From NCBI RefSeq assembly GCF_023276355.1, contig NZ_JALLPL010000001.1:1984001-2048000 (forward strand): a DNA stretch of 64,000 nucleotides. Reading direction: 5' to 3'. Numbering within the stretch: the first letter of the stretch is position 1; each line of letters opens with the position of its first letter. The translations under genes and the position numbers were made by a program. The notes below the pieces were generated by a model. The model had not been told where the DNA came from. It did no database searches and saw only the letters and a list, made by a program, of their open reading frames with translations. Origin of the DNA: Haloplanus sp. XH21. Its GTDB lineage: Archaea; Halobacteriota; Halobacteria; Halobacteriales; Haloferacaceae. This document shows, one piece after another, positions 1 through 64,000 of the stretch.

Positions 1-396
1 GTCCTCTTGAGGGTTTCCCATTCCGCGAGCGCGGAACCGAGTCCCGAGGATGTAGACGCCGGCGCCGAAACAGATGGCGGCGAGACCGGCGACGGCGAGG
101 ACGGCGCTCAACACGGTGGCCGGCGGCGACACGCCGACGGCTTCGAGCACCGAGAGAACGAAACGACGCAGGAGACTGAGTCGGATCGTCGCGGCATCGA
201 GAAGGACGAACCCGACGACGACCCCGAGGATGGCGAGCAGCGTCGAGAAGACGGTGACGGTCTTGTAGAGACGCATCGGCACGACGACGTCACGTCCGCG
301 GTGCGTCTCGGTCGACCGCACAGCCTGGTCGCCAGGACTGTCTGCATCGTCGCCGTCGGCCGTCTGCCGCGTCGAATCGTCGTCGGAAGCGTCCAT
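1..396 (-). CDS. Two-TM haloarchaeal membrane protein, last gene of the petBD operon (3' end cut by window)
   Basis: The frame is open from an ATG at 396 to the window edge, at least 132 codons with no stop, so the C-terminus is missing. An acidic, hydrophilic N-terminus of about 40 residues is followed by two membrane segments (about residues 45-68 and 95-117). It starts 9 nt after the petD stop codon, so it is probably co-transcribed with the cytochrome b genes. It resembles the small membrane proteins that accompany haloarchaeal petBD (I believe the DUF7315 family, not verified). A role in the bc-type complex is inferred from position only. Confidence 0.75.
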   Translation of the reverse strand, partial: MDASDDDSTRQTADGDDADSPGDQAVRSTETHRGRDVVVPMRLYKTVTVFSTLLAILGVVVGFVLLDAATIRLSLLRRFVLSVLEAVGVSPPATVLSAVLAVAGLAAICFGAGVYILGTRFRARGMGNPQED

Positions 397-405
397 CAGC
401 CGGCG

Positions 406-1176
406 TTACTTCGGCGGCCGAAGCCGGTAGTATCGCCGGTTGAGGTCGTACATGTACCCTTCGCGCATCGTCTTCAGCACGGCGTAGGTGACGAACGCGG
501 CCACGACGGGCAGGAGGAACGTCAGGTCGAAGAGGAGGTCGACGTTCATCGGCATCAGGTTCTTGACCGCCAGCAGGCTGATGGTGAACGCGAAGACGAC
601 GCCGCCGACGCCGACGGCGGACCAGAACGGCTGTTCGACCGGACGGCGCGCCGACCCCTTGTTCAGGAAGGGGACGATAGCGATGGCGCCCACGACGACG
701 ATGTTCGCGAGCACGCCGTAGGTGCGGTCGGCCGTGAGTTTACTCCCGCCGAGGATGGCGAGTTCGGGGTTCAGCGGGCCGAGTTTCAGCAGGCCGAACG
801 ACCAGTAGAGATACCAGTCGGGGAGGATGATCGCCGGCGTCGAACTCGGATTCGCCGGAGCGCCGATGTGCGGCGGCATCGTCGCCGAGAGGAAGAAGAT
901 CATCCCGGTGAAGAAGGCCGCGATGGAGAGGTTGCGAACCGTCTCGTGGGGCCACGTCGGGAACGCGAGCACGTCGCGTTCGACGTAATCGGATTCAGAC
1001 CGGAGGTCTTGGTCCTCGCGGCGGGCCCGCTCGAAGTACTCGTAGGTGAGCCGGGAGAGACCGGTCGTTCGCTCTTTGCGTTCGCGCCAGGTCGGCGTCT
1101 CGTCGTCCGGGGCGACGATGCCGGGACCGCCGCCGTCGGTGCGCGCCTCGTCCGTAGTGGTGTCGTTCTCGCTCAT
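406..1176 (-). CDS. petD: Cytochrome b C-terminal (subunit IV-like) protein
   Basis: This 256-residue protein is the C-terminal half of a split cytochrome b, forming the quinol-oxidation side of a bc-type complex in the membrane. After a soluble acidic N-terminus of about 80 residues come several membrane helices. PDWY at residues 119-122 stands where most cytochrome b proteins have PEWY, the Qo-site motif. The start ATG at 1176 lies 2 nt after the petB stop. A longer in-frame start at 1338 would run back into petB and was rejected. The b6f-like split (PetB + PetD) is normal in haloarchaea. Confidence 0.9.
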   Translation of the reverse strand: MSENDTTTDEARTDGGGPGIVAPDDETPTWRERKERTTGLSRLTYEYFERARREDQDLRSESDYVERDVLAFPTWPHETVRNLSIAAFFTGMIFFLSATMPPHIGAPANPSSTPAIILPDWYLYWSFGLLKLGPLNPELAILGGSKLTADRTYGVLANIVVVGAIAIVPFLNKGSARRPVEQPFWSAVGVGGVVFAFTISLLAVKNLMPMNVDLLFDLTFLLPVVAAFVTYAVLKTMREGYMYDLNRRYYRLRPPK

Positions 1177-1178
1177 GA

Positions 1179-1973
1179 TTAGTGTGGTTCCGCGATGCCC
1201 TGCACCCAGACGATACCGATGTGGATGGCGATGAGCGTCGTCACGACGAAGGGGAGCAGGAAGACGTGGATGATGTACATGCGCTGGAGTGTCGACTGGC
1301 TGAGCGTGAAGCCGCCGAACAGGAGTTGGGCGACCCACTCACCGGCGAGCGGGATCGAGAGCGACATCTCGACGCCGATCTGTCCGGCCCAGAACGCCAG
1401 CTGGTCCCACGGGAGCAGGTAGCCCGTGTAGCCGAACACCATCGTCAGGCTGATCAGGATGATGCCGAGCAGCCAGTTGAGTTCGCGGGGTTCCTTGTAC
1501 GCGCCCGTGAAGTACACGCGGAGCATGTGGAGGAACACGGCGGCGACCATCACCTGCGCCGACCAGCGGTGGATCGAGCGCAGCATGTAGCCGAACTGGA
1601 GTTCCGTCATGATGAACGTGATGGAGTTGTAAGCCGTGCTGGGATCGCCGGTCTGTGCCGGGGCGTAGTAGAACCCGAGCAACGCCCCGCTGACCGCCGC
1701 GACGACGTACGCGAGCGTCGAGAACGATCCCAGCGCGTACAGCGGATACCAGTACCAGAACTTGTTGTCGAGGTCGTACTGTTCGGTGTGACTCTTCGGC
1801 ATCTGGAGGTTGACCTTGTAGTACAGGTTCTCCAGCAGCTCCAGGTAGTCGACGATGCGGAGCCGCTTGTCCATCCAGATGAGGGCCATCAGGAAGGTGG
1901 ACTCGACGGGCGTCAGGTCCTGTCGTTCCATCCAGCCCTCGTGGTCCATCTCGTCTTTCTTTTCCAGACTCAT
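1179..1973 (-). CDS. petB: Cytochrome b N-terminal (b6-like) protein
   Basis: A 264-residue di-heme cytochrome b6-type subunit of a quinol-oxidising complex. The four probable heme-ligand histidines are at 135/149 on one helix and 236/251 on the next. The 15-residue step of the second pair is typical of b6 rather than mitochondrial cytochrome b. About four membrane helices cover residues 80-255. An N-terminal soluble extension of about 75 residues is charged. It sits between the DUF7318-like gene (3 nt upstream) and petD, so all are one transcript. Confidence 0.93.
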   Translation of the reverse strand: MSLEKKDEMDHEGWMERQDLTPVESTFLMALIWMDKRLRIVDYLELLENLYYKVNLQMPKSHTEQYDLDNKFWYWYPLYALGSFSTLAYVVAAVSGALLGFYYAPAQTGDPSTAYNSITFIMTELQFGYMLRSIHRWSAQVMVAAVFLHMLRVYFTGAYKEPRELNWLLGIILISLTMVFGYTGYLLPWDQLAFWAGQIGVEMSLSIPLAGEWVAQLLFGGFTLSQSTLQRMYIIHVFLLPFVVTTLIAIHIGIVWVQGIAEPH

Positions 1974-1976
1974 GGG

Positions 1977-2363
1977 TTATCGCTTGTAGTATGGGTAAAC
2001 CGCGCGTTTGACGGCGTCCCACGCGCCGTCGCCGATGGTCTCGCCGTCGGCATCTTCCTCACGGACGTAGAGGTCCTCCCACTTGCGACGGCGCTTCTTG
2101 ACGATGACGACGTCGGGCAGGAACTCCTTGCGGTACAGCGCGAGGATGAAGCCGAGATCGACGAAGATCACGGCCAGAATGGCGCCGAGATACATGTTCC
2201 CGATTTCGGTGAGGCCCCAACCGCTCACGAGGCCGTAGGCGAACATGAACACGAACGCCACCTCGATGACCGTCAGGAGGACGATGGCGATCGCCGCTGC
2301 CGTGCTTTCGCGGGCCGGTTCGTATCGGTGAATGTCGCCGTAGGTGCTGCCACTCGATGACAT
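1977..2363 (-). CDS. Small membrane protein of the petBD operon (DUF7318-like)
   Basis: 128 residues with two hydrophobic helices (about residues 20-45 and 52-75) and a charged, Arg/Lys-rich then acidic C-terminal half ending YPYYKR. There is no known catalytic motif. It lies 1 nt after the halocyanin gene and 3 nt before petB, in the same operon. Small proteins of this type accompany petB in many haloarchaea. I infer an accessory or assembly subunit of the cytochrome complex; no biochemical function is visible. Confidence 0.8.
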   Translation of the reverse strand: MSSSGSTYGDIHRYEPARESTAAAIAIVLLTVIEVAFVFMFAYGLVSGWGLTEIGNMYLGAILAVIFVDLGFILALYRKEFLPDVVIVKKRRRKWEDLYVREEDADGETIGDGAWDAVKRAVYPYYKR

Positions 2364-2364
2364 G

Positions 2365-3003
2365 TTACTCTCCCCTCCCGGTTCCGGTGTGTGGTGACTC
2401 GCCGTATTTCAGGACGTAGAACGTGAACACGAGCGAGACGATGATGCCGAGGATGGTCGCGGCACCGACCCAGTGGGCCTGGATCGGGACGCCGAGTTCG
2501 TGGAGGTCGACCTCGCCTCCGCCGCCTCCGCCTCCGCTCCCGCCACCGCCGCCGCCGCCGGAGTCGGGGATCGCCCCGACGACGACGACGCCTTTCATGC
2601 CCATGGCCTGGTGGGGTGAGCAGTAGTACTTGGTGACGCCCTCTTCTTCGAAGGTTTGCTCGACGGTGAAGCCCGCTTCGCCCGTGAGGTCGCTCTCGAA
2701 GTCGCCGCCGTCGTCGACGACGTTGTGCTGACCGCCCTCGCCGGTCCACTCCCAGACGACGGTCGTTCCGGGATCGACCTGGACGGCCGGCGGGTCGAAC
2801 GCGAACGCCCCGCCGTTGCCCTCGGCGCCGACCATCACCGTCACCTCGTCCTGGCCGGTCGCGTCGGTCACCTCGCTGTAGTTCCCCACGTCGCTCATCC
2901 ATCCGTCGAACGACGGCTGGGCCGCGGCTGGCGTCGCCGTGGCAGCGGCCGTTCCGACGGCGGCGGACCCACCGGCAACTCTCAGGAAGTCCCGCCTCTT
3001 CAT
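2365..3003 (-). CDS. Halocyanin-type blue copper protein, Tat-exported and membrane-anchored
   Basis: A 212-residue type-1 copper electron carrier. The N-terminus MKRRDFLRVAGG is a twin-arginine signal. The cupredoxin domain has the expected copper ligands: His in GGQHNVV, then Cys, His and Met in YYCSPHQAMGM. A Gly/Ser-rich linker leads to a C-terminal membrane helix (about residues 180-200), so the copper domain would face outside the cell, tethered to the membrane. It probably takes electrons from the PetBD complex encoded just downstream, in place of a c-type cytochrome. Confidence 0.92.
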   Translation of the reverse strand: MKRRDFLRVAGGSAAVGTAAATATPAAAQPSFDGWMSDVGNYSEVTDATGQDEVTVMVGAEGNGGAFAFDPPAVQVDPGTTVVWEWTGEGGQHNVVDDGGDFESDLTGEAGFTVEQTFEEEGVTKYYCSPHQAMGMKGVVVVGAIPDSGGGGGGGSGGGGGGGEVDLHELGVPIQAHWVGAATILGIIVSLVFTFYVLKYGESPHTGTGRGE

Positions 3004-3059
3004 ACGGTCGAATCTGAGGAAGGAATGCGCTTAAACCCACCGACTCCCCGACAGCCGTG

Positions 3060-3905
3060 TCAGTCGCGGCGAGCCGCCGAGTCGTCGGATTCGTCGCTCG
3101 CTGGCGGCGTTCCCTCGGCGTCGTCCAGCGGCGGAAGAAAGTCCGGTCGGTCGCCGTCGTCAACGCCGACGGCGCGCAACCGGTCACGGAACTCCGCGGA
3201 CCGGAACCGGTCGGAGAGGCGCGCGTTCGCGACGACGGCAAAGAGGAAGACGCCGATGCCGGCGAACACGACGCTCATCAGCGGTGGCACGAGGTTGACG
3301 TAGCCGCCGGGCGTGGGAATGGCGTCGGTGAACAGCCAGATTCCGAGCAGTCCGATCCCCGTCAGTAGTTGGGCAGCGGCGATGAGTTGCAACAGGTTGT
3401 TGCCGAGTTGGCCGGTGCCCTCGGGCACGGCCTGCGGATCGGGCAACGAGACATCGTCGGGAGCGTCGGGTACCTCGTAGGAGTCCATCGAACACAGCGC
3501 CACGGTCGGTTTTACGTCGCGCAACACGGTCCCTCGGCCCTCGACGCTCCCGTCCGGGGCGACGATGGCGTACCCCTCGTCGGAGTACGCGACGAGATGC
3601 TCCTCGCCGTCCCGCTCGAACCGTTCGAGCGCGGCGAACACCTCGCGACTCGCGATGCGGTTCTTGAGGTCGGTCTCGACCCGGTCCAGTAGCGCCGGAC
3701 CGACGATCCACGTCTCCGGATCGAAGGCCGCCTCCCACTCCTCGGCGCTCATCGCCGCCATGTCGCTCGGGCCGAAGTCGTCGAAGTCGTACGCCTCGGC
3801 GAGCGCTTCGGCGTCGAGCGCGTCCGATTCGGTGGCGTCGTCGGCAGCGGGTGCGGCCGACGCGTCGTCGGCGGGCGAGTCCGACGACGGTGACGAATCA
3901 GCCAT
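3060..3905 (-). CDS. Acidic membrane protein leading the petBD operon (DUF7319-like)
   Basis: 281 residues from ATG 3905. An in-frame ATG at 4001 lies beyond the probable divergent promoter and was rejected. A long acidic N-terminus (residues 1-50, Asp/Ala/Ser-rich) precedes a soluble region containing WIVGPALL and two C-terminal membrane helices (about residues 165-190 and 205-225), then a charged tail. The family accompanies haloarchaeal cytochrome b genes. It lies 56 nt before the halocyanin gene on the same strand, so co-transcription is likely. Function unknown. Confidence 0.8.
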   Translation of the reverse strand: MADSSPSSDSPADDASAAPAADDATESDALDAEALAEAYDFDDFGPSDMAAMSAEEWEAAFDPETWIVGPALLDRVETDLKNRIASREVFAALERFERDGEEHLVAYSDEGYAIVAPDGSVEGRGTVLRDVKPTVALCSMDSYEVPDAPDDVSLPDPQAVPEGTGQLGNNLLQLIAAAQLLTGIGLLGIWLFTDAIPTPGGYVNLVPPLMSVVFAGIGVFLFAVVANARLSDRFRSAEFRDRLRAVGVDDGDRPDFLPPLDDAEGTPPASDESDDSAARRD

Positions 3906-3994
3906 CGGCCGAGATTGGGTCCACAGCGGCATACGCTTTCCGACCTCGGCGGCGAGCCGGGACGGTTTTAACCGCCGTTGCCCAACGCCAGTTG
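3906..3994. promoter_or_regulatory. Divergent promoter region between the petBD operon and the four-helix membrane protein gene
   Basis: For the rightward gene, TTTTAA at about 3967-3972 lies 24-28 nt before its ATG at 3995, the spacing of a leaderless haloarchaeal promoter. A leftward TATA box for the petBD operon is not clear. Confidence 0.55.
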
Positions 3995-4474
3995 ATGGCA
4001 AGCGAGGCGACGATCGCGACGCTCGCGGGGGTCGCGGTGACGCTGAGTTTCCCGTTCTACCTCTACGGTGCGTGGCTCGTCCTCGACGCCGAGATGGTGA
4101 CGTGGTCGGTGCTGGTGACCCACCTGCAGTACATCTTCGTCGGCCTCGTGTTGACGACGGTGCCCGTCGTCGGGTGGATGATTCCCCGTCTCGCGGCCCA
4201 GTTCGGCGGGCTCGCGGTCCTGCACGCCCTGCTCGGCCTCCAGGCCTACGCGATGCTCGTGTTCGCGCTGACCGGCATCGTCCGCATCTTCCAGGCCAAA
4301 TACGCGGCGAATCTCTATCGCGACCCCGAGCAGGACATCGACCTGAACGACCTCCACGAGAACATGGGCGCGTGGCGCGGACGCCTCCGCGTCGGCGTCT
4401 TCGGCTACGTCCTGTTCTGGCTGGGGGCCTATCTCATCGGCGTCCTGCGCTATCTCCGGCTCTATATCGGTTAG
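3995..4474 (+). CDS. Four-helix haloarchaeal membrane protein (DUF7321-like)
   Basis: 159 residues with four predicted membrane segments (about 5-27, 38-58, 68-95 and 133-155) and a short cytoplasmic charged loop containing DPEQDIDLNDLHENMG. The start ATG at 3995 fits the TATA box about 26 nt upstream. It is transcribed away from the cytochrome b operon, and its conserved position beside petBD suggests a respiratory link; this is inference only. Its stop overlaps the convergent nth stop by 4 nt. Confidence 0.75.
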   Translation: MASEATIATLAGVAVTLSFPFYLYGAWLVLDAEMVTWSVLVTHLQYIFVGLVLTTVPVVGWMIPRLAAQFGGLAVLHALLGLQAYAMLVFALTGIVRIFQAKYAANLYRDPEQDIDLNDLHENMGAWRGRLRVGVFGYVLFWLGAYLIGVLRYLRLYIG

Positions 4475-5157
4475 CTCCACGCCTCGCCGCTCGCGAGGTC
4501 GACATCGGAATCGAGCTTCGAGGAGGGGCAGATATCTTCGAGCACGCAGTCCCCGCAGTCGGGGTTCCGGGCGTCACACACGGCGCGACCGTGGCTGATA
4601 AAGAGATGCGTGAGCTGTTGCCACTCCGACTCGGGGACGACTTCCATCAGGTCGGGTTCGATGGCCTCGGGCGTGGTTTCGGTCGTGAGGCCGAGTCGAC
4701 GGGCGAGCCGCCGGACGTGCGTGTCGACGACGATGCCCTCGACCACGTCGTGGCCGTGCTGGAGGACGACGTTGGCCGTCTTCCGCCCGACGCCGGGCAG
4801 ATCGGTGAGCGCCGACATCGTGTCCGGCACCTCGCCGTCGTGCTCCGCGACGAGTTGCTCGCCGATCCCTTTCAGATAGCCCGCCTTGCTGTTGTGGAAG
4901 GTGATTCCGTAGATGTCGTCCGCGAGCTCCTCCTCGTCGGCCGCGGCGTAGTCCTCGGGCGACGTGTACGTCTCGAAGAGAGCCTCGGTGATCTCGTTGA
5001 CCCGCTCGTCGGTACACTGCGCCGAGAGGACGACGGCGACGAGCAGTTCGAGCCGGTTCGAGTAGCGCAACGAGATGGTGGCGTCAGGATACTCCGCGGA
5101 GAGGCGGTCGATCACTTCTTCGACCTGTCGCTCGCGCGGTTCCAGTGGCGTTCCCAT
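4471..5157 (-). CDS. nth: Endonuclease III, base-excision repair glycosylase/AP lyase
   Basis: 228 residues. The helix-hairpin-helix LPGVGRKTA carries the catalytic Lys126, and the catalytic Asp145 is in VDTHVRRLARRLG. The [4Fe-4S] cluster cysteines are at 194, 201, 204 and 210 in the C-x6-C-x2-C-x5-C spacing of the family. The enzyme removes oxidised pyrimidines and nicks the abasic site. It is a single gene, convergent with the membrane protein gene on its left. Confidence 0.96.
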   Translation of the reverse strand: MGTPLEPRERQVEEVIDRLSAEYPDATISLRYSNRLELLVAVVLSAQCTDERVNEITEALFETYTSPEDYAAADEEELADDIYGITFHNSKAGYLKGIGEQLVAEHDGEVPDTMSALTDLPGVGRKTANVVLQHGHDVVEGIVVDTHVRRLARRLGLTTETTPEAIEPDLMEVVPESEWQQLTHLFISHGRAVCDARNPDCGDCVLEDICPSSKLDSDVDLASGEAWS

Positions 5158-5243
5158 AGTCGAGCGGTCGGGTGCAGTCCCGTTGAGTCTGTCGACTGGT
5201 GGTCGCCCGACATTATTTACCCGCCGCCGCCCTTGTCGCGGCT

Positions 5244-6437
5244 ATGGAGTTGACGCGCCGGGCGTTGCTGGCAACCGGAGCGACGGGCAGCGTCACGGGC
5301 TGTCTGTCGACCGGCGGCTCGAACGTCAGATATCCGGAGACGGCGAGCGACGCGGCGCTGGCTGACGCGGATCGGACGGCCGTCGACGCGGGCGGCCCCG
5401 AGCAACAGGAGACCCCGACGGCCAACCCGCAACTCGCGACGGAACTCCGGCGCATCTACGGCGAAATCGAATGGTTCGCGACCGACTACGACGAGTCGAT
5501 CGAGCGGTATCAGCGCGTGCTGGGACAGGCGATGGCGACGGTACAGCGCGTCCGTGACACGGCCGAGTTCGACGCGAACAGTCTGGGCCTGGTACGAGAG
5601 AGCGCCGACCGGGCGGTCGCCACCGCGGACACCGAACTCGGCGGGCATTTCGGGATTCCGGGACAGATGCGCGAGGAGGTCGACGCCCATCTGGCGACGA
5701 TCGAGCGGTTCAGCGACCGCGGCGACCTCGACCGCGTCGACGAGGAACTCACTCGCCTGTACGACTACCTCCGGGGGATCCGGAGCGATCACTTCGTCCG
5801 AACCGTCCTGTCGGACCGCCAGATCGACAGCGCGCTGTACCGCGACCTCCACGACGGGACGCCCGACGGAGACGACGATGACGACGACGACGAAGACGAG
5901 GCGGCGCCCGGCCTGTTCGAACTCTACCACTCGACGGGCTATGCGGGCTACGCCTACAACGGCCCCCGATACATCGAACGGGAGCCGTTCGGCGACGACG
6001 CGAGCGACGAAAACGAAGGCCAAGAACTGCTGGCGCGCCAGCGGCGTGATTTCGGTGCCGCGAGCGAGGCGACCGACCGAACCGGGTTCGCGTACGTCGT
6101 GAGTTACGCGGTTCCCAACGTCTCGAACCAGCCGACGGGGCTCGAACCGCTCGACTACCAGCATACGTCGCTGTTCGTGCAGCGATACGCCGACGCCCAG
6201 GCGGCGAGCGCCGCGGCCGACACGCTGTTCGAGACGTCAGTCACGCGCGAGGGGACGTACTCGTTCGGCCGCGATCGGTGGCACCGCGTCTACTACCAGG
6301 GCGGCGGGGACGTGGTGTACGCCTTCCTGATCCAGGCCGGGCCGTTCGTCGTGGTTGCCGCTCCCTCGGAGACGGCGTGGGAGGAGCGTATCGACTGGAC
6401 CGAGCCGCTGGACCGAACGTGGCTGTGGAGTCGATAG
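5244..6437 (+). CDS. Tat-type lipoprotein of unknown function
   Basis: 397 residues. The start MELTRRALLATGATG with a lipobox ending at Cys20 marks a twin-arginine exported, lipid-anchored surface protein. The mature part is mostly helical and acidic, with a run of Asp/Glu (about residues 210-222) between two folded regions, and a C-terminal domain rich in Tyr/Trp. ATG 5244 was chosen because a TATA-like ATTATTTAC lies about 28 nt upstream and the signal peptide begins there. The next gene starts 1 nt after its stop. No family recognised. Confidence 0.8.
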   Translation: MELTRRALLATGATGSVTGCLSTGGSNVRYPETASDAALADADRTAVDAGGPEQQETPTANPQLATELRRIYGEIEWFATDYDESIERYQRVLGQAMATVQRVRDTAEFDANSLGLVRESADRAVATADTELGGHFGIPGQMREEVDAHLATIERFSDRGDLDRVDEELTRLYDYLRGIRSDHFVRTVLSDRQIDSALYRDLHDGTPDGDDDDDDDEDEAAPGLFELYHSTGYAGYAYNGPRYIEREPFGDDASDENEGQELLARQRRDFGAASEATDRTGFAYVVSYAVPNVSNQPTGLEPLDYQHTSLFVQRYADAQAASAAADTLFETSVTREGTYSFGRDRWHRVYYQGGGDVVYAFLIQAGPFVVVAAPSETAWEERIDWTEPLDRTWLWSR

Positions 6438-6438
6438 C

Positions 6439-6921
6439 GTGACGGCCGGTCCGTCGGCGCGCCGACACGGCGCCCTCATCGTCGGGACGTTCGCTGTCGT
6501 CGGCGCAGCACTCGGCGTCGTCGGGTTCGTCACCGCGGGCTGGGCGCGAACGCAGTTCGTGACGGGGGCAACGGGCACGGCGCCAGCGACGTTCGGTCCC
6601 GTCTTCGTCGCGCTGTCCGTCTTCCAGACGACGGTCACGCTGTTTCTCGCCGGCCCGGTCGTCGCCGCGCTGCTCGGGCTCCTTTCCGGGTCGCGGTTCG
6701 CCGACGAGGCGACGGCCGGCAGCGTCGCCGCCGGCGGCACGCTGCTCGGCTTTTGCTGCATGGCGGGACTCGGGATCCTCGGCCTCTCGGCGCTGTCGGG
6801 AGCGGGCACCGAGCAGACGTACGCGCTCGGGAGCGCCGTCGGCCCGCTCTTGCTCGCAAGCGTCGCGACGGCGGCGACTGGCGGCGTCGCGGGTGTCCTC
6901 GGATCGCGGTTCGTCCGATAA
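6439..6921 (+). CDS. Small Gly/Ala-rich membrane protein
   Basis: 160 residues from GTG 6439, 1 nt after the lipoprotein stop, so translation is probably coupled. Four hydrophobic helices (about 12-34, 55-80, 93-118 and 128-155) are rich in Gly and Ala; FCCM is in the third. There is no catalytic motif or recognised family. The tight spacing suggests it works with, or is merely co-expressed with, the upstream lipoprotein. Confidence 0.7.
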   Translation: MTAGPSARRHGALIVGTFAVVGAALGVVGFVTAGWARTQFVTGATGTAPATFGPVFVALSVFQTTVTLFLAGPVVAALLGLLSGSRFADEATAGSVAAGGTLLGFCCMAGLGILGLSALSGAGTEQTYALGSAVGPLLLASVATAATGGVAGVLGSRFVR

Positions 6922-6960
6922 ATCGGCACACATAACTGTCCGCTCCGCCCGGATTCCGAT

Positions 6961-7827
6961 ATGTACGGCGAGGCCGTGGCACTCGGCGCGGGCACGGTCC
7001 TGAACGCCCTCGCGACGGGCGTCGGATCGGCGTTCGCGCTCGACGCGGAGACACGCGCCCGGGTCGAACTCGACGACACGGGGACCGTCAGCGGCGACAT
7101 CGTCGAGGCGCCGGACGGCGACACTCGACTAATCCGGCGGTGTGTCGAACGCGTCGTCGAGCGCTTCGGCGACGGACAGGGCGGTCACGTCCGCACCGAA
7201 AGCGACGTGCCGATGGCCGCCGGGTTGAAGAGTTCGAGCGCGGCCGCGAACGCGACGGTACTCGCGACGCTCTCGGCGCTCGACGTGTCCGTCGGCGACG
7301 ACGCAGCCGTGACTCGCGAGGACGCCTGTCGTCTCGGCGTGCAGGCCGCCCGCGACGCCGGCGTCACGATCACCGGAGCGTTCGACGACGCGAGCGCCAG
7401 CATGCTCGGGGGCGTCACCGTCACCGACAACACGGCGGACGACCTGCTCGCACGCGACGCCGTCGACTGGGACGTGCTAGTGTGGACGCCGGCGGCGCAG
7501 GCGTTCAGCGCCGACGCCGACGTGGAGCGGTGCGAGCGCGTGGCGCCGATGGCGCGTCTCGTCGAGGATCTGGCGCTCGACGGCCGCTACGGCGAAGCGA
7601 TGACCGTCAACGGACTGGCGTTCGCCGCGGCGCTCGGCTTCCCGACCGATCCAGCCGTCGAGGCGATGCCCCACGCCACGGGCGTGTCGCTCTCGGGGAC
7701 GGGACCGAGCGTGGTCGCCGTCGGCGACCGGACGGGACTGGAGCGCGTGCGGAACGACTGGAATCAACGGGAGGGCACCACATGGGAGACGACAACACGA
7801 ACGGACGGCGCACAGGTGATCGAATGA
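6961..7827 (+). CDS. aroK: Archaeal (GHMP-family) shikimate kinase
   Basis: 288 residues. It phosphorylates shikimate with ATP in aromatic amino acid synthesis. This is the archaeal GHMP-kinase type, unrelated to bacterial AroK. The ATP-binding motif PMAAGLKSSSAAANA spans residues 84-97, and the C-terminal GHMP motif reads SLSGTGPSVVAVG. Its last codons overlap the ATG of the chorismate mutase gene (ATGA). The two catalyse nearby steps of one pathway, which supports the call. A TATA-like CATAACT lies about 30 nt before the start. Confidence 0.93.
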   Translation: MYGEAVALGAGTVLNALATGVGSAFALDAETRARVELDDTGTVSGDIVEAPDGDTRLIRRCVERVVERFGDGQGGHVRTESDVPMAAGLKSSSAAANATVLATLSALDVSVGDDAAVTREDACRLGVQAARDAGVTITGAFDDASASMLGGVTVTDNTADDLLARDAVDWDVLVWTPAAQAFSADADVERCERVAPMARLVEDLALDGRYGEAMTVNGLAFAAALGFPTDPAVEAMPHATGVSLSGTGPSVVAVGDRTGLERVRNDWNQREGTTWETTTRTDGAQVIE

Positions 7828-8111
7828 CCGACCCCGCCGAGGAGATGTCATTGGAGGAGCTCCGCAACGAGATCGCGGAGATCGATCGGGAGCTCGTCGA
7901 ACTCATCGCCCGACGCACCTACGTCGCGGGCACCATCGCCGACGTGAAAGCCGAACGCGACCTGCCGACGACCGACGAGTCACAGGAGGCCGCGGTGATG
8001 GAGCGGGCGGGCGAGTACGCCGAGCGGTTCGGCGTCGACCCGAACCTCGTGAAGGCGATTTTCCGGTTGCTCATCGAGTTGAACAAGGTGGAGCAGCGGG
8101 AGAGCCGCTAG
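7824..8111 (+). CDS. Chorismate mutase (AroQ fold)
   Basis: 95 residues, all helical, matching the AroQ chorismate mutase domain: LRNEIAEIDRELVELIARR at the N-terminus, then KAERDLPTTDESQE and a C-terminal helix. It converts chorismate to prephenate for Phe/Tyr synthesis. The start ATG overlaps the shikimate kinase stop by 4 nt, so the two are translationally coupled. A later in-frame Met (MSLEELRN) is a possible alternative start. tyrA (17462-18190), acting next in the pathway, is about 9 kb away. Confidence 0.92.
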   Translation: MTDPAEEMSLEELRNEIAEIDRELVELIARRTYVAGTIADVKAERDLPTTDESQEAAVMERAGEYAERFGVDPNLVKAIFRLLIELNKVEQRESR

Positions 8112-8461
8112 AGCTCTTTCAGACCGAGGCTGTATTCGAGCGCCGAGTCGACATCCGCCATTCGGTCGACGGGAACGGAGCCGATACGGTCCACGATGCG
8201 GTGCTCGATAGAGACCGTCCGTATCTGACTGCAGAGGGCGACCGAATCCTCTCGGAGAGGCCACTCGTCGGCCGAAAAAGGCACTTCGAACGGATACAGT
8301 TTGTCCCCGCTCGATGTCGTGAACGGAACGACGATCGTCGTCGGAGCGTTCTCGTTCCCGATGTCATTTTGGACGACGAGACACGGACGGGTCCCACGCT
8401 GCTCCGATCCTTCCGTGGGATCCAGATCGACAATAACGATGTCTCCGCGTCGAACGTGCAT
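8108..8461 (-). CDS. MazF/PemK-type toxin (endoribonuclease)
   Basis: 117 residues. The N-terminal RRGDIVIVDLDPTEGSEQRG followed by TRPCLVVQND is the classical MazF/PemK strand-loop signature, and a conserved middle VPFTTSS follows. Family members cleave mRNA when freed from their antitoxin. It starts 3 nt after the stop of the MazE-like gene, the usual antitoxin-first order. Its stop overlaps the convergent chorismate mutase stop by 4 nt. Confidence 0.9.
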   Translation of the reverse strand: MHVRRGDIVIVDLDPTEGSEQRGTRPCLVVQNDIGNENAPTTIVVPFTTSSGDKLYPFEVPFSADEWPLREDSVALCSQIRTVSIEHRIVDRIGSVPVDRMADVDSALEYSLGLKEL

Positions 8462-8464
8462 CGG

Positions 8465-8731
8465 CTACCAGTCCGGTGCTTCACCGAGGTATCGATCGGC
8501 CTCTCGGGACACGTCAGACATCTCCTCAGCGAGGGACTCGGACGCCGCTGCGTACTGTCGGTATCCCTCGGCGAGTTCGTCGCGGCTCACGGGTTTTTCG
8601 ATGGTGATTTTCCCGTCTTCCGCGTGGACGAGTACTTCGTCACCGCCATGGATGTCGAACTTCTCCCGAAGCTCTTTCGGGAGTGTAACCTGCCCCCGTT
8701 CCCCGACTTTGCGTTCCTCGCTCCGAGTCAT
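8465..8731 (-). CDS. MazE/AbrB-type antitoxin
   Basis: 88 residues. The N-terminal swapped-hairpin AbrB domain is visible as VGERGQVTLPKELREKFDI followed by GGDEVLVHAEDGKITI. The acidic C-terminal half would wrap the MazF partner. It precedes and nearly abuts the toxin gene. Such antitoxins usually repress their own operon; the upstream region carries a tandem TCATAC repeat (8743-8754) that could be the operator, which is inferred. Confidence 0.9.
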   Translation of the reverse strand: MTRSEERKVGERGQVTLPKELREKFDIHGGDEVLVHAEDGKITIEKPVSRDELAEGYRQYAAASESLAEEMSDVSREADRYLGEAPDW

Positions 8732-8834
8732 ATATATTCATGTCATACTCATACCCAAAGCGGTTTCGGCTCGATCGGCGTGCCTGTGGCAAACCGGCCG
8801 AAGGTCCTTATGCGCGCCCGAAGAATCTGGGAGC
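8732..8834. promoter_or_regulatory. Divergent control region of mazEF-like pair and lrp-like gene
   Basis: AT-rich DNA directly before the antitoxin start (TATATAT at 8731-8737) and a tandem hexamer TCATACTCATAC at 8743-8754 are candidate toxin-antitoxin autoregulatory sites. CCTTATG at about 8805 is a plausible TATA box for the lrp-like gene (ATG 8835). Confidence 0.45.
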
Positions 8835-9296
8835 ATGGCGGATCACGAACTCGATGACATCGATCGGGAGATCCTCTACGCGCTACAGGAGGACGCGCGC
8901 AACCTCTCGTCCGGGGAGATAGCCGAGCGAACCGACGCCTCATCAAGCACGGTCCGCAAGCGCATCCAGCGACTCGAATCGGACGGGGTCATCAAAGGAT
9001 ACAGCGCCGAGGTCGATTACCAGAAATCCGGCTATCCGCTCCGCATGCTCCTCTTCTGTACGGCCTCCATCGCCGAGCGCGGCGACCTCATCGACGACAT
9101 CCTCGACATCTCCGGTGTCGTCTCCGTCCAGGAACTGGTCACGGGCGAGCAGAACCTCCTCGTGACCGCCGTCGGCGAGACGGACAACGACATCACGTCA
9201 GTGGCACAGGAACTGCTCGACAGGGGGCTGACCGTCGCCGACGAAGTGCTCGTCCGCAGCCACGAGTCGACGCCGTTCGACGACTTCCCCCCGTAG
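8835..9296 (+). CDS. Lrp/AsnC-family transcriptional regulator
   Basis: 153 residues. The N-terminal winged helix-turn-helix covers residues 4-62 (LDDIDREILYALQEDARN, then STVRKRIQRLESDGVI). A C-terminal alpha/beta ligand-sensing domain follows, with GVVSVQELVTGEQNLLV. These regulators usually bind promoters of neighbouring transport or metabolic genes. The next genes on the same strand are dabB and dabA, 207 nt downstream, so it is the prime candidate for their control. That link is inference from position. Confidence 0.9.
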   Translation: MADHELDDIDREILYALQEDARNLSSGEIAERTDASSSTVRKRIQRLESDGVIKGYSAEVDYQKSGYPLRMLLFCTASIAERGDLIDDILDISGVVSVQELVTGEQNLLVTAVGETDNDITSVAQELLDRGLTVADEVLVRSHESTPFDDFPP

Positions 9297-9503
9297 AGAG
9301 CTACTGACGGGTGTTTCGGCCCGTAACGCCGGGCGAAAGTGATCTGCAATAACCATAACGTTCTTTCACAATGTATTTTGGGAACATTTTGATCGTATAG
9401 AAAGCTATAATTACCATTCTGTTCTACAAAGATGTGACAGAGACCAGTTCGTGTTCGTCGGCAGTGCTCCGACGCCGCGCTGGTCACGCTGGAACCCTGA
9501 ACG
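9297..9503 (+). promoter_or_regulatory. AT-rich promoter region of dabB-dabA
   Basis: This stretch is clearly richer in A+T than its surroundings. A short GC stem (ACGGG ... CCCGT, about 9307-9324) could end the lrp transcript. AATGT-N9-ACATT at 9370-9388 is an inverted repeat suited to a dimeric regulator. CTATAATT at 9405-9412 is the best TATA box, which would give a leader of about 65 nt before dabB. Confidence 0.5.
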
Positions 9504-10988
9504 ATGGCTGACCAACCACCGAACGACACCGCACGACTCGCCGAGACAGTCGCTCCGACATCGTCGTCCGTTCCCCAACTCGCCACCGCGGCGGTCTGGG
9601 CGCTCTTTCTCCTCAGTTCGGGGGTGCTCGCCTTGTCGGTCACCGGTGAGTACGAGTGGGCGATTCCGGGTGTGCTCGTCGTCGACGGGTTGACCACGGT
9701 CATGTGGGTCGTGGTCGCGTTCTTCAGCGGGATCGTACACAGCTACTCCCGTCGCTACATGGCGGGAGACCGCTATCTCGACGGGTTCTACGGCCGGATC
9801 TTCGCGTTCACGCTCGTCGTCATGACGATGACCGCGGCCGATCACGTCGCGCTGTTCGCGGCGGCGTGGCTGGCGATGGGTCTCCTGATGGCGTCGCTCA
9901 TCGGGCACGTTCGCGGCTGGGCACAGGCACAGGCGGCGGCCAGGAGCGCCCGCCGGTATTTCCTCGCCAGCAGCGGACTGCTCGCCGTCGGCCTAATCGT
10001 CCTGACCTGGACGACGGGCGCGACGTCCATCACCGGCATCCTCGGACACGTCGAGAGCGTTCCCCGGGGGGTCGGACTCGTCACCATCGGCTGTCTCGTC
10101 CTCGCGGCGATGATCCAGTCGGCGCTGTTTCCGTTTCACACCTGGCTGCTGTCGTCGATGACGGCACCCACGCCGGCGTCGGCCCTGATGCACGCCGGCT
10201 TCGTCAACGCGGGCGGCATCCTGTTGACCCGCTTTGCCCCCTTGCTCGCCGGCGAAACCGCCGTCATGTCCGGCATCGTCGCCGTCGGCGGCCTGAGCGC
10301 GCTGCTCGGACAGGCGCTGCTCCTCGTCCAGACCGATATCAAGCGCGAACTCGGCGCCTCGACCCTCGCGCAGATGGGCTTCATGATCCTCCAGTGCGGA
10401 CTGGGCTTTTTCGCCGCGGCCGTGACGCATCTCATCCTGCACGGCTTCTACAAGGCGTACCTGTTCCTCTCGTCGGGTGGTGCCATCGAGCAGACGACGC
10501 CGTCGAAGGCGAATCACGGCCGCCTGACCCTCTCGAGCGCCGTCGTCAGCCTGTTCACGGCCGTCGGCGGTGGCGTGCTGTTCGCCGTCCTCACCGGCAA
10601 AGGGACGGAACTGAACAGCGGGCTCTTCCTGATGTTCGTCGTCGTGCTGACGACCATGCACGCGACGCGGGACATCCTCCGGCGCGCGACCCTGCCACCG
10701 GCGGTCCGCCTCGTCAGCGTGCCGGTCGTCGTCCTGACCGCTATCGGCGGCTACGGCCTGCTGTTCAACGCCATTTCGACGCTCATCGCCGGCGCGCCGA
10801 TGGCGAAGGCACCGACCGAACTGACGGCCGTCCACCTCGTCGCAGGTGCCCTGTTCGCTCTGGCGTACGTCGCGACGGAGCTCGGCTGGCATCGGTCGAA
10901 CAAGCGCCTCTACGTCGCGCTGCTCAACCTCTCGCAGCCACACCCGGAGACGATACTCACGCAGAAGTCGGACTACAATGACTCTTGA
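9504..10988 (+). CDS. dabB: DabB, proton-conducting subunit of the DAB inorganic carbon pump
   Basis: 494 residues with about 13-14 membrane helices, homologous to NuoL/MrpA-type proton channels (Proton_antipo_M domain). PFHTWLLSSMTAPTPASAL followed by MHAGFVNAGG is the typical core motif. In DAB complexes this subunit is thought to pass cations and drive the DabA carbonic anhydrase-like subunit towards bicarbonate in the cytoplasm. Pairing with a DUF2309 protein, not other Nuo/Mrp subunits, separates it from complex I. Its end overlaps dabA by 11 nt. Confidence 0.9.
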   Translation: MADQPPNDTARLAETVAPTSSSVPQLATAAVWALFLLSSGVLALSVTGEYEWAIPGVLVVDGLTTVMWVVVAFFSGIVHSYSRRYMAGDRYLDGFYGRIFAFTLVVMTMTAADHVALFAAAWLAMGLLMASLIGHVRGWAQAQAAARSARRYFLASSGLLAVGLIVLTWTTGATSITGILGHVESVPRGVGLVTIGCLVLAAMIQSALFPFHTWLLSSMTAPTPASALMHAGFVNAGGILLTRFAPLLAGETAVMSGIVAVGGLSALLGQALLLVQTDIKRELGASTLAQMGFMILQCGLGFFAAAVTHLILHGFYKAYLFLSSGGAIEQTTPSKANHGRLTLSSAVVSLFTAVGGGVLFAVLTGKGTELNSGLFLMFVVVLTTMHATRDILRRATLPPAVRLVSVPVVVLTAIGGYGLLFNAISTLIAGAPMAKAPTELTAVHLVAGALFALAYVATELGWHRSNKRLYVALLNLSQPHPETILTQKSDYNDS

Positions 10989-13362
10989 ACAAGCCACCAT
11001 CAGTGACAGCATCGACCGCGCGGCCGAAACCGTGGGCTCGGTCTGGCCGCTCCACTCGTTCGTTACGGCCAACCCCCTCTCGGGGTTCGAGGATCAGCCG
11101 TTCCACCGCGCGGTCGCAGAAGCCGAACGGCGGTTCGGTGGCCGAGGCTATCCACACCCCTCCGTCTTCCGCCAGGCCTGGGAACAGGGCCGGATCGACC
11201 CGGCCGCGCTGACGGCAGAGCTCGACGCTCACGGCATCTCACAGGATCCGGACACCCTCCTCGACGAGATGGAGACGGCCGAAGCGTCGCGCGAGGCCGA
11301 CGCCGCGACGGACATGGTCGACCGGATCCTCTCGAAATGGCTCGCCAGGTTCCTCGATCAGGGGCAGGCGAAGTGGTCGATGCCGGACCGCGAGCAGGGG
11401 TTCTACGCCGCGTGGCGCGACCTGGCCCCGTACGACGGCGAGATACCCGGCTGTGACGACCCGTCCGACCTCCCCGAGACGGCCACGGCGGCGCTGGAAG
11501 CGGCGCTGTCCGACTCCCCGCAGGGGCGCTGGGAGGCCATCTTCGAACACCAGTTCGCCGCACTGCCGGGATGGACCGGGTTCATCAAACAGCGGGCCGC
11601 CGGGAACGGACCGTGGCAGGCGACGTATCCGATCTCGCTGCTCGAGTATCTCGCGGTACGGTTGACGCTCGCTGACCTGTTGGACGCACCCACCGAACCC
11701 GACGAGCGCGAGGACGGCGGTGACACCGACGACGTCCCGCTACCCGAAATCTGGCTGACGGCGTGGGAGAAAAGCTACCGCGACCGGCTGCTCGACGGCG
11801 TCGACCGGACGGTCACGGGCGCGTCCGCGGACGACGCTCGTCCGGCCGCACAGCTCGTCTTCTGTATCGACACCCGCTCGGAGATCATCCGCCGGCACGT
11901 CGAGGCCGCTGGCCCGTACGAGACCCACGGGTACGCGGGCTTTTTCGGCATCCCGATGCGGTATCAGGCGTACGACGCCGACGTGGGGATCGACTCCTGT
12001 CCACCGATCGTCGAGCCCCAACACCACATCACCGACCGCCCGCAACCCGCACAGCGCGGGGACAAGAGGACGCACGACCGGTGGCGCAAGCTACTGTCGA
12101 CCGGCCGGAAGCATATCAAGACGCTCAAGACCAACGTCGCCGCCGCCTTCACTTTCGTCGAGGGCGGCGGGAGCGCCTACGGCGCAGCGATGGCGACGCG
12201 GACGCTGCTTCCGTCGGTCGTGGCCGACATCGCCGGCGCCTTCGACGACCGGATCCCCGCTCCCGCCGAGTTCTGTACGCCCGCCGTCGACCACGACGAC
12301 GGCGCACATACCGAGGATGATCTCCCACAGGGAATGTCCCTCGCGGAGAAAGTCACCTACGCCGAAACCGCCTTCGAACTCATGGGCTGGGAGGAGTTCG
12401 CCCGGCTGGTCGTCTTCACGGGACACGCCAGCGAGACGACGAACAACCCGTTCGCCTCCAGCCTCGACTGCGGCGCCTGCGCCGGAAACGCCGGCGGGCC
12501 GAACGCGCGCGTCCTCGCGACGATCTGTAACGACGACGCCGTCAAATCCACTCTCCGGGAGCGGGGCTATGACATCCCGTCCGACACGGTGTTTCTCGCT
12601 GCCGAGCACAACACCACGACCGACGAAATCACGCTGTTCGACGGCGACATCCCCGGGAGCCACCGCGAAGACGTCGAGGGCCTCCGCGAGGACCTCTCGC
12701 AGGCACGGGCCGCGGCCGCAAGCGAGCGCACGGCGTCGATGACGGGCAGCGAGGGCGACGACGCCGTTCACGAAACGGAGCGCCGGACGGCCGACTGGGC
12801 CGAAACCCGGCCCGAGTGGGGGCTGGCCGGCAACGCGTCGTTCGTCATCGGTCCCCGTGAACTGACCGCGGACCAGAACCTCGACGGCCGGGCGTTCCTG
12901 CACTCCTACGACTGGACCACGGATCCGGACGGCGAGGCGCTCGAAGCCATCATGACGGGACCGCTCGTCGTCACGCAGTGGATCAACAACCAGTACTACT
13001 TCGCGACCGTCGACAACGGCGTCTACGGGAGCGGCTCCAAGGTTACCCAGAACCCGCGCGGCAACATCGGCGTCGTGCAGGGCAACGGCGGCGACCTCAT
13101 GACGGGGCTCCCGCTCCAGTCGCTGATGGTGGACAGCGACCAACCGTATCATCAGCCGCTCCGGCTCACGGCCGTGATCCACGCGCCCGTCGAACGGGTG
13201 ACCGACATCCTCCGCCGCCACGAAGAGATCGCCACCCTCTTCGACAACGGCTGGATGTCGCTCACGGTCGTGACCCCCGAGCAGGACAACGCCGCGTTCC
13301 ACTACCAGGGCGGCCTGGAGTGGGAACCGGAGCCGCGAGTGTCACGGCCGCTCGTCCACTGA
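10978..13362 (+). CDS. dabA: DabA (DUF2309/UPF0753), zinc carbonic-anhydrase-like subunit of the DAB pump
   Basis: 794 residues, close to the usual family length. The predicted beta-carbonic-anhydrase-like zinc site is complete: Cys296 and Asp298 in FCIDTRSE, His483 in FTGHASETTNNP and Cys498 in LDCGACAG. The 15-residue His-Cys spacing matches characterised DabA. It is a soluble protein that docks on DabB and hydrates CO2 unidirectionally. ATG 10978 was chosen because it gives the conserved N-terminus and an 11-nt overlap with dabB. The TGA stop is the first triplet of a palindromic element (13360-13436). Confidence 0.93.
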   Translation: MTLEQATISDSIDRAAETVGSVWPLHSFVTANPLSGFEDQPFHRAVAEAERRFGGRGYPHPSVFRQAWEQGRIDPAALTAELDAHGISQDPDTLLDEMETAEASREADAATDMVDRILSKWLARFLDQGQAKWSMPDREQGFYAAWRDLAPYDGEIPGCDDPSDLPETATAALEAALSDSPQGRWEAIFEHQFAALPGWTGFIKQRAAGNGPWQATYPISLLEYLAVRLTLADLLDAPTEPDEREDGGDTDDVPLPEIWLTAWEKSYRDRLLDGVDRTVTGASADDARPAAQLVFCIDTRSEIIRRHVEAAGPYETHGYAGFFGIPMRYQAYDADVGIDSCPPIVEPQHHITDRPQPAQRGDKRTHDRWRKLLSTGRKHIKTLKTNVAAAFTFVEGGGSAYGAAMATRTLLPSVVADIAGAFDDRIPAPAEFCTPAVDHDDGAHTEDDLPQGMSLAEKVTYAETAFELMGWEEFARLVVFTGHASETTNNPFASSLDCGACAGNAGGPNARVLATICNDDAVKSTLRERGYDIPSDTVFLAAEHNTTTDEITLFDGDIPGSHREDVEGLREDLSQARAAAASERTASMTGSEGDDAVHETERRTADWAETRPEWGLAGNASFVIGPRELTADQNLDGRAFLHSYDWTTDPDGEALEAIMTGPLVVTQWINNQYYFATVDNGVYGSGSKVTQNPRGNIGVVQGNGGDLMTGLPLQSLMVDSDQPYHQPLRLTAVIHAPVERVTDILRRHEEIATLFDNGWMSLTVVTPEQDNAAFHYQGGLEWEPEPRVSRPLVH

Positions 13363-13436
13363 TACGGTTTACTGTGAGTCATTGCGGTGGGTCGCTGAAA
13401 CAGTCCGCCGAACCACCGGTAAATGATCCGTACGAG
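13360..13436. repeat. Palindromic element, copy A (after dabA)
   Basis: An imperfect palindrome of about 77 bp beginning TGATACGG, with inner arms GGTGGGTCGC (left) and GCCGAACCACC (right), ending near CCGTACGA. The first three bases are the dabA stop codon. It fills the space between convergent dabA and the ACR3-like gene. It is the same family as the copies at 32705, 33839, 34490, 46864 and 51698. Confidence 0.85.
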
Positions 13437-13461
13437 GTTCTCGCGCCGCAACCGCCGCGAT

Positions 13462-14439
13462 CTACGCTCCCGAGTCGTCGCTCCGGGGAACGAGCCACGC
13501 TGGAACGACACGCGTGAGCGTGACCATCCCGACGAGTTCGACGAGCGTCTGGGTCACGACGACCGCAGGGGCTATCCGATAGCCTTCGGGGAGCGCGAGC
13601 GCCAGCGGCAACACGACAAGCGAGTTGCGCGTGACCGCGGTGAACACGAGCGCCCGGCTCTCCCCGACGCCCATTCCCAGCACCCGCGCCGCGGTCGGCC
13701 CGAGCAACGGCATGACGACGAGGAAGGCGAGGTACACCGGGACGACGACCGCTATCTGGTCGATGGATCCCCGGACGCGCGGTAGTTGCGAGGCGATGAC
13801 GACGAACAGCGTCACCCCCATCATCGGGATAGGGAGCCAGCCCATCGCGGCCTGCCACGATTCGCCCGTCGAGGACCGGCCCGCCCACGCCTCCGTGAGC
13901 CACGCGAGCGCCAGCGGGAGCGCAATGATGATCAGGAACGCCTCGACGAACGGCCCGGCGTCGATGATGTGTGCGACTGCCGAACCCATGAAGAGCCACA
14001 GATACACCGGGAGCAAGAGGAGTTGCACCAGCATGAGCGCCGGCGTCGTGGCGATGATCTGTTCGGCGTCCCCGCCCGCGAGTTCCGTGAACGTGATCAC
14101 GTAGTCGATACACGGCGTCAGCAGCACCATGAACACCCCGACGAGGATCGCTGGGCGGTCGGGGAGTGCCCGCGTGAGTCCCCAGACGACGACGGGGACG
14201 ACGACGAAGTTCAGGCCGAGCGCTGCCCCGATGAACCGGCCGTTCCGGAACGCACGGCGGAGCCGAACGAACGGAATGTCGAGGAACGTGACGTAGAGCA
14301 GGACGGCAAGCACCGGATCGATCAGCCGCTCGACCAGCGAGGCAGCGCTCGGCCGAGCGACGCCGATGCCGATAGCCAGGATGACGGCGACGGCGTAGAA
14401 CGCGACCTGGTGTCGGCGGAGCCAGTCCGGTGCGGACAT
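13462..14439 (-). CDS. ACR3-like / bile acid:Na+ symporter-fold transporter, probable arsenite exporter
   Basis: 325 residues with about 10 membrane helices. MVLLTPCIDYVITFTELAGG corresponds to the ACR3 helix that carries the essential Cys followed by a conserved LAGGD segment. ACR3 proteins expel arsenite using the proton or ion gradient. No ArsR, ArsA or arsenate reductase gene is adjacent, so another substrate of the same fold is possible. Its 3' end faces dabA, with palindromic element A between them. Confidence 0.8.
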   Translation of the reverse strand: MSAPDWLRRHQVAFYAVAVILAIGIGVARPSAASLVERLIDPVLAVLLYVTFLDIPFVRLRRAFRNGRFIGAALGLNFVVVPVVVWGLTRALPDRPAILVGVFMVLLTPCIDYVITFTELAGGDAEQIIATTPALMLVQLLLLPVYLWLFMGSAVAHIIDAGPFVEAFLIIIALPLALAWLTEAWAGRSSTGESWQAAMGWLPIPMMGVTLFVVIASQLPRVRGSIDQIAVVVPVYLAFLVVMPLLGPTAARVLGMGVGESRALVFTAVTRNSLVVLPLALALPEGYRIAPAVVVTQTLVELVGMVTLTRVVPAWLVPRSDDSGA

Positions 14440-14521
14440 CTACGGACCGGTTCGGGCATCGGATATAAACAACCGCCGCTCTCCCACAGCAGCGCTCCGG
14501 CCACCGGACGCGGCGTCGGCG

Positions 14522-15151
14522 TCACTCGTCGGTATCGACGGTGATGTCGTCGACGAAATGCGTCGCGTCGGCCTCCCAGATGACGCTCGTCCCGACGGCG
14601 AGATAGAGCGTCTCCGCGGAGCGGTCGGGCGTGGTCCACTCGAACGCGTACTCGCGCCACCCGTCGGCGAGCCAGAGCGGTTCGCGAAGGCCACCGTACG
14701 GCGTCTCGTCGAGGGCGGCGGTGTTGACACCAGGGTCGGGGAAGTCCGCTTCGGTCTCTGGGGGTTCGGGACCGAGGCGGACGACGGCGTCGCGAATCGT
14801 GTTGAACGACTCCGACTCGCTCCAGAACTGCACCGACACCTCGATTTCGTTCGCCTGCGCGGGGTCGATAGCAATGGGATGGACGGCCCAGGTCACGCCG
14901 TCGTCGTAGTCGCCCTCGTTCCAGATGCGCAGGGATCGTTCGCCGCCGGCCGCCTGCGCGTCGTCGACCTCGACCGTCCATTCGAACTCGTCCACGTCGA
15001 CTTCGGGACCGATGGCGGCGTCGGGGGTCCAGTCCCCCATGCCGTCTTCGAAGCTTTCGTGAAATCCGTCGTCGTCGGGGACACTGAAACACCCCGCGAG
15101 GGCGGCGACACCCGCGATTGCGCCGGTTCGAAGCGCCTCCCGTCTGTGCAT
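14522..15151 (-). CDS. Tat-type lipoprotein with a beta-sandwich (carbohydrate-binding-like) domain
   Basis: 209 residues. MHRREALRTGAIAGVAALAG then Cys21 is a twin-arginine lipoprotein signal. The mature region opens with FHESFEDGMGDWTPD and alternates beta strands with conserved aromatics (SLRIWNEGDYDDGVTW, WREYAFEWTTPD, HFVDDITVDTDE). This pattern is common in jelly-roll discoidin/CBM-like domains. It is probably surface-attached. No catalytic residues are evident and the ligand is unknown. It stands alone between the transporter and surE. Confidence 0.75.
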   Translation of the reverse strand: MHRREALRTGAIAGVAALAGCFSVPDDDGFHESFEDGMGDWTPDAAIGPEVDVDEFEWTVEVDDAQAAGGERSLRIWNEGDYDDGVTWAVHPIAIDPAQANEIEVSVQFWSESESFNTIRDAVVRLGPEPPETEADFPDPGVNTAALDETPYGGLREPLWLADGWREYAFEWTTPDRSAETLYLAVGTSVIWEADATHFVDDITVDTDE

Positions 15152-15217
15152 ACCGGGCGTACAGTCGTGGACGCCTTAAGTCCGGAGTCGAATCACCTCG
15201 ACGGCGACGCACAATCG

Positions 15218-16006
15218 TCAGCCCAGATACGTCTCCGCGAGCGCATCCAGCGCCTCGTGGTGACGGGTGGTGTGAGGTGCCGTGAGTGGCGAGACGCTGA
15301 CGCGTCCCTCGACGATGGCCCGGCGGTCGGTGCCCGGCGGGTCCGGCAGGGTCCCCTCGCGCATCCGCGCCCAGACGTTGTCGGTGAGGCTGATGCGCTC
15401 GCCGTCGCGCTCGGCGCGCATGTCGTAAAGCGTCGAGGGTTCGGTGATCTCGATGGGGGCAGGGTCGTCGCCCGCCTCGTAGATGGGGGCGTTGACGTTC
15501 AGGTATTCGGCCTGTTCGAACACGCCCGCGCGGGGCGCGTGTTCGACGAGATAGGCGGCCGCTTCGGTGGCGTTGCGGTAGTCTTCCGGCTGATCGGCGG
15601 CGTGTTGCCACTCGCCATCGTCGCCGGGGACGTACAGCGAGACGGCGATGGCCGGCACGTCGAAGAAGGCCGCCTCGACGGCGGCACTCACAGTCCCGGA
15701 TCGCCCGAGGACGTACGCGCCGAGGTTGGCCCCGCGGTTACAGCCGGCGACGACCATATCGACATCCGGACACAGCGCCTCCAGGCCGACGACGGTGCAG
15801 TCGGCAGGCGTCCCGTGGATGGCGTAGCCGAGCGGGTGTTCCTCGACATCGACCTCGTGGGACATCGCCCGGCCGACGGCGCTCTGATCGCCGTCGGGGG
15901 CGACGGCAGTCACCTCGGCGAACTCGTCGAGGGCGTCGTAGAGCGCGCGGAACCCGACGGAGCCGATTCCGTCGTCGTTCGTCAGGAGGACGTGTGGCTC
16001 GTCCAT
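15218..16006 (-). CDS. surE: SurE, 5'/3'-nucleotidase
   Basis: 262 residues. LLTNDDG at residues 7-13 holds the two Asp metal ligands, and a second conserved loop reads VAGCNRGANLG with the metal-binding Asn. SurE dephosphorylates nucleoside monophosphates. ATG 16006 was chosen since it gives the standard MDEPHVLLTNDDG start; upstream in-frame sequence overlaps the methyltransferase gene. It lies 44 nt after that gene on the same strand. Confidence 0.94.
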   Translation of the reverse strand: MDEPHVLLTNDDGIGSVGFRALYDALDEFAEVTAVAPDGDQSAVGRAMSHEVDVEEHPLGYAIHGTPADCTVVGLEALCPDVDMVVAGCNRGANLGAYVLGRSGTVSAAVEAAFFDVPAIAVSLYVPGDDGEWQHAADQPEDYRNATEAAAYLVEHAPRAGVFEQAEYLNVNAPIYEAGDDPAPIEITEPSTLYDMRAERDGERISLTDNVWARMREGTLPDPPGTDRRAIVEGRVSVSPLTAPHTTRHHEALDALAETYLG

Positions 16007-16050
16007 ACCGTCCTCTGGAGGGACGGACGAAAAGGCACACTGGTTGCGGT

Positions 16051-17442
16051 CTAGCCCACCAGATCCACGACCGCCTCGTCGTCGACGACGAGGTTGTACG
16101 CGCCCTCGTCGTCGTTCCAGAGCGCAAGGGCGTTCTCGAACCGAAGGACGGTGCCGTAGTCGGCGGCGCCGAGTTGGCGATTCAGTCCGGACTCCCGCGT
16201 CAACACCGCGTAGTGTTCGACCCGTTCGCTCCCGTCGCCGATTTTGAACAGGGGGTTGCCGCCCTCGGCCAGATTGCGGCTGAGTTTCACCGCCAGCAGG
16301 TCGATGCGCTCGGTGACGTGACGCTCCATGTCGGCCATGCGGGCGTGACGCGACCCGTCGGCGCGCACGCCGACCCGCCGCTGCCCGTCGGTCCGCAGGA
16401 GCGCGTAGGAGAACTTCACCGTCTCGTTGCGGAAGGTGCCGGGGTCGTCGCCCGCGTCGTCCAGCTGTCGCTGAGTTCGGGGCGCCTCGACAGGCGGTCG
16501 TTCGTCGAACGACCACCCGCGGTCCGCAGGTTCGAATCCAGACCACAGGCGCAGCGTCGGCGCGTAGACGTTCGCCTCGTCGCCGGTGACCGCGCGCTCG
16601 ATGCGCCGGAGGCCGGTGCTGGTTTCGAGGTCGGCGGGCGAGAGGGCAAAGAGCGTTCCGTCGTCGGCCAGGGCGGCGAGTGCCTGCTCGACGACCGCGT
16701 CGGGGTCGTCGAGTTCGCTCAGGACGCTCCCACACAGGACGAGGTCGTAGGGTGCGGCGTCGAACCCGAAGTCCTCGATGCGCTCGCGGTGGATGGTCGT
16801 CCGAACGTTCCGCCGGGTCTCGGCGAGCATCGTCTCCAGTACGTCGGCCGCGGCGCTGGGTTCGACCGCGTGGTAGTCGACGACGGCGTCGTCGGGGAGA
16901 TACTCGAACAGACCGAGGGCGGGGCCGCCGGCGCCGGCGCCGATATCGAGGACGCGGAGACGGCGCGGAAGCAACGACTGCTCGACCAGATCGTCGAGAG
17001 GGTAGCCGACGGCGGCGTAGTAGTCGGGGAGGTGGTAGATGGCGTAGCCGAGCGCCACCTCCGCGTCGTACTCGACCGGGTTCTGTTCGTAGTAGTCGGC
17101 TTTCAGCCGCCGGATCACCTCGCGTAGGCGGTCACCGGCGTCGCCCCGGTGCCAGTTCGCGCCGTAGCGCTCCACGAGCAGGTCTTCGAGCGTGTCGACG
17201 TAGCGGTCCGGAAGCCGGTCGGGCTCCCATCCCGGCGCCGACACCGGCTCCGTCGCCGCGGGCACGAACGCCCCGTCGTCGCGTTCGAACAGTCCCAGGT
17301 CGTACGCCTCCTCCTGCAGGACGCGGCGAACGACCGCCGGATGCGGGTCGCCCCCGACGTACTCGCTGATCTCCTCGGGGTCGATGGGGCGCACCTGCCG
17401 GAGATATTTCGCGTTCGACCGGACGGCCTCGCGGTCGATCAT
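16051..17442 (-). CDS. SAM-dependent methyltransferase, Rsm22-like
   Basis: 463 residues. A helical N-terminal third (residues 1-160) precedes a Rossmann methyltransferase fold with the SAM loop LDIGAGAGG at 165-173 and the acidic residue in YHAVEPS. A C-terminal beta-rich part includes KFSYALL and GNPLFKIGDGSERVEHYAVL, which is typical of the Rsm22 / mitochondrial small-ribosomal-subunit methyltransferase group. The substrate is probably rRNA, but this is by family only. It starts 19 nt after tyrA. Confidence 0.75.
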   Translation of the reverse strand: MIDREAVRSNAKYLRQVRPIDPEEISEYVGGDPHPAVVRRVLQEEAYDLGLFERDDGAFVPAATEPVSAPGWEPDRLPDRYVDTLEDLLVERYGANWHRGDAGDRLREVIRRLKADYYEQNPVEYDAEVALGYAIYHLPDYYAAVGYPLDDLVEQSLLPRRLRVLDIGAGAGGPALGLFEYLPDDAVVDYHAVEPSAAADVLETMLAETRRNVRTTIHRERIEDFGFDAAPYDLVLCGSVLSELDDPDAVVEQALAALADDGTLFALSPADLETSTGLRRIERAVTGDEANVYAPTLRLWSGFEPADRGWSFDERPPVEAPRTQRQLDDAGDDPGTFRNETVKFSYALLRTDGQRRVGVRADGSRHARMADMERHVTERIDLLAVKLSRNLAEGGNPLFKIGDGSERVEHYAVLTRESGLNRQLGAADYGTVLRFENALALWNDDEGAYNLVVDDEAVVDLVG

Positions 17443-17461
17443 TCGTTTTCCTCACGGCCCG

Positions 17462-18190
17462 TCATTCGCCCGCCTCCCGGTACAGGTCGTCGAACGCCTC
17501 GCCCTCCGCCTCGGCGACACGCTTCGCCGCCTCGGCGACGTCGTCGTCGCCCTCGAACGTCTCCTGAATCTCTCGGTAGACACGCGGCGTGCCGCCGGTG
17601 ACCGTCTCCACCAAGTCGTCGAGCGCGGCCGAGACGGGCGTCGCGAACTCCTCGCGCACGTCGGCGGCGGCGAGCGCGTAGGCGAGAACGGCGGTGTGGG
17701 CGCCGGCCTGCACCGTCTCCATCGCCTCGTCGTGTTCCGCGACCGTCGTCTCGAAGAGGTGGTTCCCGGCGGCTGCCAGGTCGTCGCGAATGGCGTCGGT
17801 GACGGAACCGGGCGCGTCGGCGACGACGGCGACGTTACCGGGGGCGTTCGACGCGGCGAACAGCGGATGCATCGACACGCGCTCGTGATCAGGGAGCGCG
17901 TCACGCATGGCGTCGACCGGGGCGGCCATCACGCCGGTCACGTCGCACATCGCTCGCTCGGCGCGAGGGGCATAGCGGTCGATTGCGTCGGCGACCGCCG
18001 AAATCGGCACGGCCAGGCAGACGGCGTCGAACGTCTCGGTCGTGTCCGTGGGGACCGCTCTGACCCCGTCGATGTCGTCGGCCGCCCGCTCTGCCGCCGC
18101 CGCGTCGATATCCGCGAGGGCGACGGGACGGGCGACGGTCCGAGCGACCCACCGACCCATTTCGCCCGCGCCAACCACCAGCAAGTCCAT
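17462..18190 (-). CDS. tyrA: Prephenate dehydrogenase
   Basis: 242 residues. The N-terminal NAD(P)-binding motif VGAGEMG is at residues 6-12, followed by the Asp ending the second strand (LADID). The C-terminal dimerisation domain has SMHPLFAAS, carrying the conserved catalytic-region His. It oxidatively decarboxylates prephenate towards tyrosine. ATG 18190 gives the glycine-rich loop at the correct distance; longer in-frame starts would overlap the next gene. The mutase making prephenate is encoded at 7824-8111. Confidence 0.9.
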   Translation of the reverse strand: MDLLVVGAGEMGRWVARTVARPVALADIDAAAAERAADDIDGVRAVPTDTTETFDAVCLAVPISAVADAIDRYAPRAERAMCDVTGVMAAPVDAMRDALPDHERVSMHPLFAASNAPGNVAVVADAPGSVTDAIRDDLAAAGNHLFETTVAEHDEAMETVQAGAHTAVLAYALAAADVREEFATPVSAALDDLVETVTGGTPRVYREIQETFEGDDDVAEAAKRVAEAEGEAFDDLYREAGE

Positions 18191-18276
18191 GCGCGTGGGT
18201 TCCCCCTCACCGCTCAAAAGGGGTTCGGTGCGGCGGATCGGCGTCGGGATAGTGTTGGAATGAAAACGGCCACGAA

Positions 18277-18471
18277 CTACACGACCGACGCCGCCAAATC
18301 GAGCAGTTCTGCTGCCACGGTGGAGCGGAGCACGAACAGGAGACCGACCGCGATGAGCGGGATTCCGTACAGCACCGAAGACATCGCCACCCAGCCACCG
18401 ACGCCGACGAGAGTGAGACCGACGAGGCGGGCGATCCACTCGAACGCTCGACGGAGCCGCTGGTTCACCAT
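18277..18471 (-). CDS. Small two-helix membrane protein
   Basis: 64 residues from ATG 18471 with two hydrophobic helices (about 14-34 and 36-56). TTAAGTA at about 18494-18500 is a TATA box 25-28 nt before this ATG, so a leaderless start here is preferred over an in-frame ATG at 18504 that lies upstream of the box. No family recognised. It sits alone between tyrA and the MFS gene on the same strand. Confidence 0.6.
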   Translation of the reverse strand: MVNQRLRRAFEWIARLVGLTLVGVGGWVAMSSVLYGIPLIAVGLLFVLRSTVAAELLDLAASVV

Positions 18472-18546
18472 ACTGCCCCACTCTGTGGGTTCGTACTTAA
18501 GCATCGGGCGTGGCGCATCTCCGAGTTCGGTGCTACGACGCTAGCG

Positions 18547-19716
18547 TCAGAGCCCGAGGCGGAAGATGCGATTACCGACCAGGAGCATCAGACCGAGCCC
18601 CATCACGCCGACGAGCAGACCGTAGGCGGTCTCCCATCCCGCGACATCGGCGAGGACGCCCGTGACGACGCTGCCCGTCGCACCGAGGACCATGTACGCG
18701 GTGCGGACGAGGCCGAACGCGGCGCCTTGCTCCGACTCGCTGAATCGGTCGAAGTAGCGCGACTGGAGGGGTGCGCTCCACGTCATCGCCGCGCCGACGA
18801 GGACGACGGCAGGCAGGAGCGCGATGCGGGGGCCGGCGACGAGGAGCGCGTAGCCGGCGACGCCGAGCGCCATCGTCGCCGTCGCCGCGCCGTCGCGGCC
18901 GATGCGGTCGGACACCCATCCGATCGTCGGTTGCGCGAGGCCGTTGACGACGAAATACGCCGAAAAGAGGAGGCCGGCGTAGGTCTCGGGAAGGCCCCGA
19001 AAGGCGACGAGGAAGGTCGGGAGAAAGGAGGCCGTCGCCTGCCAGCAGAAGGCCCCGAGGACGGCGACGGCGGTGGTGAACGCGATGGGCGGGCGCGTGA
19101 GCACCTCGATCAGCGGGCCGACGGCCATCCGGTCGCGCATCGACTCCGCCGGGCGGTCGGGCGGGGTGGGTTCGACGCGCCACGCGAAGGCGACGAAGAT
19201 GGGGACGGCGACGGCGGCGCCGACGGCGATGGCGGCCCGCCAGTCGTAGCGGACGGCGACCGCCGTGGCGACGACGGGCGCGATCAGTCCCGCGAGCGGT
19301 CCCCCGGCGACGTGGACGCCGATCGCTCGCCCGATGTCCTCGAACTCCTTCGTGAGGAGGGTGGTGGCGACGCTGTAATGCAGGCCTGCGCCGGCGCCGA
19401 GGACCACCGTCAGCGCGGCGAAGGTGAGAAACGAGGGGGAGAGCGCGAGCGACAGGCTTGCGAACGCGGTGATGCCGACGGCGGCGAGGATGATCCGTCG
19501 CTCGCCGAAGCGGTCGCCCAGGATGCCGGAGGGGAACTGCGTGAACGCGTACGCGGCCCACATGCCCGAGAGCGCGAGCCCCACGGCGCCGGTCGAAACC
19601 CCGAACCCGTCGGTGACATCCGGGACGACAGGGCTGATGACCAGCCGCGCGAGCATCGTCGACGCGAACGCGAGCGTACAGAGACCGAGGACCGTGTGGC
19701 GATACCGCCAGTTCAC
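18547..19716 (-). CDS. Major facilitator superfamily transporter
   Basis: 389 residues with 12 predicted helices. The loop 2-3 motif appears as GILGDRFGERRIIL (about residues 64-77), and its second-half counterpart as GWVSDRIGRDGAAT. The substrate cannot be read from sequence; the pattern resembles nitrate/nitrite or general MFS_1 exporters. It is on the same strand as, and 40 nt downstream of, the M24 peptidase. Confidence 0.85.
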   Translation of the reverse strand: MNWRYRHTVLGLCTLAFASTMLARLVISPVVPDVTDGFGVSTGAVGLALSGMWAAYAFTQFPSGILGDRFGERRIILAAVGITAFASLSLALSPSFLTFAALTVVLGAGAGLHYSVATTLLTKEFEDIGRAIGVHVAGGPLAGLIAPVVATAVAVRYDWRAAIAVGAAVAVPIFVAFAWRVEPTPPDRPAESMRDRMAVGPLIEVLTRPPIAFTTAVAVLGAFCWQATASFLPTFLVAFRGLPETYAGLLFSAYFVVNGLAQPTIGWVSDRIGRDGAATATMALGVAGYALLVAGPRIALLPAVVLVGAAMTWSAPLQSRYFDRFSESEQGAAFGLVRTAYMVLGATGSVVTGVLADVAGWETAYGLLVGVMGLGLMLLVGNRIFRLGL

Positions 19717-19755
19717 ATCGGCGCTGGGCCGACGGCGAGCAAGTGCTTTGCGATC

Positions 19756-20925
19756 CTAGACGACCAGTTCGACCGGATACGCTGTCAGATTCTCGTAGCC
19801 ATCCTCGGTGACGACCACCAGATCCTCGATGCGCACGCCGCCGACATCGGGGTCGTACAGCCCCGGTTCGACCGTGATGACGTTCCCGGGGTCGAGTTCG
19901 CCGCCGTCGGGCGCGATCCGCGGGAGTTCGTGGACGTCGAGGCCGACGCCGTGGCCGGTGCTGTGGATGAACCCCGTCTCGGCGCCGGGATCGCTGCGGA
20001 GCGTCGGGAGTCCCGCCTCTTCGTAGACGTCGCAGGCGGCGGCGTGAACGTCCTCACCCGTGACGCCCGGTTCGACGGCGTCGAGGGCCGCCTGTCTCGC
20101 CGCGTCGGTCAACTCGAACCACTCCCGGAGCTTCGGACTCGGCGTGCCCTTGACGAACGTCCGCGTCATGTCGGCGTGATACCGCGTCTCCTTGTCTCGG
20201 GGGAAGATATCGATCACGATGGGCTCGCCCGCGCGCAGGGGGCCGGAGCCGCGGTCGTGGGGGTCGGCGGCGTCGGCGCCGCAGGCGACGATGGTTTCGT
20301 CGAGGGCGTACCCGTCCTGGAGGAGCGTGAGTTCGATTTCGCGCCTGACTGCCTCGCTGGTCAGGGGCTCACCGTCGCGGTGGAGGAGCCCGTCCTCGAC
20401 GGTCGCCAACTCGAGGAGGGATTCGGCGGCCGACATGGCGCGTTCGTTCGCGCGCTGGGCGCGCCGGATGTGTTCGATTTCGGTGTCGGTCTTGACCGCG
20501 CGGAGCCGGGTGACAGCGTCGTCGTGGTCGACGTCGACGACGAGGCCCTCCTCGCGCAGTCCGTCGGCCGTGCCGAGGGGGAACCGTGCGGGCACCGCCA
20601 CCGCCGAAACGTCGCGATCGGCGAGGAAGTCGGCGATCACCCGCGCTCGGCCGCGCACCCGTCCGGCGTCGGCGACGCGATCCCGATAGTCGTACGCCGA
20701 GAGCCGAGCGACGGTGTCGGCGTCGGCGTCTTTCGTCGCGCGGCCGTACTCCAGTCCGGAGACGAGGAGGTGGACGCCGTCGGGCGTGTAGCAGGTGACG
20801 AAGGGGTCGGGGGCGTCGAATCCCGAGAGGTAACGCTGGGTCGAATCGGTGCCGTCGGCGTCGACCAGATAGCCGTCGTGGTCGTCGCCGAGAGCGTCGT
20901 CGAGCGGTGAGCGGTCCGATCGCAT
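19756..20925 (-). CDS. M24-family metallopeptidase, Xaa-Pro aminopeptidase-like
   Basis: 389 residues. An N-terminal creatinase-like domain (about 1-150) is followed by the pita-bread catalytic domain. Metal ligands are visible in order: Asp in VIDIFPRD, Asp in YHADMTRTF, His in HSTGHGVGLDVHE, Glu in ITVEPGLY and Glu in VRIEDLVVV. It would remove N-terminal residues before proline in the cytoplasm. The start MRSDRSPLDDAL (20925) is preferred to a GTG/ATG 27 nt further upstream because it fits the family N-terminus. Confidence 0.9.
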   Translation of the reverse strand: MRSDRSPLDDALGDDHDGYLVDADGTDSTQRYLSGFDAPDPFVTCYTPDGVHLLVSGLEYGRATKDADADTVARLSAYDYRDRVADAGRVRGRARVIADFLADRDVSAVAVPARFPLGTADGLREEGLVVDVDHDDAVTRLRAVKTDTEIEHIRRAQRANERAMSAAESLLELATVEDGLLHRDGEPLTSEAVRREIELTLLQDGYALDETIVACGADAADPHDRGSGPLRAGEPIVIDIFPRDKETRYHADMTRTFVKGTPSPKLREWFELTDAARQAALDAVEPGVTGEDVHAAACDVYEEAGLPTLRSDPGAETGFIHSTGHGVGLDVHELPRIAPDGGELDPGNVITVEPGLYDPDVGGVRIEDLVVVTEDGYENLTAYPVELVV

Positions 20926-20979
20926 GGCTCCGACTGGGGGATGGGGAGGCAAATACGCTTGGCTGGCGGTGGACTGCCA

Positions 20980-21672
20980 TCAGGTCAGCGACCGGATGGC
21001 GTCGAACAGGAACAGGAGGCCGAACCCGCCGAGCACGAGCGCACTGATCCCGGCGACGACGGGCGCGAACGCGGCGACGCGGCGCTGGCCCGCCCGGAGT
21101 GCGAGCGGAAAGCCGGTGATCCAGAGCGCGATGCCGAGGAAGAAGCCGAACAGGAGCACGGGGCTTCCCGTCCGGACCACCAGCAGACCGGCGAGGTCGC
21201 TCCCGACGTAGGGCGTGTACGACAGCACGTCCAGACGCCCGGGTTCGAGCAGGCCGACGCCGATGGTCAACCAGAACAGGATCTGATAGGGGTTGGTGAG
21301 CGCGAGCAGGAACGCCTTGCGAAAGCCCGTCGTTGCCCGGGCGGGCGTCTGGGCGGAGACGGAGGCGGAGGTGAACCCGACGCTCGCCTCCGCGGCCGCG
21401 CCATAGGCGAAATACAGCATGAGGAGGCCGCCGACGCCGACCATCACCGCCCGGAGCGTCGGGAATCGTTCGACGACCGTCACGACGCCGAGCAGCGAAC
21501 AGACGAAGAAGACGGCGTCGGCGGTCATCGCGCCCAGGCCGGCGCGGACGCCCGCCAGAAATCCTTCGGTGACCGACTCCGACGCGATGACGGCGTTCAT
21601 GGGACCGGGCGGCGCCGCGAGGGCGAGGCCGAAGACGACGCCGGCCAGGAGCGACGGGAGGGGGCTCGGCAC
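20980..21672 (-). CDS. LysE-family exporter
   Basis: 230 residues with six predicted helices. The N-terminal AAPPGPMNAV is the LysE/RhtB PGP signature, and NPYQILFW is the conserved motif opening the second half. Members export amino acids such as lysine, homoserine or threonine. The substrate here is unknown; a threonine-synthase-like gene lies 1.5 kb away. It is preceded 37 nt upstream by the GDT1-type gene. Confidence 0.88.
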   Translation of the reverse strand: MPSPLPSLLAGVVFGLALAAPPGPMNAVIASESVTEGFLAGVRAGLGAMTADAVFFVCSLLGVVTVVERFPTLRAVMVGVGGLLMLYFAYGAAAEASVGFTSASVSAQTPARATTGFRKAFLLALTNPYQILFWLTIGVGLLEPGRLDVLSYTPYVGSDLAGLLVVRTGSPVLLFGFFLGIALWITGFPLALRAGQRRVAAFAPVVAGISALVLGGFGLLFLFDAIRSLT

Positions 21673-21709
21673 GTCGCCACCGTGGCGTGCCGCGAGAAAA
21701 ACGCTTCCG

Positions 21710-22420
21710 TTAGAACGCGCCAGTGATGGCCGCCGCGACGACGCCGACGACCGTCTCCCAGACGGAGAATCCGGTGACGATGCTCAGCGACGTATCGACC
21801 GCGAAGAAGGCGAACAACGCCGCCGAGAAGAGGTGGGCCTTCCGGAGGTCGAGTCGGTGCGAGAACCGATGGAAGAAGAAGGCGTTCGCGAGGCTCACCG
21901 GGATGATGGCGAGCATCTCGCCGGCCCAGATGGCGGGGTGGGCACCGTACTGGGCGGCCAGTCCGATCGTGACCAGCTGGGTCTTGTCGCCGAACTCGCC
22001 GGCGGCCATCATCGCGAAGATGGGGAGGAAGCCACCGAGCGCGTCCGGGAGTTCCCGCCCGAACACCTGCGGCTGGAAGTCGTCGGACAGCGAGGTGACC
22101 CCGCCGTCAGTCGCGCTCGTTTCGACCCGTTCCGGTTCGCCGCGGCCCGGCATCGATCGGTAGAGGAGGACGGCGAAGAGGAGGAACAGGCCCGCAGTGA
22201 ACGCGTCCAGCACGGCGGGTGGGAGCGCGCGCTGGAGCGCCTCGCCGAAGAGGATTTCGAGCACGGTCCAGCCGGCGAAGGCGGTGCCCGCGGCGCTGAC
22301 GACCACCAGCGGGTTGTACCGGGTCGAGAGCCCGGCAATGATGAACTGCACCTTCTCGCCCGGCAGGACGACGAGTTGGGCGACGAAAGCGACCGTGAGG
22401 ATTTCGAGCCACCCGGTCAT
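21710..22420 (-). CDS. GDT1/TMEM165 (UPF0016) family cation transporter, probable Mn2+ exporter
   Basis: 236 residues with six helices in two homologous halves. The second half has the canonical family motif AGEFGDKTQ. In the first half the equivalent segment reads LPGEKVQ, so the usual Glu-x-Gly-Asp-Lys-Thr is changed. Bacterial and eukaryotic relatives move Mn2+ or Ca2+ outwards. Its ATG overlaps the stop of the DtxR regulator by 4 nt (ATGA), so it is almost certainly metal-controlled and part of manganese homeostasis. Confidence 0.85.
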   Translation of the reverse strand: MTGWLEILTVAFVAQLVVLPGEKVQFIIAGLSTRYNPLVVVSAAGTAFAGWTVLEILFGEALQRALPPAVLDAFTAGLFLLFAVLLYRSMPGRGEPERVETSATDGGVTSLSDDFQPQVFGRELPDALGGFLPIFAMMAAGEFGDKTQLVTIGLAAQYGAHPAIWAGEMLAIIPVSLANAFFFHRFSHRLDLRKAHLFSAALFAFFAVDTSLSIVTGFSVWETVVGVVAAAITGAF

Positions 22421-23091
22421 GCGTCGGCCTCCTGTTCGGCGGGCCGGACGCGGATCGTGCGCGCGACCGATTCGGGGAGGCTCTGTTCGCCGCCGTCGAC
22501 CCGCACGGTCACCATGCCGAACGGCGCCACGTCGACGACGGCGAGTTCGGTCCCCGGCCGGATTCCCGCCTCGTCGAGATAGGTGAGTTCGGCTTCGTCC
22601 CGGTCGCGGACTCGGCTGACGACCACTCGGTCCCCCGTGTCGTAGTCGGTCAGCGGCGCGGTCTCGTCGCTTTCGAGTGGCCGCAGATCCGCGCCGGGGA
22701 TCGGATCGCCGTGGGGATCGACTTTCGGATCGCCGAGCGCCTCCGCGACCCGCTGTTCGAACTCCTCGGAGATGTGGTGTTCGAGTGCGTCGGCCTCCTC
22801 GTGGACGTCGACCCACGAGTAGTCGAGGCGTTCGGCGAGATAGGCTTCGAGCAGGCGGTGGTGGCGGAGCACCTCCAGCGCGACCGTCTCTCCTTCGGGC
22901 GTGAGTTCGACGCCCTTGTACTTCTCGCGCTCCAGCAACCCGCGGTCCGCGAGTTTCTGGACCATGCTCGTCACCGTCGGCGCCGTCTTGCCCACCTCCT
23001 CGGCGATGGCCGAGGTCGACACCGGTGAGCCGTCCTCCGACTGAACCCGATAGATCGCCTTTAGATAGTCCTCCATCGCGTCGCTCAACAT
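22417..23091 (-). CDS. DtxR/MntR-family metal-dependent regulator
   Basis: 224 residues. A winged helix DNA-binding domain (1-65, SEDGSPVSTSAIAEEVG, TAPTVTSMVQKL) is followed by the DtxR dimerisation/metal domain with conserved VTSMV, HHRLLEAYL, HEEADALEHHIS and CPxGxPIP-like DPHGDPIPGADL. A C-terminal FeoA/SH3-like domain follows (about 150-215). These proteins repress or activate when bound to Mn2+ or Fe2+. A probable operator overlaps its own promoter (23107-23141), and the exporter gene is translationally coupled. Confidence 0.92.
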   Translation of the reverse strand: MLSDAMEDYLKAIYRVQSEDGSPVSTSAIAEEVGKTAPTVTSMVQKLADRGLLEREKYKGVELTPEGETVALEVLRHHRLLEAYLAERLDYSWVDVHEEADALEHHISEEFEQRVAEALGDPKVDPHGDPIPGADLRPLESDETAPLTDYDTGDRVVVSRVRDRDEAELTYLDEAGIRPGTELAVVDVAPFGMVTVRVDGGEQSLPESVARTIRVRPAEQEADA

Positions 23092-23106
23092 CTGTCTGCT
23101 CTGATT

Positions 23107-23141
23107 TTGACGCGTCTAATCTATAAACCTGTCGTGTCTAA
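23107..23141 (-). promoter_or_regulatory. Promoter and probable operator of the dtxR-GDT1 operon
   Basis: Reading leftwards, the TATA box TTTATAG is at 23121-23127, 30-36 nt before the ATG at 23091. A near-palindrome TTGACGCGTCTAA lies at 23107-23119 between the box and the start site. The half-site GTCTAA is repeated at 23136-23141 on the other side of the box. This flanking layout suits a metal-loaded repressor. Autoregulation is inferred. Confidence 0.5.
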
Positions 23142-23162
23142 ATAAGAAGCGACGCCGGCTGT

Positions 23163-24335
23163 TCAGACGCCCTGGCCCATCAGATGGCTTCGGAGGACAT
23201 CCGCCGTCTTCACGCCGGCATCGGCGTTGACCACTAGAACCGTCTCGTCGGCGCCGAACGCCCCGTCCTCCGCGAGCGCCCACGATCCAGCGGCGGCGGC
23301 CCCGCCCACGACGCCCACTTCGGTTCCGAGTCGCTGCGTGAGCGTCACCGCGCTCTCCAAGACGTTCTCGTCGGCAACAGCGACGGCGCCGCCGTCGCTC
23401 GACTCGATGGCGTCGAGCGCGAGCGCGCCGCCTGCTGGCGCGGGCAGTTCGAGTTCGCCACAGATGGTGTCGGGGTGGTCGATGGACTCGATCGATCCGT
23501 CGCCGCGGCGGTGGGCCTCGACGATCGGCGCACACCCGTCCGGTTGGACGGCGTAGAGACGCGGGACGTGGTCGGTCAGGCCCAGCGCCTGCAGGTCTCG
23601 GAACCCTTGTGCGATGCCGACGAGGATCTCACCGGTCCCGACGGCGATCACGGCCGCGTCGGGGGCGGTCCAGTCGCGCTCGGCCGCCACCTCGTAGGCC
23701 AGCGTCTTGTAGCCGTCGTGGCGATACGGCGTCGTGAAGGCCTGGAGGGAGTACCAGTCGCGTTCGAGACTCGACTCCAGTGCGTCGAGGGCGTCGGCGT
23801 AGCGGCCGCCGATCACGCGCATATCCGCCCCGTGGACGTTCACCATCGCCTTGTTCGGGAACGGGGCGCGCGAGGGGAGATAGACGTAACAGTCGGTGTC
23901 GATCCGGCCGGCGTAGGCCGCCGCTGACTGGCCGGCGTCGCCCGGGGCAGCGAGCGCCAGCAGGTCGGTGCCGTGACGCGCCGCCATCGTCACCGCAGTC
24001 GAGAGCCCGCGATCGAACACCGTCCCTGTCGGGTTGCGCCCCTCGTCTTTGAGCAGCAGGTCCCCGACGCCGAGGTCGGCCGCGAGCTCCGGCGCGTCGA
24101 GCAGGGGCGTCGCCCCCTCGACGGCCGAGACGGCGTCAGCGGCGTCGACAGGCAAGAGGGCGTCGTACGCCCACATCGAATCGGGGTCAGTCGGGAGCGC
24201 GCCGGCGTCGACGGCGTCGCGGTCGTAGACGGGCGTCAGCGGTGCGCCGGCGTCGCTCCGACCGGTGTGGTCCGGGGCGTATCGCTCGCCCGTCGCCGTA
24301 CAGTCCAGTCCGAGCAACGTCGCGGAGAGAGCCAT
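23163..24335 (-). CDS. Threonine-synthase-like PLP-fold protein lacking the Schiff-base lysine
   Basis: 390 residues of the tryptophan-synthase-beta/threonine-synthase fold. LLLKDEGRNPTGTVFDRG (93-110) aligns with the threonine synthase KDEG-NPTGSFKDRG segment, but Phe107 replaces the PLP-binding Lys. The next loop reads APGDAGQSAAAYA in place of the usual S-TGN-S-ASAAAYA. The phosphate-cradle-like GTGEILVGIAQGF is retained. The N-terminal zinc-ribbon-like start (LDCTATGERY) has also lost one Cys. It is annotated by similarity only; a catalytic role as threonine synthase is doubtful. Confidence 0.8.
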   Translation of the reverse strand: MALSATLLGLDCTATGERYAPDHTGRSDAGAPLTPVYDRDAVDAGALPTDPDSMWAYDALLPVDAADAVSAVEGATPLLDAPELAADLGVGDLLLKDEGRNPTGTVFDRGLSTAVTMAARHGTDLLALAAPGDAGQSAAAYAGRIDTDCYVYLPSRAPFPNKAMVNVHGADMRVIGGRYADALDALESSLERDWYSLQAFTTPYRHDGYKTLAYEVAAERDWTAPDAAVIAVGTGEILVGIAQGFRDLQALGLTDHVPRLYAVQPDGCAPIVEAHRRGDGSIESIDHPDTICGELELPAPAGGALALDAIESSDGGAVAVADENVLESAVTLTQRLGTEVGVVGGAAAAGSWALAEDGAFGADETVLVVNADAGVKTADVLRSHLMGQGV

Positions 24336-24406
24336 GCCCGCGGTTGCGTCCGGAGTGGCAAATCCCTGTCCATGAATTCTTTGTCGTCGCCGCCCGACCG
24401 TCGGGT

Positions 24407-25708
24407 ATGGACGAAGACACGTCGGTCGTCGTCGCTGGCGCGGGGCTGGCCGGCCTCGTCGCCGCGCGGCATCTCGCGGCGGCGGGCGCGGACGTGACCG
24501 TATTCGAGCGTCGCGACGAGGTCGGTGGCCGCGTACGAACCCGCCGCCGCGACGAATTCACGCTCGACCGTGGCTTCCAGGTGCTGTTCACCGCCTATCC
24601 TGCGGTCCGCCAAGAGCTCGACCTCGGAGCGCTCGACCTGCGATCGTTCTCGCCCGGCGCCGTCATCGCCCGTCCCGGCGAGCGCTCGGTCCTCTCGGAC
24701 CCCCTTCGGGACCCGTTCTCGCTCACGAACACCCTGTTCAACCGGGAGGTGACCACGAGCGACAAACTGCGGACGCTCGCCCTGCGCCAACACGTCGGAA
24801 GCCGCGACGAAGCCGACATCTTCGAGAGCCCCGACGCCCCCATCGCCGACTACCTCCACGAGTGGGGATTCTCGGAGGCGTACATCGACAACTTCGTCGC
24901 CCCGTTCTACGGCGGCATCACGCTCGACCGGTCGCTGTCGACGTCGAAACGCGTCTTCGAGTACACGTTCAAGGCGATGAGCGAGGGGCGGGTGGCGCTC
25001 CCCGCCGACGGCATGGGGGCCATCCCCGCGCAGTTGGCCGCTCGGGCGCGGGAGGCGGGGGCGACGATCCGCCTCGGCGAACGCGTCGAGGCAGTCGAGG
25101 CCGAGGGCAGTCCCGTCACCGTCGACACCGCGGCGCGGACGGTCGAGGTCGACGCCGCCGTCGTCGCCACCGATCCGCGGAGCGCACGGGCGTTGACCGA
25201 CGTGGAGTCGATCCCGACCGCGGCGCGACCGTCCGTCACGCAGTATCTCTCCCTCCCCGGCGAGGACCTCGACGAAGGGAAGAAAATCCACCTCAACGCG
25301 GCCGGCGACCGGCCGAACGCGGTCGCCCCCCTCTCGGCCGTCGCGCCGAGGTACGCGCCCGACGACCGGACGCTCCTCGCGGCCACGTTCGTCAGTAGCG
25401 AGGCGGCCGGAACGGACGGCGACGCAGCGATCCTCGATATCGACGACGACACGCTGGCCGAGGCGACGCAGTCGGCGCTCGAATCCTGGTATCCCGAGCG
25501 CCAGTTCGGCGGCCTCGAACACGTCCACACCGAGCGGATCCCGTTCGCGCAGTTCGCCCAGCCGCCGGGGATCCACGACGACCTGCCCGACGCGCGTGAT
25601 CCGGCGGGGGACGTGTATCTCGCTGGCGACTACACCGCCTGGTCGTCGATTCAGGGGGCGATGCGGAGCGGTCGTGAAGCGGCCGAAGCGATCCGGACCG
25701 ACCGGTAA
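24407..25708 (+). CDS. FAD-dependent amine oxidase / phytoene-desaturase-like oxidoreductase
   Basis: 433 residues. The dinucleotide-binding fold VVVAGAGLAGLVAARHLAAAG (residues 6-26) runs into FERRDEVGGRVRTRR, the FAD motif. The C-terminal FAD-contact motif is VYLAGDYTAWSSIQGAMRSG. Family members oxidise or isomerise amines, carotenoids or protoporphyrinogen; the substrate here is not readable. ATG 24407 is chosen because the Rossmann motif begins within 10 residues. It is divergent from the threonine-synthase-like gene. Confidence 0.85.
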   Translation: MDEDTSVVVAGAGLAGLVAARHLAAAGADVTVFERRDEVGGRVRTRRRDEFTLDRGFQVLFTAYPAVRQELDLGALDLRSFSPGAVIARPGERSVLSDPLRDPFSLTNTLFNREVTTSDKLRTLALRQHVGSRDEADIFESPDAPIADYLHEWGFSEAYIDNFVAPFYGGITLDRSLSTSKRVFEYTFKAMSEGRVALPADGMGAIPAQLAARAREAGATIRLGERVEAVEAEGSPVTVDTAARTVEVDAAVVATDPRSARALTDVESIPTAARPSVTQYLSLPGEDLDEGKKIHLNAAGDRPNAVAPLSAVAPRYAPDDRTLLAATFVSSEAAGTDGDAAILDIDDDTLAEATQSALESWYPERQFGGLEHVHTERIPFAQFAQPPGIHDDLPDARDPAGDVYLAGDYTAWSSIQGAMRSGREAAEAIRTDR

Positions 25709-25822
25709 CTACGCGAAAAGCGTGCCGTAGCCGTCCGGGAGTTGCGTCCGGCTGATTGCCCAACGTCTAGCGCCACACGCTACGTGTCGAATCTGGAGGA
25801 ACAGCGATCGCTCGCCCGACGA

Positions 25823-26407
25823 TCAGTCGGCGTGCTCTTTTGCGGTGGTGTACGCCTCACGAAGGCGGCGAAACGCCTCGCTGTCGCCGCCGTGGTCGGG
25901 GTGGACATCTTTGACGCGGCGCCGATAGGCGGCTTTCACCTCGTCGGCGTCGGCGGTCGGTGACAGCCCCAGCGTCGCGAAGGCCGCCCTGGCTGATCCC
26001 GTCGCTTCCCTGTCGGCCGTGTTCCGGGTCGGCGTCTCGAAGGGGAGCCGGCGGCCGAGCTGGTGGCCGGGCATCTCGTACTCACAGAGGACGGCCGCGG
26101 TGCCCGCGCGCTCGATGCGAAAGTACGCCTGCGGGTCGAACGTGATGGCCACGTCGCGGTCGGGCAGGTAGAAGGCCACGGCGTCGTCGCGGACCGTCGC
26201 GTCCTCGACGTACCGCTCGCCGATGGTGTCCAGATAGGTCCTGATCTCGTCTCGGCGCCTGTCGGTGCCGTCGACGCGGTGTGTCGTCGACGACGGAGGC
26301 GGCGGCAGGAGACGATCACCGGCGACGAAGAGGCCAGCGATCAGGGCGGTGATGACGCCGGCGCCGAGAACGCCCACGAGCAACCAGGACGGCGACGACT
26401 CCAGCAC
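25823..26407 (-). CDS. Membrane-anchored protein with a C-terminal J domain
   Basis: 194 residues. One membrane helix (about 8-30) is followed by a Pro-rich linker, a small soluble domain of unknown fold (50-135) and a DnaJ domain at the extreme C-terminus (138-194) with the HPD motif in KDVHPDHGGD. The J domain should stimulate DnaK ATPase at the membrane. The inverted layout (TM first, J last) differs from classical DnaJ and resembles DjlA/TIM14-like anchored co-chaperones. Confidence 0.85.
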   Translation of the reverse strand: MLESSPSWLLVGVLGAGVITALIAGLFVAGDRLLPPPPSSTTHRVDGTDRRRDEIRTYLDTIGERYVEDATVRDDAVAFYLPDRDVAITFDPQAYFRIERAGTAAVLCEYEMPGHQLGRRLPFETPTRNTADREATGSARAAFATLGLSPTADADEVKAAYRRRVKDVHPDHGGDSEAFRRLREAYTTAKEHAD

Positions 26408-26450
26408 GCGCCCCGCTTCGGCGCGCGCGATAAAGAATCTCTCGCCGCGA

Positions 26451-27209
26451 TCAGCCGATGTATCGGAGTTCGTCGTCGGTGGGCATCTGGGCGCCCTGGT
26501 TCTGCATCTCCTGGATCTTGCCGACGACCTCCTCCATCTCGTCGGCGCGGTCCTCCAGCGACGCGTAGTCGAGATCGAATCCGACGACGGTCTCCAGCAC
26601 TTCGAGCACCGCGCGGGCGCTCTTCGGATCGACCAGGTAGCCGCTGGTCTCGCCCATCAGACAGGTGGCGTCGAGGCCGCGGCGCGAGCCAAGCCCCAGC
26701 AGGAGGCCGCTCACGCCGACGATACCGCCCGCCGGTTCGTCCTCGCGGAACTCGACGCCCTCGTCTTCGAGTTCGGGGATCAGGTCGGCGTCGGTCACCG
26801 CGCCGAGGACGTGGTACTCCTCGATGAGTTCGCCGGTCGGCACGCCGCCGAGCGCGTACACGCGTTCGACGCCGAACGAGTCGGCGACGTCGAGAAACGC
26901 CTCGGTGATGTGGTAATGGCCGGCGTTGCTCCCGGCCTGGTGATCGCCGGTGAGCACGAGCACGTCCTGGCCGCCCGTCTCGATGGCGTAAAACTCCGCA
27001 CAGACCAGGTCGGCGACGCCCTCCTCGTCGATGCTCACCTGGGGCGGGAACTCGTCGGCGTAGACGCGCCGGACGAGTTCGCTGTCGAACTCCTCGATCA
27101 GATACTCGGCGGCGAGTTTCCCGACGTGACCGACGCCCGGAAGCCCTTCGACGAGCACGGGGTCGGAAAGCGTCGGCTCCGCAACGGTCTCGACCTCGAT
27201 AGCGTCCAT
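26451..27209 (-). CDS. PAC2-family protein (proteasome assembly chaperone-like)
   Basis: 252 residues. The PAC2 signature is seen in VLVEGLPGVGHVGKLAAEYLI, the DVLVLTGDHQ strand and YALGGVPTGE. A C-terminal helix with EMEEVVGKIQEMQ could form a coiled coil. Eukaryotic PAC2 assists proteasome assembly. Archaeal members always lie beside nop10 and eIF2-alpha, as here (5 nt after nop10), and their substrate is not established. Confidence 0.9.
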   Translation of the reverse strand: MDAIEVETVAEPTLSDPVLVEGLPGVGHVGKLAAEYLIEEFDSELVRRVYADEFPPQVSIDEEGVADLVCAEFYAIETGGQDVLVLTGDHQAGSNAGHYHITEAFLDVADSFGVERVYALGGVPTGELIEEYHVLGAVTDADLIPELEDEGVEFREDEPAGGIVGVSGLLLGLGSRRGLDATCLMGETSGYLVDPKSARAVLEVLETVVGFDLDYASLEDRADEMEEVVGKIQEMQNQGAQMPTDDELRYIG

Positions 27210-27214
27210 ACCCC

Positions 27215-27397
27215 TTAGTCCCGGCCGCGGCGCTTAAGAGCGCGTCGGTACTCACCGTAGGGATCCGCGGGGTCGAACGGCGCTGGTGCGCTGTTGACCG
27301 CCTCGGCGCCGCAGTCGGGACACGTCGATCCCAGCGTGTACACCGGGCGGTCGTGGGCCGACTCCCACGCGGAACATACCCGGATGTCGGCTTTCAT
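27215..27397 (-). CDS. nop10: Nop10, H/ACA ribonucleoprotein subunit
   Basis: 60 residues. The small zinc-binding fold begins [20 protein letters not shown] and includes TCPDCG. It continues with [15 protein letters not shown], the conserved region that binds the Cbf5 pseudouridine synthase. It guides rRNA pseudouridylation. The ATG overlaps the eIF2-alpha stop by 4 nt. Confidence 0.95.
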
Positions 27398-28194
27398 TCG
27401 GTCTCTGTCTCGCGCTCGCGGTGGTAGCGCCCGGTCCCGCCGGCGTCGGCGATGGCCTGGCTCGCCCGCTCCGCGCTCGCTTCGAGTTCCGACTCTGCGC
27501 GCTTGTAGTCCGGGGCGCGGACCTTGATGCGGTACTCCGGCGACCCGACGTAGGACACCGAGAGTTCGATTTCGTCGCCGACGTCGCCCTCACCTTCGGC
27601 GGCCTGCAGCGCTTCTTTGATGTGGTCGACGCCGTCACTGGACGGGCATTCGAGGTCGACGTAGCCCGTGACGTTGACGTAGGGCACCGAGACGTTCTCG
27701 CGGGCCGTGTCGACGATGGTGTCGATCGCCTCGTCGTCGAGGTCGACCGAATCGAGCGCCTCGTCGCCGTGGATGGCCGCGGATTCGAAGGCGTCGTAGA
27801 GGGTCTCGAACTCCTCGAGGAGGGCGTCGGCTATCTCCTGGTAGCGCTCGTCGGCGATGTCCTCGCCGAAGGCGATCGACATCCACTTATCGGCCTTCTG
27901 CTCGTTTTTCCACTCCTGAATCTTCTCTTTGTGCTGGTGTTCGTTGACGTCCTTGATCGAGAGATCGATCTGCTGGGAGCTCTCGTCGACGTCCAGCACC
28001 TTCGCGACGACCGTCTGTCCCTCGCGGACGTGGTCGCGGACGTTCTTGATCCAGCCACTGGCGACTTCGCTGATGTGTGCGAGACCGCGCTTGTCCTCGT
28101 ACTCTTCCAGGTCGACGAAGACACCGAAGTCGGTGATTTCGTCCACCTTGCCGACGACGAGTTCGCCCGGTTCGGGCCAGCCACTGTATTTCAT
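27394..28194 (-). CDS. eif2a: Translation initiation factor aIF2 alpha subunit
   Basis: 266 residues. The N-terminal S1 domain (residues 8-85, [34 protein letters not shown]) is followed by a helical domain (90-170) and a C-terminal alpha/beta domain (175-260) that contacts the gamma subunit. With beta and gamma subunits it brings initiator tRNA to the ribosome. The tRNA itself is encoded at 32874-32948. It is part of the L44e-S27e-eIF2alpha-Nop10-PAC2 operon, 5 nt after S27e. Confidence 0.96.
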
Positions 28195-28199
28195 GTGCG

Positions 28200-28373
28200 T
28201 CAGCGTGCCTCGACGGTGCCGGTCACTTCACCCTCGAAGGCGGCGTGGCCGCCAGTGGGGCGGGCCAGCGTGCTCCCGCAGACCGCACAGTTCACCGTCG
28301 TCGACGCCTTGTCGAAGACGGTCTGTTCGTTACCACAGTCCGCACACTCGACGGTGACGAAGTTCCCCGTCAT
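28200..28373 (-). CDS. rps27e: 30S ribosomal protein S27e
   Basis: 57 residues. The zinc ribbon has two CxxC pairs: CADC near residue 10 and CAVC near residue 29, followed by LARPTGGHA, the usual C-terminal motif. ATG 28373 overlaps the L44e stop (4 nt), and the upstream in-frame ATG lies inside rpl44e, so the short form is correct. It is a structural protein of the archaeal small subunit. Confidence 0.95.
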
Positions 28374-28651
28374 TCCTGGAACTCCAGTCGACCCGCGCGC
28401 CATCCCTCGCGCATGTGGGCCTTGCCACATTCGGCGCAGCGGTACTTCAGGTGGGTCTTTTTCGTCGGCTTGTCGCCACCCGGCACCTTCGAGAACTTGC
28501 CCGCGTTCCCGATGGTGGACGTGGCTCGCTCGCGCTGTCGGTCGATCCACTTCATCCCCGTTTCACGACCGCGACGCACTTTCTCGACCTCGTGCTCGAA
28601 ATGCCCGTTGCAGTGCGGGCAGTACGTGTTGAATCGGCGTGGCATCTGCAT
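28370..28651 (-). CDS. rpl44e: 50S ribosomal protein L44e
   Basis: 93 residues. [20 protein letters not shown] opens the family, with a CxxC pair here and a second in [10 protein letters not shown]. The basic middle ([18 protein letters not shown]) contacts rRNA near the E site. The start could be ATG 28651 or the second Met at 28645. TTTTAACG at about 28685-28692 is the TATA box for the whole five-gene operon. Confidence 0.95.
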
Positions 28652-28818
28652 AGATAATCTACCTTACGCGGTCTTTCGCGCCGCGCGTTAAAACCCGTTT
28701 GGTTCGCCGTCGGGCAGCGGCGTCGCTCCAGGTTCGGTCACGGGCCGCTGGATGTGACACGAGACGCCAGCGACGGATCATCGAAGCGATTAAGCCCGGA
28801 CTGGCCGAACGGCGGCGT

Positions 28819-29076
28819 ATGCAACAGCTCATCGTCAGGGGTGACCCCGGCATCCGCAAGGACGCCGTCATCGAGTACGACGGCGACGAGCAGGTCTGTT
28901 TCTCGATCCAGCGCCAGGGCGACTACCACGGCCCCGATGAAGTCCAGCTCTGGTGTACCATCGGAACCCCGGACGAACGCGAGGCCTTCGAGAAGCGTCG
29001 GTTCGTCCCCCACTGGCTCGATGTCGACTCCATCGACGCCGACGCGCTCGATGTCGTCAAAAATCGCGGCGATTAA
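28819..29076 (+). CDS. HAH_0734-family small haloarchaeal protein
   Basis: 85 residues, soluble and acidic, with the conserved opening QQLIVRGDPGIRKDAVIEYD and the centre QVQLWCTIGT-like EVQLWCTIGTPDEREAFEKR. The family occurs only in haloarchaea as far as I know and has no assigned function. GATTAAG at about 28789-28795 lies 24-30 nt before the ATG, suggesting a leaderless transcript. The stop overlaps that of the convergent DUF2298 gene by 4 nt. Confidence 0.85.
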   Translation: MQQLIVRGDPGIRKDAVIEYDGDEQVCFSIQRQGDYHGPDEVQLWCTIGTPDEREAFEKRRFVPHWLDVDSIDADALDVVKNRGD

Positions 29077-31382
29077 ACGGTGTCCAGTCTCTCCTCATCG
29101 ACGCGATAGATCGTGACCACGCCGTTTTCGAACACCGGCGTCAGCCCCGCGACGCCGTCGAACGAGACGTTCCCGTAGCGCGCGCGCTCCGCCGGTCCGA
29201 CCCAGACGTAGTCGACGCCGTACGTCTCGATGACGGCGACCGTGCGCTCCGGCGGACCGGTGTACGCGGCGTCCACGTCACGCACGCGCTCGAGATACGG
29301 TTCTCGGCCGCGATACCCCACCTCGTGGTGCCACCCGGCGACCGTCGGCACACCCGTGAGACTCGCGGCCGGACTCGACTCCCAACTGTACATCCCGGGC
29401 ACGGGGGCGCCGCCCGATTCGGGTTCTCGACCCGTCGCCGGCGCGGAGAGGAGCGTCGGTTGCCCGGAGAGGTTATCGACGAAGGCGATAGCTGGCGCCT
29501 CGTCGGGATGCTCGCGTTCGACGAACGCCGTCGCGTCGAGGGTCGGATCGGTGGCTCCCTGGAAATGTGACGAGAGCGCGAGCCCCGCGTAGGGCACCGT
29601 CGAGAGAACGACGGCGAGCGCGAGGCCGGCCCGCAGCCATCGTGACCGCGTGCCGGGCACCGAGACACCGCCGAGCCAGCGGACGAAAGAGGGAAGCGCG
29701 ACGCCCGCGGCCGTCCCCCACAGCACCCACACCTGCGTGTACGTCTTGAACACGGTGTTCATCCGAAGCGGGCCGGCCAACTCCTCGACGTACACGAGTT
29801 CGACGATGCCGACGAGGCCAGCGCCGGCGACGATCAACACCGTCTCGAAGCCGACCGGGCGGTCGGTTCGGTGGGCCACCCATCCGAAGACGATGAGCGG
29901 CCCGACGAGGATGGCGACGGGGAGGTTCGCCGTGATCGCGAGTAGGCCAAGCGCCAAGAGCGCGCCGAGCAGCGGCCAGGGCCGATCGACCGCCAGCCGA
30001 TCGGTCAGGTAGGCGTAGAAGGTGGCGAGGAAGGCGCCGTGGACCAACAGGAGCGCGGGGAGGCTCGACCGCTCCGCGGCCGCGAGCAGGGCGACCTCAC
30101 GGCCGCCGCTCGCACTGAGCAGGAAGGGTAGCGCGAGCGCCCCACCGAGGACGCCAGCGACGACGGTGACCGCGAGCGCGCCGCCGAGGTGGCCGAGTTC
30201 CTCACCGACTGGACCGTCGTCGCGGGCGTGACGCCACGCCGCGACTCGGCGCGAGAGGATGGGCCAGGGATCGGTCGATCCGAGCGCAAGGGCGAGCGCG
30301 AGAAGCCCGAAGAGAGAGGGGAAACTCCACGTGTCGACGATGACCTGGAAGCCGGCGAGGATGGGTACCGCGACGAACGCGAGCAGTCGCCGGCGGCGTA
30401 AGCGGTCGGGCGGGGGTCGATAGACGGCGAAGGCGATGGCGGCGCCGAGCAGGAGGAAAGGCGTCCCCATCATGTGGGCGTGGAGGTCGCCGTTCAGCCA
30501 CGCGAACAGGGGGAACTCGTTGATCGTCCCGGGGATGACGCGGCTGGCCGTCCAGTAGGAAAACGGGTCGACGCCAGCGAGGACCTCTTCGGGGGCGTAC
30601 CGGGTCCGGGCGGCGACGATCCGGGCGATCTCGGTCCGAAGCGACGAGGGCAGGGCGCCGACGGCGAGGCGGCCGGCAGTCACGAGATTACTGGCGAGAC
30701 CGACGAAGAAGGCGGCGGTCAGCCCGGCGAGGCGTCCCGACTCCGCGCGGTCCCGGGCGACGGCGCTGGCGAGGCCGTAGGCGGCCGACACCAGCGTCGC
30801 GTAGAACCCGGCGAGTGAGAGGTTGTACGCGTAGCGGGGCGCGGTCCAGGTGAGGTCGCCGAGCACCGCCGTCAGCAGGTGGCCGCCGTAGTAGTAGACG
30901 ACGGGTTCGCCGGCGAACCACATGTCTTCGGGGGGAAGCTTCGTCGCCCGATTCAGGGATTTCAGCAGGCCGAAATCGAGGAACTTCTCGCCGCCGAGGG
31001 GATGGACCGCGGGGTCGACGGCGCGGACGGCGACGAGCAGGACGAACGCGGCGACGAACACGACGGCCACCTCGGCGGTCGTGCGGTCGGGGCGCGCGGC
31101 GTCGGCGAGGCGAACGCGGCGGTCGGACAGCGCGTCGCGGTCCAGCGCGGCGCCGACGGCGAGGGCGACGAGGACGAGAGCGGCAGCAGCGAGGGCGGCG
31201 GGGCCGAAGGTGAGGTGGCCGATCCAGTAGATGGCCGTTCCGAGGACGACCAGCGCAGTCGGGAGCGCGAATCCGGCGCCGCGACCGGGAAGGGTCGCGA
31301 GCAGACGGCCCGCGAGGGGGCGACCGAGCGCGGCGAGTGCGCCGTAGGCAACCAGCCACCGGAGGACGAGCCCGTACTCCAT
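29073..31382 (-). CDS. DUF2298 'YYY' polytopic membrane protein, probable GT-C-type glycosyltransferase
   Basis: 769 residues with more than 15 predicted helices. The name-giving motif is VVYYYGGHLLTAVLGDLT (near residue 165), and a long external loop precedes a C-terminal soluble domain (about 620-769) with conserved GWHHEVGYRG. The fold resembles GT-C glycosyltransferases, so transfer of a lipid-linked sugar outside the cell is plausible but inferred. It is divergent from a GT2 glycosyltransferase and GtrA. A TATA-like GTTTAGG lies 24-30 nt before its ATG. Confidence 0.88.
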   Translation of the reverse strand: MEYGLVLRWLVAYGALAALGRPLAGRLLATLPGRGAGFALPTALVVLGTAIYWIGHLTFGPAALAAAALVLVALAVGAALDRDALSDRRVRLADAARPDRTTAEVAVVFVAAFVLLVAVRAVDPAVHPLGGEKFLDFGLLKSLNRATKLPPEDMWFAGEPVVYYYGGHLLTAVLGDLTWTAPRYAYNLSLAGFYATLVSAAYGLASAVARDRAESGRLAGLTAAFFVGLASNLVTAGRLAVGALPSSLRTEIARIVAARTRYAPEEVLAGVDPFSYWTASRVIPGTINEFPLFAWLNGDLHAHMMGTPFLLLGAAIAFAVYRPPPDRLRRRRLLAFVAVPILAGFQVIVDTWSFPSLFGLLALALALGSTDPWPILSRRVAAWRHARDDGPVGEELGHLGGALAVTVVAGVLGGALALPFLLSASGGREVALLAAAERSSLPALLLVHGAFLATFYAYLTDRLAVDRPWPLLGALLALGLLAITANLPVAILVGPLIVFGWVAHRTDRPVGFETVLIVAGAGLVGIVELVYVEELAGPLRMNTVFKTYTQVWVLWGTAAGVALPSFVRWLGGVSVPGTRSRWLRAGLALAVVLSTVPYAGLALSSHFQGATDPTLDATAFVEREHPDEAPAIAFVDNLSGQPTLLSAPATGREPESGGAPVPGMYSWESSPAASLTGVPTVAGWHHEVGYRGREPYLERVRDVDAAYTGPPERTVAVIETYGVDYVWVGPAERARYGNVSFDGVAGLTPVFENGVVTIYRVDEERLDTV

Positions 31383-31475
31383 TGACCGGACGACGGCCCA
31401 GCGCGCCTAAACCGTTTGTGGTGTGGGGCAGGGGAAGTCGTTCAGTTTTTTACGGCGGTGGCGAAAGTAGTCTCC

Positions 31476-32246
31476 ATGACCCGCACCGTCGGGGTGGTGA
31501 TTCCCGCGTACCACCCGGACGTCGACCGACTCGCGGCCTACGTCGATGCCCTCCACGAAGCCGTGGATCCGACCGTGATCCGCGTCGAACTCGACGCCGC
31601 CGAGCCAGCGGTCCGCGACCGTATCGAATCCCTCCCTGTCACCGTCAACGAGGCCGCGGCCCGTCGGGGAAAGGGGGCCGCGATCACCGCTGGCTTCGAG
31701 GCGCTGTCGACCGACGTGTTGGCCTTCGCCGACGCGGACGGGAGCACGCCGGCGTCCTCCCTCGCGGACGTGATCCAGCCGGTCGTGGCCGGCGACGCCG
31801 ACCTCGCCGCCGGCTCGCGCCGACATCCCGACGCGACCGTCCAGTCACACCAGACGATCGCGCGCCGGTATCTCGGCGATGGGTTCGCGTGGCTGGCCCG
31901 CCGCCTGCTCGATGTAGACCTCCACGACTACCAGTGTGGCGCGAAGGCGCTCAGCCACGACGCCTGGACGCGGATCCGGTCGCATCTCCGCGAACCCGGC
32001 TTCGCGTGGGACATCGAACTCATCGCCGTCGCCGACGCCGTCGGCTGTCGCGTCGTCGAGATCCCCGTCGTCTGGGAGGACCGTCCCGAGTCCACCGTCT
32101 CGCCGGTGGGGACGACGCTCCGTCTCGCGAGGGGGCTTCTCGTCGCGCGCCACCGAGCGCGCCTCCTGCGGAACGACCCGTTGCACTCCCTGCTCGACCG
32201 CCCACGGGATTCGGCGCCCGCACTCGTCGAGCGTGACCACCGATGA
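31476..32246 (+). CDS. GT2-family glycosyltransferase (dolichyl-phosphate sugar synthase type)
   Basis: 256 residues. The GT-A fold has VGVVIPAYHPD at the start, the RRGKGAAITAGF motif and the metal-binding DxD as FADADGSTP. HDYQCGAKAL is typical of dolichyl-phosphate mannose/glucose synthases. It lacks membrane helices and probably charges a polyprenyl phosphate with a sugar at the inner membrane face. Its end overlaps the GtrA gene (ATGA), a common flippase partner. TTTTTTAC about 25 nt upstream is a TATA box. Confidence 0.9.
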   Translation: MTRTVGVVIPAYHPDVDRLAAYVDALHEAVDPTVIRVELDAAEPAVRDRIESLPVTVNEAAARRGKGAAITAGFEALSTDVLAFADADGSTPASSLADVIQPVVAGDADLAAGSRRHPDATVQSHQTIARRYLGDGFAWLARRLLDVDLHDYQCGAKALSHDAWTRIRSHLREPGFAWDIELIAVADAVGCRVVEIPVVWEDRPESTVSPVGTTLRLARGLLVARHRARLLRNDPLHSLLDRPRDSAPALVERDHR

Positions 32247-32707
32247 GCGGGAGTGGTCGGCTCGGCGACCTGGCGGAGCTCTATTCGGGGCTTCGGTTTG
32301 GGAAGTTCGTCTCGGTCGGCGCGGTAGGAGCGACCGCCGAGACGATCGTCGTCGCCATCCTGACCGCCGGCTACGGCGTCATTCCGCAACTGGCCAAGGC
32401 CGTGGGCGCCGAGGTGTCCATCACGCTCATGTTCCTCATCAACGACCGCTGGACCTTCGCGGACTCCGGCGCAGTCGGCTGGATCCCGCGCGGCCGTAGA
32501 TATCTCAAATCCCACGTCGTGCGCGCCGGAGGCCTGGCCGTCGGCTTTCTCGTGCTAACGGTGCTGACATCGTGGACGGACATCACCCTCGTCGTCAGGG
32601 GCGCCGACCTCTGGCCGACGGTGGCGAACGCCATCGGCATCGGCTGTGGGATGCTGCTCAACTACCTCACGGAGGGGCTGTTCACGTGGCGCGTCGGTAG
32701 CGACTGA
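32243..32707 (+). CDS. GtrA-family membrane protein
   Basis: 154 residues with four helices (about 20-42, 50-68, 90-108 and 118-140). LRFGKFVSVGAVGATAETIV is the conserved GtrA opening, and ITLMFLINDRWTF holds the Asn/Trp motif. Members are thought to flip lipid-linked sugars made by an adjacent GT2 enzyme, here translationally coupled by a 4-nt overlap. Its TGA stop is the first triplet of palindromic element B. Confidence 0.9.
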   Translation: MSGSGRLGDLAELYSGLRFGKFVSVGAVGATAETIVVAILTAGYGVIPQLAKAVGAEVSITLMFLINDRWTFADSGAVGWIPRGRRYLKSHVVRAGGLAVGFLVLTVLTSWTDITLVVRGADLWPTVANAIGIGCGMLLNYLTEGLFTWRVGSD

Positions 32708-32790
32708 ATACGGGTCGTTGTGATTGTGTCCCGGCGGTTCGCCAAGACGGTCCAGCGACCCACCGGTACTGACCTACGATAACCCGTATG
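32705..32790. repeat. Palindromic element, copy B (after gtrA)
   Basis: An 86-bp palindrome from TGAATACGGGTCG to CCCGTATG. Inner arms include CGGCGGTTCGCC and GCGACCCACCGG. The first three bases are the gtrA stop codon. The internal orientation is opposite to copies A, C, D and E: the type-2 half (GTTGTGATTGT) lies next to the gene. Confidence 0.85.
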
Positions 32791-32873
32791 AGCGCAGGGG
32801 ACGACGCGGGCCTGATTGCCATACGGTACGCGAATCACAATCCTTAATGCTCGCACCGGATTCGAATACTCAT

Positions 32874-32948
32874 AGCGGGATGGGATAGCCAGGAGATTCC
32901 GCCGGGCTCATAACCCGGAGATCGGTAGTTCAAATCTACCTCCCGCTA
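32874..32948 (+). tRNA. Initiator tRNA-Met (CAU)
   Basis: 75 nt folding as a cloverleaf. The acceptor stem is AGCGGGA/TCCCGCT with an A1-U72 pair. The anticodon arm CCGGG-CTCATAA-CCCGG has three consecutive G-C pairs next to the loop, and the T arm is GGTAG-TTCAAAT-CTACC. A1-U72 plus the GGG/CCC anticodon stem identify the archaeal initiator rather than elongator tRNA. CTTAAT at 32843-32848 is a TATA box about 28 nt upstream. The 3' CCA is not encoded. Confidence 0.93.
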
Positions 32949-33008
32949 TTTTCTGACCGAACGACGTGACTGACGATCGGGAGGAGCCGTTCGCTCGAAA
33001 CGCCTCGT

Positions 33009-33066
33009 GGAGATTTGAACCAGAGAACGGCGAGCGAAGCGAGCCGTTCGCGTAGTTCAAATCTCC
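33009..33066. repeat. Long hairpin containing a copy of the initiator-tRNA T-arm
   Basis: Perfect 12-bp outer arms GGAGATTTGAAC (33009-33020) and GTTCAAATCTCC (33055-33066) enclose inner arms GAACGGC (33025-33031) and GCCGTTC (33043-33049) around a GAGCGAAGCGA loop. The right arm and flank (33052-33070) match the tRNA T-arm region at 32925-32943 in 18 of 19 positions. It lies 60 nt after the tRNA, before the next gene. Confidence 0.8.
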
Positions 33067-33124
33067 CTCCAACGGACGAACCGCCGGCCAAAAGTTATCC
33101 ACTACCCCCGCGACAGTCACGGCC

Positions 33125-33349
33125 ATGGTCCCCCTCCAGATCGGACTGCCCGGCGGTCCCGAGTTGTTGATCATCGGCCTGTTTTTCATGCTGCTCCCGT
33201 TCGTGATGTCGTACTGGGTCTACACGGACGCCACGAAGCGAGGTAACGACAACGCGGCGTTCTGGGCGCTCGCCGTCGGCGGCCTCACGTTTCTGACGGG
33301 GCCCGGCGGCTTCCTCGCCCTGGCGGTCTACGTCTGGCAGCGCGGCTAG
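33125..33349 (+). CDS. Small two-helix membrane protein
   Basis: 74 residues: a short N-terminus, a helix (about 12-32), a hydrophilic turn TDATKRGNDNAAFWA and a second helix (about 45-68). The layout resembles the phospholipase-D N-terminal-like (PLDc_N) small membrane proteins, but without the catalytic part. GTTATCC-like AT-rich DNA lies 25-30 nt upstream. The stop overlaps that of the convergent Rieske gene by 4 nt. Function unknown. Confidence 0.7.
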   Translation: MVPLQIGLPGGPELLIIGLFFMLLPFVMSYWVYTDATKRGNDNAAFWALAVGGLTFLTGPGGFLALAVYVWQRG

Positions 33350-33774
33350 AACTCGTACGTCGACGTCGGAGACGGCCCGTCGTCGCCGTCATCCATCGGC
33401 CCGGCGGCGACGAACGCGTAGTCGTCGTCGGTCAGATACACGTCGTCGTCGGTGACGGCGACGTCGACGCCTTCGAGCGTGGCGCCCTCGCAGGGGCCGA
33501 AGGTGCAGTGGCCGGTGTCGGCCTCGAAGTACGCGCCGTGGTTGGCACAGACGAGTTCGCCGTCGCGCATCGGCGCGCCGGAGCCCTTATCGAGTCGCAC
33601 GTCGAGCAGGTGACGGCAGTAGTTCAGCCAGGCGCGCACCTCGCCGTCGGGTGTTCGGACGAGGACGGCCTCCTGTGGGTCGGCGGCGTCGACGTGACGG
33701 ACGGTGAAAATCGTGGTCGTCTCCGCGGGAACGGCGTCCAGCGACGTGATTCGTCGGTCCGAATCCACTTCCAT
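33346..33774 (-). CDS. Rieske [2Fe-2S] ferredoxin-like protein
   Basis: 142 residues. The cluster ligands are visible as C-x-H in NYCRHLL and C-x2-H in LVCANHG, about 20 residues apart. There is no membrane helix or Tat signal, so it resembles soluble dioxygenase-type Rieske ferredoxins, not the bc-complex subunit. The C-terminus is acidic. ATG 33774 was chosen since longer in-frame starts read through palindromic element C. Redox partner unknown. Confidence 0.9.
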   Translation of the reverse strand: MEVDSDRRITSLDAVPAETTTIFTVRHVDAADPQEAVLVRTPDGEVRAWLNYCRHLLDVRLDKGSGAPMRDGELVCANHGAYFEADTGHCTFGPCEGATLEGVDVAVTDDDVYLTDDDYAFVAAGPMDDGDDGPSPTSTYEF

Positions 33775-33838
33775 CGCCCCGGAGTATTCGGCGCCGAGAC
33801 TTATACGCCGCGCTGGCCGGCGGGTAGCGACCGGCGAA

Positions 33839-33923
33839 TCATACGGATTATTGTAACTGTTTGCCGGTGGTTCGCTGGGACGGTCAACGAACCACCGGAA
33901 ATGACTTCCAATAAACCGTATCA
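33839..33923. repeat. Palindromic element, copy C (after the HhH gene)
   Basis: An 85-bp palindrome from TCATACGG to CCGTATCA with inner arms CCGGTGGTTCGC and CGAACCACCGG. Its right end TCA is, on the minus strand, the TGA stop of the HhH gene. It lies between that gene and the Rieske gene, both leftward. Confidence 0.88.
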
Positions 33924-34442
33924 GTGATCCTTGGCGCGGTCGATCCAGCGGCCGACCCGCTTCGGCGAGAGGTCGATGTCGGCGGCGAGTTCCTCCGCGT
34001 CCGCGGCCGCGAGTTCGGCCACCGTGTCGACACCGGCCTCGGACAACCGCCGTGCGTACGCCGGACCGACACCCTTGATCACGTCGACGGACTCCGGTTG
34101 GGAGCCTTCGAGGTCCTGGGCCTCGTGTTCCCCGGTCGTCTCGCCTTCCGATTCGGCGTCGGCCGTGTCGAGTTCGGTCTCCACGTCCCCGGCGTCGGGG
34201 CTGGCCGCCTCGGCGGGTTCGGCGGCGTCGGTCGGTCCCTCCTCTTCGACGAGCGACTCCGTGGACGCCGCTGCCTCCGTCTCGGCAGCGACCGACTCGT
34301 CTGCCTCCGTTCCCTTCACCGCGTCCTCCGTCTCCGTCTGCGGTTCGTGCTCGACACTCACGGTCGTCTCCCGCTCTCGCTCTCGATTCTCCGACGACTC
34401 GCCCAGTCCCAGCACCGATCGCAGCGTGTCCAGTAGTCCCAT
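33921..34442 (-). CDS. Acidic protein with C-terminal helix-hairpin-helix domain
   Basis: 173 residues. A long disordered, Glu/Ala/Thr-rich region (about 15-115) separates a short N-terminal helix (MGLLDTLRSVLGLGE) from a C-terminal HhH domain, VDVIKGVGPAYARRLSEAGV plus AADIDLSPKRVGRWIDRAK. The HhH suggests DNA or protein binding; similar domains occur in SMC/MukB-like and topoisomerase-associated haloarchaeal proteins. ATG 34442 fits the strong TATA box TTTTTAAATAT (34465-34475). It is framed on both sides by palindromic elements. Confidence 0.8.
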   Translation of the reverse strand: MGLLDTLRSVLGLGESSENRERERETTVSVEHEPQTETEDAVKGTEADESVAAETEAAASTESLVEEEGPTDAAEPAEAASPDAGDVETELDTADAESEGETTGEHEAQDLEGSQPESVDVIKGVGPAYARRLSEAGVDTVAELAAADAEELAADIDLSPKRVGRWIDRAKDH

Positions 34443-34489
34443 TAGTGATAGGTACAAACGCCCGATATTTAAAAACATTCGCGGCCGCG

Positions 34490-34575
34490 TCATACGGATT
34501 GTTGTAACTGTTTACCGGCGGTTCGCCGAAACAGTCCGGCGAACCACCGGTACTGACTTCCAATAAACCGTATCA
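34490..34575. repeat. Palindromic element, copy D (after aroE)
   Basis: An 86-bp palindrome from TCATACGG to CCGTATCA with inner arms ACCGGCGGTTCGCCG and CGGCGAACCACCGGT (one mismatch). Its right end gives the aroE TGA stop. It lies just upstream of the HhH gene's TATA box and is closely similar to copy C. Confidence 0.9.
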
Positions 34576-35400
34576 GAGCCGCGATCGGAGCGCGTCGTTC
34601 ATGGCGTCGACAGGGGCGTCGCGGCCGGTCCAGTGCTCGAACGCGACGACGCCCTGGAACAGGAGCATCCACCCGCCGTCGATGGTCGTCGCCCCCGCGT
34701 CGGCAGCGTCACGGAGGAGTCGCGTCTCGATGGGCGAGTACACCGCGTCGAGGACGGCCACATCCGAATGCAAGTGGTCGGCGGGGACGGGCGTCTCGTC
34801 TTCGTCCATCCCGACGCTCGTGGCGTTGACGAGGATATCGGCGTCGGGGACGCGGTCGGCGAGCGTCTCGAGGCCACCGCTCGAAACCGTCGCTTCGGGG
34901 AGTTCCGTCCGGACATCCGCGGCGAGGGCGTCGGCCCGATCGACCGTGCGATTGGCGATGTGGACCGTCTCGCAGGCGTCGGCGAGGGTGAACGCGACGG
35001 CGCGAGCGGCCCCGCCAGCGCCGACGACGACGGCCTCGGCGCCCGACAGCGAGACGCCGTGGTGATCGAACGCGCGACGGACGCCCGCGGCGTCGGTGTT
35101 GTACCCCCGCGGCGGGCTGGTCGAGAAATCGATGGTGTTGACCGCACCGATCCGTGCCGCGAGCGCGTCGGGCTCGACCAGGTCGAGGACGTCCTGTTTG
35201 AACGGGATGGTGACGTTGAGCCCGTCGACGCCGAGAGCTGCCGCGCCGTCGACGGCGCGCGAGACGGCGTCGGGGTCGGGCTCGAACGTGACGTATTTGG
35301 CGTCCATCCCGAGTTCGTCGTACGCCGCCTCGTGCATCGGCGGCGACAGCGAGTGACCGACCGGGTTGCCGATCAGCCCGAACACGTGCATCGTCATCAC
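34573..35400 (-). CDS. aroE: Shikimate dehydrogenase
   Basis: 275 residues. [16 protein letters not shown] is the substrate-binding start, TIPFKQ holds the catalytic Lys, YNTDAAG the conserved Asp, [10 protein letters not shown] the NADP-binding loop, and [11 protein letters not shown] the C-terminal Gln. It reduces 3-dehydroshikimate to shikimate, the substrate of the kinase at 6961-7827. The TATA box CAATAAAA (35421-35428, read leftward) supports the first ATG at 35400; Met at 35391 is an alternative. Confidence 0.95.
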
Positions 35401-35488
35401 CGGAAGCCCACGGCCGGCATCAATAAAACACTGCGCGTTCGCGGGCGGATCCGACCGTTATAACCCGCGGGGCGCACATGCCCCGACT

Positions 35489-35689
35489 ATGCCGCGAGAG
35501 CCGACGTTCGAACTCTACCGCGATAACGCCGACGAGTGGCGCTGGCGCCTCGTCGTTGCCAACGGAAACATCATCGCCGACAGCGGCGAGGGCTACGCGT
35601 CCAAGCAGGGCGCGAAACGGGGGATAGAGAGCGTGAAACACAGCGCACCGGAGGCGCGGGTCGTCGTCGACGACGACAGCAGTCGGTGA
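35489..35689 (+). CDS. YegP/DUF1508 family small protein
   Basis: 66 residues with one DUF1508 repeat: FELYRDNADEWRWRLVVANG, then SGEGYASKQGAKRGIESVK. The family forms a small beta-alpha fold, often dimeric, found in bacteria and haloarchaea without a defined role. GTTATAAC at about 35458-35465 lies 24-31 nt before the ATG, indicating a leaderless message. Confidence 0.9.
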   Translation: MPREPTFELYRDNADEWRWRLVVANGNIIADSGEGYASKQGAKRGIESVKHSAPEARVVVDDDSSR

Positions 35690-35929
35690 CGGCGGGCTCT
35701 CTACGCCCTATTCGGCGGATATCGGGGCCGAAAGGGGGCTATACCCGACGAGTTACGCATCTGCCGCCAATATGGCGTATCGGCCGCCAACCCCCACTTA
35801 ACCCTCCGAATTCGCGGGTCTAGCGGATAACTTGTGATTTATTATCCGGGAGAGAGCTACCCACTGGTACACCACCGCAATGATTCTGACACTGCGAACT
35901 ACTGCCGCCGACACCGGGAGGACCGACCG
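35690..35929 (+). promoter_or_regulatory. Upstream region of the exchanger-usp operon with an inverted repeat
   Basis: A 240-nt gap. CGGATAA and TTATCCG (35824-35830 and 35842-35848) form a perfect 7-bp inverted repeat with an 11-nt spacer enclosing the AT-rich GATTTA, a possible promoter/operator. The remaining sequence up to ATG 35930 would be a leader of about 60 nt. I see no coding sequence here. Confidence 0.45.
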
Positions 35930-37258
35930 ATGAGACGACAGGCGCTCGGCGCCGTCGCCGGCGCCGTCGCCCTGACGGCTCCCTGGACCGTTCTCTGGGC
36001 GACCGGCAACGCGCACGCCTTCTCGACGCTCGCAACGGTCGCGGTGAGCGGTCTCTCCGTCCTGGGCGCGTCGTTCCTCCTGGCCTGGGGGGCAGAGACG
36101 GCCGAGAAAGACGTTCCACGGGCGTTCGCCATCGCCGTCCTCGCGGTGCTGGCGGTCGCCCCGGAGTACGCCGTCGACGCCCTCTACGCCTGGAACGCAG
36201 GACAGTTCGCGGGTACCCCACGCGGCATCGAGGCGGGAAACCTCGCCGTCGCCAACATGACGGGAGCGAACCGCATCCTGATCGGGATCGGGTGGGCCGG
36301 CATCGCCCTGTTCACCGTCCTTCGCAACGGCTCGGAGGACGACCCTGCGGTGAAACAGCGACCGGGGATGTTCCGGAACGCGGTCTCGCTCGACCGCGAC
36401 ATCGGCCTCGATATGGTGTTCCTGCTGCTCGCCACGCTCTGGGCGTTCATCGTCCCGATCAACGGCGGGATCGACATCCTGGACATGATCGTCCTCGTCG
36501 GTCTCTACGTCGCGTACATCGTCATCATCCTCCGCGGCGATGTCGAAGCGGGGGAGGAACACGTCGGCGTGCCGGCCTATCTCCAGTCGTTCTCGCGGCC
36601 CTACCGTATCGCGACGGTCCTGCTCCTGTTCGTCTACTCCGGCGTCATGATCTTCACCGCAGTCGAGCCGTTCGCGCACGGACTCGAGAGCCTCGGGCAG
36701 AACATCGGCATCCCCTCGTTCTTCATGATCCAGTGGATCGCACCGCTGGCCTCCGAGTCGCCGGAACTCATCGTCGTCGTGTACCTAGTGAACAAGGCGC
36801 GGTCGACGGCCGGCTTCAATGCGCTCATCTCCTCGAAGCTCAACCAGTGGACGCTGCTCATCGGGACGCTCGTCGTCGTGTACTCCATCGCGCTCGGCCA
36901 GTACGGTGCGCTCCCGTTCGACGAGAAGCAGATGGGTGAGATCTGGCTGACAGCCGGCCAGTCCTTCTTCGCGCTCGCCCTGCTGGTCAACTTCGAAATC
37001 TCGATCCGGGAGGCGCTGGTGTTGCTGTTCCTGTTCCTCACGCAGGTGCTCTCGGAGTTCCTGCTCATCCGCAGACTCCTCGAACTCCCCATCTCGGATT
37101 ACGAACTCCTCCTGGTGTTCACGGGCGTCTACCTCGTCCTGGGTATCGGCCTGTTCGTCGCTCGTCGCAAGGCGGCGGCTCGCCTGCTCAGACAGGCGGG
37201 CGGGACGGTGAGCGAAGCCTTTTCGGACGACACCGGCCAAACCGGAGGTGCCGACTGA
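35930..37258 (+). CDS. CaCA-superfamily cation exchanger (Na+/Ca2+ or H+/Ca2+)
   Basis: 442 residues with 11-12 helices. The two alpha-repeats of the superfamily are visible: VAPEYAVDAL with GNLAVANMTGANRILIG in the first half, and IQWIAPLASESPELIVVVYL followed by NALISSKLNQWTLLIG in the second. Acidic residues in both repeats (Glu in APEY and SPE) are the expected cation ligands. The N-terminal basic MRRQ and a cleavable-looking helix are unusual. It is followed 1 nt later by a stress-protein gene. Confidence 0.85.
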   Translation: MRRQALGAVAGAVALTAPWTVLWATGNAHAFSTLATVAVSGLSVLGASFLLAWGAETAEKDVPRAFAIAVLAVLAVAPEYAVDALYAWNAGQFAGTPRGIEAGNLAVANMTGANRILIGIGWAGIALFTVLRNGSEDDPAVKQRPGMFRNAVSLDRDIGLDMVFLLLATLWAFIVPINGGIDILDMIVLVGLYVAYIVIILRGDVEAGEEHVGVPAYLQSFSRPYRIATVLLLFVYSGVMIFTAVEPFAHGLESLGQNIGIPSFFMIQWIAPLASESPELIVVVYLVNKARSTAGFNALISSKLNQWTLLIGTLVVVYSIALGQYGALPFDEKQMGEIWLTAGQSFFALALLVNFEISIREALVLLFLFLTQVLSEFLLIRRLLELPISDYELLLVFTGVYLVLGIGLFVARRKAAARLLRQAGGTVSEAFSDDTGQTGGAD

Positions 37259-37259
37259 C

Positions 37260-38090
37260 ATGTTCGAGCGACTCCTCATCCCGGTCGACGGTAGCACCTG
37301 TGCCCAGTACGCGGCCAAACACGGTCTCGAACTCGCAGATCGCTACGGGGCCACCGGCGAGGCGATCTACGTCGGCGACGATGACGCCGACGGCCAGGCG
37401 ATCCTCGACACCGTCGACGATATGGCCGAAACCGTCGGCACGACCGTCGAGACCACACTCCTCCAGGGAAACCCCGCAAAGCGCATCGCGGAGCGGGCCG
37501 CGGAGCGTGATCACGACCTCATCGTCATGGGTCGGTGCGGACGGGCCGGCGTGACAGAGGTCGTCCTCGGAAGCGTCACGGAACGCGTACTGCGCCGGAC
37601 CGACGTGCCGGTGTTGACGGTCCCGGACGAGGACCTCGCCGGCGCCACCGGTGTCGAGTACGGGTCCGTGCTCGTCACGACCGACGGGAGCGAGATCGCC
37701 GACCGCGCGGGACCGTACGGCGCGGACATCGCACGGCGCTTCGACGCGGCGCTGCACGTGCTCAACGCGGTGGACGTGCAGGCCTCGGCCGGCGTGTTCG
37801 ACGCCGGCGGCGTCGGCGAGGAGTATATCGACCGACTCGAAAGCGAGGGCGAGAAAGCCGTCGACCGACTCGTCGAGGACATCGACAGCGCGGAGCTGGA
37901 CGTCCACCGGGCGGTCGTGCGGGGCGCCGCCCGCGAGGTGATCCAGGAGTACGTCGACGACCACGGGATCGACCTCGTGGTCATGTCCTCGGAAGGCCAG
38001 TCCAACCTCGCGAAACAGCGGATCGGCACCGTCGCGGGGCAGGTCCTTCGCTCGCTGGACGTTCCGGTGCTGGTCGTCCCCGAGGCGTAG
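37260..38090 (+). CDS. Tandem universal stress protein
   Basis: 276 residues with two UspA domains (about 1-130 and 135-276). Domain 1 starts FERLLIPVDGS and ends with the ATP-binding loop GRCGRAGVTEVVLGS. Domain 2 starts SVLVTTDGSE, but its loop (SSEGQSNLAKQRIGT) departs from G-2x-G-9x-G, so only one domain may bind ATP. A strong Shine-Dalgarno GGAGGTG (37244-37250) supports ATG 37260. Coupling to the exchanger suggests it senses or regulates that transporter (inference). Confidence 0.9.
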   Translation: MFERLLIPVDGSTCAQYAAKHGLELADRYGATGEAIYVGDDDADGQAILDTVDDMAETVGTTVETTLLQGNPAKRIAERAAERDHDLIVMGRCGRAGVTEVVLGSVTERVLRRTDVPVLTVPDEDLAGATGVEYGSVLVTTDGSEIADRAGPYGADIARRFDAALHVLNAVDVQASAGVFDAGGVGEEYIDRLESEGEKAVDRLVEDIDSAELDVHRAVVRGAAREVIQEYVDDHGIDLVVMSSEGQSNLAKQRIGTVAGQVLRSLDVPVLVVPEA

Positions 38091-38151
38091 CGATCGGCGG
38101 CGACGGTCCCACATCGTTTTCGTTTTCAGGGCTGGCCGCGAGCGTTCCGAC

Positions 38152-39519
38152 GTGATCGCGATCGTCGTCAGCCGCGCCGACAGCGCCTCCGAACACATCG
38201 GCGAGCAGTTGCTCGACTGCGCCGAGTGGACCGAACACCGGGACGACGCCCGTCCCGACGCCGACGGCGGCGGCATCTACTACCGGACCGAGGGGTTCGA
38301 ACTCCGCGCGTTCGACGACCTGCATATCCATCTCGACCGTCCGGACGAGGCCTTCACCGACCCCGATCTCCTCGTCGTCGTCTCCCGCCACTCCGGCGAG
38401 ACGGACGCGCTCCTGACCGCCCATTTCACGGGTAACTTCGGCGAGGCGGAGTACGGCGGTGCAGCCGGCGAATTCGCCCGCGCCTGTCCCAACGCCGCCA
38501 ACGAGGTGGTCGACGCCCTCGCCCGCCACGCCCCGCCGGCCTACGAGGTCGGCACGGAGTGTACCCACCACGGTCCGACGGACATCGGCGTCCCCTCGAT
38601 GTTCGTCGAACTCGGGAGCGACGAGGCCCAGTGGCAGGATCCCGAGGGCGCCCGCGCCGTCGCCCGGGCCGTCCTCGACCTCCGCGGCGTCGACGCCGAC
38701 CGGGAGAAACAGGTCGCGGGCTTCGGCGGCGGCCACTACGCGCCGCGCTTCGGCCGCATCGTCCGCGAGACGGCGTGGGCGGTCGGGCACGTCGCCGCCG
38801 ACTGGTGCATCGAGGCGATGGGCAACCCCGCGACCAACCGCGATGTCCTCCGCCGTGCCGTCGAGGCGAGCGGGACGGAGTACGTCGTCGTCGAGGGCGG
38901 CCACTCGGGGCTCGAAGACATCCTCACGGATCTGGGCTACCGGAGCGTGAGCGAGACGTGGCTCCAAGAGACGGGCGTCCATCCGCTTCCGCTGGTGGAG
39001 GCCGTCGAGGCCGAACTCGACACCGTGGCGGAGGGCCTGCGGTTCGGCGACATCGCCCCGTCCATCGAGGACCGCGATCCGGCCGCGGCCGTCGTCGTCA
39101 CCGACCTGCCCGCCGACCTGCCCGACGCGGCCCACGGGGTCGCCCCCGAGGCGACGCGAGCAGCCGTCGCCGCGAACACCGTCGCCTTCGAGACGACGGA
39201 GGGCGGCACGCGGCCGCGGGGGCGAGTCGCGCTCGCGGCCGACGATCCGGCCGCCGCGGCCGAGGCGCTGACGGACGCGCTAATGTCGATCCTGGAGGAG
39301 TCGTACGACGAGGTGACCCGCCGCGACGACGAGGTGGTCGCGCGGACGGAGACGTTCGATCCGGCGGCCGCCCGCACGCTCGGCGTGCCCGAAGGCCCGG
39401 CGTTCGGTCGACTCGCGGAGGGCCAGGCCGTCGAGGTCGACGGGGAGCGGATCGAGCCGTCGGTCGTGCGGACGGAGCAGACCGAACGGTTCGACGCCGT
39501 CACGCCGCCAGAAACGTAA
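38152..39519 (+). CDS. dtdA: D-aminoacyl-tRNA deacylase (archaeal DtdA type)
   Basis: 455 residues from GTG 38152. The archaeal DTD2 domain (1-270) has the conserved [30 protein letters not shown] and [10 protein letters not shown] motifs of the zinc-dependent deacylase; the His/Cys residues there are likely metal ligands. A haloarchaeal C-terminal extension (about 275-455) is acidic and of unknown role. It removes D-amino acids from mischarged tRNA. GTG start is used because [11 protein letters not shown] is the family N-terminus. Confidence 0.92.
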
Positions 39520-39644
39520 GAATGTTGACATTCGTCAGACGCGCGCATGACGCCAGCAGCGGCGCTATTCCGGCCGGCGTCAGACGCGCGCGTGACAACG
39601 GGCGGAAGGATAATGTGGCTGCCTTCGAAACGCGTGAACAGACC
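39520..39644 (+). promoter_or_regulatory. ftsZ1 upstream region with two 19-bp direct repeats
   Basis: CGTCAGACGCGCGCATGAC (39533-39551) recurs with one change at 39578-39596, a 45-bp period. Each copy is itself an imperfect palindrome (GTCA ... TGAC). GGATAAT at about 39608-39614 is a likely TATA box, giving a short leader before ATG 39645. The repeats are candidate binding sites for a cell-division regulator. Confidence 0.5.
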
Positions 39645-40793
39645 ATGGATTCCATCGTGGAGGATGCAATCGAGGATGCCGAGGAGCCGGGGGATGGGAC
39701 CACGGCCGAGGTAGACGCCAGTCGAGAGCCCACGCCCGACGCGAGCGAACGATCAGGGAAGATGACCGACGAGGAACTCCAGGACGTGCTGGAGGACCTC
39801 CAGACGGACATCACGGTCGTCGGCTGTGGGGGGGCCGGCGGCAACACCGTCAACCGGATGGCCGAGGAGGGAATCAAAGGCGCCAACCTCGTCGCCGCCA
39901 ACACGGACGTGCAACACCTCGTCGACGTCGAGGCCGACACCAAGATCCTCATGGGCGAGGAGAAGACCGGCGGCCGCGGCGCCGGGTCGCTCCCGCAAGT
40001 GGGCGAAGAGGCCGCCATCGAGAGCCAGGAGGACATCTACGGCGCCATCGAGGGCTCCGACATGGTGTTCGTGACGGCCGGGCTTGGCGGTGGCACGGGC
40101 ACCGGATCCGCACCGGTCGTCGCCGAGGCGGCCCGCGAATCCGGCGCGCTCACCATCGCCATCGTGACGACGCCCTTTACCGCCGAGGGGGAAGTGCGAC
40201 GCACCAACGCCGAAGCCGGGCTCGAACGCCTCCGCGATGTGGCCGACACCGTCATCGTCGTGCCGAACGACCGCCTGCTGGATTCGGTCGGCAAACTCCC
40301 CGTCAAGCAGGCGTTCAAGGTGTCCGACGAGGTGCTGATGCGCTCGGTGAAAGGCATCACCGAACTCATCACGAAACCGGGGCTCGTCAACCTCGACTTC
40401 GCGGACGTGAAGACGGTCATGGAGAAAGGCGGCGTCGCCATGATCGGCCTCGGCGAGAGCGACTCCGAGCAGAAAGCGCAGGATTCGGTGCGGTCGGCGC
40501 TCCGCTCGCCGTTACTCGACGTCGACATCTCCGGAGCCAACTCCGCGCTCGTCAACGTCACCGGCGGCACGGACATGGCCATCGAGGAGGCCGAGGGCGT
40601 CGTCGAGGAGATCTACGACCGCATCGATCCCGACGCCCGCATCATCTGGGGCACCTCTATCGACGAGGAACTCGAGGGCAAGATGCGGACGATGATCGTC
40701 GTCACGGGCGTCGAGTCGCCACAGATCTACGGTCGCGGCGACGAACCGGCGCCCGCGGAGGGTGCCGGCGACGACATCGACTACGTGGAGTAG
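39645..40793 (+). CDS. ftsZ1: FtsZ1, tubulin-like cell division GTPase
   Basis: 382 residues. An acidic N-terminal tail (1-50) precedes the GTPase domain. Key motifs are [15 protein letters not shown] (58-72), the tubulin signature GGGTGTGSA (148-156) and [11 protein letters not shown] with the T7-loop aspartates. It ends in a short acidic tail. FtsZ1 forms a scaffold ring at mid-cell in haloarchaea. The neighbouring secE-spt5 pair is the conserved haloarchaeal context of FtsZ1, which separates it from FtsZ2. Confidence 0.96.
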
Positions 40794-40926
40794 CGGATCT
40801 CACCCCGGTCGAGCGTCTCGCCGGTCGGCCCCGGCAGAACCGTCGCTCATTTCTCAGACGCTCTCTACCGCCGTCGCTGCGGGGCCTATCAATAGATAGA
40901 AAAAGCCCGCTCGCGTAGCACCGGAT

Positions 40927-41100
40927 ATGGACGTCAAGTACGACCTCGCAAGCTACGTCCGCGTGCTCAAGATGGCGAGCACGCCGTCGTGGAACGAGTT
41001 CTCGCAGATCGCCAAGGTCGCGGGGGCTGGTATCTTTCTCATCGGCCTCCTCGGGTTCATCATCTTCGCCGTCATGACGTTCCTCCCCGGAGGTGCGTAG
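40927..41100 (+). CDS. secE: SecE/Sec61-gamma protein translocase subunit
   Basis: 57 residues: an amphipathic N-terminal helix ([15 protein letters not shown]), then [11 protein letters not shown] and one membrane helix (about 33-53) ending TFLPGGA. This is the archaeal Sec61-gamma pattern. It clamps the two halves of SecY in the translocon. Its stop is followed after 1 nt by the spt5 GTG. GATAGAAAAAG at about 40893-40903 is the promoter for the pair. Confidence 0.93.
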
Positions 41101-41101
41101 C

Positions 41102-41539
41102 GTGGGAATCTTCGCCGTCAAGACCACCGCCAGCCAGGAGCGCACCGTCGCCGACATGATCGCGAGCCGGGAGGAGGACGAAGTGCACGCCGTGCTCGCG
41201 CCCGACTCGCTCACGAGTTACGTGATGGTCGAGGCCGACAACAGCGCCGTCCTCGAACGCGTGATGGACGAGATTCCGCACGCGCGGAGCATCGTCCCCG
41301 GGAAGTCCTCGATCACCGAAGTCGAGCATTTCCTCTCGCCGACGCCGGACGTGGAGGGCATCGCCGAGGGCGACATCGTCGAGCTCGTCGCCGGCCCGTT
41401 CAAAGGCGAGAAGGCACGCGTCCAGCGCATCGACGAGGGGAAAGACCAGGTGACGGTCGAACTGTACGAGGCGACGGTCCCCATCCCCGTCACGGTTCGC
41501 GGCGACCAGATTCGCGTGCTCGACTCCGAGGAACGGTAG
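41102..41539 (+). CDS. spt5: Transcription elongation factor Spt5 (NusG homologue)
   Basis: 145 residues from GTG 41102. The NGN domain (1-85) begins [19 protein letters not shown] and includes the conserved SYVMVEAD and VPGKS. The KOW domain (about 90-140) has the motif [20 protein letters not shown]. Spt5 with Spt4 closes the RNA polymerase clamp and raises processivity. Order secE-spt5 is conserved from bacteria to archaea. Confidence 0.95.
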
Positions 41540-41638
41540 CGGTGTCCGTGCGGTGGCTCGACGCCCATCGAGTCGGGTCGCCGACACGCAGCTTCGGGAA
41601 TAGCAACCACTAACTGCGACGTGCTGTGAGGGAGTACT

Positions 41639-42403
41639 GTGACGACGGCAGGACCGACGCGGGTCGACATGCACGTGAAAGCGCTCGACGAGAACGTCGT
41701 GGCACACGCCAAGGACCGCGGCCTCGACGCGCTCGTCTACGCCCCGCATTTCACGCGCTTGCCCACTATTCGCGAGCGGGCGGCTCGCTTCTCCGACGAC
41801 GATCTCCTCGTCGTCCCCGGGCGCGAAGTGTTCACCGGACCGTGGAACGCCCGGCGCCACCTGCTCGCCATCGGTCTCACCGACCCGATTCCGGATTTCA
41901 TCACGTTCCGCGGCGCGCTCGCCGAACTCGACCGGCAGGACGCCGCGGTTCTCGTGCCGCATCCGGAGATGCTGAACGTGAGCTGTTCGCGAGCGGACGT
42001 CGCCGCCGATCCCGACGCGTTCGACGCCGTCGAGACGTACAACGCGAAGGCGCTCCCACCCCAGAACCGGGCCGCCCGGGACGTCGTCCGCGACACCGGT
42101 CTGCCCGGGTTCGGGTCGTCGTACGCCCACCTCCGGTGGACGGTCGGCGAAGCGTGGACGGCGTTCGAGACGGCGATCGATTCGCCGGCCGACCTCACGG
42201 CGGCGTTGCGATCCGAGACGCCGCGCCGGGTCGTCCACCGGACCGGGCTCGATCACCACCTGCGCGGCCTCGCGGAGTTCGCCCACCTCGGCTACGAGAA
42301 CTCGTGGGGGAAGGTCGATCGCCTCTTTCTCTCCGGAACCGAACCGACCCATCCGAGCCATATCGCTTACGACGGCCGGTTCGACGACGTGGCCGTCTAC
42401 TAG
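41639..42403 (+). CDS. PHP-domain protein (metal-dependent hydrolase-like)
   Basis: 254 residues from GTG 41639. RVDMHVKALDENVV replaces the usual D-x-H-x-H opening of PHP proteins, keeping the first Asp-Met-His. VVPGREVFTG and the region with VLVPHPEM hold further probable metal ligands, and a C-terminal PHP-associated part follows (PETYNAKAL-like ETYNAKALPP). Members hydrolyse phosphoesters. The substrate is unknown. The stop overlaps the convergent membrane protein gene by 4 nt. Confidence 0.8.
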   Translation: MTTAGPTRVDMHVKALDENVVAHAKDRGLDALVYAPHFTRLPTIRERAARFSDDDLLVVPGREVFTGPWNARRHLLAIGLTDPIPDFITFRGALAELDRQDAAVLVPHPEMLNVSCSRADVAADPDAFDAVETYNAKALPPQNRAARDVVRDTGLPGFGSSYAHLRWTVGEAWTAFETAIDSPADLTAALRSETPRRVVHRTGLDHHLRGLAEFAHLGYENSWGKVDRLFLSGTEPTHPSHIAYDGRFDDVAVY

Positions 42404-42909
42404 CCGAGGAGAACCGCGTTCATCGCCCCGGCGGTCTGGTCGAGCGACTGCACGTAGAAGTGAAAGCCGGCGAGGAGGGCGATTTCGATGCCCGTGACGA
42501 TCACCGTCACCATGTCGGCGTATTTACTGCTGGTGGTCACGCCGGACGGGAGCCCCCACTCCTGGCTCGTGAACGGGTAGAACAGCGCGATGCCCCGCCG
42601 ACTCCCGACCACGTCGAGGACGTAGTGGGTGGCGATGCCGATCCAGACGAACTGGAGGTTGTCGAAGACGAAGGGGAAGCCGACGAACAGCGCGAGCACG
42701 AACAGGTTGTGCAGGGTCTTGCGGTGTTTCCCGAAGGCGGTGTCTACGTCCGGAAAGAGCGCGCCGAGGACGACCGGGACGGAGAGTTCCGCGACCGTTT
42801 CGGCGGTAGCGAGCGCGGTCGACACGGTGAGCGTCGTCGGCGCGACGAGCACGACGCCGAGGCCGACGCTCAACAGCGCCGCGTTGAGTACGTGTCCTTT
42901 TTTGTTCAT
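42400..42909 (-). CDS. YdjM/DUF457-type membrane-bound metal-dependent hydrolase
   Basis: 169 residues with four to five helices. LGALFPDVDTAFGKHRKTLHN and ATHYVLDVVGSR carry the paired Asp and His residues of the family (LexA-regulated YdjM group). The N-terminal MNKKGHVLNAALLSVGLG also has the conserved His. A role in phospholipid or membrane stress is suggested in bacteria but not shown. ATG 42909 gives the family start; the upstream in-frame extension lacks similarity. Confidence 0.82.
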   Translation of the reverse strand: MNKKGHVLNAALLSVGLGVVLVAPTTLTVSTALATAETVAELSVPVVLGALFPDVDTAFGKHRKTLHNLFVLALFVGFPFVFDNLQFVWIGIATHYVLDVVGSRRGIALFYPFTSQEWGLPSGVTTSSKYADMVTVIVTGIEIALLAGFHFYVQSLDQTAGAMNAVLLG

Positions 42910-43051
42910 TCCGCTGGAGGTTCGTCGGCCCCCACTACAAGGCTGTCGGCGTGTGGGCAGGCGGTATGACTCCGGGCGACAGCCGGTCGGCCGTGTCGGT
43001 TCGTACAGCGGATGGATGGCGACGGCCCGCCCGGACCGACGCACCTCCCCC

Positions 43052-43918
43052 TCACTCGTAGGTCGTGGTGTAGCCGCCGTCCCAGAGCAGATCTCCGCCG
43101 TTGAGGTGTCTGCCGTGGCTGGAGAAGCCGAAGACGAAGAGGTTCGCCACCTCGGCCGGCGTCATCAGTTCCGTGGTTCGCGCCTGACCGAGCATCACGT
43201 CCTCGACGACCTCTTTGGGTGAGATTCCGCGCTCCGCGGCGGTGTCCTCGATCTGGTTCACCATCAGGGGCGTGAGGACGTAGCCGACGCTGACCGAGAA
43301 GCCCCGGATCGCTCCCTCGCCCTCGGCGGCGATAGCGCGTGTCACCCCGTTCAGACCGTGTTTCGCGGTGATGTAGGCGGCCTTGTCCTGCGTGGCGTAC
43401 CGTCCGTGAACCGACGACATGTTGGCGATGGCTCCCGACCCGCCGTCGGCCGCCGAGCGGATATGTGGCATCGCGAACTTCGCGGTGAGAAAGGGCCCGC
43501 GCAGCATCACGTCGAGCAGCTGGTCGTATTTCGCCACCGGGAACTCGGGGATCGAAGCGATGTGTTGCATCCCCGCGATGTTGGCAACGTAGCGGAGGTC
43601 GCCTCGTTCGGCCGCCGCGTCGACCATCGCCTCGACGGCGGCGGCGTCGGTGAGGTCGGTCGGGGCCGGCTGGATCGCGCCCGGTACTCCGAGGTCGGCC
43701 GCGATATCGACGGTTTCGTCGAGGCCATCCGCGTCGATGTCGGCCCCGACGACCGTGAGGCCGTTCGCGGCGAGGGCGACGGCCGTGGCTCGGCCGATAC
43801 CCGACGCAGCACCCGTCACCACGGCGACGGTGCCGGCGTCGAAGTGGTCGTCGTCGAGGACGAGGAGGTCCTCGGTGGTCAGTTCGGGGTCGGTGAGTTC
43901 GAACGCTTCGGTGGACAT
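43052..43918 (-). CDS. Short-chain dehydrogenase/reductase
   Basis: 288 residues. After an unusual acidic 28-residue N-terminal extension comes the NAD-binding TGAASGIGRA (about 38-47). NIAG follows at the usual place, then the catalytic Ser in NMSSVHG and YITAKHG (Tyr-x3-Lys). The sequence is closest in pattern to 3-hydroxybutyrate dehydrogenase-like SDRs. TTTTATC (43943-43949, leftward) is a TATA box about 28 nt before the ATG, implying a leaderless mRNA. Confidence 0.88.
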   Translation of the reverse strand: MSTEAFELTDPELTTEDLLVLDDDHFDAGTVAVVTGAASGIGRATAVALAANGLTVVGADIDADGLDETVDIAADLGVPGAIQPAPTDLTDAAAVEAMVDAAAERGDLRYVANIAGMQHIASIPEFPVAKYDQLLDVMLRGPFLTAKFAMPHIRSAADGGSGAIANMSSVHGRYATQDKAAYITAKHGLNGVTRAIAAEGEGAIRGFSVSVGYVLTPLMVNQIEDTAAERGISPKEVVEDVMLGQARTTELMTPAEVANLFVFGFSSHGRHLNGGDLLWDGGYTTTYE

Positions 43919-44000
43919 GCGTCCGCACGGTCCGTGCCGAGGGATAAAACCGTGTGCGTGGATCGGACACTGTTTTCCACCACGACCGCGTAGCCGGGGT

Positions 44001-44405
44001 ATGGCAGCGTGGCGCGGTCTCGCCTCGGGGGCGACGCGACGCCGGTGGCTGTTCGTCGGCGCGATGCTCGGCGCGCTCCTCGTGGCGTCGGTCGTCCGAC
44101 CACCGGGAGCCGAGTCGGCGGCGACGGGGTGGCTCCCACCGTCTGCGTGGTTCCACGCGGCCGGCTACGCCGGGGTGACGCTCGTACTGTCGTACGCGCT
44201 TCGAGCTGCTCGCGACGACTGGCGACGGCTTCTGGGCGCGTTCGCGTGTGCGACGGTCGTCGGGGCGGGAATCGAACTGGTGCAGATGGGGCTTCCCTAC
44301 CGCACGTTCAGTGTCGGCGACGTACTCGTCAACGCGGCCGGGGCGGCGCTCGCGGTGGTCGGCTGGCGACTGGGCGGGCCCCGAAGTGACCCGTCGGAGC
44401 GGTGA
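44001..44405 (+). CDS. VanZ-family membrane protein
   Basis: 134 residues with four helices (about 15-32, 48-67, 73-95 and 105-125). PPSAWFHAAGYAGVTLVLSY with the conserved His, GIELVQMGLPYRTFSVGDVL with Glu and Asp, and NAAGAALAVVGW are the VanZ pattern. VanZ-like proteins give low-level teicoplanin resistance in bacteria; the archaeal role is unknown. ATG 44001 starts just ahead of the first helix. Confidence 0.8.
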   Translation: MAAWRGLASGATRRRWLFVGAMLGALLVASVVRPPGAESAATGWLPPSAWFHAAGYAGVTLVLSYALRAARDDWRRLLGAFACATVVGAGIELVQMGLPYRTFSVGDVLVNAAGAALAVVGWRLGGPRSDPSER

Positions 44406-44457
44406 CCGCAGCGTAACGTCACCAACCTATATCCCGCCGCCACCCACGTTCTAGGTG

Positions 44458-45009
44458 ATGGCGCCCTACGAGGCCTTCGACGACGGGGTGGAAGTGCACG
44501 GCCGGACCATCATCACGGTCGTCGACGACGCCCTCGCCCGATTTTCCGAGGCGTATCGGGAGACCGCGTACGACGCGCTGGCGGACCACGGAATCGAGGA
44601 TCCCTCCCCCGACGAGTGGTACCCCCAGCAAGCCTGGCTCGATACGTTTGCCGACCTCGCGGCGGAACTCGAACCGCATATCCTGGACCGCGTCGGCGAG
44701 CAGATCCCGGACGCCGCGGCGTGGCCGACCGACGTCTCGTCGGTCGAAGCGGGTCTACAGTCGATCGACGACGCCTACCAACGCAACCACCGCGGCGGCG
44801 ACATCGGGTTCTATCGGTTCGAGGCGGTGGCGGACCGGAGCGGTCGCGTGACCTGCAGGAATCCGTACCCCTGCCCGTTCGATCGGGGGCTGATCCGGGC
44901 GACTGCCCGTCGGTACGCTCCGGTCGAATCCTTCGTGTTCGTCGAGGAGCGCGGTGACCGATGTCGGCGGGACGGCGACGACACCTGCGTCTACCGCGTC
45001 TCCTGGTGA
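44458..45009 (+). CDS. V4R-like (heme/vinyl-reductase-type) small protein, tentative
   Basis: 183 residues, soluble. An N-terminal helical part (1-95) includes WYPQQAWLDTFADLAAEL. The C-terminal half has FYRFEAVADRSGRVTCRNPY, CPFDRGLIRATARRYAP and a final CRRDGDDTCVYRVSW. The spaced Cys residues and the final strand resemble V4R/H-NOX-like ligand-binding domains. No enzymatic motif is certain. A GTG one codon upstream (44455) is possible. It stands alone, with only a weak 7-bp inverted repeat before the convergent regulator gene. Confidence 0.65.
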   Translation: MAPYEAFDDGVEVHGRTIITVVDDALARFSEAYRETAYDALADHGIEDPSPDEWYPQQAWLDTFADLAAELEPHILDRVGEQIPDAAAWPTDVSSVEAGLQSIDDAYQRNHRGGDIGFYRFEAVADRSGRVTCRNPYPCPFDRGLIRATARRYAPVESFVFVEERGDRCRRDGDDTCVYRVSW

Positions 45010-45090
45010 CGGCGGCCGGGCTCAGACGGTTCGTCGGCACAGGTTACCGTCGCTGCAACGTCGTCCACGGTCGAAGCTGACGAACGGCAG

Positions 45091-45630
45091 TCACTCCTCG
45101 CGGTCGTACTGTTCGATGGCGTCGATCAGTTCCGCCGTCGAGTGGTCCATCGTCAGGTTTAGCAGCGTCTCGAACTCGTCGTACGTCTCCGCCAGGTCAC
45201 GAATCCGTTCGACCTCCGCTGCCGCGTCGCCGTCGGCGTCGTCGAGGCGGGCGAGCGCCCGATCGAGCGTCCGGCGGGTCGTCGCCATCTCACGAGCGAC
45301 GTACTGCTGGAACACGTCCTGCACGACGAACCAGAGGTCCGTCTCGGGTTCAAACCGGACGCGTCGCCCCCCGCCGCCCGACGACCGACGGCGAATCAGA
45401 CCGATCCGGGTGAGCTGTCGTGTGACGTTGCTGATCGTCGATTTCGCGTACCCGGTTTCTTCGACGAGGCCGGGGATGGAGAGCGGTTCCGACGCGAAAT
45501 AGAGCACGCCGTACACCCGTCCGGCGCTCCGACTCAACCCGTACACCTCCGCCGACCGCTCCATCGATTCGATGACGTCGGCCCGAACGGCTGCGCGCTC
45601 GTCATCCCCCGTCGGTTCGCCGTTGGTCAC
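45091..45630 (-). CDS. GbsR/MarR-type winged-helix transcriptional regulator
   Basis: 179 residues from GTG 45630. The wHTH spans about residues 20-95: EVYGLSRSAGRVYGVLYF, PGLVEETGYAKSTISNVTRQ and LIRRRSSGGGGRRVRFEP forming the wing. The C-terminal helices (105-179) would dimerise. GbsR proteins control osmolyte genes and related operons. TTTAATAGTT (45651-45660, leftward) is a TATA box 21-30 nt before this GTG; longer in-frame starts read through it and were rejected. A strong operator lies at 45672-45697. Confidence 0.85.
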   Translation of the reverse strand: MTNGEPTGDDERAAVRADVIESMERSAEVYGLSRSAGRVYGVLYFASEPLSIPGLVEETGYAKSTISNVTRQLTRIGLIRRRSSGGGGRRVRFEPETDLWFVVQDVFQQYVAREMATTRRTLDRALARLDDADGDAAAEVERIRDLAETYDEFETLLNLTMDHSTAELIDAIEQYDREE

Positions 45631-45671
45631 ACGCGCATTTGAGCGACCGTAACTATTAAACTGTTTTGTCT

Positions 45672-45697
45672 GTTTGTTCGGTATGAGCCGAACAAAC
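45672..45697 (-). promoter_or_regulatory. 10-bp perfect inverted repeat, probable operator of the GbsR-like gene
   Basis: GTTTGTTCGG (45672-45681) and CCGAACAAAC (45688-45697) form a perfect 10-bp inverted repeat with a 6-nt spacer. Further CTGTTT/AAACAG similarity lies outside. It is directly upstream of the TATA box of the regulator gene, where an activator or autorepressor dimer would bind. Confidence 0.7.
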
Positions 45698-45815
45698 GAA
45701 ACAGTCGGCTCAGCACACGGTCGGCGAACGACGGCACCGGTCCCCCGACGCTTCGGTACCCTCCACCGCTGATCGCCCTCCAACCGATCGAACACCCCCG
45801 CTGACGTGCCATTCA

Positions 45816-46019
45816 ATGAGACACGCGACGCCCCTCACTCGCTCGCGGTGTGAGCGACTCACCGACTTGACCACGGGCGGCCCCGCCGTGCCCGTCCTCT
45901 CGATCGCGCTGGTCCTCGGCCTCCTCCATCCGGCGCTGGCGCTTGGCTCGCTCCTCCTGCTCGGGGGTATCGTCCCCCTCACGAGACGCTCGCCGGCCCG
46001 TCTCGGCGGGACTCGTTGA
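45816..46019 (+). CDS. Possible small one-helix membrane protein
   Basis: 67 codons: an Arg-rich N-terminus, then a Leu/Ala/Gly-rich stretch (about residues 27-55, VPVLSIALVLGLLHPALALG) that reads as a membrane helix, then a basic tail. It lies in an otherwise geneless 508-nt gap between the GbsR-like and HD-domain genes. Third positions are GC-rich like real genes here, but no promoter or homology supports it, so it may be chance. Confidence 0.35.
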   Translation: MRHATPLTRSRCERLTDLTTGGPAVPVLSIALVLGLLHPALALGSLLLLGGIVPLTRRSPARLGGTR

Positions 46020-46138
46020 CTGCCGAGACGGCCTCGGCCGACCGTTGCGGCCGAAGGACGTGCCCGTCGTAACGCCTAAGAGTCGAACTCCCTTTTTTTC
46101 GGTAATGAGAAACGCACGCGTACAACGGAGGTGGGACT

Positions 46139-46843
46139 GTGGGGATTGAAATAACGGAGTCCGCCGTCTCCGACGAGGAGTTCGCGGACATGAAGCAGTT
46201 CGTCTCCGACTATCTCGAGGCCAGCGTCGAGAACGAGGACGACGGTGGTCGGATGCGCTGGTATCCGTGGCACAGCGCCGAATACCGCTTCAACCACACG
46301 CTGAACGTCGTGAACCTGGCGACCGACCTCGCGGAGCGAGAGGGCGCCAACCGCGACGTGGTCCGGGTCGCCGCGCTCTTTCACGACATCGCGAAACTCG
46401 AAGCCGAACAGGACCGGCACGCGGACGAAGGCGCACGCGTCGCCCGCGAGTACCTCCGCGCCCACGGCGACTACCCACAGTCGTTCGTCGACGAGGTGGC
46501 GGGCGCGATCCGGGATCACTCCTATCAGGGCGAACTGGACGATGTCTCGCTGGAGACGCAGTGTCTCATCGAGGCCGACATCCTCGACAAAGTCGGCGCG
46601 AACGGCACCGTGTTGATGCTGCTCCGGATGGGCTACGAATCACGAACGCATATGGACGCGGGAGAGATGATCGACCGCGTCATCGAACGCGGACACGACG
46701 CCGCCGATCGGATCGAGAGCGACGCCGCCGAGAGCATCGCCCACCAGCGCCTGAAGCGGGTGCGCTGGTTCCGTGAATGGCTCGACGCAGAAGTGCCGGG
46801 ACTGGACGATACCGACGCGGATACGGACGCGGACCCGGCGTAA
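46139..46843 (+). CDS. HD-domain metal-dependent phosphohydrolase
   Basis: 234 residues from GTG 46139. HD ligands are seen as His in RFNHTLNVVNLA, HD in AALFHDIAKLEAE, a later His in AIRDHSYQG and Asp in LIEADILDKVGANG, the order of the superfamily. Substrates are typically nucleotides or (p)ppGpp-like molecules; unknown here. The Shine-Dalgarno GGAGGTGG (46128-46135) just before the GTG fixes the start. The acidic C-terminus ends in Asp/Thr repeats. Confidence 0.88.
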   Translation: MGIEITESAVSDEEFADMKQFVSDYLEASVENEDDGGRMRWYPWHSAEYRFNHTLNVVNLATDLAEREGANRDVVRVAALFHDIAKLEAEQDRHADEGARVAREYLRAHGDYPQSFVDEVAGAIRDHSYQGELDDVSLETQCLIEADILDKVGANGTVLMLLRMGYESRTHMDAGEMIDRVIERGHDAADRIESDAAESIAHQRLKRVRWFREWLDAEVPGLDDTDADTDADPA

Positions 46844-46863
46844 CGCGGCACCGGTTCCCCTCT

Positions 46864-46930
46864 TCAGACGGATTACTGCCCCCAAGACGGATCGGCTATC
46901 CACCGGTACTGACGTACGATAACTCGATCA
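46864..46930. repeat. Palindromic element, copy E (after gltB), shortened and decayed
   Basis: 67 bp from TCAGACGGATTACTG to the gltB end. CCACCGGTACTGAC-TACGATAA matches copy B closely, but the left half is shorter and the inner arm (GCTATCCACCGG) has diverged. The right end TCA is the gltB TGA stop. Confidence 0.7.
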
Positions 46931-49900
46931 GTCGTCGCCGGTCTGGACCGTGCCGGCGTCGACCTCGCCGCCGCTGACGGCCGACGCGGGTTCGGGGAGG
47001 TCGGTCCGCACGTCTTCTCGCCCGTCCTCGGCGATGACCTCGGCGTAGGCGTCGGGCATCACTTTCGTGAACTTGTGGACTTCGGCGCCCCAGTCGTCGA
47101 GCAGCGCCGCCGCGCGGTCGCTGTCCGTGTATTCGACGTGGTTCTCGAGGAGGCGGCGGAGCATCGCCTCGTCGGACTCCGCCAGGTCGTGGTGGATAGT
47201 CACCATGCCGGTGTTGGCGCGTTGCTCGAAGTCGCCGTCGGGGTCGTAGACGTAGGCGACGCCGCCGGACATCCCGGCCGCGAAGTTCCGCCCCGTCTCG
47301 CCGAGCACGGCGACGACGCCGCCGGTCATGTACTCGCAGCCGTGGTCGCCGACGCCCTCGACGACGGCTTTCACGCCACTGTTGCGGACGGCGAAGCGCT
47401 CGCCGGCCAAGCCGTTGACGTAGAGTTCGCCCTGCGTGGCGCCGTAGAGACAGACGTTGCCGACGAGGATGTTCTCTTCGGGTTCGTAGGCGGCCGTCTC
47501 GGGCGTTCGGACGATGACCTTGCCGCCGGAGAGCCCCTTGCCCACGTAGTCGTTGGCGGCGCCGACGAGTTCCATCGTCACGCCGTCCGCGAGGAAGGCA
47601 CCGAAACTCTGGCCGGCGATGCCGTCGAAGGTGCAGGAGATGGTGTCCTCCGGAAGCCCGCTCTCGCCGTAGCGCTGCGAGATGCGGTTCGAGAGCATCG
47701 CGCCCACCGCGCGGTCACCGTTTTCGATGTCACGACGGAGGTGGATGGGTTCGCCCTCCTCGATGGCGTCGGACGCCGCCCCGATCAGGTCGCGGTCGAT
47801 GTGGGTCATGACGTCCTCGTGTTTCTGGTCGCGGACCTTGTGGCGCTCGCCACCCTCGGGGTCGGCGATGATGGCCGACAGGTCGAGGTGTTTGGCCTTC
47901 GGATGGTCGGTGTCGACCTGTTCGAGGATGTCGGGCCGTCCGATCATCTCCTCGACCGTGCGGAAGCCGAGGTCGGCCATAATCTCGCGCAGTTCCTCGG
48001 CGAGGAAGGCCATGTAGTTGATGACGTGATCGGGCTGACCGGAGAACCGCTCGCGGAGGTCGCCGTCCTGCGTGGCGACGCCCGTCGGGCAGTTGTTGGT
48101 GTGACAGATGCGCGCCATCACACAGCCGGAGGTGATGAGGCTGGCCGTCCCGAAGACGTACTCCTCGGCGCCCAGCAGGGCGGCGACGGCGATGTCGCGG
48201 CCCGTCATCATCCCGCCGTCGGCGGAGACGCGGATGCGGTCACGCAGGCCCGTCGCGCGGAGCATCTGGTTGGCCTCGGCGAGGCCGAGTTCCCACGGGA
48301 GGCCGGCGTTCTTGATGGACGTCTTCGGCGACGCGCCGGTGCCGCCGGAGTGGCCCGAGATGTGGACCACGTCGGCGTTGGCCTTGGCGACGCCGGCGGC
48401 GATGGTGCCGATGCCCGCCTCGGCGACGAGTTTCACGTTGATGTCGGCCTCGGGGTTGGCCGTCTTCAGATCGTGGATCAGCTGTTTCAGATCCTCGATG
48501 GAGTAGATGTCGTGGAGCGGAGGCGGCGAGATGAGGCCGACGCCGGGCGTGGAGTACCGGACGTGAGCGATCATCTCGTTGACCTTCTTTCCGGGGAGGT
48601 GGCCACCCTCGCCGGGCTTGGAGCCCTGGGCCATCTTGATCTGAATCTCCTCGGCGGAGGAGAGGTAGTTCGACGTGACGCCGAACCGGCCGGAGGCGAC
48701 CTGCTTGATGTTGCACTCCTTCTCGGTGCCGAACCGCTCGGGCGGTTCGCCGCCCTCGCCCGTGTTGGACTTGCCGCCGATGCGGTTCATCGCGATGGAG
48801 TTGGTCTCGTGGGCCTCTGGCGACAGCGACCCGAGGGACATGGCGGCCGTCGAGAAGCGCTCGACGATCTCGTGGACCGGCTGGACCTCGTCGAGCGGAA
48901 CGGGATCGCGGTCACTGTCGAACTCGAGCAGGCCACGGAGCGTCTGCAGGTTCTCCTGCTGGTCGTTGATCATCTCCGCGAACTCGGTGTATTTCTCGTA
49001 GTTCCCGGAGCGGACCGCCTGCTGGAGCGTCCCGACCGTCTCGGGGTTCCACTGGTGGTGGATGCCGTTGGAGCGGTGTTCGTACTCGCCCTGGCGCTCC
49101 AGGTCGGGGTCGTCCTCGTAGGCGACATCGTGGCGCGTGAGCAGGTCCTCTTCGAGTTGCTCGACGCCGATGCCCTCGGTCCGGATTTCCGTCCCCTCGA
49201 AGTATTCGGCGACGAAATCGGAGGAGAGGCCGACGGCCTCGAAGATCTGGGCGCCCTGGTAGCTCTCGACGGTGGAGATGCCCATCTTCGCCATCGTCTT
49301 CAGCAGGCCGTCTTCGAGCGCCTTCGTGTAGTGGGCGATGGCCGCCTCCTCGTCGGCGCCGTCGGGCCCGGCGACGATGTCCGTGATGCTCTGGTAGGCG
49401 AGGTAGGGGTTGACGGCGTCGGCGCCGTAGCCGACCAGCGTCGCGAGGTGGTGGACCTCGCGGGGGTCGCCGGACTCGATCACGAGACCGGCGTGGTTGC
49501 GGAGGCCGTTACGGACGAGCGCGTGGTGGACGCCGCCGGTCGCGAGCAGGCTGGGGATCGGAATCCGATCCGGTCCCGCGTTGCGGTCCGAGAGCACGAC
49601 GATGTCGGCGCCATCCTCGATGGCCGCGCGGGCGTCGCGTCGCAGTCGTTCGACGGCCGTGCGCAGGTCGCCATCCTCCTCGTAGGTCATGTCGACGACG
49701 GCGGAACTGAACTCGCCGTCGAGGGCCTTGATGTCGGCCGTCTGGGCGTCGGTCAGCACCGGCGAGTCGACGACGAGTTGGCGGGCGTGTTCCGACGACT
49801 CGTCGAGGAGGTTGCGCTGGGGGCCGAGCCGTGACTCCAGGCTCGTGACGAGTTCCTCGCGGATGTAGTCGATCGGCGGGTTCGACACCTGGGCGAACAG

Positions 49901-51460
49901 CTGCTTGAAGTAGGTGAACAGCGGCCGGTTGAAATCGGAGAGCACCGACAGCGGCGTGTCGTCGCCCATCGAGCCGACGGGATCCTTGCCGTCCTTGGCC
50001 ATCGGTTCGATGAGGTGGTCGAGCTGGTCGTGCGTGTAGCCGAAGGCGACCTGCTGGGCGCGGAGCGACTCGACGCCGTCGCGGGGTTCGTAGTCGGTCG
50101 CGACGGAGTCGTCGAGATGGCGCTGCTCCTCCTCGACCCACTCGCCGTACTTCTCGTCGGTGAGGTCGTCGAACACTTCGTCGTCCGGGATGACGCGTCC
50201 CTCCTCGGGGTCGGCGACGAGCAACTGACCGGGCTGGAGCCGGTGGCGCTCCTCGATGTCCGCGGGATCGATATCGAGCGCGCCGGCCTCGCTGGCCATG
50301 ATGAGGCGGTTGTCCTCGGTCACGTCGTACCGGCAGGGGCGGAGCCCGTTGCGGTCGAGCGCGGCGGCGATCTGCTCGCCGTCGGTGCCGACCACGAGCG
50401 CGGGGCCGTCCCACGGTTCGACGAGACTGGCGTGGTAATCGTAGAAGTCCTTGCGCTCCTGACTCATCTCGTCGTCCTTGCGGAAGGCCTCGGGAATGAG
50501 CATCCGGAGCGCGTGGGGGAGCGTCCGGCCACCCTGAACGAGGAGTTCGAGCGCGTTGTCGACGGAGGCGGTGTCGCTCTGGTTGGGGTCGTTGATGATC
50601 GGCTTCAGCGTGTCCAGGTCGTCGCCGAAGTCGGGGTGTTCCAGGTCCGTCTCGCGGGCCCGCATCCAGTTGATGTTGCCGCGGATGGTGTTGAACTCGC
50701 CGTTGTGGATGATGTTGCGGTAGGGGTGGGCGAGATGCCACGCGCCGAGCGTGTTGGTCGAGAAGCGCGCGTGAACCAGCACGAGCGTCGACTTGACGCG
50801 TTCGTCGACGAGGTCGGGATAGTAGTTCGGTAGCTGCGTGGCCTTGAGCAGGCCCTTGTAGACGAGCGTCTTGCGGTCGAGCGAGCAGATGTAGAAACGT
50901 CCGGCGCCGGCCGAATCGAGGTCCTCGACGGTGTTTTCGACCGCACGGCGGGCGACGTAGAGCGCGCGGTCGAACGCGTCGTCGTCCATGTCCGTGGCGG
51001 GGCGCACGAAGGGCTGATACACGTCGGGTTCGGAGTCCAGCGCCGTCTGACCGAGGTCGCTGTTGTCGGTGGGGACGTCCCGCCAGTGGAAGACTTCCAG
51101 GTCGTGTTCGGCGAGCGTCCGCTCGAAGATGGTCATGAGGCCCTGGCGTGCGGCGCCGTCCTGGGGCATGAACACAGAGCCGACGGCGTAGGTCTCGGGC
51201 AAGTCGGTGTCGACGACGCCTTCGAAGAACTCGTCGGGGCGCTGAATCATGATCCCCGCTCCGTCGCCAGTCGCCTCCTCGGCGCCGGTGGTTCCACGGT
51301 GTTCGAGGTTGATGAGAAGGTCGACGCCGTCGGCGACCGTCTCGTGAGAGTCGCCGCCGTCGAGGTCGAGGACGACACCTACACCACAGTTCGATCGTTC
51401 GTCGCTGGGGTCCGCCAGCCCCCGCTCATCGGCGTGGGCGTCTCTCCGCGGCTTGGTCAT
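46928..51460 (-). CDS. gltB: Glutamate synthase large subunit
   Basis: 1510 residues, normal for GltB. The class II glutaminase domain starts with Cys25 in SNCGVGVV after a 24-residue extension that may be removed. LEHRGTTGAEEATGDGAGI follows. The central and FMN-binding (beta/alpha)8 domains hold GEGGEPPERFG, HISGHSGGTGASP and the Fe-S-type cysteines in CHTNNCPTGVATQ. A C-terminal beta-helix (GXGXG, about 1240-1450) follows. It makes glutamate from 2-oxoglutarate and glutamine. No small subunit gene is adjacent, as for ferredoxin-type or two-locus systems. Confidence 0.96.
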   Translation of the reverse strand: MTKPRRDAHADERGLADPSDERSNCGVGVVLDLDGGDSHETVADGVDLLINLEHRGTTGAEEATGDGAGIMIQRPDEFFEGVVDTDLPETYAVGSVFMPQDGAARQGLMTIFERTLAEHDLEVFHWRDVPTDNSDLGQTALDSEPDVYQPFVRPATDMDDDAFDRALYVARRAVENTVEDLDSAGAGRFYICSLDRKTLVYKGLLKATQLPNYYPDLVDERVKSTLVLVHARFSTNTLGAWHLAHPYRNIIHNGEFNTIRGNINWMRARETDLEHPDFGDDLDTLKPIINDPNQSDTASVDNALELLVQGGRTLPHALRMLIPEAFRKDDEMSQERKDFYDYHASLVEPWDGPALVVGTDGEQIAAALDRNGLRPCRYDVTEDNRLIMASEAGALDIDPADIEERHRLQPGQLLVADPEEGRVIPDDEVFDDLTDEKYGEWVEEEQRHLDDSVATDYEPRDGVESLRAQQVAFGYTHDQLDHLIEPMAKDGKDPVGSMGDDTPLSVLSDFNRPLFTYFKQLFAQVSNPPIDYIREELVTSLESRLGPQRNLLDESSEHARQLVVDSPVLTDAQTADIKALDGEFSSAVVDMTYEEDGDLRTAVERLRRDARAAIEDGADIVVLSDRNAGPDRIPIPSLLATGGVHHALVRNGLRNHAGLVIESGDPREVHHLATLVGYGADAVNPYLAYQSITDIVAGPDGADEEAAIAHYTKALEDGLLKTMAKMGISTVESYQGAQIFEAVGLSSDFVAEYFEGTEIRTEGIGVEQLEEDLLTRHDVAYEDDPDLERQGEYEHRSNGIHHQWNPETVGTLQQAVRSGNYEKYTEFAEMINDQQENLQTLRGLLEFDSDRDPVPLDEVQPVHEIVERFSTAAMSLGSLSPEAHETNSIAMNRIGGKSNTGEGGEPPERFGTEKECNIKQVASGRFGVTSNYLSSAEEIQIKMAQGSKPGEGGHLPGKKVNEMIAHVRYSTPGVGLISPPPLHDIYSIEDLKQLIHDLKTANPEADINVKLVAEAGIGTIAAGVAKANADVVHISGHSGGTGASPKTSIKNAGLPWELGLAEANQMLRATGLRDRIRVSADGGMMTGRDIAVAALLGAEEYVFGTASLITSGCVMARICHTNNCPTGVATQDGDLRERFSGQPDHVINYMAFLAEELREIMADLGFRTVEEMIGRPDILEQVDTDHPKAKHLDLSAIIADPEGGERHKVRDQKHEDVMTHIDRDLIGAASDAIEEGEPIHLRRDIENGDRAVGAMLSNRISQRYGESGLPEDTISCTFDGIAGQSFGAFLADGVTMELVGAANDYVGKGLSGGKVIVRTPETAAYEPEENILVGNVCLYGATQGELYVNGLAGERFAVRNSGVKAVVEGVGDHGCEYMTGGVVAVLGETGRNFAAGMSGGVAYVYDPDGDFEQRANTGMVTIHHDLAESDEAMLRRLLENHVEYTDSDRAAALLDDWGAEVHKFTKVMPDAYAEVIAEDGREDVRTDLPEPASAVSGGEVDAGTVQTGDD

Positions 51461-51697
51461 ACCCCCCCTTCAACATACCCACTTATCAGCCTGTTCCTCT
51501 AAGAGTAATGGTACCATAACCACATACAAGGTAATATATATCATACTTACTCTACCGAAGACTTCACCAGAAATATATAAGGATCGTTGTCCGGTGATTC
51601 GTCGGAGCTGGCGGGTACGCGTACTGTCGACTGTGCGTCGAGACGAATAATCGCCACTCAGGGTGCAAATATCTCGAAACGGGGACCGCCGACAGCC
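51461..51697 (-). promoter_or_regulatory. Upstream region of gltB
   Basis: AT-rich from about 51480 to 51585, unlike the surroundings. A perfect 10-bp palindrome ATGGTACCAT lies at 51508-51517. Reading leftwards, GATATATATTACC (about 51531-51543) and CTGATAAG (about 51482-51489) are TATA-like; the second would give a leaderless gltB mRNA. I see no coding sequence here. Nitrogen-responsive control of gltB is expected but inferred. Confidence 0.5.
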
Positions 51698-51781
51698 TCA
51701 GACGGTTTATTGTCAGTCAGTACCGGTGGGTCGCCGGGCGGTCAGCGACCCACCGGTAAACAGTCACAATGATCCGTATCA
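51698..51781. repeat. Palindromic element, copy F (after proS)
   Basis: An 84-bp palindrome from TCAGACGG to CCGTATCA. Inner arms ACCGGTGGGTCGCC and GCGACCCACCGGT are the most perfect in the window. Its right end gives the proS TGA stop. Orientation relative to its gene is reversed compared with copies A, C, D and E. Confidence 0.9.
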
Positions 51782-53251
51782 GTACGACTTCGCGAAGTAG
51801 GCCGTCTCGACGGCGGCGTCGTCACAGAGGGCGCAGGTCTCGCCCTCGTGGATGGGGTCCGTGTCCGCGCCGTCCTCGAAGGGTACGAGCACGATTTCGG
51901 CCGCGATCTGATCCTTGATCTCCTCTTCGCAGTCCTCGTCACCGCACCACGGCGCCTTCACGTAGCCGCCGTGCTGGCCGATAGTGCCGAGAATCTCCGC
52001 TCGGTCCGACGCCTCGCGGACGTTTTCGGAGAGGTTGTCCTCGGCGGCGGCGTAGAGTTTGGCGTACACCGTGTCGAACGCGGATTCGACGGTGTCGACC
52101 AGTCCCTCGCGGTCGGCGACGGTCGTCTCGCCGTCCGGCCGGTGGACGAGCGTCAGTTCCTCGTCCGCGACCTCGTTGGGACCGATTTCGATGCGCAGGG
52201 GGACGCCCTTGAGCTCCCACTCGTTGAACTTGAAGCCGGGATTGCGCCCGTCGCGGTCGTCGAGTTCGACCCGGATACCCGCCGCGCGGAGGTCGTCGGC
52301 GACGTCCTCGGCGTAGTCGAGGACGTCCTCTTTGGTCTCCTCCTGCCAGATGGGGACGACGACGACCTGTTCGGGCGCCATCGTCGGCGGCAGAACGAGC
52401 CCCTGATCGTCGCTGTGGGTCATGATGAGCGCGCCGAGTGCGCGCCAAGAGAGCCCCCACGACGTGGTGTGGGCCACCCGCTCTTCCTCGTCCACGCCGG
52501 TGTAGGTGATGTCGAACGCCTCGGCGAAACTCTGTCCGAGATAGTGGCTGGTCGCGCCCTGAACCGACTTGCCGTCGGGCATCAGCGCCTCCACCGTCGT
52601 CGTGGTGTCCGCGCCGGGGAACTTGTCGTGTTCCGGCTTCTTCCCGCGGAGCACCGGAATAGCCAGCACGTCCTCGTAGAGGTCCTCGTACTGATCGAGG
52701 CGGGTCATCGTCTCGTCCCACGCGTCGTCCTCGCTCGCGTGGGCGGTGTGACCCTCCTGCCAGAGGAACTCCTTGGTGCGGAAGAAGGGCTTGGTCTCGG
52801 TGGCCTCCCACCGGACGACGCTACACCACTGGTTCACGCGCAGGGGCAGGTCGCGGTGGCTCCGGATCCACTGGCTCAGATATGGTGCGATGATGCTCTC
52901 GCTGGTCGGGCGGACGGCGAGGCGCTCGTCGAGTTCCTCGTAGCCGCCGTGAGTGACCCACGCCACCTCGGGGTCGAACCCCTCGACCACGTCCTTCTCG
53001 CGTTCCAGATACGACTCCGGAATGAGCATCGGGAAGTAAGCGTTCTGGACGCCCGTGGCTTTGAACCGGCCGTCGAGTTCGTTCTGGATACGCTCCCAGA
53101 GCGCATACCCGCGCGGGCGCGTGATGATGAATCCGCTCATGCCCGCCGGGCCGTAGTTCGCCAGTCCGGCCTTCTGGACGACTTCGGCGTACCACTCGCC
53201 CGTGCTGTGTTCTTTCGACTCGGTGATACCGAGTTCCTGACTGTCGCTCAT
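51779..53251 (-). CDS. proS: Prolyl-tRNA synthetase, archaeal/eukaryotic type
   Basis: 490 residues. Class II motif 2 (RWEATETKPFFRTKEFLWQEGHTAH) and motif 3 (RALGALIMTHSDDQGL) are clear. An anticodon-binding domain (about 290-390) follows. The C-terminal zinc-binding domain has cysteines in APWCGDEDC and GETCALC, a feature of the archaeal/eukaryotic form. It ligates proline to tRNA-Pro. It ends at palindromic element F. Confidence 0.96.
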   Translation of the reverse strand: MSDSQELGITESKEHSTGEWYAEVVQKAGLANYGPAGMSGFIITRPRGYALWERIQNELDGRFKATGVQNAYFPMLIPESYLEREKDVVEGFDPEVAWVTHGGYEELDERLAVRPTSESIIAPYLSQWIRSHRDLPLRVNQWCSVVRWEATETKPFFRTKEFLWQEGHTAHASEDDAWDETMTRLDQYEDLYEDVLAIPVLRGKKPEHDKFPGADTTTTVEALMPDGKSVQGATSHYLGQSFAEAFDITYTGVDEEERVAHTTSWGLSWRALGALIMTHSDDQGLVLPPTMAPEQVVVVPIWQEETKEDVLDYAEDVADDLRAAGIRVELDDRDGRNPGFKFNEWELKGVPLRIEIGPNEVADEELTLVHRPDGETTVADREGLVDTVESAFDTVYAKLYAAAEDNLSENVREASDRAEILGTIGQHGGYVKAPWCGDEDCEEEIKDQIAAEIVLVPFEDGADTDPIHEGETCALCDDAAVETAYFAKSY

Positions 53252-53296
53252 TACCCTGAACTACAGGAGATGCGGCTTAAAACGTGCGAAGCGGGG

Positions 53297-54061
53297 CTAC
53301 GTCAGGTCGGTCTTGCAGTCGTCGGCGTACCCGTCGGCCAACCGGGTCGGCTCCGGGAGTTTGTAACCGTCACAGAGGCGTTCGACCAGATCGACGGTCG
53401 TCTCCGCGCTGACCCGGTGTCCCGGGCTGACGTAGAGCGGGTTGATGACGGGGTTCGAGTCGTACTGTCGCGACTGGTAGGCGTAGCCGATGACGGTGCC
53501 GTTCGGCGCGGTCACGTCGTCGTCGGCGACCACGGGTGCCTGCCAGCCCTCGGGGCGTTCGTCCACCGCGTCCTCGACGCGGCCACAGAGGAGGTTCTTG
53601 GCGACGCCGATGCTCGGCACGTCGAGGACGACGCCGAGATGGGTGGCGAGGCCTGCCTGTCGGTAGTGGATTCGGCCGCTCCCGTCGAAGACGACGAGAT
53701 CCGGCGTCGACTCCAGCGACTCGAACGCCGCGAGGATGGGACCACCCTCCCGGAAGGAGAGCAGACCGGGGATGTATGGAATCGAGAGATCAGTCACCGC
53801 GTGCGTGCGTTCGACGACTTCGCCGCCGCGCAGGCAGACGATAGCGCTGACCGCGCGGCCGTCGAGGAAGGCCTGATCCACGCCGGCGACGAGGGGGCGG
53901 TCACCGCCGAGCGTCGTCTCAGAGGAGAGCGAGACGGCGGCCGGGTCGAACCCGAAATCGTCGGTGAATTCGGCGGCGTCAGCCACCTCGCGCTGGAGCG
54001 CCTCCATCTCCGCACGAGACTGTGAAGGGTCGGGGACGAACTCGGGGCGGACGGGCGTCAC
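53297..54061 (-). CDS. nfi: Endonuclease V
   Basis: 254 residues from GTG 54061. The catalytic Asp is in VAGVDQAF, and the conserved YIPGLLSFREGGPI has the Glu. VFDGSGRIHYRQAGLATHLG carries the second Asp and the wedge-like motif, and SIGVAKNLL completes the family signature. It nicks DNA or RNA one base after inosine (deaminated adenine). The start is 1 nt after the rhomboid stop; an ATG further upstream lies inside the rhomboid gene. Confidence 0.93.
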   Translation of the reverse strand: MTPVRPEFVPDPSQSRAEMEALQREVADAAEFTDDFGFDPAAVSLSSETTLGGDRPLVAGVDQAFLDGRAVSAIVCLRGGEVVERTHAVTDLSIPYIPGLLSFREGGPILAAFESLESTPDLVVFDGSGRIHYRQAGLATHLGVVLDVPSIGVAKNLLCGRVEDAVDERPEGWQAPVVADDDVTAPNGTVIGYAYQSRQYDSNPVINPLYVSPGHRVSAETTVDLVERLCDGYKLPEPTRLADGYADDCKTDLT

Positions 54062-54062
54062 G

Positions 54063-55013
54063 TCAGCGCCTCCGGCCGGGACCGCCGGGTCCGCCAGGGC
54101 CGCCCGGACCGCCCGGTCCACCACCGCCGCCACCGAAGGTCAACTGGTCCGGGACGTTGCGCGGTCGCTTGATGTGTTTCCCATACGCGAGGCCGATGAC
54201 GAGGCCGATGAGATGAGCGAGGTGGGCGACGTTGCCCTGGCCCGCAGAGGAGGCGGTACTCGGCGCGAGGAAAAACAGCACCGAGATGGCCGCGAAGCCG
54301 ATAGTGAACAGCCAGAGCGGGATGGGGATGATGAAGTAGAGATAGATGCGAAGCTTGGGGTTGAGAACGGTGAGAACGCCGAGAACGGCGAAGATGGCGC
54401 CGCTGGCGCCGACGACGCTCACGCTGGCCGACGGGGTGAGGAGGATGCTCGTCCCCACGAATCCGAGGCCCGCGAGGACGCCGCTGACCAGGAACAGCGC
54501 GGCGAACCGCTTCGAGCCGACGTAGCGCTCGACGAGGGGGCCGAAGAAGTACAGCACGATGCTGTTCCCGGCGATGTGATAGAGGCCGCCGTGGGCGAAG
54601 ATAGAGGTGACCCACGTCCAGACGTAGAGCAGATAGTCAGAGCGGAGGACGAAGAGGGTCTGCATCGCGCTGTCGCCGACGAATATCCCGACGATATACT
54701 GCAGCGCGAACGCGACCCACATGAGCGCGAGCAGGGTGTACGCGACGTTGCCCCGGAAGTAAGCGAGGGCACCGCCTCGGCCGGTCAGCGACCCGCCGAA
54801 GGAGGGGAGGCGGTCACGGAGGCCACCGGAGCGGTCCTGCCGGACGCTGTCGTCGAAACCGCTGTCGAAGACCCCGTCCGGGTCGTTCCACTCGTCGAGC
54901 CCCGGACAGTCGTGGTTCTCCGGGAGACGGTGGTCCGCACAGAACGTCCCGCCGCAGCGACCACACTGGTACGGCAAGTTCTCGTGCTGACCACACACGT
55001 CGCACTGAGCCAT
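54063..55013 (-). CDS. Rhomboid intramembrane serine protease with N-terminal AN1-type zinc finger
   Basis: 316 residues. An AN1-like zinc finger (4-36: CDVCGQHENLPYQCGRC, FCADHRLPENHDC) precedes six helices (90-280). The catalytic Ser204 is in GASGAIFA and His267 in HLAHLIGLVIG. The C-terminal tail (about 293-316) is a Gly-Gly-Pro repeat ending RRR, low in complexity. The protease cleaves membrane helices; the zinc finger probably binds a partner in the cytoplasm. The endonuclease V gene is tightly coupled downstream. Confidence 0.93.
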   Translation of the reverse strand: MAQCDVCGQHENLPYQCGRCGGTFCADHRLPENHDCPGLDEWNDPDGVFDSGFDDSVRQDRSGGLRDRLPSFGGSLTGRGGALAYFRGNVAYTLLALMWVAFALQYIVGIFVGDSAMQTLFVLRSDYLLYVWTWVTSIFAHGGLYHIAGNSIVLYFFGPLVERYVGSKRFAALFLVSGVLAGLGFVGTSILLTPSASVSVVGASGAIFAVLGVLTVLNPKLRIYLYFIIPIPLWLFTIGFAAISVLFFLAPSTASSAGQGNVAHLAHLIGLVIGLAYGKHIKRPRNVPDQLTFGGGGGGPGGPGGPGGPGGPGRRR

Positions 55014-55395
55014 TAGCTATCAGTAGCGGGGTGGCGGGCAAAAAGGGTGCGTTCGCGACCTGCGCTCGATACGAGACACTGCAACCGAGGCGGACATCGG
55101 CTGACGGCTGTCAGCGCGGATGAGGTGGGCGCGCACCGTCCGTCTCAGCCGCGTCGTCGTCCGACTCGCCACAGTTCGCCGGAACGACCGTCGGATGCTG
55201 GAGGCCGGGATGCGGGGTGTCACTCATACGTCGATGTACGCCCCTCGGCCCCAAAAGATTACCCATACGCATAATTCATGCGCGGTGGCGGGGAGATAAC
55301 TCGTGGAAATCACGGGGCCAGCGACGGACTACCGCGGTGGCTCACCACACCCCGACCGAAGAGGGATGAGGCTTCGGTGTGAACCCACGACCGAC
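55014..55395. other. 382-nt gap between rhomboid and NMN adenylyltransferase genes
   Basis: It holds the rhomboid start region, a possible 38-residue leftward ORF (55111-55227), an AT-rich patch (AAAAGATTACCCATACG, 55250-55266; CATAATTCATG, about 55268) that could drive either direction, and a long leader of nadM. The six-frame ORFs of 67-76 codons here have no protein-like pattern. Confidence 0.5.
55111..55227 (-). CDS. Possible 38-residue acidic peptide
   Basis: ATG 55227 opens MSDTPHPGLQHPTVVPANCG and continues through an Asp/Glu-rich stretch to a stop at 55111. A TATA-like AATCTTTT lies about 26-30 nt upstream on the same strand, as for leaderless genes. No homologue comes to mind, and the reading frame is short enough to be chance. 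Confidence 0.3.
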   Translation of the reverse strand: MSDTPHPGLQHPTVVPANCGESDDDAAETDGARPPHPR

Positions 55396-55917
55396 ATGCT
55401 CCGAGGGTTCTACATCGGGCGGTTCCAGCCCTACCATTCGGGACACCACGCCGTCGTCAAACAGATCGCGGACGACATCGACGAGGTGGTCGTCGGCGTC
55501 GGCAGCGCGGACCAGTCCCACACGGAACGGAACCCGTTTACCGCCGGCGAACGGGTCATGATGATCACGAAATCGCTGCGCGAACTCGACGCGACGACCT
55601 ACGTCGTCCCCATCGAGGACCTGAACCGCAACGCGGTCTGGGTCAGCCACGTCCAGTCGATGAGTCCGACGTTCGACATCGCGTACTCGAACAACCCGCT
55701 TGTGGTCCGTCTGTTCGAAGAGGCGGGCGTCGAAGTGCGCCAGTCGCCCATGTTCGACCGGGGCGAACTCCAGGGGGCCGAAATCCGACAGCGAATGACC
55801 GAGAGCGGAGCGTGGCGGGAACTGGTCCCGGATGGCGTCGTCGAGGTAGTCGAAGAGTGCAACGGCGTCGCCCGACTCGGCCACATCGCGGAGTCGGACG
55901 TTCCGTCAGGCGACTGA
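55396..55917 (+). CDS. nadM: Nicotinamide-nucleotide adenylyltransferase
   Basis: 173 residues. The nucleotidyltransferase motif GRFQPYHSGHHAVVKQI (8-24) includes the HxGH signature as HSGH. NPFTAGERVMM and the C-terminal SGAEIR-like LQGAEIRQRM match archaeal NadM. It makes NAD from NMN and ATP. ATG 55396 gives MLRGFYIGRFQP, the usual start; an in-frame GTG at 55303 would add an unrelated tail. Confidence 0.95.
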   Translation: MLRGFYIGRFQPYHSGHHAVVKQIADDIDEVVVGVGSADQSHTERNPFTAGERVMMITKSLRELDATTYVVPIEDLNRNAVWVSHVQSMSPTFDIAYSNNPLVVRLFEEAGVEVRQSPMFDRGELQGAEIRQRMTESGAWRELVPDGVVEVVEECNGVARLGHIAESDVPSGD

Positions 55918-55970
55918 CCGGCGCAAGCGCGCATCGGACCCTTTTAATCGGAGCACCCCCTAGCGTAGGT

Positions 55971-56156
55971 ATGGGATTTGGGAGCTACGACGAGTCCGAA
56001 CAGCAGAACCAGGCGGTTGACACGGACGACGACAGCGAGGGCGTGAGCGTCCACGAGAACGAACACGAAGGCGAAGTCTCCTTCGAGACGGAGGCGTCGA
56101 CGGACGATCTCCTCGATCAGCTGGGCGACATCAAGGACGACGCCGACGAGGAGTAG
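55971..56156 (+). CDS. DUF5786-family small acidic protein
   Basis: 61 residues, about a third Asp/Glu, with the conserved start MGFGSYDESEQQNQ and end TDDLLDQLGDIKDD. It belongs to a haloarchaeal family of unknown role (I believe DUF5786). TTTTAATC at 55941-55948 is a TATA box 23-30 nt before the ATG, so it is leaderless and probably well expressed. Confidence 0.85.
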   Translation: MGFGSYDESEQQNQAVDTDDDSEGVSVHENEHEGEVSFETEASTDDLLDQLGDIKDDADEE

Positions 56157-56314
56157 CGCGCCGCCGGACCGCCGTCTCGCTGTTTTTTCGCTCGTACAGG
56201 AACGCAGTCAGCGATGCTCCGATCGTGTCAGTCCGTGCCCACCGGACGGTGTGCGATCTGGCGGGCGAGTTCCAAATGCGACGATAACCGGCGGTGACGG
56301 GGCGCGCAGCCCGA

Positions 56315-56848
56315 TTACGCGAACTTCTCGTCGTAGAGATCCAGCGCGTGTTCGATGGCGCCTTTTGCGGCCGCCTTGTCCTCCCAGCCCAGCGTCTCGA
56401 CTTCCTTTCCTTCCTCGAGGTTCTTGTACGTCGAGAAGAACTCGTCGATCTCGTCGATGGTCTGCTGGGGGATGTCGTCGAGGTCCTGGAGGTGGTCGAA
56501 CCGCGGATCCTCGGTCGGGACGGCGATGACCTTGTCGTCTTGCTCACCGTCGTCGTCCATCTTCATGAGGGCGATGGGGCGTGCCTCGACGACACAGCCC
56601 GGGAACGTGGCGTCCTCGACGAGCACCATCACGTCGAAGGGGTCCTCGTCGTCGTAGTACGACTGCGGGATGAACCCGTAGTCGTACGGGTAGTGGACGT
56701 TGCTGTGGAGCACGCGGTCGAGGACGACGGCGGGAATGTCCTTGTCGTACTCGTACTTGTTGCGCTCGCCTTTGAGACACTCGACGACGGCGGTGATCGT
56801 TTCGGGCGGGTTCGAACCGGGTTCGAGGTCTTCCCACAGGTTCACCAT
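56315..56848 (-). CDS. ppa: Inorganic pyrophosphatase (family I)
   Basis: 177 residues. KYEYDKDIPAVVLDRVL and YPYDYGFIPQSYYDDEDPFD hold the conserved Lys, Tyr and the D-x-D-P-x-D metal centre; the Glu/Asp in FPGCVVEARPI and LMKMDDDGEQDDK complete the Mg2+ sites. It hydrolyses pyrophosphate from biosynthetic reactions. TATTTAG (about 56869-56875, leftward) lies 21-27 nt before the ATG. Confidence 0.96.
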   Translation of the reverse strand: MVNLWEDLEPGSNPPETITAVVECLKGERNKYEYDKDIPAVVLDRVLHSNVHYPYDYGFIPQSYYDDEDPFDVMVLVEDATFPGCVVEARPIALMKMDDDGEQDDKVIAVPTEDPRFDHLQDLDDIPQQTIDEIDEFFSTYKNLEEGKEVETLGWEDKAAAKGAIEHALDLYDEKFA

Positions 56849-57226
56849 GCGGATATGTCGGCCGAACCACTAAATAGGCCTTTCGAGACGGGGCGACTAA
56901 TCGGGACTCTCGTCCCGTGGAGAGATCCGCGCCGGAACGGGCCGGCGAGGCTCCAGTAACACGAATGAAAAAGTACATGAACGGCCGACACCGAGGGAAC
57001 GTGACACCCACGACGCGCCGGCCGGACCGCCCCCCTGTCCTCCATCCGGGCAACTGATGAACAGGGACGACCGGGCCATCGGCGCCACGAGTGGCGGGAC
57101 GATCTCCGATCCGGTGAGAGATATGTCCAATTCTGGGGATATCATTATTTGTCCGCAGGAGCGCTATGAGTGCCGCTGAGGGTCGAGTTGAGAAGCGTTA
57201 AATATCCCTATGACATGTCGTTATGT
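56849..57226. other. 378-nt gap between ppa and padR-like gene
   Basis: It contains the ppa promoter on the left and, on the right, GTTAAATATC (57197-57206), the TATA box of the PadR gene. A perfect palindrome GACATGTC (57212-57219) sits right before that start codon and may be its operator. AT-rich DNA at 56960-56980 and 57125-57160 has no gene I can support; a 40-codon frame at 57057-57179 lacks evidence. Confidence 0.5.
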
Positions 57227-57583
57227 ATGTCAGAGGCACAAACAGTCAGCAGCGATCCCGGTATCGTTCGTGATCTCACCGCCTTCCAGCATAACATCCT
57301 CGTCATCCTCTCCGAAGAACCCATGTACGGCCTGGCGATCAAACGCCAGCTCGAGGAGTACTACGGGACCGAGGTGAACCACGGGCGTCTGTACCCCAAC
57401 CTCGACGATCTCGTCGAGATGGATCTGGTCGAGAAGAGCGAGCTCGACAAGCGGACGAACCAGTACGAGCTGACCGAGACGGGGCAGGACGCCGTGCTCA
57501 ACCGACTCGAGTGGGTCCTCTCGAAGTTCGTCACCGACGACGACCGCGCCGACTCGGTTCGCGACCTCATCGCTCAGCGGTAA
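57227..57583 (+). CDS. PadR-family transcriptional regulator
   Basis: 118 residues. The wHTH is clear: LTAFQHNILVILSEEPMYGL, AIKRQLEEYYGTEVNHGRLY, PNLDDLVEMDLV and a wing KSELDKRTNQYELTETG. A short C-terminal helix dimerises. The TATA box about 26 nt upstream favours ATG 57227 over the in-frame ATG at 57215. The target is unknown, but a palindrome next to the start suggests autoregulation. The end overlaps the convergent gene by 17 nt. Confidence 0.9.
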   Translation: MSEAQTVSSDPGIVRDLTAFQHNILVILSEEPMYGLAIKRQLEEYYGTEVNHGRLYPNLDDLVEMDLVEKSELDKRTNQYELTETGQDAVLNRLEWVLSKFVTDDDRADSVRDLIAQR

Positions 57584-58127
57584 TCTCGGGCGGCTCCGTT
57601 TTCGTGACGGCGAAGACGTGTTCGAGCGACTGCGCTACCGCGTCGCGTTGCTCGTCGCTCGGCCACGCGTTGCGGGGGTAGTAGTCGGTGAGAAACTCCC
57701 GCACCTCGTCCGTCGTCGCCGTCTCGACACGGCGGGCGTAGTGGTTTCCCATGAAATCGGCGAACGCACGGGCGTTCGCGGCGTGGATCTCTCCCGCCCG
57801 CTCGCGGACATCCTCGACGACCGCCTGGTTGTGGGCGTCCACCTCGCTCCAGGCGTCGGGGTCGCCCGGGCCGGAGAGCGATATCTCGACCGCCCGGCCA
57901 GTGTCTTCGATGCGCTCGATGCGGGCGGTGTCGCCCTCCAGCCACTCCGCAGGGTGGAGAACGAGCGTGTCGTCGGCCTCGCGGACGCGCGCAGTGTAGC
58001 CGTATTCGGCGAGTCGTTCGTCGCGGTCACGCTCGTAGGCGGCTGCCTCGGCGTCGTCGGCGGACTGTCGGGCCAGTCTCGTCAGTCGTTCGGCCTCGTC
58101 CTGCAGATCGGATGGGAGATCAGACAT
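57567..58127 (-). CDS. Haloarchaeal protein of unknown function next to rnhA
   Basis: 186 residues, soluble, acidic and mostly helical. A coiled-coil-like N-terminus (LQDEAERLTRLARQSADDAE) leads to a beta region (YTARVREADDTLVLHPAEWL) and a helical C-terminus with FMGNHYARR and FLTDYYPRNAWPSDEQR. It is co-transcribed with rnhA (8-nt overlap) in haloarchaea (possibly the DUF7108 family, unverified). A link to RNA/DNA metabolism is inferred from that pairing only. Confidence 0.75.
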   Translation of the reverse strand: MSDLPSDLQDEAERLTRLARQSADDAEAAAYERDRDERLAEYGYTARVREADDTLVLHPAEWLEGDTARIERIEDTGRAVEISLSGPGDPDAWSEVDAHNQAVVEDVRERAGEIHAANARAFADFMGNHYARRVETATTDEVREFLTDYYPRNAWPSDEQRDAVAQSLEHVFAVTKTEPPEITAER

Positions 58128-58713
58128 CGTCCAGCGCCTCGTTCGCCAACTCGTCGGCGCGGTCGTTTATTTCTCGCGGTACGTGCTCCAGCGACCAGCG
58201 GTCGAACGCCGTGAGCAACTCCCGGACCCGAACCCGTCGCTCGCGGAGACCGGGATCGTTCGCGTCCCACTCGCCGCGCACCTGCTTGACGATGAGTTGG
58301 GAGTCTCCGCGCACGTCGACTTCGTCGAACCCGTGGTCGCGGGCGACTTCGATCGCCCGCACCAGCGCCTCGTACTCCGCGCGGTTGTTCGTCGTCTCAC
58401 CGATGGTCTCGCCGCCCTCGTCGACGATGCCGTCGCCGGAGACGATGACCCAGCCGATGGCGGCTGGACCGGGGTTCCCGCGGCTCGCGCCATCGAAGTA
58501 GACGTGGGCGCGCCCGCCGGACTCGGTGAGCAGCGCAGTCAGATCCGTCGGCCGAGCACCCTGAACGACGACGCTGTCGTCGTAGGCGACGGCGACGGCG
58601 TCGCCACGCTCCGCGCGCCACCGCTCGTGAGACGTATTGCCTGGTTGGATCTCGACGCCGGCTTCCTCGAGCCGTCGCCGGGCCACTTCGGAATCGCACT
58701 CGATAGTCGGCAT
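58120..58713 (-). CDS. rnhA: Ribonuclease HI, with N-terminal extension
   Basis: 197 residues. The RNase H domain (about 68-197) has all acidic residues: Asp in VYFDGASRGNPGPAA, Glu in NNRAEYEALV, Asp in VRGDSQLIVKQV and Asp in NDRADELANEA. The first 65 residues are a separate haloarchaeal extension, different from the eukaryotic hybrid-binding domain. It cleaves RNA in RNA-DNA hybrids. It is divergent from the TFB gene. Confidence 0.93.
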   Translation of the reverse strand: MPTIECDSEVARRRLEEAGVEIQPGNTSHERWRAERGDAVAVAYDDSVVVQGARPTDLTALLTESGGRAHVYFDGASRGNPGPAAIGWVIVSGDGIVDEGGETIGETTNNRAEYEALVRAIEVARDHGFDEVDVRGDSQLIVKQVRGEWDANDPGLRERRVRVRELLTAFDRWSLEHVPREINDRADELANEALDDV

Positions 58714-58884
58714 TGCCGTCCGTTCGCGCGAGCGATTCAAAGGCCGTTCGTTCCACGGTCGCCGGCCGACGACACGTCGATGACGCCGCTCCTGACCGTG
58801 AGCGGGAGTCCCGGCAGCGGCCGATTCACACCGACAATGCAGCCCATAATTTAAGTAGTTGGAAAATGCGACTATAAAAACGCG
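58714..58884. promoter_or_regulatory. Divergent promoter region of rnhA and tfb
   Basis: AATTTAAGTAG at about 58850-58860 lies 25-35 nt before the tfb ATG and is its best TATA box. CTATAAAAAC at 58873-58882 is closer than usual. GATTCAAA at about 58733-58740 may serve rnhA. Confidence 0.45.
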
Positions 58885-59850
58885 ATGACACGGCCCACCC
58901 GCCAGCGGGAAGACCGGACGCAATGGCAGGGCGAGGACGAGCAGGAAACGGAGGACGACATCGACCTCGACGATCTCGATCCCGAGGATCTCGTCAGGAC
59001 GGCCGACGGAGAACTGATTCACGAAGAAACCGGACTCATCATCGAGGAAGAACAGATCGATCCCGGTCCGGAGTGGCGGGCGTTCAACCACCAGGAACGG
59101 CAGGAGAAATCGCGGGTGGGAGCCCCGACCACCCAGACGATGCACGACAAGGGGTTGACGACGACCATCGACTGGAAGGACAAGGACGCGTACGGACGCT
59201 CTATCTCCTCGCGAAAGCGGTCGCAGATGCACCGTCTGCGCAAGTGGCAAGAGCGCATCCGGACGAAGGACGCGGGGGAGCGCAACCTGCAGTTCGCGCT
59301 GAGCGAAATCGATCGCATGGCCTCCGCGCTTGGCGTGCCACGATCGGTCCGGGAGGTGGCCTCCGTCATCTATCGGCGCGCGCTCAACGAGGACCTCATC
59401 CGCGGGCGTTCCATCGAGGGCGTCGCCACCGCGGCCCTCTACGCCGCGTGCCGGAAGGAGGGCATCCCCCGTTCGCTGGAGGAAATCTCCGAGGTTTCGC
59501 GGGTGGAGCGCAAAGAGATCGGTCGCACCTACCGCTACATCTCGCAGGAACTCGGCCTGGAGATGAAGCCGGTCGATCCGAAGAAGTACGTCCCGCGGTT
59601 CTGTTCCGAACTCGAACTCTCGGAGGAGGTGCAGTCGAAAGCCAACGAGATCATCGAGACGACGGCCGAGAAGGGGCTGCTATCGGGCAAATCACCGACC
59701 GGCTACGCCGCGGCGGCCATCTACGCCGCCTCCCTGCTCTGCAACGAGAAAAAGACCCAGCGCGAAGTCGCCGACGTGGCGCAGGTGACCGAAGTCACCA
59801 TCCGCAACCGGTACCAAGAGCAGATCGAAGCGATGGGCATCCACAGTTAG
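58885..59850 (+). CDS. tfb: Transcription initiation factor B (TFB) without zinc-ribbon cysteines
   Basis: 321 residues. Two cyclin-fold repeats (about 125-215 and 222-315) with [18 protein letters not shown] and [19 protein letters not shown] bind TBP-DNA. The B-finger/linker [20 protein letters not shown] is intact. The N-terminal zinc ribbon normally has four Cys; here the matching region (about 32-62, [20 protein letters not shown]) has none. The fold may persist without metal. TFB recruits RNA polymerase; haloarchaea carry several paralogues. Confidence 0.95.
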
Positions 59851-59906
59851 GTTCCCCATCGGCTTCCAGCCGACAGTATCAAATCCCGTCCGGCGCTACC
59901 ACCGCT

Positions 59907-61157
59907 ATGCGCCTCGACGAGTTCATCGACATCGAGGCCAACGAACGCGCCGAGCGTCGCCGCCTCGCCAAGGAGAAGTCCTACGCTATCCTCGATCACG
60001 TGGAGTCCGTCGCCGACCAGGTGGAACAGACGGTTTCCGGCGACGCCATCGTCGGGAGCGTCTCCCCGTCGATTTTCGTCGGTCAATCGAACTACCCGAA
60101 CGTGTCGACGGGTATCCTCTCGCCCGTCGGCAACGAGGGCGACGCCGCCCGCTTTGCCACCAGCGGCGCGTGGTACGACGAGGGCGTCGACCTGACCGAG
60201 GTGTTCCGCCGGCGGACGAGTTTGCTGAACTCCCGGCGCTCGTCGCCGGTCGACGCCGTCGACACCTGGGACGGGTTCGTCGGCGTCGGTCGCGAAGTCG
60301 CCATCGCCGACCGCCCGGTCGACGTGGAGATCGGTCTCGACGGCGACCCCACCGTCGATTTCGACGCCGACGGCGTCTCCACGCCGACCGGCCCCCGAGC
60401 CCCAGCCCGGTCGGCGACGCTCGGCGAGAACCCTCACGTCCCCAGACCGGTCGAGAAGACCCTCGAAGACGACGACTGGCGCGCCGAAGGCGCCATCAAC
60501 TACCTCTATCGCCGCGGGTTCGACGTGTACGACATCAACAACATCCTCTCGGTTGGCGCGCTGGGTCAGGACGAGAACCGCCGCCTCGTCCCCACGCGGT
60601 GGTCCATCACCGCCGTCGACGACACCGTCGGGCAGTTCCTGCGCGGATCGCTCCGTGACCGACAGAGCGTCGACGAGGTGGAGGTGTGGCGCAACGAGTT
60701 CCTCGGCAACGCCTACTGGGTGATCCTCGCACCGGGCCAGTGGGAGTACGAACTCGTCGAGCTGAAGGCGCCGGGGAGCGTCTGGAACCCCGACCCCGAG
60801 GCGGGGATGTGGCTGGCGGCCGACCGCGAGGGCTACGAGGGCCGCACCGGCTACGTCGAGGAGACGGCCGGCGCGTACCACGCCGCCCGACTGGCGGTGC
60901 TCGAACACCTGGACGAGCGGAGCCGACAGGCGAAATGTCTCGTCCTCCGGCACGTCTCCGACGACTACTGGGGGCCGGCGGGCGTCTGGCAGGTTCGCGA
61001 GGGCGTCAGACACGCCTTCGACGGCGACCACGCCACGGCGGAGACGCTCGCCGGCGCGGTCCAGGGCGTCGCCGACCACCTGCCCACGTCGATGGCGGCG
61101 CTCCGTCGCAAGTCCGCGATGGTCGCCGGCCTGCAGACGACGCTGACGGAGTTTTAG
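59907..61157 (+). CDS. nreA: NreA, PCNA-interacting DNA repair protein
   Basis: 416 residues. The N-terminal region includes VSPSIFVGQSNYPNVSTG and the C-terminal domain includes WRNEFLGNAYWVILAPGQWEYE and KCLVLRHVSDDYWGP, matching the archaeal Nre family. The last seven residues, QTTLTEF, are a consensus PIP box (Q-x2-L-x2-F) for binding the PCNA clamp. It is needed for tolerance to mitomycin C in haloarchaea (known for the family). ATG 59907 lies 56 nt after tfb on the same strand. Confidence 0.93.
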   Translation: MRLDEFIDIEANERAERRRLAKEKSYAILDHVESVADQVEQTVSGDAIVGSVSPSIFVGQSNYPNVSTGILSPVGNEGDAARFATSGAWYDEGVDLTEVFRRRTSLLNSRRSSPVDAVDTWDGFVGVGREVAIADRPVDVEIGLDGDPTVDFDADGVSTPTGPRAPARSATLGENPHVPRPVEKTLEDDDWRAEGAINYLYRRGFDVYDINNILSVGALGQDENRRLVPTRWSITAVDDTVGQFLRGSLRDRQSVDEVEVWRNEFLGNAYWVILAPGQWEYELVELKAPGSVWNPDPEAGMWLAADREGYEGRTGYVEETAGAYHAARLAVLEHLDERSRQAKCLVLRHVSDDYWGPAGVWQVREGVRHAFDGDHATAETLAGAVQGVADHLPTSMAALRRKSAMVAGLQTTLTEF

Positions 61158-61378
61158 CGCGCCCGGCGCCGCTGGATCCCGATCCACACCAGAGACACGA
61201 TCCCGATCAGGAGAAACGCCGCGCCGAAAAACGCGGCCTGGCTGTCGAGAACGCCGCCGAGGAAATCTATCCGGTTGAGATAGCCGAGGCCGAAGAAGAT
61301 GCCGACGACGACGGCCGCTGCCCCGAGCCGCAGCCTCAGGTCCCGAAGGAAGTTCCGGAGGGTCAGATCACGGGCCAT
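61154..61378 (-). CDS. Small two-helix membrane protein
   Basis: 74 residues: a basic N-terminus (RDLTLRNFLRDLRLRLG), a helix (about 18-36), a short loop and a second helix (about 46-68) ending IQRRRAR. It looks like a simple inner-membrane protein with positive ends. No family recognised. The stop overlaps the convergent nreA stop by 4 nt. Confidence 0.65.
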   Translation of the reverse strand: MARDLTLRNFLRDLRLRLGAAAVVVGIFFGLGYLNRIDFLGGVLDSQAAFFGAAFLLIGIVSLVWIGIQRRRAR

Positions 61379-61422
61379 ACGGGATCGTGTGAGGGGACAC
61401 AGTTGGTTCTTTGGCCCCCCGT

Positions 61423-61863
61423 CTACAGCGCCGCGAACGCCTCGTCGACCATCTCGCCCGTCGCCGCGACGATGTCGGCCATCTCCTCGTCGTCGGGAGC
61501 GAGGCCGATCAGGCGCCCGATTTTCATGATGCTGACGTGGTAGACGGTCTGGACGCCCGGTTCGGTCTCCCAGACGACGACGTTACACGGGAACAGCGCA
61601 CCCATCCGGCCGTCGCTGGCGTCGAGGACACGGTCGGCCATCGCGGGGTTGCACGCACCGAGCACGTAGTAGGGGTCGCGGTCCGCGTCCACCTTCTCGT
61701 TCAACAGGTCCGACGGCGAGAACTCCACGGGAATCCCGAATCCCGCCGCCTCGAACGTCTCGCGGACGTGTTCGACGGCCGATTCGTGGCCCATCTCCAG
61801 AGTCGTGCGCTGTTCCCCGACTGCTTCCGGGTCGATGGTCGACGGATCGATTGGGAGTGACAT
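61423..61863 (-). CDS. DUF302-family protein
   Basis: 146 residues. The DUF302 core is visible as TFEAAGFGIPVEFSPSDLLNEK, the strand YYVLGACNPAMADRVLDAS and LFPCNVVVWETEPGVQTVYHVS. It forms an alpha/beta fold found in bacteria and archaea, sometimes fused to sulfur or redox proteins; the two Cys could matter. No operon partners (44 nt to the next gene in the same direction). Function unknown. Confidence 0.9.
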   Translation of the reverse strand: MSLPIDPSTIDPEAVGEQRTTLEMGHESAVEHVRETFEAAGFGIPVEFSPSDLLNEKVDADRDPYYVLGACNPAMADRVLDASDGRMGALFPCNVVVWETEPGVQTVYHVSIMKIGRLIGLAPDDEEMADIVAATGEMVDEAFAAL

Positions 61864-61923
61864 CGGTGCTGGTAGGCGGGCCGTGCGGAAAAGCGTCGCT
61901 CCGGCTGAGCAGCCAGGAAGGTA

Positions 61924-62358
61924 TCAGACCGTATGCACCGGAATGGGCGATGTCTGCACGACGCGGCGCGCCGTGTTGCCGACGAGTGGCTTGTCCGGAT
62001 CCCGCTTGCCGTATTTCCCCATCGCGATGAGGCCGATGTCGTTGTCGACGGCGTAGTCGACGATGGTCTCGTCGGGGATGCCCGTCACGCCGGCCGTCTC
62101 GCAGTCGACACCCGCCTCGCGGGCCATCTCACAGACCTCCGCAGCGAACTCCTCGCCTTTCTTCCGAATGCGCTCTTTGGTCTCCGCGATGTCGCTCGGC
62201 ACCGCCACGTAGTCGGCGTCGCCCATGTCGATGACGTAGAGCGCCGTCACCCGGCCGCCGGTGTCGTCGACGAGGTCGATGGCGTGTCGTGCCGCGTTCC
62301 GTGCCGCCTCGCTCCCGTCGGTCGGGACGAGAACATGATCCACCATAGTCGTCTCCAT
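61924..62358 (-). CDS. Universal stress protein, single domain
   Basis: 144 residues of one UspA fold: MVDHVLVPTDGSEAARNAAR at the start and the nucleotide loop GKYGKRDPDKPLVGNTARRV near the end, a fair match to G-2x-G-9x-G. It probably binds ATP and responds to stress. CTTAAG at about 62375-62380 lies about 20 nt before the ATG at 62358; a second in-frame Met at 62346 starts the domain directly and is an alternative. Confidence 0.92.
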   Translation of the reverse strand: METTMVDHVLVPTDGSEAARNAARHAIDLVDDTGGRVTALYVIDMGDADYVAVPSDIAETKERIRKKGEEFAAEVCEMAREAGVDCETAGVTGIPDETIVDYAVDNDIGLIAMGKYGKRDPDKPLVGNTARRVVQTSPIPVHTV

Positions 62359-62434
62359 CCCTCACGGCGTGCAGTCTTAAGTTGGGGACCTACACGGGAA
62401 GGAGAGCGACGGGACCGCCGTCGGAGGCGCTTGA

Positions 62435-62734
62435 TCAGTCCTCGGCCGTCGCGACGGGGCGGGTCCCGATGACAGCCCTGATTTCCGACAGGAACGTCTG
62501 GCGCGTATCGAAGTAGGTCTCGTCGACGGCGTCGAGAATCGAACCGAGCGTCTGCGGGCCGTCCGGCGTCCGGATCGTGGCGTCGCCTTCCTTGGCTCGG
62601 ACGGCGCTCGCTTCCTGTGGCCAGGTGAGTCGCGAGGCCACGCGGGCAAGCGGCGCACCCTCCACCGGAGTCCCCTCGCCGAGTTCGACCGCTGGCCCTT
62701 CCTCTTCTGCCTCGTCGTCCGCCTCGTCTGCCAT
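62435..62734 (-). CDS. DUF5789-family small haloarchaeal protein
   Basis: 99 residues. The conserved core VELGEGTPVEGAPLARVASR followed by LTWPQEASAVRAKEGDATIR and TPDGPQTLGSILDAVDETYF marks a haloarchaeal family (I believe DUF5789). The acidic N-terminus is typical. Function unknown. The family is often next to stress or redox genes, here a universal stress protein. Confidence 0.85.
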   Translation of the reverse strand: MADEADDEAEEEGPAVELGEGTPVEGAPLARVASRLTWPQEASAVRAKEGDATIRTPDGPQTLGSILDAVDETYFDTRQTFLSEIRAVIGTRPVATAED

Positions 62735-62846
62735 ATCGCGCGTTTCTGCCGCCCGGGAGTTAACGTCTTCGAACCGCGCGGCAGGGCGGCGGCGTCACAC
62801 GCCCGTCTGACGTAGGGTTTTGTGGGTGGGTTGTGTAGCGCTTTCT

Positions 62847-63752
62847 ATGACCAGTCTCGGGGAGGTCTACCACGGGGACGACCGGAGCGGTCCGAGTCTC
62901 CGGCAGATATACGCGGGGGGGAGCCTGTTCCTCGTCGGCATCGTCCTCGTCGTCGCCGGCATCGTCGTCGCCACGACCGATCTGCTGATCGGCGGTGGAA
63001 CCACCCTCTTCGACATCCGGGAGTACGGGGGGATCCTGGCCGGTCTCGGCGTCCCGGCGGTGTTCCTCGGCATCTCGGCGGTCCTGCCGGCCGAGCGCTC
63101 GACGCGCGCCGCGGCGGGCATCGGCGCCAGCGTCGCCGTCCTCGGCGTCGCCCTGTTCGCCCACGCCTACCCCTGCCGGTGGTCCGGCGCCAGCTGTGCG
63201 CCAGGGATGGTCGACCTGACTCTCCCGACCGTCGGCGTCTACTTCCTCGGCGCGCTCACCACGTTCTGGTGTCTGTTCGTCGGCATCGCCAACTTCAAGA
63301 CGCGAAACGATCCCGGCGGCACCGTCACGATGGACGTGACCCGCCAGGGGCAGACGAAAGTGATCGAAGTCGATCGCTCGTCGGCGAAAGGCAGCGTCGG
63401 CCTCGGCGGGAGTGCGTCGACGCCGACCGGCACCGTCAGCGGGCAGGTGAGCGACGGCGGATCCACCGACGACGACATCCGCGAGGTTGCGTCGGTGTCC
63501 GGTGACGCTGGTGGCACCACCGGCCAGACGAGTACCCAGTCGCCGACATCGCCGTCGGGACCGTCCGCCGGCGCCACGACCGACGAAACCTGGAAATCCA
63601 CGGAAGTGACCGCCGACGCCGCCGACCAGTACTGCGGCAACTGCGAACACTTCGAATACGTGCGGACCGAACGCGGCATCCAGCCCTACTGTGGCTTCCA
63701 CGACGGCGTGATGGCCGACATGGACGCCTGTGAGGACTGGAGCGGGCGCTGA
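62847..63752 (+). CDS. Membrane protein with C-terminal zinc-ribbon-like Cys/His cluster (DUF7139-like)
   Basis: 301 residues. Four helices (about 24-48, 60-78, 86-105 and 125-150) are followed by a Ser/Thr/Gly-rich linker (190-255). The end holds spaced Cys and His: YCGNCEHFEYVRTERGIQPY then CGFHDG and DACEDW, a metal-binding motif also seen in other haloarchaeal membrane proteins. ATG 62847 starts at the conserved MTSLGEVYHGD. Function unknown; the cluster may bind zinc or Fe-S in the cytoplasm. Confidence 0.8.
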   Translation: MTSLGEVYHGDDRSGPSLRQIYAGGSLFLVGIVLVVAGIVVATTDLLIGGGTTLFDIREYGGILAGLGVPAVFLGISAVLPAERSTRAAAGIGASVAVLGVALFAHAYPCRWSGASCAPGMVDLTLPTVGVYFLGALTTFWCLFVGIANFKTRNDPGGTVTMDVTRQGQTKVIEVDRSSAKGSVGLGGSASTPTGTVSGQVSDGGSTDDDIREVASVSGDAGGTTGQTSTQSPTSPSGPSAGATTDETWKSTEVTADAADQYCGNCEHFEYVRTERGIQPYCGFHDGVMADMDACEDWSGR

Positions 63753-64000
63753 TCAGGCCAGCCGTCGCCGCACGTCGTCCCAGTGACTCCCTTTCCAGAA
63801 GTACTGTCCACAGTCCCGACACCGATAGACCGCCGTCTCCGACGGGTCCGGAGCGTACGCCGGCGTCGAGTCGTCGACGGGGTCGAGCGGTCCGTTACAC
63901 CGACCACACCGCGTCGGCGTCTCGGGCAGGGTGAGCGACACGTCCGCCGCCCGGAGTTCGTCGAGCTGGGCGCCGACCGACCGTTCGGAGAGCAGGATGG
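63753..64000 (-). CDS. Mut7-C RNase-like domain protein (5' end beyond window)
   Basis: The C-terminal 81 residues are present and the start is past the right edge. ILLSERSVGAQLDELRAADV runs into a zinc-ribbon with CGRCNGPLDPVDD and YRCRDCGQYFWKGSHWDDV, the ending of Mut7-C proteins. This family is fused to, or related to, 3'-5' exoribonuclease/PIN-like folds. Its stop abuts the DUF7139-like gene stop (convergent). Confidence 0.85.
   Translation of the reverse strand, partial: ILLSERSVGAQLDELRAADVSLTLPETPTRCGRCNGPLDPVDDSTPAYAPDPSETAVYRCRDCGQYFWKGSHWDDVRRRLA

Follow-up and report, generated by a model that had tools for sequence, protein, structure and literature searches.

Among the closest described systems to the locus considered here is DAB2 of Halothiobacillus neapolitanus (DabA2/DabB2; structures 9rd0, 9rd8 and 9rd9), a complex of two subunits with a NuoL-like DabB and a mechanism driven by the proton-motive force (PMC13144422). 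Alanine substitutions of DabA2 residues C351, D353, R355, H524 and C539 impaired growth at low CO2, and single-alanine mutants of DAB2 kept part of their activity (PMC13144422). DABs have been described in Euryarchaeota and in heterotrophs. The DAB homologue MpsAB of Staphylococcus aureus also supplies bicarbonate in a heterotroph and is proposed to do so by Na+/HCO3- symport (PMC6689103); it is compared here by its description, the available part of which makes no mention of linkage to an Lrp protein. HVO_2410/HVO_2411 of Haloferax volcanii, likewise a haloarchaeal pair in a heterotroph, are curated as predicted dabAB in an account that describes neither a regulator nor an operator (PMC8305020).

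Archaeal Lrp proteins such as Ss-LrpB, Ptr2 and LysM have clustered palindromic boxes spaced two or three helical turns apart, and the site from which they activate lies immediately before the BRE (PMC2995911). Several archaeal Lrp proteins are unresponsive to amino acids (PMC2995911). No description of a regulator for a haloarchaeal DAB was found in the literature searched, and the sensing and regulation of inorganic-carbon supply in archaea seems to be unstudied.

Results

The window, which is the whole 64,000-nucleotide stretch of Haloplanus DNA that was analysed, carries three genes of interest on the forward strand: lrp (8835-9296, 153 aa), encoding an Lrp/AsnC family protein with a winged helix-turn-helix and a predicted RAM fold; dabB (9504-10988, 494 aa), encoding a NuoL/Mrp-like membrane subunit; and dabA (10978-13362, 794 aa), encoding a zinc subunit that resembles beta-carbonic anhydrases (beta-CA). 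The preliminary description of this DNA had placed all three genes correctly, including the overlap of dabA with dabB, which measures 11 bp. A MazF/PemK-type toxin and MazE-type antitoxin pair lies just upstream of lrp on the reverse strand (8108-8731).

DabA covers the whole of the PF10070 model (E 1.1e-267) and is homologous to DabA2 (9rd0_A, E 8e-115), while DabB matches PF00361 (NuoL/Mrp family; E 9.3e-40) and PF00662 and is homologous to DabB2 (9rd0_B). Residues C296, D298, R300, H483 and C498 of DabA, the counterparts of DabA2 C351, D353, R355, H524 and C539, do not vary in any of the 61 haloarchaeal DabA proteins. The zinc site proposed earlier (Cys296, Asp298, His483 and Cys498) was therefore exact at every position, and Arg300 can be added as the equivalent of the Asp-Arg dyad partner in DabA2. 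The transmembrane finger glutamate, Glu444 in DabA2, corresponds to E395, which is also invariant in 61/61. In DabB, residues S226, H230, K280, S286, H309, H313 and K317 match the conserved proton-path residues S256, H260, K310, S316, H339, H343 and K347 of DabB2. The Cys2His zinc site, the Asp-Arg dyad, the proton-path Ser/His/Lys residues and the finger Glu are thus common to DAB2 and the Haloplanus DAB, which argues for an intact complex in this haloarchaeon, a host without RuBisCO.

The Haloplanus DAB differs from DAB2 in its gene order (dabB-dabA), its putative Lrp regulator, its RuBisCO-less host and the ion pair of DabB, where Lys235 and Asp185 are replaced by Gln and Ser. Lys235 of DabB2 corresponds to Gln205, a position occupied by Gln in 61 of 61 haloarchaeal DabB proteins, and the partners Asp185 and Arg182, here S157 and L154, are missing from the same 61. 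The coupling of haloarchaeal DabB may consequently differ in detail from that of DAB2. Since the single-alanine mutants of DAB2 retain part of their activity, the altered ion pair was regarded as variation; Lys235, Asp185 and Arg182 were treated as a feature of DAB2 and were not taken to define the family.

DabA was sought in 146 sampled genomes of the order and found in 62; in a larger sample it was present in 219 of 392 genomes. The pump alone is thus ordinary, being common in the order, curated in Haloferax, and described both in Euryarchaeota and in heterotrophs. The earlier remark that DABs are known chiefly from autotrophs is correct but no longer up to date, since DABs of heterotrophs are documented (PMC6689103, PMC8305020). 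The DabA tree mixes taxonomic families, which suggests horizontal exchange. Haloplanus dabA is placed apart from the Halorubrum-type copies of its own family and groups with Haloparvum and Halosimplex (78%), so that vertical inheritance within the family is not favoured. Haloarchaeal-like dabBA genes also occur in two records labelled as bacterial, L169 (Salinibacter altiplanensis) and L185 (a MAG labelled as a proteobacterium), the second of which carries the Lrp as well (68%); these represent either horizontal transfer or mis-binned contigs.

Searches of the Haloplanus genome returned neither RuBisCO nor a beta-CA. A PEP carboxylase and a biotin-dependent carboxyltransferase were found, so that candidates exist for the carboxylases that the pump had been suggested to feed in a heterotroph. 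A link between DAB and RuBisCO was discarded, given that this genome lacks the enzyme and that RuBisCO is present in 23 of 62 dab-positive and 22 of 84 dab-negative genomes. One gamma-CA homologue with His ligands is encoded at L107; DAB is therefore not the sole candidate CO2-hydrating protein of the genome, and we do not claim that it is the only carbonic anhydrase. Canonical beta-CA genes, with the CxDxR and HxxC motifs intact, occur in the fetched flanks of dab at about 15 of 60 loci. Among near-complete genomes without a beta-CA, 13 of 15 are dab-positive (Fisher p=0.0018, kinship ignored).

A CA-like protein is encoded beside dabB at seven loci (L035:5587-6267, L039:5626-6306, L048, L051:5628-6326, L052, L056 and L090:203-907). 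Six of these have its gene between lrp and dabB; in L090, where lrp was not found, it lies just upstream of dabB. The protein keeps the three zinc ligands and has lost the Asp-Arg dyad (CSDSR changed to CSMxx or CPMxx), and at least one Lrp-type box lies upstream in 5/7.

The N-terminal part of the Lrp protein contains an AsnC-type winged helix-turn-helix (PF13404, HTH_AsnC, E 1.2e-11; PF13412, E 2.8e-16). The AsnC ligand domain, PF01037, was not matched by the sequence. In a monomer structure model, residues 69-140 are predicted to adopt the b-a-b-b-a-b order of a RAM domain, with pLDDT mostly 76-93 over this block. The top PDB matches of the model all belong to the Lrp family; the overall TM of about 0.5 and pTM of 0.52 leave the relative placement of the domains uncertain. 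The preliminary description had called the protein amino-acid-sensing. This is unsupported, an assumption rather than a result, because PF01037 was not detected and several archaeal Lrp proteins show no amino-acid response (PMC2995911).

The distribution of this Lrp follows that of the pump. An orthologue is present in 60 of 62 dab-positive genomes and in 1 of 84 dab-negative genomes (Fisher 2e-37, kinship ignored), and the orthologues show 71-90% identity, against at most 54% for the next paralogue. The gene is nearly always directly upstream of dabB, in the named genomes as elsewhere, and the neighbourhood beyond lrp and dab is variable. Distances between Lrp proteins correlate with those between DabA proteins (r=0.71; partial r=0.68 given the family label), and promoter distances correlate with both. 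Of the two dab loci in genome G067, neither lacks an lrp or a promoter block of its own. H. profundi, a named Haloferax relative, has lrp-dabB-dabA together with the block. A full orthologue was not detected in two dab-positive genomes, G011 and G025, both represented by short contigs; in G011 the gene may be missing from the assembly. In G051 the orthologue is encoded about 50 kb from dab.

The single dab-less genome with this Lrp orthologue is G010 (L098:5486-11061). There lrp seems to share an operon with genes for a NarK-like MFS transporter and a universal stress protein. Genes for a Ni-CO-dehydrogenase (CooS) and its CooC-like ATPase converge on this apparent operon, and a weak three-box match precedes the MFS gene. 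At 12 loci (L045, L052, L054, L056, L058, L067, L068, L071, L074, L075, L086 and L089) an amidohydrolase-like gene lies antisense between lrp and dabB.

A conserved block was identified by an unbiased motif search and scan approximately 50-150 bp upstream of dabB, where it is retained across haloarchaeal families. In Haloplanus the whole block (model R1) spans 9346-9451 on the forward strand (E 2.6e-18) and is the sole match in the genome, which speaks against a broad regulon controlled by the complete three-box arrangement in this genome. Within the block lie three putative operator boxes with a GAAC-type consensus across loci, GAACAgtnTGgTTAT. Box 1 (9351-9363, reverse strand; AACCATAACGTTC on the forward strand, with the GAAC half-site on the reverse strand) falls in a conserved column block and has a score of 22.1, the highest in the window. 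Box 2 (9382-9394, forward strand; GAACATTTTGATC) lies just upstream of a BRE-like element and is the most conserved box over 54 loci, with its G, A, C and G columns at 100%; the score of the Haloplanus copy is 13.2. Box 3 (9412-9424, reverse strand; TACCATTCTGTTC on the forward strand) scores 22.0, has a GTTC conserved at 96-100%, and overlaps the downstream edge of a TATA-like element. Two of the three Haloplanus boxes are the best box matches in all 64 kb. The box centres (9357, 9388 and 9418) are about 30 bp apart, a conserved spacing that brackets the BRE/TATA region, and the boxes reach approximately 50 bp upstream of the BRE.

Judged by their positions, a purine-rich AtAGAaaG block at 9397-9404 (forward strand) is a candidate BRE, and the element at 9406-9412 (forward strand; family consensus TTTAATA, 74-100% per column) is the probable TATA element of the dabBA promoter. 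Transcription is predicted to start at 9437 on the forward strand, at an A conserved at 78% and about 28 bp past the TATA centre.

When the 146 genomes were searched with the block model, which uses sequence only, one match was obtained per dab locus and two weak matches elsewhere, in G010 and G031. With 146 genomes searched, the G010 match (E 4e-4 for a single genome) is no more than suggestive. The block was also recovered at 72 of 79 loci from named genomes, 63 of them less than 85% identical to any training sequence. Second dab copies without lrp lack the boxes and the block as well. Boxes are nevertheless present in G051, whose lrp is distant from dab, and in G011, in which no lrp was found. 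No box occurs upstream of lrp itself (0/56 loci), which argues against autoregulation of Lrp through the same boxes.

A different control site, the inverted repeat AATGT-N9-ACATT, had been put forward for this region. It is present at 9370-9388 but in no other lrp-dabB intergenic region examined, and short repeats of this kind are expected by chance: about 2.9 inverted repeats of 5+5 bases with a spacer of 0-15 bases are expected in the 207-bp interval, with P(>=1)=0.91. This candidate was rejected. The broader proposal of the preliminary description, that the adjacent Lrp acts from within 9297-9503, has gained much stronger comparative support than it had before, and such control is probable.

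The Haloplanus genome encodes a second DabAB (G000:C1:40667-42922, L032) without lrp or boxes. It belongs to a second DAB clade (support 100/100) that also contains copies from G062, G070, G301, G363 and G378. Second DabA copies are also present in G364 and G387. A nitrogen island comprising cynS, FNT and nirA is present in 6/6 genomes with this clade, and these six are all of the genomes with such an island. In five of the six, the second DAB is next to cyanase, either within the island or flanking it; the Haloplanus island, at L214, has no dab (the second-DAB and cyanase loci are L032, L077, L078, L207-L209 and L214). Within the 146 genomes, cyanase is found in exactly the three that carry the second clade. 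Across the 392 genomes it occurs in 6 of 9 with two DabA proteins versus 5 of 383 others (p 8e-9; three genera only), a tally of nine that sets aside genomes in which the two matches seemed to be pieces of a single gene. Four g74 genomes have a cyanase of another type and no second-clade DAB, and one of the four, G313, has no DabA at all, which shows that the link between DAB and cyanase is not absolute. The associations suggest that the second clade supplies cyanase with bicarbonate. In E. coli, cynS lies in one operon with the carbonic anhydrase gene cynT (PMC7321114), and by analogy the second DAB plausibly plays the part of cynT beside cyanase.

Discussion

The pump of this locus is known, and the novelty is the regulatory variant. 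Of the new claims suggested by these comparisons, two are the strongest: that a dedicated Lrp acts at an operator of three boxes, and that one DAB clade is associated with cyanase. We consider it likely that the locus encodes a proton-driven, CO2-trapping DAB that feeds carboxylases, under a dedicated Lrp probably set by CO2/bicarbonate status. The locus would then be a self-contained module for the supply of dissolved inorganic carbon. DabB would conduct protons inward, powered by the proton-motive force, and the zinc site of DabA would hydrate CO2 to bicarbonate in the cytoplasm in one direction only. In this heterotroph the bicarbonate would be used by PEP carboxylase and the biotin-dependent acyl-CoA carboxylase, along with other enzymes that require HCO3-.

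The Lrp-family protein would serve as a dedicated, near single-target regulator of dabBA. Its dimers are predicted to occupy the three GAAC-type boxes, whose spacing of about 30 bp corresponds to three helical turns and would place them on the same face of the DNA. Sites of archaeal Lrp proteins are spaced by 2-3 helical turns, and a site next to the BRE activates (PMC2995911); box 2, just upstream of the BRE, would occupy this activating position. Lrp bound at box 3, which overlaps the TATA and start region, would repress. With one box in an activating and another in a repressing position, a dual switch of dabBA appears the most likely arrangement, set by CO2/bicarbonate status either directly or through a metabolite. 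The protein differs from Ss-LrpB, Ptr2 and LysM in its putative target, a pump for inorganic carbon, and in the box sequence GAACAgtnTGgTTAT, which is particular to its own family.

It could be argued that DabAB is an Na+/HCO3- symporter resembling MpsAB and not a proton-driven CO2 hydratase, which would leave the model of the regulator unchanged. Symport has been proposed for S. aureus MpsAB (PMC6689103, discussed in PMC13144422), the host lives in molar NaCl, and the Lys235 ion pair of DabB is altered to Gln in all haloarchaeal copies. Against this, the zinc and Asp-Arg residues required for hydration are all invariant, and the proton-path residues of DabB2 and the finger Glu of DabA are conserved, so we regard Na+ symport as unlikely.

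Doubts about the regulator carry still less weight. Haloarchaea encode many Lrp-family proteins (mostly 6-17 matches per genome) and TATA/BRE sequences make up part of the block, so that an ordinary amino-acid-responsive Lrp might stand beside dabAB by chance, the block being a strong basal promoter. We find this improbable: the occurrence of one orthologue group follows that of dab with hardly an exception, and lrp has been kept despite the apparent movement of the module from family to family. The boxes, at their fixed spacing of about 30 bp, extend some 50 bp upstream of the BRE and are missing from dab copies that have no lrp. A further reading, in which another regulator binds the conserved block and Lrp is linked to dab for a different reason, could draw on the lack of boxes at lrp promoters and on their persistence in G051 and G011. 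As G051 still encodes the orthologue and the G011 contig is short, there is little reason to prefer it, and a dedicated Lrp acting at the three boxes remains the favoured explanation.

A wider and more tentative scheme, which we consider possible but doubtful, would make the haloarchaeal Lrp a sensor of CO2/bicarbonate status for a horizontally mobile DAB module, with the dyad-less beta-CA-like protein sometimes acting as an extra sensor or subunit, and with the second, unlinked DAB clade feeding cyanase in nitrogen assimilation as a substitute for CynT.

Conclusions

The role of archaeal DABs as suppliers of bicarbonate to heterotrophs has so far been assigned by homology, and the cyanase-linked second DAB gives an independent genomic argument for it. 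The comparisons presented here move DAB in haloarchaea from mere annotation to a testable, probably regulated carbon-supply module. The candidate regulator, its putative regulon of little more than one target and the defined operator of three boxes are all conserved across haloarchaeal families, so the model is open to direct testing in haloarchaea that are amenable to genetics.
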